From Fidelibacterota bacterium (lineage in GTDB: Bacteria; Pseudomonadota; Alphaproteobacteria; Rhodospirillales; Rhodospirillaceae): DNA of 33,327 bases. A program made the position numbers and the translations under genes. Under the pieces are notes generated by a model. The model saw only the letters and a list, made by a program, of their open reading frames with translations. It was not told the origin of the DNA and made no database searches. Position 1 is the stretch's first letter. Every line of letters begins with the position of its first letter. Below are positions 1-33,327 of this stretch, piece after piece. The stretch covers positions 1 through 33,327 of the forward strand of contig CANJOI010000009.1 in assembly GCA_947475365.1 (NCBI GenBank). The letters run 5' to 3'.

Positions 1-1552
1 CTCCGCCGACAGCCGCCGCCTGCAGCCGGTGGTCGTGGACGGCCTCAACCTCACCGCCATGAACCAGGTGTTCGTGAAGGGGTTCTCCGAGATCAAGGAT
101 CGCATGATCGACGAGCCCGACATGGATAAGGTCATCGCCGATGGCCTCACCGGCTTCGCCAAGATCGATCCCGAGATCACCCTCGCGGTCGAGAACGGCC
201 ACATCAAGATCCGCCGCGAGCATGACGACGGCACCCCGCCGGTGACGTTGGGCGACATCACCGTGGTCACGGGCGGCGGCGGGCGCGCCAGCATTCCGGG
301 ATGGAGCCGCGCGCTGCTCACCACCATCATCGCCGCGCGCCAGTCCTCGCCGCTGCTGCACGCCGCCGAGGCCGAGGATTTCTATGCCGCGGTGTTCACC
401 ACAGCGATCGCCAAGATCGACCAGTATTCCCATTACTCCAGCCGCCGCGACGCCGTGCGGACCCGTCTTGTCAGGGACGGCGTCATCGGGCTGGGCATCC
501 GCATGGTGGCCGTGGATGACGGCGCCCAGGTGCAGGCCATTGTCTCGGAAGGCCCCGGCGAGCGCGCCGGCATCCAGATCAACGACGTCATCACCGCCGC
601 CGACGGCCGGAAACTCGCCAAGGTGCCGTTCGCCGAGCTGCGGCGCATCCTCGACGGCTCCAAGGACACCCTCGTCAGCCTCACCATCAAACGCCCCGGC
701 GTCGAAGAGCCGGTGCTGATCATGGCCAAGCGCGAGCTGATCGTGCCCGACACCGTGACCGTCGCGAACCTCGACGGGATCGCCGAGCTGAAGATCCGCA
801 GCTTCAACCAGCGCACCGCCGCCGCCGTGGAGCGCGGCGTGGAAGCCGTGCGCGCCGAAGAAACTCAAAAGAAGGCGGGCGGCAAACTCAAAGGCATCAT
901 CCTGGATTTCCGCAGCGACCCGGGCGGGCTGCTCGATCAGGCGGTGGACATGTCCGACCTGTTCCTGCGCGAAGGCTCCATCATCTCCCTCGATGGCCGC
1001 CACCCGGGCGCCAAGCAGTATTACGCTGCTTCGGGCGAGGACATCGCGCCGAACGTGCCCATCGTCGTCATCGTCGATGGCCGCACCGCATCGGCCGCCG
1101 AGATCGTCGCCGCCGCGTTGCAGGACAATGGCCGCGCCGTGGTGGTGGGCACGGGCACCCTCGGCAAAGGCTCCGTGCAGACCGTGGTGCGCCTGCCCAA
1201 CGGCGGCGAGATGGGCCTTACCTGGGCCCATTCCACCAGCCCGCGCGGCGCCGCGCTCAATGGCCTCGGCGTGCTGCCCGACGTGTGCCTCGCCGGCCTG
1301 CCCGGCCCCACGCTGACCCAGGCGATGAGTTATGTCACCACCGGCACCAACCCCACGGCTGAGGTCCGCCGCCGCTGGAAACAGCCCAAGGACGACCCGC
1401 AAGTCCACGCCGCCTTACGCGCCGCCTGCCCCGCCGAGGCGCACCTGGATCGCGACATCGACACCGACGTCGCCCGGAGACTCATCTCCGAACCCAAGCT
1501 GTATGCCCGGCTGACCACGCCAGACGATCCGCAGACGGCGAGCAAGCCGTAG
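1..1552 (+). CDS. S41 family C-terminal processing peptidase with PDZ domain (5' end probably outside the window)
   Basis: ORF 29..1552 is open upstream to the window edge. PDZ-like segment (GLGIRMVAVDDGAQVQAIVSEGPGERAGIQINDVITAADG) and S41 Ser/Lys motifs (DGRTASAAEIVAAALQDNGRAVVVGTGTLGKGSVQ). Confidence 0.9.
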   Translation, partial: SADSRRLQPVVVDGLNLTAMNQVFVKGFSEIKDRMIDEPDMDKVIADGLTGFAKIDPEITLAVENGHIKIRREHDDGTPPVTLGDITVVTGGGGRASIPGWSRALLTTIIAARQSSPLLHAAEAEDFYAAVFTTAIAKIDQYSHYSSRRDAVRTRLVRDGVIGLGIRMVAVDDGAQVQAIVSEGPGERAGIQINDVITAADGRKLAKVPFAELRRILDGSKDTLVSLTIKRPGVEEPVLIMAKRELIVPDTVTVANLDGIAELKIRSFNQRTAAAVERGVEAVRAEETQKKAGGKLKGIILDFRSDPGGLLDQAVDMSDLFLREGSIISLDGRHPGAKQYYAASGEDIAPNVPIVVIVDGRTASAAEIVAAALQDNGRAVVVGTGTLGKGSVQTVVRLPNGGEMGLTWAHSTSPRGAALNGLGVLPDVCLAGLPGPTLTQAMSYVTTGTNPTAEVRRRWKQPKDDPQVHAALRAACPAEAHLDRDIDTDVARRLISEPKLYARLTTPDDPQTASKP

Positions 1553-1578
1553 CCAGGCGTTCAAATTTCGCCGCGGCG

Positions 1579-2511
1579 TCAGTGCGCGGCAGGGGGCGTG
1601 GGGTCCTGTTTTGCCGACTTCGCGAGATCGAATGCCGACGCAAGCTTTTGGAGAGCACTGAGTTGGGTGGACGTGGGCGCTTCGTAGTTCAGCGCCGTCT
1701 CGTGAACTTGGGAAGCGAGCCTCACGCAAATCTGTGACAGGTCAGGGTCGTTTAAAGTGAGAGCCGTACGCGCGGCGTCTTGAAGCACCTCGACCAGAAT
1801 CCCCAGCTGGTCCTCGACTGTCTTATCCACCCGCTTTTCCTCGTAGCATTTGAGCACGAGGGCGCACACCGCGCTGAGCTTGAGCGCATTGCTGTCGAGC
1901 CGCGCGGCCATCATGTCATCCAGGCTGCTTTTCACCGCGCGATCGAGTTCAACCATCCGGAAGTGGTGTCCCTCGATCTTGTCCTTCAGAGTATTGACAA
2001 CGTTGATGTGCTTGATTTTGGAAGGCCTGGCGTTGCCCGACCTCCGCCGCTCCGGCCCCAGATAGTCCGAGGTCGCGATAAACGGCAAGCGGTGCTGAGC
2101 CAAGAATACGATGCGGTCAAGCAACGTTCCGGGGGCCACGGGCTTAAGCAATACGTCGTCGGCCCCGGCCAGAATCGCGAGCTTCGCCGCGCCCTCGATC
2201 TTGGCGTCCACCATCATGCTAATCATGACGAACGGATTTCGCCCGAGCTTGGAATGGCGAATGTCGCGCACCATCTCCGATGCCGTTGGTCCTAAATCAG
2301 CGTCAACGATCACCAAATCCGGCGGCGACGCCTTAACCGCGGCAATCAGATCGCCGATGGTTGCATAGATGTGTTCGTGCCGTATGCCATAGCTATGCAT
2401 CGCGAAGCGGAAGCCCGCGCGGAGCTGTTCGCTTGGCTCGGCAAAATAGACATCAATGTCCCGGAGTTTTCCCGGGTCGACTTTTTCCACGGATTTCCCC
2501 TCCCGAGGCAA
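1579..2511 (-). CDS. Response regulator receiver-domain protein, AEP-type acidic pocket, YLGPERRR motif after REC
   Basis: REC-like N-terminus with VIVDADLG phosphoacceptor and LLKPV Lys; tail of unknown function. A GTG at about 2490 preceded by GGGAGGGG may be the real start. Confidence 0.8.
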   Translation of the reverse strand: MPREGKSVEKVDPGKLRDIDVYFAEPSEQLRAGFRFAMHSYGIRHEHIYATIGDLIAAVKASPPDLVIVDADLGPTASEMVRDIRHSKLGRNPFVMISMMVDAKIEGAAKLAILAGADDVLLKPVAPGTLLDRIVFLAQHRLPFIATSDYLGPERRRSGNARPSKIKHINVVNTLKDKIEGHHFRMVELDRAVKSSLDDMMAARLDSNALKLSAVCALVLKCYEEKRVDKTVEDQLGILVEVLQDAARTALTLNDPDLSQICVRLASQVHETALNYEAPTSTQLSALQKLASAFDLAKSAKQDPTPPAAH

Positions 2512-2788
2512 TGCCTGTGATTGCCGGAACTAGCCCGGTACGGCGCCGGGCTAGACTTAGACGACGCCAGATAATCGCGGAGACCGGCGATCCCGCCCCG
2601 CCGAAGCTGAAAAGTAGTGCGCAAGATTTACCGGCATCACACCCATTAAGACCCTATCACAACTGAGTATATAAACTTCCTCAAATTGCGCGCACGGCAG
2701 GCTTGGGCGCCAAGTGACGAGGCGATAGCCAGGCGCATTTTTCGTGAATGGGGCTTGGTGTGACCGTGCACGCCGAACGCCGGCGGAC

Positions 2789-3295
2789 TCACGCCTGCAG
2801 GCTTGCGAGGTGCGCTTCCAGCTTCGCCAGCGAGCCGGCGAAACCACCCTCCATGCCGCTCCGGGCGCCGTCGAAGGCGGCGATGCCGGCGTCGTCGGCA
2901 TTGTAGGGCTCCCAGGAAATGGTGATGCGCGTTTTGCCGTTGCCCGCGTCCTCGAAGGTGGTCGTGGCCAACATCTCCAGCGGCCAATCCGGCGACATCG
3001 GGTGACGCGTCAGGCCGCGGTTCTTGTCGGAGAATGACTGGATGAGGACGACCTTCTCATTGGGAACGATTTCCCGGAAGGTCTGCAGCCCCCACATCTG
3101 CATGCCGCCCGGACCTTCCAGGCCGTAGTGGTAGGTTCCGCCCACCCTGAAATCCATGTCCGCGTGAATGGTGTTGAAGCCCGCCGGACTCAGCCACTTT
3201 TGCAAATGCGCGACTTCGGTCTGCGCTTGGTACACCAGCGCGCGCGGGGCGTTGAGGACGCGGGAGGTCGTGAAGGGCGCCACCTTTTTCATCAT
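2789..3295 (-). CDS. SRPBCC/AHSA1 (activator of Hsp90 ATPase homologue 1-like) domain protein
   Basis: MMKKVAPFTTSRVLNAPRALVYQAQTEVAHLQKWLSPAGF...; start overlaps the stop of the upstream ArsR-type gene (TAATG). Confidence 0.88.
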   Translation of the reverse strand: MMKKVAPFTTSRVLNAPRALVYQAQTEVAHLQKWLSPAGFNTIHADMDFRVGGTYHYGLEGPGGMQMWGLQTFREIVPNEKVVLIQSFSDKNRGLTRHPMSPDWPLEMLATTTFEDAGNGKTRITISWEPYNADDAGIAAFDGARSGMEGGFAGSLAKLEAHLASLQA

Positions 3296-3663
3296 TACTT
3301 TCCTTTTCGCTTCGGGTTTGCGGCATCCACCGCGTCTTGTCCGGTCTGGAGGCTTTGCAGATAGGCTTCCAGGCGATCGAGGTGCTGTTCGGTCATGGCC
3401 TGGATCTCCGCGATCCAACTGGTGACCTTTTTCATCGGCGCGACCTCGAGCTGACAGGGGCGCCACTGGGCGTTCCGGGTCCTGCGGATCAACCCGCCGC
3501 GCTCCAGGCTCTTGAGATGCTTGGTCATGGCCGGCGCGCTGATCTTGAGCGGCTTGGCGAGGTCCCGCACCGACATCTGCCCACGGCTGAGGCGCGCGAG
3601 GATCGCCCTGCGCGCCGGATGCGCGAGCGCCGCGAACGTCAGGCTCAACGGATCGGCCGCCAT
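3295..3663 (-). CDS. ArsR-family winged-helix transcriptional regulator
   Basis: MAADPLSLTFAALAHPARRAILARLSRGQMSVRDLAKPLKISAPAMTKHLKSLERGGLIRRTRNAQWRPCQL is a typical ArsR HTH; coupled to an SRPBCC gene, a recurrent arrangement. Confidence 0.92.
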   Translation of the reverse strand: MAADPLSLTFAALAHPARRAILARLSRGQMSVRDLAKPLKISAPAMTKHLKSLERGGLIRRTRNAQWRPCQLEVAPMKKVTSWIAEIQAMTEQHLDRLEAYLQSLQTGQDAVDAANPKRKGK

Positions 3664-3666
3664 TCT

Positions 3667-3727
3667 TAATACACCATATGGGAAATTAACCTTATGGTGT
3701 ATTATAATCCCGGCATGGCCCTGTCAA
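3667..3727 (-). promoter_or_regulatory. Promoter with perfect 12-bp inverted-repeat operator for the arsR-type/SRPBCC operon
   Basis: TAATACACCATA (3667-3678) and TATGGTGTATTA (3693-3704) are exact reverse complements, 14-nt spacer; minus-strand TATAAT (3701-3706) and TTGACA (3722-3727) with 15-nt spacing. Confidence 0.8.
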
Positions 3728-3847
3728 TGGTTTCGCGATCATGAGAGGGCACGATGGGAAGGAATGTCCCGCGCATGAGCGGGGATGAATTTGCTGTGCA
3801 ACGAATGCTACGGTCGTTTGAGCGCATGCACCGGTCCGGAGGCCTGA

Positions 3848-4324
3848 ATGAATAAGAACACGATCTGCCTTTGGTATGATCACGATGCCGAGGACGCCGC
3901 GCGGTTTTATGCGCGGACTTTTCCCGACAGCGCGGTCGGCGCGGTCCATCGCGCACCGGCCGACTTTCCCGGCGGCAAGGCGGGCGATGTTCTGACGGTC
4001 GCGTTCACCGTCTGCGGCGTCCCGTGCTTCGGCCTCAACGGCGGAGATATCCTCCACCATTGCGAGGCCTTTTCCTTTCAGATCGCCACGGACACCCAGG
4101 AGGAAACCGACCGCTATTGGAACGCCATTGTCGGCAATGGCGGCGCGGAGAGCGCCTGCGGCTGGTGCAAGGACAAATGGGGCCTCTCCTGGCAGATCAC
4201 GCCCCGCGTTCTCACCGAAGCCCTGGCCGAAGGCGGCGACGTGGCGAAGCGCGCGTTTACCGCCATGATGGAGATGCGAAAGATCGACGTCGCGAAAATC
4301 GAAGCGGCTGTCCGCGGACGTTAG
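3848..4324 (+). CDS. VOC (glyoxalase/PhnB-like) superfamily protein
   Basis: NTICLWYDHDAEDAARFYARTFPDSAV...FSFQIATDTQEETDRYWNAIVGNGGAESACGWCKDKWGLSWQITPRVL, PhnB-like signature. Confidence 0.9.
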   Translation: MNKNTICLWYDHDAEDAARFYARTFPDSAVGAVHRAPADFPGGKAGDVLTVAFTVCGVPCFGLNGGDILHHCEAFSFQIATDTQEETDRYWNAIVGNGGAESACGWCKDKWGLSWQITPRVLTEALAEGGDVAKRAFTAMMEMRKIDVAKIEAAVRGR

Positions 4325-4512
4325 AAGCACTTAACGCTATCCGCTCCCATTCCTTTTTTCGCGTCCCGCGGGCGCGAGGCGCCGGTGCGCGCCTTCGCAC
4401 ATCGCCAGCGTGCACGCCGGTTCGCAAATCAACTCGCGTCAGCGCCTGACCGCTGACATTATGCCGCGCATCACATCATCATCAGCATTGAAACCCCGGG
4501 GGATACTCGCCC

Positions 4513-4926
4513 ATGACCGCGCCCGCCGCACAGGAGCGGCCACTTCTTCACTGCGATAAGGCGGAGTCCGTCCTGCGCGCCATCGAAGCGAGCTGGGCGG
4601 AATATCATGCCAAGCGCGCCGGTGTGGCGCAGGGCCTGTATGCCGCTCTGGCCCAGGTGTTGAACGAGGAAGGCGTCGCCATCGACACCGTCGACGGGCT
4701 CGATATGCTCGAACATTGCCGCCGGCGGAATCTTCCCATCGTCGATATTCTCTATCTGATCGAGGATCGCGTGCGGCGCGCGGGCTATGGCGGCGACCGC
4801 CTGGGCCTCGCGGACTTCCAGGCCGAGGGCAAGCTGGTGTACGCGTTCTACGACACGGCGCGCTTCGAGAGCTTCGTCGCGTTGAAGCAGAAGACCCAGC
4901 TGCGGATCGCGACCGCCTCGCCCTGA
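4513..4926 (+). CDS. Hypothetical protein, 137 aa
   Basis: Intact ORF starting ATG in an otherwise unoccupied interval; no family recognised. Confidence 0.6.
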   Translation: MTAPAAQERPLLHCDKAESVLRAIEASWAEYHAKRAGVAQGLYAALAQVLNEEGVAIDTVDGLDMLEHCRRRNLPIVDILYLIEDRVRRAGYGGDRLGLADFQAEGKLVYAFYDTARFESFVALKQKTQLRIATASP

Positions 4927-4962
4927 CGCCCCCTCGCCCTGACGCCCCCTCGCCCCGACGCC
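4916..4962. repeat. Three tandem copies of a 16-bp unit (CCTCGCCCTGACGCCC)
   Basis: Copies start at 4916, 4932, 4948; the third has one substitution. Spans the stop codon of the preceding ORF. Confidence 0.85.
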
Positions 4963-4974
4963 TAGCGCCAGCGC

Positions 4975-7191
4975 TTACACGCCCGAGGGATTGGTCGGCA
5001 CCGAGGCGGTGATCGCCGGGAAGCTGCACACGGTGCTCATGTCGGTGACGACGCCGACCTGGCTGTTGGTGAGCAGGTGCTGAAGATAGCCGGTGAACAG
5101 GTTCTGGATGGTGATGATGTAGTGCCCGCGCGCCTGGGCGCTGGTGATGCCGATGGCGTTTTCCAAGGTGGAGATCTGCAGCACCTGCTGGCCGTTGGCC
5201 GGGATCGAGGCCGAGGTGTAGGTGCCGAGGCTGGCGCCGGTGGCGGCGTCGGCGACATTCAGCTGCACGGAGGCCGCCGAAGTCGTGTTGGTGTTGTAGA
5301 CCACGATCGAGCTGGGATATCCCGCCGCCCCCAGGCCCGAGCCGTGCACGTTGGTGACCCGCGTCAGGATCGGTGCTGTCCCGGAATCGCAGGTGGACAG
5401 GTTGCTCAGCGTGCCGTCGCCGGGCTTCCACAGGACGTGCTGGAAGGTGCCGTTGAACTGGGCCTGCATGGTCACCGAATACAGGGTCGGTTTGGCCGTG
5501 AAGGCCGGCAAGGCCCCTTCGATGGTGGCGATGGCGTATTGCGGCGCGGTTCCTGGCGCGATGCTGGGGCTGGTCCAACTTCCCAGCGACACGCCCGAGG
5601 CGTAGTCCGACAGGGTCACGGTCACCGTGCCCGCCGCGCCGCTGGCGTTATAGAAACGCAGGAATGATTGCGCGGTGGACGCTGCGGTGGAGAACACGCC
5701 GGCCTGGCGCAGGACGCCGGTGATGTTGCGGGCGAAGCTCCCGGCCACGGTCTTGGCGGCGTTCATGGTCAGCGCGCAGGTGGCCGCCGTGCCGCTGCAA
5801 TCGCCCGACCATCCGGTAAAGGTCGAGCCGGCCGACGCCGTGGCCGTCAGGGTGACCGCCGTGCCCTGGACGTAAGGCGATGGTGATGGGCTGGCGGTGA
5901 TCGTGCCCGTCCCGGTGCCGTTCGAGCTGACCGTGAGGCTGTAGCTCGGCACAATCACGAAGGTGCCCCCCACGGCCCGGTTGGCGCTCATGGTGACGCT
6001 GCAGGTGGAGGCCGTACCGCTGCAGGCGCCGTTCCATCCGGTGAAGGCCGAGCCGCTGTCGGCGTGGGCTGTGAGCGTGACGACGGTGCCGGGCGCATAA
6101 GCCGTGGCGAAGGGGCTGGCGCTCAGGGTGCCGGTGCCGGTGCCGCTGGTGCTGACCGTCAGGTTATAAGAGAGCGTGCTGACAAAGGTCGCCGTGACCG
6201 TCTGGTTGGCGCTCATGGTGACCTGGCAGGTCGTCGCCGACCCGGTACACCCGCCGCCCGACCAGCTGGAGAGCGCCGCTCCGGTGCCCGGGTTCGCGGT
6301 CAATGTCACCACGGTGCCGGCGGTATAGGCCGATGCAATGGGATTGACCGCGATTGTTCCCGTCGCCGTCACCGTGCCCGTGCTGGCGGTCTTGGTGGTC
6401 AGCGTATAGGTGCTGGCGCGGACGAAGGTCGCGGACACCGTTGTGTTGCCGGTGATGGTGACGGTGCAGCTGGTGTTTGTGGCGGCGGTGGCGCTGCAGG
6501 CGCCGCCCCAGGCGGACAGCGCCGAGCCGCCGGCCGCGTTCGCCGTCAGGGTGACGGTGGAACCGTAGGCATAAGACGCCTGCTGCGGGCTGACCGCGAC
6601 GGCCCCGGTCCCGGCGCCGCCCGAGGTCACCGTCAATGTGTAGGACACCGCCGTGCTGAGCACCGCGGTTGCGGTGGGCAGGGTCTCGAAAATCTGCCGG
6701 GTGTTGCTGGAGTTGTAGATCGCGCCGCTCAGGCTGATCTTCGTGCCGGGCGCCGCGAGGTCGCCGGCCATGGTGTAAGAGACGTTGGTCACCTGAAACG
6801 CGACGGTGCCCTGGGTCGTGACCGCGCAACTGGTGAACATCAGGCTGGTCTGCACCAGGGTCGTGCCCTGACAGGTGAGGCCGCTGATGGCCGGCGTGGT
6901 GGTGGCGGAGAACTGCGCACCGCTGACGTCGATGCCAATGTCGATGCGGGCGGTGGTGGTGAAGATGTTGTCGGTGGTGATGGTGAACGACTGCGGCCCG
7001 AGCACGGCTGCGTCGGCCTGCGCCCTGGTGCCGGTCAGAACCGCCGTCGGGATCGTGACCGCGCTGAGCGTACCGAGCGTTGTGGCGTGGCTTGGCGCCG
7101 CTCCTGCCGCCAGCAGCGCAAGCACCATCGCGGCCGCGCGCAAAAACGCGAGCCCTTTGTCCGTCAGGCTTCTGCCCAAAAACACTTCCAT
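4975..7191 (-). CDS. Secreted repeat protein with four divergent InlB-B-repeat-like units and two C-terminal Cys-terminated modules
   Basis: N-terminal hydrophobic signal segment (AFLRAAAMVLALLAAGAAPSHA); four ~70-75 aa repeats [Y-x-L-T-V...GTGT...Y..GT.VTLTA...GS.F.GW.G.CSG....C.VTM.....V...F]. Confidence 0.85.
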   Translation of the reverse strand: MEVFLGRSLTDKGLAFLRAAAMVLALLAAGAAPSHATTLGTLSAVTIPTAVLTGTRAQADAAVLGPQSFTITTDNIFTTTARIDIGIDVSGAQFSATTTPAISGLTCQGTTLVQTSLMFTSCAVTTQGTVAFQVTNVSYTMAGDLAAPGTKISLSGAIYNSSNTRQIFETLPTATAVLSTAVSYTLTVTSGGAGTGAVAVSPQQASYAYGSTVTLTANAAGGSALSAWGGACSATAATNTSCTVTITGNTTVSATFVRASTYTLTTKTASTGTVTATGTIAVNPIASAYTAGTVVTLTANPGTGAALSSWSGGGCTGSATTCQVTMSANQTVTATFVSTLSYNLTVSTSGTGTGTLSASPFATAYAPGTVVTLTAHADSGSAFTGWNGACSGTASTCSVTMSANRAVGGTFVIVPSYSLTVSSNGTGTGTITASPSPSPYVQGTAVTLTATASAGSTFTGWSGDCSGTAATCALTMNAAKTVAGSFARNITGVLRQAGVFSTAASTAQSFLRFYNASGAAGTVTVTLSDYASGVSLGSWTSPSIAPGTAPQYAIATIEGALPAFTAKPTLYSVTMQAQFNGTFQHVLWKPGDGTLSNLSTCDSGTAPILTRVTNVHGSGLGAAGYPSSIVVYNTNTTSAASVQLNVADAATGASLGTYTSASIPANGQQVLQISTLENAIGITSAQARGHYIITIQNLFTGYLQHLLTNSQVGVVTDMSTVCSFPAITASVPTNPSGV
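5731..6642 (-). repeat. Region encoding four InlB-B-type protein repeats
   Basis: aa ~184-257, 262-337, 342-412 and 417-487 of the 738-aa ORF align by eye. Confidence 0.85.
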
Positions 7192-7252
7192 CTCCGATGC
7201 AACAAACGAGCGTGCCGGGCCAGTTTAACATAATCTTAAGTGTATTGCAGAG

Positions 7253-7266
7253 CTCCTATATAGGAG
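7253..7266. promoter_or_regulatory. 14-bp perfect palindrome CTCCTATATAGGAG upstream of the repeat-protein gene
   Basis: The sequence equals its own reverse complement; lies 62-75 bp upstream of the minus-strand ATG at 7191. Confidence 0.4.
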
Positions 7267-7340
7267 GGGCTATATATGGTGTGTAGCGCCTTCAGGCACA
7301 CGTAATACTGCGTCCCAGAGGTGCGCGGCGGATCCGAGGA

Positions 7341-8036
7341 TCAGACCGCCGTTCCGACCAGGGAACCGATGCCCGCCGTCAGGGCCATGGCGAGTGCCCC
7401 CCAAAAGGTGACGCGTACCGTCGCGCGAATCACCCCTGCCCCGCCGACGCGCCCGCCTATGGCGCCCAGTAACGCCAGAAACAGCAGCGAGGTAATTGAA
7501 ACCACGGGCACAAGAAGCGAAGCAGGAGAAACCACGGCCGTCAGCAGCGGCATCGCCGCGCCTGCGGAGAAGGTCGCCGCCGAGGTAAAGGCCGCCTGAA
7601 TCGGGCGGGCCGTCGTGACCTCGGAAATCCCAAGCTCATCTCTGGCATGCGCCCCCAGGGCGTCTTTCGCCATGAGCTGATCCGCGACCTTGTAGGCGAG
7701 CTCGGATTCAACGCCGCGCTTGACGTAAATCTCGGCGAGTTCGGCGCGCTCAAGCGCGGGCTGCTCCGCGAGTTCGGCGCGTTCGCGCGCGAGGTCGGCT
7801 TGTTCCGTATCCAGCTGGGAACTGACAGACACATACTCGCCGGCCGCCATGGACATGGCCCCGGCGACCAGGCCGGCGACACCGGCGACGATCACGGCCG
7901 ATCCAGCACCCGACGCCGCCGCCACCCCGACAATCAGACTCGCGGTCGAGACGATGCCGTCATTGGCCCCGAGCACGGCGGCGCGCAGCCAGCCGACCCG
8001 CGAAACCCGATGCCTCTCCGCATGTACACGCGCCAT
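7341..8036 (-). CDS. VIT1/CCC1-family transporter
   Basis: GWLRAAVLGANDGIVSTASLIVGVAAA... and GAMSMAAGEYVSVSSQLDTEQADL are VIT1/CCC1 signatures. Confidence 0.93.
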   Translation of the reverse strand: MARVHAERHRVSRVGWLRAAVLGANDGIVSTASLIVGVAAASGAGSAVIVAGVAGLVAGAMSMAAGEYVSVSSQLDTEQADLARERAELAEQPALERAELAEIYVKRGVESELAYKVADQLMAKDALGAHARDELGISEVTTARPIQAAFTSAATFSAGAAMPLLTAVVSPASLLVPVVSITSLLFLALLGAIGGRVGGAGVIRATVRVTFWGALAMALTAGIGSLVGTAV

Positions 8037-8085
8037 TTAATCCGCCCCCTCACCCGGCATCTTCGCTAAAAACCGTCGCCGCGCC

Positions 8086-8268
8086 TTAGGCGCTTCCATC
8101 GGCGGGAGGCGCGGCCTTCGATCCCTGCTCGATCGAGCACGCCAAGCTTGTTCGGGATTCAGCCAGCAGCTTGCGTACGTTTTCGTGCGTGTAGTTCGGG
8201 CTGTCGACTTTCAACAGCGCCTCGTAATGCTTGATATTGCCGCGGATTGTGTCCGGGTGTTCGCGCAT
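8086..8268 (-). CDS. Small hypothetical protein, 60 aa
   Basis: ATG preceded by AGGAG at a plausible spacing; MREHPDTIRGNIKHYEALLKVDSPNYTHENVRKLLAESRTSL. Confidence 0.6.
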   Translation of the reverse strand: MREHPDTIRGNIKHYEALLKVDSPNYTHENVRKLLAESRTSLACSIEQGSKAAPPADGSA

Positions 8269-8620
8269 GGTACTACACTCCTGCCGAAAAACGGGGGCGC
8301 CAACCGCTTACGCGACCAGCACACCCACCGCTAAGCGTATACCCTTGGCCGCCCCCCAGCCATGAATTTGCCGCGCGATAAACTGCGCACAGGATAGATT
8401 GCGCGCGGGCCCGCGACCGCCACATACCGAACGTCAGATATCCACATAAGTTCGTGTTTCTGGATTTATAACCGCACTAGGTAGATTCCGAAGGTGTCAC
8501 TGCTTTCCGATCGGCACTACGCTGCGCCGCGGCCCGCGCGGACTCACGCGATGCGAGGCAACGCCCTTAATCAAAATCATTCACCGGGCATGGCCATGTC
8601 CATGGCGGGAGAAGGACCAT

Positions 8621-9877
8621 ATGGACAGCGTTGATCCGGCGGTGTGGAGATTGGTGATCGCCCTGGGCTGCGGGCTGCTCATCGGGGGCGAACGCGAACG
8701 CCGCAAAGGCCACGGCCCCGCGCGTGAGCCGGCGGGCATTCGCACATTCGCCATCGCGTCACTGGGCGGCGCGCTGGCTTCGTTGACCGGCGGACCATGG
8801 CTGCTGGCGGCCGCGGTGCTGGTCACCGGCGCGCATACGACGGCGGCCTATTGGCGTTCGCGCAAGACCGATCCTGGCCTTACCACTGAAATCGCGCTCG
8901 TCGTCACCGTCATTTTGGGCGGGCTGGCCGTCAAGGAACCCGCCATGGCGGCGGGTTTCTCGGGCGTGGTCGCTATTCTGCTGGCGCTGAAGGCGCCGCT
9001 GCACCGCTTTGTCGACCAGGCGTTGACCGGGGATGAAGCCCGGGACGCATTGGTATTCGCCGCCGCGACGCTGATCTTGCTGCCGTTGTTGCCGGACCGC
9101 GCCATGGGTCCCTTCAACGCGCTCAATCCGCATACGACTTGGCTGCTGGTGATTGTCGTCATGGCCGTGGGGGCGGCGGGCCACGCGGCCGTCCGCATCG
9201 TGGGCCCGCGCTATGGCCTGCCCATGGCGGGCTTTGCCGCGGGCTTTGTTTCCAGCACGGCCACGATCGCCGCTTTCGGCCTGCGCGCCGCCAAAACGCC
9301 CGCGCTATTGCCGCTGGCGGCCGCCGGCGCCGTGCTTTCCTCGGTCGCGACCATCGCGCAAATGTCGCTGATGCTGGCGGCCACCAGCCCGGCCACCTTA
9401 CGCCTCATGACCGTTCCGCTGTTGGCCGCGGGCGCCGGCGCGCTCATCTATGGGCTGGCCTTCACGCTGCTGGCCTTGCGCCGGGAGGCAACACATGAAG
9501 AGTCCGCGGGGCGCGCCTTTAGCATCGTCACGGCGATGATCTTCGCCGCGACCGTGGCGGCGATCACCATGGCCGCGGCGGGGTTGCGCGACCAGTTCGG
9601 GCAGAACGGCATTATCGCCGCCGCCGCCCTGGGTGGTCTGGCCGACACGCACGCGGCGGCGGTGTCGGCGGCGGCCCTGGTCGCGGCAGGCAATATTTCG
9701 CCGCAGGAGGCGGTGCTGCCGATCCTGGCCGCATTGAGCACCAATAGCGTGAGTAAGATAATCGTGGCCGTGGCCAGCGGCAGTTGGCGCTACGCGCTGG
9801 CCGTGGTGCCGGGCCTCATCCTCATCCTCGCCGCGGCCTGGACGGCGGCGCTGCTGACGGGATTGCTCGGCGGCTGA
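8621..9877 (+). CDS. MgtC/SapB + DUF4010 family membrane protein
   Basis: LVIALGCGLLIGGERERRKGHGPAREPAGIRTFAIASLGGALA... followed by a DUF4010-like multi-TM region. Confidence 0.9.
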   Translation: MDSVDPAVWRLVIALGCGLLIGGERERRKGHGPAREPAGIRTFAIASLGGALASLTGGPWLLAAAVLVTGAHTTAAYWRSRKTDPGLTTEIALVVTVILGGLAVKEPAMAAGFSGVVAILLALKAPLHRFVDQALTGDEARDALVFAAATLILLPLLPDRAMGPFNALNPHTTWLLVIVVMAVGAAGHAAVRIVGPRYGLPMAGFAAGFVSSTATIAAFGLRAAKTPALLPLAAAGAVLSSVATIAQMSLMLAATSPATLRLMTVPLLAAGAGALIYGLAFTLLALRREATHEESAGRAFSIVTAMIFAATVAAITMAAAGLRDQFGQNGIIAAAALGGLADTHAAAVSAAALVAAGNISPQEAVLPILAALSTNSVSKIIVAVASGSWRYALAVVPGLILILAAAWTAALLTGLLGG

Positions 9878-9936
9878 CCCTGGGGCCGGCGACGGCGATC
9901 TGGACAGAGGCCTGACCGCGCGTCCATGCTGGCGCG

Positions 9937-11265
9937 ATGCAATCCGCCTCCCCCGACCCGCAGCCCGCCGGCAGCGCCACCCCCGGCGACGGCCTGATCA
10001 TCGCCAAGGCGGCGCGGCGGATCATTCCCCATCTGATCCTTCTGTATATCTTCGCCTTCCTCGACCGGGTGAACGTGTCGTTCGCGTCGCTGCAGATGAA
10101 CGCCGACCTGGGGTTCTCGACTACGGTCTACAGCATCGGCGCCAGCCTGTTCTTCGTGGGCTATTTCCTCTTCGAGGTGCCGAGCAACCTGGCCTTGGCC
10201 AAATTCGGGCCGCGCCTCTGGATCGCGCGCATCATGATTACCTGGGGCGTGATCTCCACCGGCACGGCGTTCATCTCGGGGGTCAACAGCTACTATGGCA
10301 TGCGCCTGTTGCTGGGCATCGCCGAGGCGGGGTTCTTCCCCGGTATCGTGGTGTATCTCGGCAGCTGGTTCCCGCGCGCCTTTCGCGCGCGCATCACCGG
10401 TGTGTTCATGATGGCCATCCCGGTATCCAGCCTCATCGGCAATCCCATCTCGGGTCTCCTGCTCGATCATATGAACGGCGTCGGCGCCCTCAAAGGCTGG
10501 CAGTGGATGTTCCTGCTGGAAGGCGTGCCGGCCGTGCTGCTCGGCATCTCGTGCCTGTGGCTATTGCCGTCGCGGCCCGCCGACGCGGCCTGGCTGACGC
10601 CGGCGGAACGCACGCGGCTGGAAACCATCCTTGCGGAAGAACGCGCGGGCCTCGAAGCAGTGCGGGCCTACAAGCTCTCCGAGGCCTTCACAAACCCCGG
10701 CGTGCTGCTGTTGGCGGGCATCCTCTACTGCGTGGTGTTCGGCATCACCGGTATCGCGTTCTTCCTGCCGCAGATCATCAAGAGTTTCGGCTACAGCAAC
10801 ACCGCGGTCGGCTTCCTGAGCGCGGTGCCTTACCTGTGCGGGGCAACGGCCATGGTGCTGTGGTCGCGGCGCTCGGACCGAAAACGCGAACGCATCGGGC
10901 ATATCATCGCCGCCATCCTCACCGGCGCCGCCGGCTTCCTGCTCACCACCCTGTTCCTCGACGTCCATGCCCTGGCCATGTTGGGCCTGGTGATCGCCGC
11001 GGTCGGGCTGTTCGCGGCCAATCCGGTGGTGTGGACCCTGCCCACGTCGGTCATGACCGGCACGGCGGCGGCGGCGGCCGTGGCGCTGATCAACTCCATC
11101 GCCAACCTCAGCGGCGTGGTGGGCCCGCCGCTCCTGGGCAAGACCGTGGACCTGACCGGCGGCTTCGCGGCGGCCGGGGCGATCTTCACCGCCACGCTTC
11201 TGGTTGGCGCGGGGCTGGTTTTGGTGTTTTCTCGCAGCCGGCTGGCTGCCGGGATTCAGAAATGA
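9937..11265 (+). CDS. MFS transporter, anion:cation symporter (ACS)-like
   Basis: RRIIPHLILLYIFAFLDRVNVSFASLQMNADLGFSTTVYSIGASLFFVGYFLFEVPSNLALAKFGPRLWIARIMITWGVIS is a typical ACS N-terminus. Confidence 0.93.
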   Translation: MQSASPDPQPAGSATPGDGLIIAKAARRIIPHLILLYIFAFLDRVNVSFASLQMNADLGFSTTVYSIGASLFFVGYFLFEVPSNLALAKFGPRLWIARIMITWGVISTGTAFISGVNSYYGMRLLLGIAEAGFFPGIVVYLGSWFPRAFRARITGVFMMAIPVSSLIGNPISGLLLDHMNGVGALKGWQWMFLLEGVPAVLLGISCLWLLPSRPADAAWLTPAERTRLETILAEERAGLEAVRAYKLSEAFTNPGVLLLAGILYCVVFGITGIAFFLPQIIKSFGYSNTAVGFLSAVPYLCGATAMVLWSRRSDRKRERIGHIIAAILTGAAGFLLTTLFLDVHALAMLGLVIAAVGLFAANPVVWTLPTSVMTGTAAAAAVALINSIANLSGVVGPPLLGKTVDLTGGFAAAGAIFTATLLVGAGLVLVFSRSRLAAGIQK

Positions 11266-12185
11266 GCATCACGCGCGACTTCGAAGGTTACGGCCCCCAT
11301 CCGCCCGCCGCCGATTGGCCGGGCGGCGCGCGGCTCGCGCTCAATATCGTCATCAACGTGGAGGAAGGCGCCGAACCCTCGGTGCAGGATGGCGACCCCG
11401 CCACCGAAACCGGCCTGACCGAAGGCGCGGGCCAGGTTTACGGCGCGGGCCGCGACCTCGCCGCGGAATCCATGTTCGAATACGGCAGCCGCGCCGGCTT
11501 CTGGCGTCTGCTGCGCTTGCTGCAGCGGTTTGATCTCCCCGCCACCTTCTTCGCCTGCTCCCAGGCGCTGGAGCGCACGCCCCAGATCGCCCATGCCATC
11601 CGCGAAGGCATCCAGAGCGGCCTCTACGATACCTGCGCCCATGGCCTGCGCTGGGAACTGCACCGCAACCTCGACCCGGACGCGGAACGCCGCGCCATTC
11701 ACACCGCCTATGACACCATCACCGCCCTCACCGGCGCGCCGCCGGGCGGCTGGTACTGCCGCTATAGCCCATCGGAGCACACGCGCGGCATCGTCGCCGG
11801 CCACGGCGGCTTCCAGTACGACAGCGACGCCTATAACGACGACCTGCCCTATTGGGTGGAGGCCGCGGGGCGCCCGCACCTGGTGGTGCCCTACAGCCTT
11901 GCGGTCAACGACGGCAAATTCGTGCGCGGCGCGTTGGACACCGGCGCCGCGTTCGAACGCATGCTGACCGAGCAGTTCGAATTCCTGCTGGAGGAAGGCA
12001 AGACCGCGCCCAAGATGATGAGCCTGGGACTGCACTGCCGCCTCGCCGGCCATCCCTTCCGCGCCCATGGCCTGGCGGCGTTCCTGGAGAAGATCGCCAA
12101 ACATCCGCACGTCTGGATCTGCCGCCGCGGCGACATCGCGCGCCACTGGAAACAGCGCCACCCGTTTAAGAGTGAGCAAAAATGA
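11262..12185 (+). CDS. PuuE-like (allantoinase / cyclic imidase type) polysaccharide deacetylase-fold hydrolase
   Basis: ARLALNIVINVEEGAEPSVQDGDP...EYGSRAGFWRLLRLLQ...DTCAHGLRW...GFQYDSDAYNDDLPYW...LGLHCRLAGHPFRAHGLAAFLEKI...VWICRRGDIARHW; ATGA overlap with the MFS stop. Confidence 0.88.
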   Translation: MSITRDFEGYGPHPPAADWPGGARLALNIVINVEEGAEPSVQDGDPATETGLTEGAGQVYGAGRDLAAESMFEYGSRAGFWRLLRLLQRFDLPATFFACSQALERTPQIAHAIREGIQSGLYDTCAHGLRWELHRNLDPDAERRAIHTAYDTITALTGAPPGGWYCRYSPSEHTRGIVAGHGGFQYDSDAYNDDLPYWVEAAGRPHLVVPYSLAVNDGKFVRGALDTGAAFERMLTEQFEFLLEEGKTAPKMMSLGLHCRLAGHPFRAHGLAAFLEKIAKHPHVWICRRGDIARHWKQRHPFKSEQK

Positions 12186-13171
12186 CCCGCGTCCTGGCCA
12201 TCAACTGCGGCGGCACCATCGCCTCGCTCGGCCCCACGCCCACCGACGTGCTGGAGTATCTGGAGGAAGGCCAGCGCCTGCCCCTGAAAGACATCCTCGC
12301 GCGCGTGCCGGAGGTGAAAACGGCCGCGGACGTGGAGGCGGTGGACTTCCGCAATATCAGCAGCAGCGCCATCACGGCGGTGGACTGGCTGGCGCTGCGC
12401 GCGCTGATCCAGGAGCGCTGCCGCGACCCGAACATCAGCGGCGTCATCCTCCTGCATGGCACCGGCAGCCTGGAGGAAACCGCCTTCTTCCTGCACCTGA
12501 CCTTGAACGTGGCGCAGACCGTGGTGCTGGTGGGCGCGCAGCGGCCCCTCAGCGCCATCGGCTCCGACGCGCCCATGAACCTGCTCAACGCCGTGCGCGT
12601 GGCCGCGCATCCGGCCTCACGCGGGCGCGGCGTGCTGGTGCTGCTCAACGACGAGATCCACTCCGCCCGCGACGTGGTCAAGGGGTCCACCTACCGCGTC
12701 CAGGCCTTCCGCTCGCCCGACTTCGGCATGCTGGGCCAGGCCGACGGCGACGGCGTGCACTACTTCCGCACCCTCGACCGCCCGCATACGCAAGGCTCAC
12801 CGTTCGCGCGCTTCAGCGCCACCGGCCTGCCGCGCGTGGACATCATTTACGCGCATATCGGCCAGGACGCCGTGTTCATCGACGCGGCGGCGGCGGCGGG
12901 CGCCAAGGGCCTGGTCTCCGCCGGTTTCGCCCCCGGCATTGTCACGCCGCCCGCCAAGGCCGCGCTGGAGCGGCTGGCCGCAAGCGGCCTCGCCATCGTG
13001 CACTGCAGCCGCGCCGGTTCGGGGCGCATCGCGCCCCGCGCCTATATCGGCGCGCAAGGTATGATCGCCGGCGGCGACCTGTCGCCCCAGAAGGCGCGCA
13101 TCCTGCTGATGCTGTGCCTCGCGCAAGGCTTGAGCATCACCGACATTCAAGCCCGCTTTGCCGCGGTGTGA
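12182..13171 (+). CDS. Asparaginase-family amidohydrolase with altered active-site motif (HGTGS)
   Basis: GGTIAS Thr motif, HGTGSLEETAFFL, LLNDEIHSARDVVKGST Lys motif, C-terminal LSPQKARILLMLCLAQG; ATGA overlap with the upstream gene. Confidence 0.9.
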   Translation: MTRVLAINCGGTIASLGPTPTDVLEYLEEGQRLPLKDILARVPEVKTAADVEAVDFRNISSSAITAVDWLALRALIQERCRDPNISGVILLHGTGSLEETAFFLHLTLNVAQTVVLVGAQRPLSAIGSDAPMNLLNAVRVAAHPASRGRGVLVLLNDEIHSARDVVKGSTYRVQAFRSPDFGMLGQADGDGVHYFRTLDRPHTQGSPFARFSATGLPRVDIIYAHIGQDAVFIDAAAAAGAKGLVSAGFAPGIVTPPAKAALERLAASGLAIVHCSRAGSGRIAPRAYIGAQGMIAGGDLSPQKARILLMLCLAQGLSITDIQARFAAV

Positions 13172-13178
13172 GGCTGAC

Positions 13179-13715
13179 ATGAAACCGGCCCTTCTGCTGA
13201 TCCTGTTGGCGCTCGCGCCTTTAAGCGCCCGCGCCGCCGAAAAGGAAAAGGTCACCTGGCTGTTCTCGCAGAACGCCGGCAAGACCTGGTGCGCCTATGC
13301 CAATGCCGAGGACTACAAGCATGCGGTCGGCGTGCAGCAACCGCCGGAAACCGCGCGCATCGTCACCTTCGGCGGCGATGTGCTGGAGGTGGAATATCAG
13401 ATCACGCCCGCCACCGGCGACTGGGTGGTCATGGACAAATATGGCTACAGCGCCGGGAAGATGGTCCTGAACCGGACCAATCTTCTGCTGCTGGAAGGCC
13501 TGGAGGTGGTGCAGGAAACCACCATCACCGGCGCCAAGGCGGCGCCTTTCAAGGTGGTGAGTTCCACCAATATCGACGGCAGCAAGGAGGCGCGGACGGC
13601 GCGGAGCTATCCCGATGTGCCGGTGCGCACCAGCTGGCAGGCCTTCGCCTTCCTGGATGTCGCCAAGAAGCTCGCGGCCGCCGGCGGCCCCGAGCTGTGC
13701 GATAAAGTGAACTAG
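13179..13715 (+). CDS. Secreted hypothetical protein
   Basis: MKPALLLILLALAPLSARAAEK signal peptide; ATG 7 nt after the asparaginase-like stop. Confidence 0.75.
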   Translation: MKPALLLILLALAPLSARAAEKEKVTWLFSQNAGKTWCAYANAEDYKHAVGVQQPPETARIVTFGGDVLEVEYQITPATGDWVVMDKYGYSAGKMVLNRTNLLLLEGLEVVQETTITGAKAAPFKVVSSTNIDGSKEARTARSYPDVPVRTSWQAFAFLDVAKKLAAAGGPELCDKVN

Positions 13716-14251
13716 CCGCCCGCCTTCGCCGCGGCGCGTTCCACGCCTTCCATGATCAGCCGCTTGGCGCCGTCGGCGCCGAGCCAGCCGCCGATCTCGG
13801 TCCACTTCCCCGGCTCCAGGTCTTTGTAGTGCTGGAAGAAGTGCGCGATCTGGTCGAGCAGGATCGGCGGGAGGTCCTTGTAGGAGGCAATATCGGAATA
13901 ATAGGAGTGCAGCTCGTCCACCGGCACCGCCAGGATCTTCTCGTCCTGGCCGGCCTGGTCACGCATCACCAGCGCGCCCACCGGGCGTGAGCGCACCACG
14001 GCGCCCGAGATCACGGGCACATGCGTGATGACCAGCACGTCGCAGGGGTCGCCGTCTTCCGACAGCGTGCCCGGCACGAAGCCGTAGTTGGCGGGATAGA
14101 ACATGGCGGTGTGCAGGAATCGGTCCACCACCAGCGCGCCGGAGTCCTTGTCCATTTCGTATTTGACGGGCGGGCCGCCGAGGGGAATTTCGATGAGCAC
14201 GTTGACGTCATCGGGCGGATTCCGGCCTGGGCCGATCTTGTCGAGAAACAT
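13712..14251 (-). CDS. ppa: Inorganic pyrophosphatase, family I
   Basis: VLIEIPLGGPPVKYEMDKDSGALVVDRFLHTAMFYPANYGFVPGTLSEDGDPCDVLVI is the PPase I signature. Confidence 0.96.
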   Translation of the reverse strand: MFLDKIGPGRNPPDDVNVLIEIPLGGPPVKYEMDKDSGALVVDRFLHTAMFYPANYGFVPGTLSEDGDPCDVLVITHVPVISGAVVRSRPVGALVMRDQAGQDEKILAVPVDELHSYYSDIASYKDLPPILLDQIAHFFQHYKDLEPGKWTEIGGWLGADGAKRLIMEGVERAAAKAGG

Positions 14252-14614
14252 GAGGGAAGCTCCGGCTAAGTTACACGTCCCAAGAGCGCCCGCCGTCCCT
14301 CCCGCGCGGACGCCCCTGTGACCGGCGCTTGTTAGCGGAATTTCACGGTCCGGTACACCTCAGTTCGCGCATGGCCTGCTTGCGCCGGCGGGCCGAAAAC
14401 CGGGCCTCAAGCCCTTACCGGGCCAGCACTTTGCCGTGGCGGACCGGCGCGCGCGGCCCACGCCTGACGGCGGCCCGGAACTGTTGCTACAGCAGCGCGC
14501 GGCGCCTCCCCGGGGTGGCCCTCTCCCCCGCTGGTCGGATAATCTCCCCCACCCCATCCGGCTCACCTTGCTCCGACGCGGGGCCGGTAGACGAATATCC
14601 CCGAAGGACACCCC

Positions 14615-15658
14615 ATGGCCCGTTTCGACAACATCACCCAGACCATCGGCCGCACCCCGGCCATCAGGATCAACCGCCTCGCGCCCAAAGGCGTGAACCT
14701 CTGGGTCAAGATGGAAGCCTTCAACCCGCTGGGCTCGGTGAAAGACCGCCTGGCGCTCGGCATCATCGAAGCGGCGGAAGCCTCGGGCGCATTGAAGCCC
14801 GGCATGACGGTGGTGGAAGCCACCTCGGGCAACACCGGCATTGGCCTGGCGATGCTGTGCGCCCAGCGCGGCTATCCCCTGGTGATCACCATGGCGGAAT
14901 CCTTCTCCATCGAGCGCCGGCGCCTGATGCGCTTCCTGGGTGCGAAGGTTGTGCTGACCCCGGCGGCGCTGCGCGCCACCGGCATGGTCGAGAAGGCCAA
15001 GGAACTGGCCAAGGCCCACGGCTGGTTCTACGCCCGCCAGTTCGAGAACCCCGCCAACCCCGCCATTCACGAACGCACCACCGCGCGCGAGATCATCGAC
15101 GACTTCAAGGATATGCCGCTGGACTACTGGGTCACTGGCTACGGCACCGGCGGCACGCTCCAGGGCGTGGGCAAGGTGCTGCGCAAGGAAAGCCCCAAGA
15201 CCAAGATCATCGTGTGCGAACCGGAAACCGCGCCGCTGCTCTCCAGCCATCAGCCGCAGGACCGCAACGCCGACGGCTCGCCGGCCAAGGGCCACCCCGC
15301 CTGGACGCCGCACCCCATGCAGGGCTGGACGCCGGACTTCATACCGCAGGTGACCGAGGACGCCGTGAAACTGGGTGTGATCGACCAACTGATGAAGATC
15401 CCCGGCCCCGAAGCCATGAAGCACAGCCGGGAACTGGCGCAGAAGGAAGGCATCTTCGTCGGCATCACCTCGGGCGCGACCTTCGCCGGCGCCGTCAAGA
15501 TCGCCGCCGAAGCCCCGGCCGGGTCCAACATCCTGTGCATGCTGCCCGACACCGGCGAGCGCTATCTCTCGACGCCGCTGTTCGAGAGCACCCTGGCCGA
15601 GATGAACGAGGAAGAGCTCGCGATCTTGAAGTCCACGCCGTTTGGTGTGCCGGCCTGA
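14615..15658 (+). CDS. cysK: Cysteine synthase A-type PLP enzyme
   Basis: NPLGSVKDRLALGIIEAAE (PLP Lys), VEATSGNTGIGLAMLCAQRGYP, GYGTGGTLQGVGKVLR. Confidence 0.95.
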   Translation: MARFDNITQTIGRTPAIRINRLAPKGVNLWVKMEAFNPLGSVKDRLALGIIEAAEASGALKPGMTVVEATSGNTGIGLAMLCAQRGYPLVITMAESFSIERRRLMRFLGAKVVLTPAALRATGMVEKAKELAKAHGWFYARQFENPANPAIHERTTAREIIDDFKDMPLDYWVTGYGTGGTLQGVGKVLRKESPKTKIIVCEPETAPLLSSHQPQDRNADGSPAKGHPAWTPHPMQGWTPDFIPQVTEDAVKLGVIDQLMKIPGPEAMKHSRELAQKEGIFVGITSGATFAGAVKIAAEAPAGSNILCMLPDTGERYLSTPLFESTLAEMNEEELAILKSTPFGVPA

Positions 15659-15699
15659 CGCCGGCATTGGGTTTTGGTGTGCCGGCCTGAGGCCGGCAC
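15641..15699. terminator. Two direct-repeat copies of a GC-rich hairpin at the 3' end of cysK
   Basis: TTTGGTGTGCCGGCCTGA(C/G)GCCGGCA at 15641 and 15673 (32-nt period); the second folds as GTGCCGGCC-TGA-GGCCGGCAC, 9-bp perfect stem. Lies between convergent genes. No U-tract, so terminator function is uncertain. Confidence 0.55.
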
Positions 15700-15704
15700 A
15701 GGGC

Positions 15705-16178
15705 TCACGCCACCTGCAAGTGCGCGGGCGTGAGCTTGTAATAGTTGTCGCGGTCCAGGTGGAAGGTGCGCTTGCGCGCGGCGACGATGGCGCTCTGCAG
15801 TTGGGTCAGGCCGAAGGGCTTCACCAGGAAGGCGTTCACATCCAGGCGGCTGGCGGCGAAGGCGATATCGCGCGACGCCATGCCGGACATGAGGATGACG
15901 CACATGTCGGGGCGGTAGTAGCGCGCCACCGTGGTGGTGCGGATGTGATACAGCAGCTCCAGCCCGTTGCCGTCGGCCATGCAGACGTCCGAGATCACGT
16001 AGTCGAAGCGCACGCGGGCGCGGGTCATCAGCCCGTAGGCCTCGCTGCCGGATTTGGCGACGGAGACTTTGGTCGTGCCCAGGCGCTTCAACTGCTGCGA
16101 CAACGAATCGATGGTGGAAACATCGTCGTCAACGATCAGGAAATTCAGGCCTTCAAGCATCGAAAAACTCGCCACCAA
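15705..16178 (-). CDS. Single-domain response regulator
   Basis: FLIVDDDVSTIDSLSQQL...DYVISDVCMADGNGLELL...VILMSGMASRD...AFLVKPF: canonical REC residues. Internal Met (MLEGLNFL) could be the start. Confidence 0.9.
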   Translation of the reverse strand: MVASFSMLEGLNFLIVDDDVSTIDSLSQQLKRLGTTKVSVAKSGSEAYGLMTRARVRFDYVISDVCMADGNGLELLYHIRTTTVARYYRPDMCVILMSGMASRDIAFAASRLDVNAFLVKPFGLTQLQSAIVAARKRTFHLDRDNYYKLTPAHLQVA

Positions 16179-16450
16179 ACCGAACGAGCCGGACTCTCGC
16201 CAGCGGTGGTAATCAAAGTGTTAACGCGCCGCGGTCACGTTGGAGAAAGGTCTACGGCGGAGAAAAAACGCCGGATTCTCGCGGAATTACAGAAGGCGCG
16301 GGTCTTGCGCCCGATGCTGGACATCAATCCCAAGAGGAATGCGCGCCAGCCAAAGCAACGGCCCGCGAGCGACTCCGGGCGAAAGGTTCCAAGCGAGATA
16401 TTTGCTCACAGTCGATGATACCATCGGCACCGCGCAGCCCCGCCTGACGG

Positions 16451-16756
16451 CTATCGCTCTGGCCGTCCGAAGTCACGGTCCGACACCACACGGCCGTAGC
16501 GTTCGATAAAGGCCGTCCGGATGCGCGGGGTCCAGGCGGTGGCGGAGGCCTCGTCCAGCTCATCGGCCGCGATCACGGCCACGGCGAAATCGTCCGCTGT
16601 CACCGCCTTGCCCTCGCGGGTCAGTTCCCATCCGGTCAATCCGCCGCAGAAGCCCCAGATCACGCAGAGGTCGCCGAGCAGAATGTCGAGGTCGGCGGCG
16701 AGCGTATCGGCGCGCCGCTTGGTCCATTCCTTCTCCTGCTCCGGCATCTTGATCAT
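16451..16756 (-). CDS. Hypothetical protein, 101 aa
   Basis: Intact ORF with coding-like composition in a free interval; no family recognised. Confidence 0.6.
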   Translation of the reverse strand: MIKMPEQEKEWTKRRADTLAADLDILLGDLCVIWGFCGGLTGWELTREGKAVTADDFAVAVIAADELDEASATAWTPRIRTAFIERYGRVVSDRDFGRPER

Positions 16757-16945
16757 GGCGTTAGGTTCTCGCTGAGGTGGCTCAATGGTCAGGCTTATAC
16801 GCCAGCGGCCTGGGGCAATGGTGGTGTTCCGGCCGCTGACCGTTTGGCTGATCTGGACCGGGGCGGTGCGCCGGTCGCAGCCGGGAACCCCATAAACGGC
16901 GGAATATGATTTAATACCAATGATTTATGGCCCTCCCCCCGCGCC

Positions 16946-16973
16946 TTGACAGGGTTTTTTCCCAGTGTATTGT
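16946..16973 (+). promoter_or_regulatory. Sigma70-type promoter of rpmG
   Basis: TTGACA (16946-16951), 16-nt spacer, TATTGT (16968-16973), 53 nt upstream of the rpmG ATG. Confidence 0.65.
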
Positions 16974-17025
16974 GCGCGGCTTCGCGGGGGTGTGCCTCCG
17001 TCCCAGGAATTCAGTGAGTTAAGCC

Positions 17026-17199
17026 ATGGCCAAACCAGCCACCATCCAGATCAAGTTGGAGAGCACCGCCGGTACCGGTTACTACTACGTGACCAAGAAG
17101 AACCCGCGCAGCCCCAACACCACCGAGAAGCTGGTGTTCAAGAAGTACGATCCGATCGCGCGCAAGCACGTGGAATTCAAAGAAGGCAAGATCAAGTAG
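17026..17199 (+). CDS. rpmG: 50S ribosomal protein L33
   Basis: Translation [57 protein letters not shown]; below the 60-aa cutoff of the ORF track. Confidence 0.97.
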
Positions 17200-17237
17200 G
17201 TTTGCCTCTTCCGTTTGCTTTAAAAGCCCGGAATTCT

Positions 17238-17268
17238 AAAAAGCCCGCCCTCACCGGTGGGCTTTTTT
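17238..17268 (+). terminator. Rho-independent terminator of rpmG
   Basis: AAAAAGCCCGCCCTCACCGGTGGGCTTTTTT: stem followed by T-tract. Confidence 0.88.
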
Positions 17269-17293
17269 CATAGGCCCGGCCTATATTGCCCGC

Positions 17294-18619
17294 ATGATCC
17301 CAGCCGTCTATTTCCCCATCGAAATTCAGCACCGGGAGTTGCCGTCACGGCTCACGATCGCCGCGCACCTTCTCGCGCGAGGTTTCACCGTCGTCATCGG
17401 CAGCCATTGGTCGCTGATAACCGAGACGAATCAGAAGGCGCTGCCGCCGGCGCTGTACCTGTTCAAATCCGTCAACCGGATTCAGGGCAACGCCATGCAG
17501 TCCGTGGCCACCCACGGGCATATCGCGGCCGCCAACGACGAAGAAGCCCTCAACGCCGTGGGCGACAGCGGCTACGCCGTGGCGTTCAGCGAGAACGCCG
17601 CCGATGCCTGCGCCCTGTTCTTCGCCCAAAGCGAAACCCATCGCGCCGCCATCGCGCGCCGCTTCCCGCGCCTGGCGGATAAGATCCGCGTGAGCGGCAA
17701 TCCGCGCCTGGATATCATGCTGCCGCGAAATCGCGGCATGTTCGACACCGCCGACCCGCGCGCGGAAACGTGCAAACCGTACATCCTGTTCAACACCAAC
17801 TACGGCACCATCAACAGTGTCTGGAACGACCGCCAGGGCGTCGTGGCGGTGGCGGAAGCCGCCGGCGCGTTCGACGGCGAGGATCGCGCGGCCAAGATCG
17901 CCGAGTTCGATGCCATCGTGGCGTGGGAGAAAGCAAACTTTCAGGCCATGACCGCGCTGTTGGCCTGGTCGGTGGAGAATATCCGCGGCGTGAATTTCGT
18001 CGTGCGGCCCCATCCCGCCGAACGCGTACGCCATTGGGAGAAGATGCTGGCAAAGCTACCGGGCGCGCGGCTCATCGACCGTTCAGACCCGCACCCCTGG
18101 ATCGCCGCCGCGCACCTCGTTGTCCATACGGGCTGCACCACCGGGCTGGAGGCCGTGCTGCTGGGCCGTCCCGCGCTCAACCTTCTGCCGCATGATCACC
18201 CCACGTGCGACCGTATCGTCACCTATGCCAACCCGACGGTCCGGAGCTGGCAGGACGCCGCCCGGGCCATGACCGAGTTCCTTCAAAACGGCAACGGTCC
18301 GATCACCACCCACGATCCCTCCGCCGCCCTCGATACTTATCTGCCAAGCTACCGCGACAACGCCGCGGCTCGACTTATGGCTGATGGCTTGATCGACGAA
18401 TTGGCGCGGCACGGCGTGCGCGGCGGCGGGGCGGCGTTCGCGCTACGCGGGCCGTGGTTCGAGAAGCCGGTCAACGACCTGATGCGCCAGAAATACGACG
18501 TCAATGCCGGCGATATCCAAACCGGACTCGCAACCGCGGCGCGGCTCGCGGGAGTCGCATTCAGCGCCGAAATGGAAACGCTGGCCCCCGGTACATTTGT
18601 CCTCAAGCCCACCGGCTAA
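17294..18619 (+). CDS. Surface carbohydrate biosynthesis-type protein (GT-B-like fold), copy 1
   Basis: [41 protein letters not shown]...[17 protein letters not shown]...VVRPHPAE...[33 protein letters not shown]. Confidence 0.85.
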   Translation: MIPAVYFPIEIQHRELPSRLTIAAHLLARGFTVVIGSHWSLITETNQKALPPALYLFKSVNRIQGNAMQSVATHGHIAAANDEEALNAVGDSGYAVAFSENAADACALFFAQSETHRAAIARRFPRLADKIRVSGNPRLDIMLPRNRGMFDTADPRAETCKPYILFNTNYGTINSVWNDRQGVVAVAEAAGAFDGEDRAAKIAEFDAIVAWEKANFQAMTALLAWSVENIRGVNFVVRPHPAERVRHWEKMLAKLPGARLIDRSDPHPWIAAAHLVVHTGCTTGLEAVLLGRPALNLLPHDHPTCDRIVTYANPTVRSWQDAARAMTEFLQNGNGPITTHDPSAALDTYLPSYRDNAAARLMADGLIDELARHGVRGGGAAFALRGPWFEKPVNDLMRQKYDVNAGDIQTGLATAARLAGVAFSAEMETLAPGTFVLKPTG

Positions 18620-18670
18620 GCCCTCCGCGCCACATTCCGCGTGAGCGCCGCCGGCCGCCCCACGCTGTAA

Positions 18671-20047
18671 AACATCGCGACCTGTGATACGGTCGCGCGT
18701 CGCACGTCATCCGGAGAGCCCGTCGTCTATCTGCCCGTCGAGGTCAAGCATCGCGAACTGCCCTCGCGCCTGACGATCGCGGCCCATGTGCTGCAGGCGG
18801 GATACAGCGTGATCGTCGGCAATCACTGGTCGATGACCCACCCGCACAACATCCCCGTGCTGCCGCAGGGCCTGTACCTGTTCAAGACCGTCAACCGGCT
18901 TCAGGGCAATCTCATGGGGATGGCGCGCGGCGGCGGTCATACGGTGGCCGCCACCGACGAGGAAGTGCTCGTGTTCACCGATACACCCGGCTACATGCTG
19001 GTGTTCGCCGAGAACGCGGCCGCCGCCTGCGAGCTGTTCTTCGCCCAGAGCGAGGCCCATAAGCAGGCCGTTGAAACCGCCTACCCGCATCTCGCCGGCA
19101 AGGTGAAGGTGGTGGGCAATGTGCGCATCGACCTGCTGACGCCCAAGAACCGCACCGCCTTCGAGACCCATGACGACCGCGTGGCGCCCTTGCGCCCCTA
19201 TATTCTTTTCAACACCAACTACGGCACCATCAACAGCGTCTGGGGCAACGACCCGGAGCGCCTGCTCAGCATCGCCGCGGCCACCGGCATGTTCGACGGC
19301 GAAGACAAGATGAAGAAGTACGGCGAGTACAAGGCGGTGGTGGCGTGGGAGCAGGCCAACCTGCGCGCCATGACCGAGCTGCTGCAGTGGACCATCGCCA
19401 ATGTCCGCGGGCTCAACATCGTGCTGCGCCCGCACCCCGCCGAGAAGCCGGAGTACTGGCAGAACGTCATTCAGGGCGCGCCCAATGTGCACGTCATTCC
19501 GCGCTCGGACCCGCACCCGTGGATCATCGGCGCCAAGCTGGTGGTCCACACCGGCTGCACCACCGGGCTGGAAAGCGTGCTGCTGGACAAACCGGTCTTG
19601 AACCTCGCGCCCGCCGACCATCCCAACTGCGCCCAGATCGTGAGCGAAGCCAATGCGGTGGCGCGCACCGTGGAGGACGCGGCCCAGGCCATCACCATGT
19701 ACCTCTCGTCCCGCAGCGGCCCGATCACCACGCACGCCGAGCAAACGGCGGCGGCACTGCATAAGCATCTGCCGAGCTACCGCGACGAAGCGGCGGCGCG
19801 CCTGATCGCCCAGGCGCTGGCGGAGGAACTGGGCCGGCGCGGCGCCGTGCCTAAGCGCAACTACGCCCTGCAGTGGCGCGGGCGCTTCACGCCCATTGAG
19901 CGCGACGCCTGGCAGAAAGACAAATACATGTGCACCGGCAGCGAAATGCGCCGCGCGCTGCGCCATGCGGCCGAAACCGCCGGGGTGAATGTGAAAACCC
20001 GCCTGGGCGAGATCGGCGAAGGCCTGTTTATGGTGACGCCGGCTTAG
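18671..20047 (+). CDS. Surface carbohydrate biosynthesis-type protein, copy 2 (tandem paralogue; start codon unclear)
   Basis: Open frame extends upstream of the called GTG (18788) and encodes [38 protein letters not shown], aligning with the copy 1 N-terminus; the rest is strongly similar throughout. 18671 is the limit of the open frame, not a proven start. Confidence 0.8.
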
Positions 20048-20424
20048 GCCGCGGCGCCCTGCTCCAGGAACCGCGACACGGTCTGCAAAAAGCTGGCGAC
20101 CGAGATTGGCTTGGCGATATAGCCGTCACACCCGCCGTTCCGGATCTTCTGCTCATCGCCCTTCATGGCGAAGGCGGTCACCGCCACCACCGGGATCGAG
20201 CGCAGGTCGTCGTCGGCCTTGAGCATCTTGGTGATCTCAAGGCCCGAGATTTCCGGCAGCTGGATGTCCATGAGGATCAGGTCGGGGCGGTTCTGGCGCG
20301 TGATCTCGACCACGGCGCGGCCATCCTTCACCTGTAATGTGGAATAGCCATGGGCTTCCAGCAGGTCGTTGAACAGCTTCATGTTCAACTCGTTGTCTTC
20401 AACAATGAGGATGGTCTTGGGCAT
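20044..20424 (-). CDS. divK: DivK-like single-domain response regulator
   Basis: [94 protein letters not shown]: DivK-type. Confidence 0.92.
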
Positions 20425-20543
20425 CAGGTCTACCGGTTGCGCAAACCCTCCCGCGCGCCACGAGAAGGTTTCGAGTAAAATCAATCATACAGCAGGGACT
20501 TACGTTCAGCAAGCCGCAGGCGTTGCCCCGAGCTGTTGAAAAA

Positions 20544-21392
20544 TTACCGGAAAACCACGGTCTTACGGCCGTTCAGCAGCACCCTGCGCTCGGCGTGGTA
20601 CTTGACGGCGCGGGCCAGCACCATGTTCTCCAGGTCGCGGCCGGTGGCCACCAGATCGGCCACGGACTGGGTGTGGTCGACGCGTTCGACCGCCTGTTCG
20701 ATGATCGGGCCTTCATCGAGATCCGCCGTCACATAGTGCGCCGTGGCGCCGATGATCTTCACGCCGCGCGCATAGGCCTGCTGGTAGGGCTTGGCCCCCA
20801 TGAAGCTCGGCAGGAATGAGTGGTGAATGTTGATGCAGCGCCCGGCGAGATGGGCCGAGGCCTCGGCGCTCAGCACCTGCATATAGCGCGCGAGAACCAC
20901 GAAGTCGGCGCCTGTGTCGGCGACGAGCTTCAGCCACTGTTCTTCCTGCTGGCGCTTGGTGTCGGCGGTGACCGGCAGGTAGTGGAACGGGATCTTGTGC
21001 CATTCCACCAGCGCGCGGAAATCCTCGTGGTTCGAGAACACCGCGGCGATGTCGATATGCATCTGGCCGGCCTGCCAGCGGTGCAAAAGGTCGTTGAGGC
21101 AATGGCCCATCTTGGACACCGCGATCACCACCTTGGGCTTCTTCGCGGCCGGTACAATGGTCCAGTCCATCTTGAACTGCCCGGCGATGGCCTTGAAGCC
21201 GTCGGTGATGGCGTCGATCTCCAGGCTCTCGGGCGCGCGCGTGAACACCGCGCGCATGAAGAAGCGGCCGGTGGCCGGGTCGCCGTACTGGAAGCTCTCG
21301 TCGATGAAGCACTTGCGGTCGCGTAAGTACGAGGCGACCTCGGCGACGATCCCGGTGGCGTCCGGGCAGCTAATGGTCAGGATGTATTTCAT
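20544..21392 (-). CDS. purU: Formyltetrahydrofolate deformylase
   Basis: ACT N-terminus (MKYILTISCPDATGIVAEVASYL) plus formyltransferase domain (NIHHSFLPSFMGAKPYQQAYARGVKIIGATAHYVTADLDEGPIIEQ). Confidence 0.96.
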   Translation of the reverse strand: MKYILTISCPDATGIVAEVASYLRDRKCFIDESFQYGDPATGRFFMRAVFTRAPESLEIDAITDGFKAIAGQFKMDWTIVPAAKKPKVVIAVSKMGHCLNDLLHRWQAGQMHIDIAAVFSNHEDFRALVEWHKIPFHYLPVTADTKRQQEEQWLKLVADTGADFVVLARYMQVLSAEASAHLAGRCINIHHSFLPSFMGAKPYQQAYARGVKIIGATAHYVTADLDEGPIIEQAVERVDHTQSVADLVATGRDLENMVLARAVKYHAERRVLLNGRKTVVFR

Positions 21393-21547
21393 GGAACTCT
21401 TTACATGCGGGCCTTCCGCCCGCGCGGATTACCGGATTCCCTCGTAAAACGCTAGGGTTGGCTGCGGCCTGGGGAGCGGTTTGCCCCCCTGAGGGCCTTG
21501 GAATTCCTATATTCGGGTGGGTGCGGACCATACTAGAGTTACAGCCG

Positions 21548-24500
21548 ATGCGCGCATTCTGGCCCCTGGTCCCCCTCCTGCTCGCCACGCCGGCCGTGGC
21601 GGCCCCGCGCGATTTCGGCGCCCTGCCCGCCAGCGGGGTGGTCACCTTTCACAATACCTCCGACACCGCCGGGACCGCCGCCGTGCGCCTGCGCGGAGCC
21701 CAGGGCGCCACCTGGCGCGCCACCGTTCCCGCCCATGGCATAACCGCCATTGAGATCGGCGCCATCGACAACGGCGCGATCGCGGCGGGCGCGCGGGTCG
21801 GTGTCGAGGTGGACGCGGGCTTTAGCGGATATGCCCAGGCGCTGATACGCGACGCCGCCAGCGGCGTGATCATCAACCGCTCCGGCTGCGTCACCGACAG
21901 CGCGCCCGCGCTGCATACCGCCGCCGGCATCAAGGCAACGGCGGAGAGCCTCCTGCGCTTCGAGAGTTCCGGCGCGGGTGTGCAGACACCTGTGATGTCG
22001 GTCTACGACGCCGCCGGCACGTTCCTCGGCACCTGGACCGCGCCCGCCGTGGACCCGCGCGGGGCCGTGGTGGCGAGCGGCGCTGACCTCGCCGCCGCCC
22101 TGGCCTCGCCCGCGGCGCAGTTCACCGTCACGCTGTCGCCCGCGTTTCATGGACGCCTGGTGCATCAGCAAGCCTCGGCGCGCGGGCCTGTGGACCTCAC
22201 CGCCAAATGCGCGGTGGGCCCTGAGCCCGCCAAAACGGCATCGGCGCCAGCCACGCGCATCGAGCGCGCCGCGGCCGCCGTGCAGCCGCGCGACGACGAC
22301 ACCCTCGGCTACAACCTCCAGGGCACCAAGTGGGGCGACCCCGCCTTGGGCACGCCCGCCACCGTGCCCTACAGCTTCTTCGATCCCGCCGTGGGCGCGA
22401 GCTTCCCGCAGCCCAACGGATTCCCCTACGTCGACACCGCATTGCCGGCGCGCAACCGCTCCGCCATCCGCCAGGCGATCCATCTCTGGGAACAGGCCGC
22501 CAATATCCGCTATGTCGAGACCGACGACCGCGCGTCAAAACTGCGTGTCGGTTACGGCTATTGGGGATCGCAAGGCACCGCCGCCGCCAGTTTCCCCTGC
22601 GACCTTTGCACCAACTCCGGGCGCGCCATCGTCACCTTCGCGCGCGAGGTGTTCACCGGCACGCGCCGCGCCGAGCCCTACCTCCTGGATATCGCCGCCC
22701 ATGAGTTCGGCCATACCGTGGGCCTCAATCACGACCTGGTGCGGTCCTCGATCATGGGATTCGGTCAGCGCGCGCTGTCGCCGGTGCAGCTCAAGGGACT
22801 GACCGAGGGCGACATCGCCGGGGCGCGCGCGCTCTACGGCTCCAACCCCAATCCGCAAAAGATCATCGAGGACGACATCGAAGGCGGCGAGTTCACCGAC
22901 GCCATGCTGACCCCGGCATCACCCTTCGCCGGGCGCATCGAGACGCCCGCCGACGAGGACTGGTTCGTGGTCGCCCTGGTGCCGGGCAACGACTATGTCT
23001 TCACCGTGGAAACGCAAGAGGGCGAGACCGCGCCGCTCACGGCGCCCAAGCTGGAACTGCGCACCACGGAACTCTCCGCCTGCTGCAACTGGTCCAACGT
23101 GCTGCTCAGCAATACCGGTGCCAACGGCACGGCGTCGGTGGCCTTCACCCCCGCCTATCCCGGATATTACTGGCTAGCGGTGAAAGGCGCATCGGAGAGC
23201 GCCACGGGCCGCTACCTGGTGTCCATGCAGGAGACGGTTCATCCGCCGGTGGTGGTCTATTCCTACAGCGAGGGCGGCAGCGACGTCCCCGCCACGCTCG
23301 AGACCAGCGGCAGGCTCTCGCTCGCGAACGGCGTCGGGTACGACACCTCCACCAGCCTGGTGGCGCAGATGAACCAGGCCGGCGACGCGGACTGGTTCCG
23401 CTTCGAGGCCGAGGCCGGCAAAACCTATGCCTTCAGCCTCGCGGGCAGCCGCAGCTACACCACCGACGTCTTCCTCCAGCACCCGCGCCTGATCCTGCGC
23501 GACGACACCGGCAAGGAACTCGCGCGCGACGACACCGGCGGCGCCAACGGCATGCCGCTGATCACTTACACCGCCGCCACCGCGCGTACGCTGATCCTCG
23601 ACGTGCAATCCAGCGACCGCGGCGTCGGCGGCTATACCCTCTCGGTGAACGCAACGCCGCAGGGCGGCGCGCAGCTCACGGAAAGCCAATTTAGCCCGGC
23701 GGGAGATCTGCCCGCCTCCCTCGCCTCGCCCGCCGCCATCGGCGCGGGGCAAACCTTCAAGGGCGCCATCAGCGCCGCGGGCGATGCCGACTGGCTGCGC
23801 TTCCGCGCGGTTCAGAACCATATTTATATGGTCACGCTCAAAGGCGTGGACGGCGGCGGCACGTTGCCCGATCCGGTGCTGCGCCTGCGCGGGCCCGAAG
23901 GCCAGCTCTACGGCGTGCGCGACGACACCGCCGGCACTCACGACAGCGCGCTCTACCTGCACCAGATCTACGACCAGGACATGTGGCTGGAAGCCGCCGG
24001 GTTCGCGAATCAGACCGGCACCTACACCCTGGAAGTGACCGAGGTGCCCAAGGCCACCACCAATTTCGTCACCTACAACCCGGAATACGCGCCGCTGACC
24101 GGTGACATCGCCTCGCTGCCGCTCAACGGATCGACACCGGGCCTGTTGTTCCCCGGCGCCGACGGCAACGGCTACCGCGCCTTCCTCACCGCCGGGCACC
24201 TGTACCGCGTGACCGTGCCCGCGCGCGAACTTGGCGGCTTTACGGACGTGAACCTGCAGCTGCGCGATCCGGACGGCAATCTCGTGGGCGAAGCCACCGG
24301 CAAGGGCAGCGCCGCGGCCGACGTCGTGGCGCGCGCCACGGTGACAGGGATGTTCACCGTGCAGGTGCGTCCCGCCACCGTGGAAGCCAGCGGCACTTAC
24401 ACCCTTGAACTCAGCCTTGAGCAACCGGCCAACATCGCCGACGCCGCCACCACCGACCAGTCGCCCAACACGCTGTATTTCCGCAGAGGCCCCACGCTGA

Positions 24501-24832
24501 CGCCCGGCGCCACCATCACGGCGAAACTGGAAGGCCGCGACGACCGCGACGTGTTCCTGGTGCAGATCCCGGCCAACACCTGGTTCAAGGTTTCCACCGC
24601 CACGCCGGCGGGCTCCACGGCAACCATTCCGCCCAAGCTCTACACTCCGGGCCTGGAGAACGTCAGCGGCGCCCAACTGGCCGCGCGGCCCAACGGAGAG
24701 CTGGACCCCACGAACATGTATGTGCGCACGCCGGGCAATCAGCCCTTCAAGATCGTGCTCTACAACGACCGCGACCCCCAGCCCTTCGGCGACGGCCTCT
24801 ACACCGTCACCTTGCGGCAGGAAAACCCGTAA
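21548..24832 (+). CDS. Secreted matrixin-like zinc metalloprotease with N-terminal Cys-terminated modules and multiple PPC-like domains
   Basis: Signal peptide MRAFWPLVPLLLATPAVAA; metzincin motif HEFGHTVGLNH (22700..22732) with Met-turn-like SSIMGFG; about five PPC-like units (e.g. QAGDADWFRFEAEAGKTYAFSL). Confidence 0.9.
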   Translation: MRAFWPLVPLLLATPAVAAPRDFGALPASGVVTFHNTSDTAGTAAVRLRGAQGATWRATVPAHGITAIEIGAIDNGAIAAGARVGVEVDAGFSGYAQALIRDAASGVIINRSGCVTDSAPALHTAAGIKATAESLLRFESSGAGVQTPVMSVYDAAGTFLGTWTAPAVDPRGAVVASGADLAAALASPAAQFTVTLSPAFHGRLVHQQASARGPVDLTAKCAVGPEPAKTASAPATRIERAAAAVQPRDDDTLGYNLQGTKWGDPALGTPATVPYSFFDPAVGASFPQPNGFPYVDTALPARNRSAIRQAIHLWEQAANIRYVETDDRASKLRVGYGYWGSQGTAAASFPCDLCTNSGRAIVTFAREVFTGTRRAEPYLLDIAAHEFGHTVGLNHDLVRSSIMGFGQRALSPVQLKGLTEGDIAGARALYGSNPNPQKIIEDDIEGGEFTDAMLTPASPFAGRIETPADEDWFVVALVPGNDYVFTVETQEGETAPLTAPKLELRTTELSACCNWSNVLLSNTGANGTASVAFTPAYPGYYWLAVKGASESATGRYLVSMQETVHPPVVVYSYSEGGSDVPATLETSGRLSLANGVGYDTSTSLVAQMNQAGDADWFRFEAEAGKTYAFSLAGSRSYTTDVFLQHPRLILRDDTGKELARDDTGGANGMPLITYTAATARTLILDVQSSDRGVGGYTLSVNATPQGGAQLTESQFSPAGDLPASLASPAAIGAGQTFKGAISAAGDADWLRFRAVQNHIYMVTLKGVDGGGTLPDPVLRLRGPEGQLYGVRDDTAGTHDSALYLHQIYDQDMWLEAAGFANQTGTYTLEVTEVPKATTNFVTYNPEYAPLTGDIASLPLNGSTPGLLFPGADGNGYRAFLTAGHLYRVTVPARELGGFTDVNLQLRDPDGNLVGEATGKGSAAADVVARATVTGMFTVQVRPATVEASGTYTLELSLEQPANIADAATTDQSPNTLYFRRGPTLTPGATITAKLEGRDDRDVFLVQIPANTWFKVSTATPAGSTATIPPKLYTPGLENVSGAQLAARPNGELDPTNMYVRTPGNQPFKIVLYNDRDPQPFGDGLYTVTLRQENP

Positions 24833-24991
24833 GCCACTGTTTTCGCGCGACACATACCGTTACAAAATTCGACTTTGGATAAACCTGCCACGGGCAGTTT
24901 TTCCACCGGCATTGCCTAGGCCCTGTCGCGGCATTTCATTACAGTTTGTGGTGGATAGACCGCCAGAAGGCGGCGCCCGGGGGTTTTCGTT

Positions 24992-25564
24992 ATGGCCGTT
25001 GGCAAGACCAGCGACTATCTGAGTCCGTTCAAGATTCTGGTGGCCGAGCCTAATGCGCTGATGTGCAGCGTCACACGCCAGTTGCTCACCATGCTGGGCG
25101 CGCGGCACATCTTCACGGTCAGCGACAGCGAAAGCGCGAAGTCCCATCTGCGGCAGGGCGACATCGATTTCGTCCTGTCCGAGTGGTACCTGTACACCGC
25201 CGACGGCATCGATTTGGTGCGCTGGCTGCGCGCGCAGAAGAGCGAAATCCGCTTCACGCCCTTCATCATGGTGACATCGCAGACGCGCCTGCAGAACGTT
25301 ATCCTGGCGCGCAATCTCGGCATCAACGAGTTCGTGGCCAAGCCGTTCTCGGCCAACTCGCTGATCATGCGCATCAAGGAAGTGATCGAGCGGCCGCGCA
25401 TGTTCGTCAGCTCGCGCAAATATTTCGGCCCGGACCGGCGCCGGCGCGCCAAACCCACGGAAGAAGGCGGCGACCGGCGCAAGAGCGAGTCCATGCTGCT
25501 GGACGGCCGCAGCCTCAACCAGGACCAGATCGACCGCATCGTCGCCGGCGACGGCATTCGCTAG
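24992..25564 (+). CDS. Degenerate response regulator receiver protein (Asp-to-Glu at phosphosite), KYFGPDRRRR motif
   Basis: CheY-like throughout (FKILVAEPNALM...IDFVLSEWYLYTADGIDLVRWLR...FIMVTSQ...EFVAKPFSANSL) but Glu in place of Asp57. Confidence 0.88.
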   Translation: MAVGKTSDYLSPFKILVAEPNALMCSVTRQLLTMLGARHIFTVSDSESAKSHLRQGDIDFVLSEWYLYTADGIDLVRWLRAQKSEIRFTPFIMVTSQTRLQNVILARNLGINEFVAKPFSANSLIMRIKEVIERPRMFVSSRKYFGPDRRRRAKPTEEGGDRRKSESMLLDGRSLNQDQIDRIVAGDGIR

Positions 25565-25567
25565 CGG

Positions 25568-25726
25568 TTACCGTGCGCCCGCGCGCGTCTTCCCGGGCCG
25601 CCCGCGCGGCGTTTTCGAAACCGCGCGCGCTTTCTTAGGCTTCGCCTTTTTTCGGGGGGCGGCTATTTGCGCCAGCGCCATCTCGATCATCAGCGCGCCC
25701 ACCGTCGCCGCCAGCAGCGCCTTCAT
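25568..25726 (-). CDS. Possible small ORF, 52 aa, hydrophobic N-terminus and Lys/Arg-rich tail
   Basis: ATG 15 nt after the upstream gene's stop; MKALLAATVGALMIEMALAQIAAPRKKAKPKKARAVSKTPRGRPGKTRAGAR*. Not in the ORF track. Confidence 0.35.
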   Translation of the reverse strand: MKALLAATVGALMIEMALAQIAAPRKKAKPKKARAVSKTPRGRPGKTRAGAR

Positions 25727-25741
25727 GCGCGCCACGGCCGG

Positions 25742-26170
25742 CTACCCGCCCGGCACGGCCGATGACAGGACCCATATGGAGGGGAGGATGGCGACGATGA
25801 CGAACAGGATGCTGATGTTGGTCACGGCGCCGGACATGAAGAACGCGGTCTGGGTGTCCACATTGGCGGCCTGTTCCAGAACCGCGTCGTGAAATTCGCG
25901 CGCGGGCGTGCGGGCCGGGCGCGGGCCGCGGCGCCGCCCGTTGCGCGCCTCGCGGCCCAGGTCCGCGGCTGACCGGCGGAAGACCTCGGCGCCGAGCGCG
26001 CCCCAATTGGCGAAGCCGTACTCGCGCGCGAGGGCGCTTTGCGCATCGGCCAGGCGGGCGTCCGGCTGCACGGCGCGCATTTCGGCCAGGCGCGCCTTGG
26101 CCTGTTTGCGCAGATGATCCAGATGCGGGCGGCGGGGAAGCACGCGCTTCCCGGCGAAAACGATGGTCAT
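25742..26170 (-). CDS. Small protein with LRKQAK...LADAQxALAREYGFxxW motif and C-terminal transmembrane helix
   Basis: ATG at 26170 preceded by a purine-rich stretch; HLRKQAKARLAEMRAVQPDARLADAQSALAREYGFANWGALGAEV; C-terminal hydrophobic segment GAVTNISILFVIVAILPSIWVLSSAV. Confidence 0.75.
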   Translation of the reverse strand: MTIVFAGKRVLPRRPHLDHLRKQAKARLAEMRAVQPDARLADAQSALAREYGFANWGALGAEVFRRSAADLGREARNGRRRGPRPARTPAREFHDAVLEQAANVDTQTAFFMSGAVTNISILFVIVAILPSIWVLSSAVPGG

Positions 26171-26335
26171 TTCAAATACCCCACTTCCTTGGCGCCCGGG
26201 GTCCGCAAGACACGGGCAGGAAGTCAGGTGTGACCCAACGTAGAACGATGACGAGCGGGCTAAGCCCTTTGCGCGGACAGCGTGCCTCTCGGAAGGCTTG
26301 CAAGCATAGGCCTGGGCGGCGGCGGCGAGCAATAC
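26134..26335 (-). repeat. Leader repeat copy 1 (5' region plus first codons)
   Basis: Aligns by eye with 26781..26977 over its full length, with long identical blocks and short indels. Confidence 0.9.
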
Positions 26336-26361
26336 AAACTTCGCAATATAAAGTTGCGGGT

Positions 26362-26814
26362 TCACCGTGGCGGCGCCGGTGCGCCCATCAGCGCCGCCAG
26401 CGCGCGCGTGCGCCGCACGGCGCTCTTGAACCGCCGGCTCATGCGCAGCTTTTGCCCGTTCCTGAGGCGCAGTTCGGCGGCGCCCTTTGCCAGCGGCCGG
26501 ACGCTGGCGATCTCCGCGATATTGACCGCCCAGGACCGGTGGATGCGGACGAACCGCTCCTCGCCCAGTTCGGCCAGCAGGCTGCCCAGGCTGCGGTGAT
26601 GGAAGTAGTCCTTCCCGTGCATGAAGATCCGCACGTAGTTGCCGTCCGCCGCCAGCGAGACAATCTCGCGCCAGTTCACCGGGCGCATGACATCGCCGAT
26701 GGAGATGAGGATCGTCTCGGCCTTTGCAGCCGGGCGCACGTCCGCCTCTGTACGCACGCGCTCCGGGTGGTGGGGGTGGAGGGGAAGCACGCGCTTCCCG
26801 GCGAAAAAGGTCAT
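26362..26814 (-). CDS. LytTR DNA-binding domain protein
   Basis: VNWREIVSLAADGNYVRIFMHGKDYFHHRSLGSLLAELGEERFVRIHRSWAVNIAEIASVRPLAKGAAELRLRNGQKLRMSRRFKSAVR: LytTR signature. Confidence 0.92.
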   Translation of the reverse strand: MTFFAGKRVLPLHPHHPERVRTEADVRPAAKAETILISIGDVMRPVNWREIVSLAADGNYVRIFMHGKDYFHHRSLGSLLAELGEERFVRIHRSWAVNIAEIASVRPLAKGAAELRLRNGQKLRMSRRFKSAVRRTRALAALMGAPAPPR

Positions 26815-26977
26815 GGCAATACCTTCCTTCCCAAGCGCCCGGGGTCCGCGTGGACGGGCAGGAAGTCAGGTTTGACCTAACAGATGCGATGACGAGCGGG
26901 CTAAGCCCTTCGCGCGGACGGCAGGCCTCTCGGGAGGCAAGGCGAGCATAGGCCCGGGCGGCGGCGCCAAGCAATAC
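26781..26977 (-). repeat. Leader repeat copy 2 (5' region plus first codons)
   Basis: See 26134..26335; lies directly upstream of and into the LytTR gene. Confidence 0.9.
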
Positions 26978-27054
26978 GAATCCGGGCTTTTGTCCTTCCC
27001 CGGGGGCCACTCCCGCCCCTAGACTTGGGGTTCACCCGCGCCGCTGTTGGACTC

Positions 27055-28155
27055 ATGAGTTTCATCTGGCTCACCGCCCTGTGGTCGCTCGCCGCCCTGC
27101 CCCTGATGGTGCTGGGCTACGTGATGCTATTGCGCCGGCAGAAGCGCGCGGCGGTGCGCTATCCCAACCTCGCCCTGGTGCGCGGCGCCATGGGCGCGGC
27201 ACGCTGGCGCCGCCATGTGCCGCCGGTGCTGTTCTTCCTGGCACTGGCCGTGATCCTGCTGGCGGCGGCGCGGCCCCAGGCCTTCGTCACCCTGCCCTCG
27301 CAGCGCTCCACCCTCGTGCTCGCCATGGATGTCTCGGGCAGCATGCAGGCCCAGGACGTGGCGCCCAACCGCATCACCGCCGCGCAGGCCGCCGCCAAGG
27401 CCTTCGTCGAACAGCAGCCGCCCGATGTGCGCCTGGGCCTCGTGGCTTACGCCGGCGCCGCCATGCTGGTGCAGCCGCCGACCTTTGAGCGCGCCGAGAT
27501 CCTCGCCGCCATCAGCCGCTTCACCACCCAGCGCGGCACCAATATCGGTGGCGGCCTACTGACGTCGCTGGAGGCGCTGTTCCCCGACGCCGATTTCTCC
27601 GACCTGCAGCGCGGACGGGATTTCCGCGACCGCGGCGGCAACTTTGGCAACGGTGGACCGAACGGATTACGCGGGCCGGCCGGCGCCCTCGGCGGCGCAC
27701 CGCTGGGCTCCGCGCCCAAGGAAGAGAAGAAAGAGAACTTCACGCCGGTGGCGCCGGGTTCATATAAAAACGCCGCCATCATTCTCATGACCGACGGCCA
27801 GGCCACCACCGGCCCCAACCCGGTGGAAGCCGCGCGCCGCGCCGCCCAGCGCGGCGTGCGGGTTTACACCGTGGGCTTCGGCTCACCCAACGGCACGCTC
27901 ACCACCTTCGACGGCTTCTCCATGCGCGTGCAGTTGGATGAGGAGGTGCTGAAGGAAATCGCCGACATCACCCGCGGCGCCTACTTCCGCGCCGAGACCG
28001 CGGCGGAACTGACCAAGGTGTATCAGTCCCTCAACGCCCAGACCGTGCTGGAAACCACCCGCACCGAAGTCACCGCCCTCTTCGCCGCCGGCGCCGCCGC
28101 GTTATTGCTGGTGGCGGGGGTGCTGTCGTTCCTGTGGTTCGGGCGGATGTTTTAG
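27055..28155 (+). CDS. BatA-like VWA-domain membrane protein
   Basis: MIDAS residues DVSGSM, RGTNIGGGL, ILMTDGQ; N-terminal TM helices and C-terminal TM helix. Confidence 0.9.
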   Translation: MSFIWLTALWSLAALPLMVLGYVMLLRRQKRAAVRYPNLALVRGAMGAARWRRHVPPVLFFLALAVILLAAARPQAFVTLPSQRSTLVLAMDVSGSMQAQDVAPNRITAAQAAAKAFVEQQPPDVRLGLVAYAGAAMLVQPPTFERAEILAAISRFTTQRGTNIGGGLLTSLEALFPDADFSDLQRGRDFRDRGGNFGNGGPNGLRGPAGALGGAPLGSAPKEEKKENFTPVAPGSYKNAAIILMTDGQATTGPNPVEAARRAAQRGVRVYTVGFGSPNGTLTTFDGFSMRVQLDEEVLKEIADITRGAYFRAETAAELTKVYQSLNAQTVLETTRTEVTALFAAGAAALLLVAGVLSFLWFGRMF

Positions 28156-28263
28156 AGCTGGGAGCGCCGCCCAGGGCTCCCTCGTTTGCCAATGCGTTGG
28201 CTCTAGTAAGCCATTGATAGCTACGATCAGCTGCGGACAATTGCAAGCAGCAAGGGGTTTCAC

Positions 28264-29037
28264 ATGTCCGCCCTTACTTTAGAAGAACTCGAGGAGCTCT
28301 CTGTGGGCACTTATCAGCGGTCGATGGCAACAATTTCGTCGGCGGTAGATAGTCTAAATAGTGCCCCCATGAACGAACTGCGCTTTGTGCAGTTCTCTCT
28401 ACTCGCACGCACATTCCGACTTTTGCGCGGCATCCACACGTTGGTGCGGGAGCGCCAGCCAACAGAGGCGGGCATACTTACATTGTCGCTTTTTGAAGTA
28501 CGTCTAGATGCTCAATATATCGGCGCCAATATTGATCGGGCGCATCATTGGATGACACACGACTCAGAACTCCACCAAGCTTGGACAGTTCGTTCCAAGA
28601 TAAATGAGCTATATCCCCGTCCAGAAGAACGCGACGCACAACTACAATTCTTCGCATTCTTGTCGCAGTTGAAGCACGCAAATCCTCGGGCTGGCTCGCT
28701 GGCTTTTGGCTTTCGCCTCAATGGAAATTCCACAACCCTATCTATGGAGGATGATCCTCAAGACCCAATAGTTCAGCGTCACTGCAGGCTAATACTTTTT
28801 TCAGCAATTACGCAGGCTCTGCAGTCCTCAGGCGCATTGTTCAGGTCCATTAACTGCGGTGCCCAATTCGTAGAGCCTTTGCGACAATTTTTGGAGTTTG
28901 CCTCACAAGCCAACTCTCATATTGGGGACACGGCAGAAGCTTTTGATATCGAGGCGCGAGCCGATACGAGTTGGATTACTCCGCACATGTTTTCTGCGGC
29001 TTTGGAACGCTGGGGCAATATCCGCCCCCGTTCATAA
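28264..29037 (+). CDS. DUF5677-like hypothetical protein in a low-GC segment
   Basis: RQPTEAGILTLSLFEVRLDAQYIGANIDRAHHWM resembles DUF5677; composition visibly more AT-rich than its neighbours. Confidence 0.6.
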   Translation: MSALTLEELEELSVGTYQRSMATISSAVDSLNSAPMNELRFVQFSLLARTFRLLRGIHTLVRERQPTEAGILTLSLFEVRLDAQYIGANIDRAHHWMTHDSELHQAWTVRSKINELYPRPEERDAQLQFFAFLSQLKHANPRAGSLAFGFRLNGNSTTLSMEDDPQDPIVQRHCRLILFSAITQALQSSGALFRSINCGAQFVEPLRQFLEFASQANSHIGDTAEAFDIEARADTSWITPHMFSAALERWGNIRPRS

Positions 29038-29317
29038 AATATATTGCGAGCGCAATTCGCTTAGTCTGGACTTAAATAGTTTTGCAACAACACCTACCGC
29101 TCATCTTTCCGGCCTCGAAATCCCCCAGCAAGTTCGCGATCACCTGTTCCATGATGCACTCTCCCTTTGATTGGCTGCGGCGCCCGCGGGTGGGCGCCTG
29201 CGTGATTTAACCACGCGGTGAACCGCGCCGCAGGCCCTAGATGGCGCAAAACGGCGTCGGCTTCCCGAAAGGAAAACCGCCGGGGGGCCGGCACCATTTC
29301 GCCACGGGCGGGGTTTA

Positions 29318-29331
29318 TTGATTGCGATCAA
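29318..29331. promoter_or_regulatory. FNR/FixK-type box TTGAT-N4-ATCAA
   Basis: TTGATTGCGATCAA, perfect 5-bp dyad with N4 centre, about 66 nt upstream of the GTG at 29397. Confidence 0.7.
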
Positions 29332-29396
29332 CGCGCGGGCGCCCCGCGCGCGCTTTCATAAACCTCGATACAGGCATCAGTGATGCGGAGGATAAC

Positions 29397-29705
29397 GTGA
29401 AGACCATGAAGACATTACCGGTGATGGCGAGTCTGGTGGCGGCGATGCTGCTGACCGCGAACTTGGTGTGGGCCGCGGAGGCCCCGGCGCCCGCCGCGCC
29501 CGCGGCCGCCCCCGTGCAGGCCACCGGGAAGGTTCGCGCGATCGATCCGGTCAACCTGGTCATCAAGATGGAGGGCGGCGATTTTTACCTGGTGCCGGCC
29601 TCGATCAACCTGGCCGACTTCAAGGAAGGCGACCAGATCGTGCTCAGCGGCGAGAAGGACGCGTTCGGACGCCTCCAGGTAAAATCCGTCACGAAGAAGA
29701 AATAG
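29397..29705 (+). CDS. Secreted small protein, DUF1344-like
   Basis: Signal peptide TMKTLPVMASLVAAMLLTANLVWAAEA; GKVRAIDPVNLVIKMEGGDFYLVPASINLADFKEGDQIVLSGEKD. GTG start preceded by GGAGG; ATG alternative at 29406. Confidence 0.7.
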   Translation: MKTMKTLPVMASLVAAMLLTANLVWAAEAPAPAAPAAAPVQATGKVRAIDPVNLVIKMEGGDFYLVPASINLADFKEGDQIVLSGEKDAFGRLQVKSVTKKK

Positions 29706-29762
29706 CCGCGGCGGCGTTCCTAAGCCTGCCCGCCGATCCTTTGGTTGGGCGGAAGCTGAGGA

Positions 29763-30020
29763 CTATCGCCGTCTTCGCAACGCGTGATGCCCTATGAGCG
29801 CCGCCGCAAGGAGGATCGCGAATTGTATCGCCATCCTCAATGCTGCTTGGCGTGGAGGAAGCGCGGAGAATCTGGCAATCCATTCCTGAGGCTCCGGCGT
29901 GCTGGCGCCGTAGTGGAGGGTCGGCGTCACCGCGTAGCAGGCTCCTACAACAACGGCCGCCGCCAACAACACCCACGAAATCTGAACGACCGTGCGTGTG
30001 AATGTCCGCACCAAGATCAT
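29763..30020 (-). CDS. Small membrane protein, 85 aa
   Basis: Two hydrophobic segments; 4-bp ATGA overlap with the upstream gene. Confidence 0.6.
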   Translation of the reverse strand: MILVRTFTRTVVQISWVLLAAAVVVGACYAVTPTLHYGASTPEPQEWIARFSALPPRQAALRMAIQFAILLAAALIGHHALRRRR

Positions 30021-30514
30021 GACTCCCGATGTCCGCTTTCAGGCGGAGACGCGTCTTCTCGCACGGTTGGTCGCCTCAACACGTGGCGGCGGACTGCGCC
30101 GAGCACCCAGTTCCAGTTGATGGCGAGATGCATTGCCATGAGAACCAGGAGGTATATCTGCCAAGTATTGTGAAGCCTTCTCCAGTTTTCGAAATTACCC
30201 GCCGCCACACCAAGCGCCGGAAGCGCGACGAAGGAAGTCATCGCGCCGGAGAATGCTGTGACCGTGAAGGCCACGAACAGAAGCACGATGAGGAAAAAAT
30301 CGATACGTCTTCGCCAAGCTCCGCGTTCCCGCAGCCGCGCTGCGGTCGCCACGATCCAACGCCACTCGCACAGGACATGCACGACAATCGGCGGGATCAC
30401 GGCAAATCCAAGCCATTCGTGGAGCGTAAGTCCCCCGACCCGCGGCTGGAAGAGCAGGGCAAGCATGAGAAAAAGGACGGTGTCGAGAATGAGAAGGAGC
30501 CGGGTCCGCTTCAT
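30017..30514 (-). CDS. DUF4405 / cytochrome b-like membrane protein
   Basis: LTLHEWLGFAVIPPIVVHVLCEWRWI ... RRLHNTWQIYLLVLMAMHLAINWNWV, paired TM His pattern. Confidence 0.75.
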   Translation of the reverse strand: MKRTRLLLILDTVLFLMLALLFQPRVGGLTLHEWLGFAVIPPIVVHVLCEWRWIVATAARLRERGAWRRRIDFFLIVLLFVAFTVTAFSGAMTSFVALPALGVAAGNFENWRRLHNTWQIYLLVLMAMHLAINWNWVLGAVRRHVLRRPTVREDASPPESGHRES

Positions 30515-30536
30515 AAGGTAGCTCCCGCCTGTGCTC

Positions 30537-31052
30537 TCAGCCCCACCAGCCGAAGAAGCCGTGGGTGATCGCCACGCCCAGGCCGCGCATGAAGCTGGCT
30601 TCCTGTTCGGTTTCGGGCGCGCGGTCCATCATGTTCCAGGCCACCCACAGGCCGATGGAGTCCGAGGCGATGAAGCGCTCCTCGTGGCCGCGTTCGGTCA
30701 GGGCGTCGAAGTTGCGGCCGAAGAACGCCTTGCAGTCATCGAAAGCGGTGAGCGCGTTGGCGTTCATCTCCAGCAGGCGCTCGGTCACGGCGCCCATCAG
30801 CAGGGCCTCGCGCACCTCACCGACGCCCAGGTTATTGAGCCGCGCCGCCGCGATATAGACCGCGGCGATGGTGAACACGATTTCCCACCAGGCCTCGTCC
30901 TCGGGCTTGCCGATGAATTGGCGCAGGAACTCGAATTTGGCCAACGCCGACTCCCGCGCGGGTTTCGCGGACGCGCGGGCCGCCGGCACCAGGGCCTCGG
31001 CGCGCAGCAACAGGGGATCGTTGGGTTCTTCCGGTGGGGGCGTGTGGTTCAT
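30537..31052 (-). CDS. Hypothetical protein
   Basis: Intact ORF (ORF-track start 31061; MNHTPP start at 31052 more likely); no family recognised. Confidence 0.65.
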   Translation of the reverse strand: MNHTPPPEEPNDPLLLRAEALVPAARASAKPARESALAKFEFLRQFIGKPEDEAWWEIVFTIAAVYIAAARLNNLGVGEVREALLMGAVTERLLEMNANALTAFDDCKAFFGRNFDALTERGHEERFIASDSIGLWVAWNMMDRAPETEQEASFMRGLGVAITHGFFGWWG

Positions 31053-31121
31053 GCAAACCACATAGCATACCGGCCGGCGGTTTGCCTCCTCTCCCCCTGC
31101 GGCACGGGCGGGCGTCCGTCG

Positions 31122-31682
31122 TCAGGGTCCCGTCAGGTCGTTGCCGGAATGGGAAAGAACATGCGGCTTCACCGGCTGGGCCTGCATGAAGGCGATGGCG
31201 TTCTTCAATAGCTCCGGGATGGCGTTACGCTGGAGCGCCAGGATCAGCGCCTCGCGCGTCAGGCGCACCCGCACCGGCAGGCACCCCGGCGGGCCAGGCA
31301 GGCCGAGATAGACCGGCACTTCCGCCGCCGCCAGGGCGGCCATGCGCTCCAGGAACCAGGGCGACGCGGCGATCTCGGCGGGGCGCTCGATGAGCATGAG
31401 GTGCAAGGCCAGTTCGCCGGTGTCGGGCAATGTTTCGATACGCGCGAACACGCCGCACCGGTCGGGCCGCCACGTGTCATCCCAGGCGGCGAACTTGCGC
31501 CATGCGCAGAAAAAATCGCGGCATACACCGGGCCGCGCGTCGTAGATGCCGCAGCCGGAGCCGCAATGGCGGCACGGGCGATTGGACTGCTTCTGAACGT
31601 CTGCTTGGTCGATGCCGGGGACGGTACAACACACCGTACATGTTCCACAGCTTCGACCCGGGACAAGGTCGGCATGTTTCAT
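31122..31682 (-). CDS. YkgJ-type cysteine-cluster protein
   Basis: CGTCTVCCTVPGI...RPCRHCGSGCGIYDARPGVCRDFFCAW: Cys cluster typical of YkgJ/UPF0153. Confidence 0.85.
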   Translation of the reverse strand: MKHADLVPGRSCGTCTVCCTVPGIDQADVQKQSNRPCRHCGSGCGIYDARPGVCRDFFCAWRKFAAWDDTWRPDRCGVFARIETLPDTGELALHLMLIERPAEIAASPWFLERMAALAAAEVPVYLGLPGPPGCLPVRVRLTREALILALQRNAIPELLKNAIAFMQAQPVKPHVLSHSGNDLTGP

Positions 31683-31736
31683 GTACGGCCCGGCTAATGC
31701 ATCAGCATCTCTGTCATATGCGCACCAAAGCGAGTG

Positions 31737-33327
31737 TTACGGCGCCAGCCGCGCGAGCAGCGTCGGCGTGGAATTCTTGCGCGGGGCCAGGGGCGCCGGG
31801 AATGTGCGTTCGCGCGGCGGTTCGGCCTTCGCCACCGTCACCGGCGCGGCGCAGGCCCCCTGCCCGGCGAAACCATGCAACAGGTAAACATCCACATGGT
31901 GCGCGCCCGCCGGATACTGCCGCCACAAACAATAGCTGGCCGCCAATTTGTCTTCCAGCAGCTTGCGCCGGTCGGCGCTGACGGCTTCGGGGTTGATGGG
32001 GCGCGACACCACGATCACGTCCTGGTCGTTGGCCAGCACGCGCGCCATTTCCTTGGGGCCATCGAAGCCGAAGGATTCGGCGTTGATGTCGCGGATCAGG
32101 TGGTCGGCCAGAGGATATTTGGTCGGCAGCGGAATGCCGGTGAGCAGGTGCAAGAGGGTGTGCGAGTTGAACACATACATTGAGCGCGCGCCGGTGGTGG
32201 TGATGTCGCGCGCGACGATGGAGGGCATATGCTTGCCGCCGTTGTTGTCCACACCCAGCGAACGCACGCCGACATACCCGGTCAGCGCCATGCCGAGCAG
32301 CAGAAAGGTGGTGACGGCGGCGCGGCGGCGCGGCGCCGCGGCCCCATGAATCGCCGCGGCGGCCATGAGCGCCAGCGGCAGCACCGCTTCGTAGAAATAG
32401 TGATCGGCGAACTGCAGCTGCGCGATGCCGCCCAGCATGGCCATGGCGAACCACGCCGCCATGAAGCGCGGCACCCAGCGCTCCTGCGGCGCGCGCATGC
32501 GCAGGTATTCGAAGCTCGGCGCCATCAGGGGGGCGAGCGCGAACAGGATCAGGCCCACGCGGCTGGCCAGCACCGGGAACGGATCGTGGGTCATGGCGCG
32601 GGTGGCGTTGGCGGTGAAGCTGTAAAACATAAAGGTCGCGCCCTGCCCCAGGGCCGCGTAGTAGCCGATGGCGGCCAGGGTCGGCGCGAGGCCGCCGGCG
32701 ATCAGCACCAGCGCGCCCAGGATCGCGGGCGCGCGGATATTTGCGCCGCGCCGGTCCGCCTGCCAGGCGGCGTGCAGGTAGAACAGGCCGAAGGCCACGC
32801 TCTCGAACACGGTGACGTATTTGATCTGCAAGGACAGGCCCAGCAGCAGGCCGGCGGCGCCGAGCTTGGCCACCGACGGCGCCTTGCCGGCTTTCAGCGC
32901 CGCGATCTCGGTCATGATCAGCAGCGCGCCGCCCGCCAGCAGCGGCGCATAGAACACCGGGCCTTGCGAGGCGTCGCCGCCCAGGAGGATGGCGTAGCCG
33001 GAGAACAGCAGGCCGCAAACCATGCCGCCCCAGCGATTGACACCAAGGAAGGTCTGGGCGAGGCGGCTCAGCAGCCAGGCGGCGGCGAAGGTGGCGATGG
33101 CGGCCAGGAGGCGCGCGCCGGCGATGGGATCGGTGAACAAAAGGCCGGCGATGGCGTGCAGGCCGTAGAGCCCCAGCGGTTTGTTGTCGACGATGCCGAG
33201 GTGCGGCGGCGTGCCGTGCAGCCAGGCCTGGCCCATGAGGTGATAGACCGACTCATCGACGTTGATGACGTCGAAGCTGAAGGACGGCAACCGCAGGGCG
33301 AACACCAGGCCCGCCAGCAGCAGCACC
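31737..33327 (-). CDS. GT39/ArnT-like membrane glycosyltransferase (5' end outside the window)
   Basis: FDVINVDESVYHLMGQAWLHGTPPHLGIVDNKPLGLYGLHAIAGLLF (DES/NKP motifs of the PMT/ArnT fold), many TM segments; frame runs to the window edge. Confidence 0.85.
   Translation of the reverse strand, partial: VLLLAGLVFALRLPSFSFDVINVDESVYHLMGQAWLHGTPPHLGIVDNKPLGLYGLHAIAGLLFTDPIAGARLLAAIATFAAAWLLSRLAQTFLGVNRWGGMVCGLLFSGYAILLGGDASQGPVFYAPLLAGGALLIMTEIAALKAGKAPSVAKLGAAGLLLGLSLQIKYVTVFESVAFGLFYLHAAWQADRRGANIRAPAILGALVLIAGGLAPTLAAIGYYAALGQGATFMFYSFTANATRAMTHDPFPVLASRVGLILFALAPLMAPSFEYLRMRAPQERWVPRFMAAWFAMAMLGGIAQLQFADHYFYEAVLPLALMAAAAIHGAAAPRRRAAVTTFLLLGMALTGYVGVRSLGVDNNGGKHMPSIVARDITTTGARSMYVFNSHTLLHLLTGIPLPTKYPLADHLIRDINAESFGFDGPKEMARVLANDQDVIVVSRPINPEAVSADRRKLLEDKLAASYCLWRQYPAGAHHVDVYLLHGFAGQGACAAPVTVAKAEPPRERTFPAPLAPRKNSTPTLLARLAP

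Follow-up and report, generated by a model that had tools for sequence, protein, structure and literature searches.

In the window, which is the whole stretch of 33,327 nucleotides analysed here, a repeat is found that is well supported, on comparative grounds, as a structured 5' leader RNA of about 110 nt with five helices, namely P1, P3, P4 and the pseudoknots P2 and P5. The same RNA is present in ten or more bacterial phyla, nearly always before genes that start with one and the same N-terminal domain, which suggests a portable cassette for self-regulation.

The duplicated unit in the window

The repeat consists of two near-copies of about 200 nt on the minus strand, at 26134-26335 and 26781-26977. 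A search of the genome against itself gave 83% identity over 197 nt (E=1e-49), and no third copy exists in the 340 contigs (3.5 Mb) of the assembly; the near-copies described by the first-pass annotation were thus confirmed. In the repeat listing for the window, this duplication accounts for the families D2 and D4-D7. The copies are hereafter called copy A, which leads a LytTR gene, and copy B, which leads the gene of a putative membrane protein (Table 1). Elsewhere in the window, two neighbouring paralogous genes on the plus strand (17294-18619 and 18788-20047; 441 and 419 aa) are probably a tandem duplication.

Table 1. Leader RNA copies, their helices and the adjoining genes in the window
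Feature	Position	Strand	Basis or remark
LytTR-domain gene, 150 aa	26362..26814	minus	Pfam PF04397, E=3.4e-20
Gene for N-terminal domain plus hydrophobic C-terminal segment, 142 aa	25742..26170	minus	domain profile, E=8.3e-24; translation
RNA copy A core, leader of LytTR gene	26837..26947	minus	covariance model R1, 80.5 bits; alignment and pair counts
Copy A P1	26938-26935/26928-26925	minus	
Copy A P2	26919-26914/26849-26844	minus	
Copy A P3	26908-26905/26901-26898	minus	
Copy A P5	26932-26929/26896-26893	minus	
Copy A P4a	26859-26855/26841-26837	minus	
Copy A Shine-Dalgarno stretch GGAAGGAAGG	26822..26831	minus	first five bases pair with CTTCC at 26865-26861 (P4b)
RNA copy B core, leader of membrane-protein gene, same five helices	26194..26306	minus	R1, 75.5 bits; all 29 listed pairs standard
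Hairpin GGGAAGC-GCGT-GCTTCCC in first codons, 7 bp	26134..26151 (also 26781-26798, LytTR gene)	minus	sequence; weakened in sister species

Fold of the leader and masking of the Shine-Dalgarno sequence

P1 is the 5' hairpin, and its loop is joined by P5 to a strand lying 3' of P3, so that P1 and P5 cross. P2 pairs GTCCGC with GCGGAC. The P3 hairpin directly follows its first arm and the second arm sits in the loop of P4, with which P2 crosses. P4 itself is formed by GCCCG/CGGGC and, past a bulge or loop, by an anti-Shine-Dalgarno strand paired with the Shine-Dalgarno sequence. As the latter is the 3' arm of P4, the ribosome-binding site is hidden in the folded RNA.

The three helices GCCTC/GAGGC (P1), GGGC-TTA-GCCC (P3) and GTCCGC/GCGGAC (P2), already proposed from the window alone, are present in both copies and are supported by the relatives. 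The two most telling helices had been missed, namely P4, the one masking the Shine-Dalgarno sequence (GCCCG/CGGGC plus CTTCC/GGAAG), and the P5 pseudoknot (CGAG/CTCG). A further AGGT/ACCT helix is not a feature of the family; the stretch is absent from the Azospirillum copy. The hairpin proposed in the first codons does exist, and the sister species retains it with one pair fewer, but it is not seen in more distant members; it is a local coding feature outside the RNA family.

Among the relatives' genes that were scored, the Shine-Dalgarno sequence is overlapped by the P4 stem in 88 of 96, with a median stem of 9 bp. When this pairing was tested separately, the anti-Shine-Dalgarno and Shine-Dalgarno arms of each sequence paired better with each other than arms swapped among the sequences did (0 of 200 swaps as good). 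From the end of the core to the start codon, the median distance is 20 nt. Masking of the Shine-Dalgarno sequence by the leader is, on these alignments, well supported. An ON state in which the conserved GNAAAGGG would pair with the anti-Shine-Dalgarno strand was also considered and dropped, as there was no sign of it (27 of 200 swaps as good). A scan for promoters and terminators found no promoter-like site and one terminator-like site, which is no more than expected by chance. Single-sequence folding is unremarkable (z of -1.7, +0.2 and -2.1) since pseudoknots lie outside that model, and such folding would have missed the element.

Compensatory changes and selection on base pairs

The suspected repeat was recognised as an RNA through its first distant relatives, in which the stems differ by compensation: GGGC/GCCC becomes GGGT/ACCC, and CTTCC/GGAAG becomes TTCTTTC/GAGAGAA. 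Three alignments bear on the fold. In the largest, 91 members were aligned to R1, a covariance model built from 68 pattern-found and window sequences, and both pseudoknots were added. Here, 94.4% of the pair cells are paired as against 37-44% when the arms are slid, 17 of 24 pairs have changed on both sides, and none of 500 shuffles does as well; the alignment was fitted to P1, P3 and P4a, so that the counts for those three lean towards structure, while P2 and P5 are absent from the model. In the alignment of 68 sequences, two-sided changes occur in 12 of the 13 pairs of P1, P3 and P5, P2 and P4a being invariant because the search pattern fixed them. Most of this pattern bias is removed in a set of 24 model-found and domain-found members. 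In that set, P2 is 100% paired, five of its six pairs show two-sided changes, and the covariation score is reached by 0 of 500 shuffles. The variants of P2 include GCCCGC/GCGGGC, ACCTGC/GCAGGT, ATCCGC/GCGGAT and TTCCGC/GCGGAA, as well as ACTCGC/GCGAGT in an AT-rich genome.

A similar constraint is seen between the two window copies themselves. When their structured regions are aligned, only 1 of 58 paired positions has changed, as compared with 30 of 89 among the unpaired. The sole paired difference is a G-C to G-U change which preserves the pair. Both copies, including copy A before the LytTR gene, have thus stayed folded since their parting, and selection on base pairs after the duplication is visible within a single locus.

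The suggestion of a cis-acting RNA is therefore strongly supported, by compensation in each of the five helices across phyla and by pair selection between the window copies. The computed checks for homologues and for covariation found both, which favours a functional RNA over a chance local duplication. With its compensatory changes, its fixed site upstream of the start codon and its expression platform, the leader has the marks of what is, by all appearances, a structured cis-regulatory RNA.

Distribution of the RNA

When 385 genomes from the class were searched at the DNA level, one other family yielded a 71% match, and this too lies upstream of a domain-type gene (LPxRPxLDHLxKxAK...ATARDYGFASWxxLKxHV). 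A protein search with that N-terminus of about 60 residues found two more genes, both with the leader upstream, which the nucleotide search had missed. Two weak DNA matches (G181 and G111) were dropped as their alignment showed no common structure.

The RNA was then sought by a pattern that fixes only GTCCGC, AAGG, GCCCG, GCGGAC and CGGGC plus their spacing. With one genome taken per species, the scan gave at least 118 loci in more than 100 other genomes; even when GC-rich genomes are allowed for, chance matches would amount to a few at most. Among the matches listed, the carriers belong to Acidobacteria, Gemmatimonadetes, Planctomycetes, Actinobacteria, Chloroflexi, Alpha- and other Proteobacteria, and further to Rokubacteria, Latescibacterota, Binataceae, Poribacteria and Eremiobacterota. 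Cultured carriers include Amycolatopsis rubida (L079), Azospirillum cavernae (L134) and Nitrospirillum iridis (L129). Viral contigs gave no match to the pattern. When 399 Pseudomonadota genomes were searched with R1 and no pattern, 24 matches were obtained at E<=1.5e-5. Weaker R1 matches (L211, L213 and L215-L218; E of 1.5e-4 to 9e-4), which had no adjoining domain gene, were dropped. Two RNA copies, divergent or in tandem, were also observed at L084 (4561-4831), L170 (3749/5227) and L173 (839/4512), so duplication of the cassette recurs.

The domain encoded beside the RNA

In 114 of the 118 loci among the matches listed, a gene that begins within 200 nt after the RNA starts with one N-terminal domain of about 60 aa, for which a profile was built from 51 such N-termini. 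The other four comprise an operon whose second gene encodes the domain, two apparently broken genes and one bare RNA. The operon is that of L185 (Sphingosinicella), in which the RNA is followed by an SRPBCC-like gene and then by an overlapping domain-ankyrin gene. By comparison of coordinates, 21 of the 24 pattern-free RNA matches adjoin the domain as well; the three exceptions are the LytTR copy, a broken gene in which remnants can still be recognised (L204), and a doubtful match without a P2 partner. The association also holds from the side of the protein. All 16 of the strongest domain matches in the same 399 genomes carry the RNA, 14 of them found by the model and two recognised by visual inspection, in related species whose version has diverged. 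Weaker domain matches include genes without the RNA, such as the Glyoxalase_8-type genes (L247).

The C-terminal partners of the domain, in the 20 proteins scanned, include ankyrin, TPR, LON, Clp_N, nuclease, DUF3471 and glyoxalase domains, with LytTR joining them in the window. Most copies of the domain are basic, with a positive net charge in 48 of 51 and a mean of +4.7, and AlphaFold2 predicts three helices with a mean pLDDT of 85. Foldseek of this prediction against the PDB gave no significant match and no nucleic-acid-binding relative, a profile search of the PDB sequences gave no significant match either, and PADLOC returned ankyrin-repeat similarity only. The nearest neighbours, the N-terminal part of Pfam Glyoxalase_8 (PF20066) and NCBIfam NF004629, are weak and mostly below cut-off. 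NF004629, a family named 'DNA helicase', is matched by 15 of the 51 domain members, so the domain family may reach the helicase N-terminus, a hint of a nucleic-acid role. In L239, L240 and L246, domain-bearing glyoxalase-type genes have another, palindromic leader, with GTAGGGCGC...GCGCCC adjoining the ATG and an AAGGG..CCC hairpin; it looks like a separate, REP-like element.

What may read the leader

The folded leader would be the OFF state, in which translation is inferred to be low as the ribosome-binding site lies within a helix. The function of the gene varies while the domain stays, and therefore the domain encoded right after the leader is proposed as the reader, as in autogenous leaders, thereby closing a feedback loop. 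As with autogenous leaders, the RNA sits on the very gene that encodes the proposed reader, the operon of L185 adding a case in which this gene is the second. That the domain reads the leader RNA in this way is considered somewhat more probable than all the other readings together. RNA and domain would then make up a cassette whose protein part has been fused to many effectors. In the window genome, the cassette would have been duplicated, one copy keeping an intact domain on a membrane-anchored protein and the other being joined to the LytTR gene, where the domain decayed and the RNA remained intact. The membrane-anchored domain may thus act in trans on LytTR translation besides its own. The full proposal, a portable autogenous cassette of a double-pseudoknot RNA and an RNA-binding domain that serves unrelated proteins in at least ten phyla and controls LytTR in trans in the window, is held more tentatively, at slightly less than even confidence.

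Several observations speak against autoregulation. The strict link between the RNA and the domain could be hitch-hiking, the leader travelling with the N-terminus in C-terminal fusions. This linkage is the strongest counter-argument, for a riboswitch would give the same association. No significant nucleic-acid-binding relative came out of the fold search, and some genes of the wider family are without the RNA. Furthermore, the RNA of copy A is kept before a gene that has lost the domain, although feedback in cis would have no use for it there. This RNA outlasted its own domain and hence is of use even where no domain is encoded in cis; its retention fits trans control by the membrane-anchored domain next to it just as well as it fits a small-molecule ligand.

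Such a ligand is the premise of a metabolite or ion riboswitch with the same fold and the same Shine-Dalgarno masking, in which the domain co-occurs through a shared response or through the joint travel of leader and N-terminus. A compact double-pseudoknot leader with the Shine-Dalgarno sequence in its expression platform is a typical riboswitch architecture. The few unpaired bases of GNAAAG are strongly conserved, even in the pattern-free members, and both the L185 operon, with its unrelated first gene, and copy A, with no intact domain, agree with this explanation. However, no theme of enzymes or transporters is found downstream, the N-terminal domain being the only common feature, and the riboswitch is regarded as the less likely reading, though it is the strongest competitor.

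An RNA thermometer, or another trans-acting protein or stress signal as the reader, with the folded RNA opening on heat or stress, would likewise explain a Shine-Dalgarno sequence masked by the leader, and LON or Clp_N domains do occur in some partners. Yet two conserved GC-rich pseudoknots exceed the needs of a thermometer and the partners have no common stress theme, which makes it quite improbable. A promoter or operator acting at the level of DNA, for LytTR (as the first-pass annotation had also offered) or for another regulator, can be set aside almost entirely: it would account for two copies close to the LytTR gene, but the compensatory changes in five helices and a site adjoining the Shine-Dalgarno sequence contradict it, as does the fact that among about 140 homologous RNAs only the window copy precedes a LytTR gene, that of the sister species leading another gene.

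History of the locus

Returning to the proposed cassette, its traces are found in both genes of the window. The 142-aa protein carries an intact domain (LPxRPxLxxLxKQAK...ADAQxxxAREYGFxxW), and its orthologue in the sister species is 62% identical. In the LytTR gene, codons 1-11 belong to the duplicated module, codons 12-30 or so are a decayed remnant of the N-terminal domain, and LytTR follows. The remnant has about 70% identity over 50 nt to the domain gene of the sister species, which 0 of 1000 codon shuffles equalled. Hence the two proteins, which had been called unrelated beyond their shared MT..FAGKRVLP start, are not wholly so.

Among 18 other genomes of the same genus, one, the sister species (G007), has the leader, in a single copy. 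It heads an operon on the minus strand (L026, 5080-10370), in which a domain/membrane gene, an HlyD-type adaptor, an ABC ATPase and two permeases are followed, as the last gene, by LytTR; the gene names were assigned by reading the translations. Of this LytTR-linked efflux operon, the window genome retains only the two end genes. In another genome of the genus (G013), a response-regulator gene is directly followed by a VWA gene and the segment is absent.

As the sister species has other genes between them, the adjacency of LytTR and the membrane-protein gene is not conserved and arose in the window lineage, where the two adjoin because the intervening efflux genes are missing. The simplest course would be a duplication that took in the leader and the beginning of the first gene, in addition to the absence of the efflux genes. 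The duplicated codons and the decayed remnant of about 50 nt in the LytTR frame support such a duplication of leader and gene start together.

Relation to known systems

In Rfam 15, no match was found at the gathering threshold for the window or for the loci of 10 relatives, and permissive scans of the window, L071 and L195 gave chance-level matches only (best E=0.52). In the survey papers on bacterial RNAs that were consulted, no motif linked to ankyrin or glyoxalase genes is named; an earlier listing without a name may exist in supplements or in a main survey. As far as could be checked, the leader thus appears to be an RNA class not described before.

Riboswitches of the SAM-II and preQ1-II type are compact pseudoknot leaders with the Shine-Dalgarno sequence in or beside a helix. 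The window RNA is likewise a compact pseudoknot leader with this sequence in a helix, but it differs in helix order and sequence, has two pseudoknots, and has neither a metabolic gene theme nor an Rfam match. Glyoxalase_8 and NF004629 resemble the RNA-linked domain in their N-terminal stretches, whereas domain members match them weakly, mostly below cut-off, and Glyoxalase_8-type genes occur in three genomes without the RNA. The streptococcal pairs HdrRM and BrsRM, to which the locus had been likened, also have a LytTR gene adjoining a small membrane-protein gene. This analogy fails, however: the neighbourhood in the window is a by-product of gene loss, genes intervene in the sister species, the segment is absent from another genome of the genus, and the membrane protein bears the RNA-linked domain. 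A further parallel lies with the autogenous leaders of ribosomal proteins (for example those in PMC7247131), which also stand directly upstream of the gene for the reader and control translation by occluding the Shine-Dalgarno sequence. In contrast to these, the present leader is non-ribosomal, its proposed reader is a portable domain fused to unrelated effectors, and it has no match in Rfam 15.

Significance

A widespread structured RNA that is unmatched in Rfam 15 and has one near-constant domain partner is rare. If its ligand is a small molecule, the leader would be a candidate orphan riboswitch, and one with many members. Should the proposed reading by the domain hold, bacteria would possess a mobile feedback module open to fusion with any protein, and for a large group of their ankyrin-repeat proteins, so far uncharacterised, there would be a first control handle.
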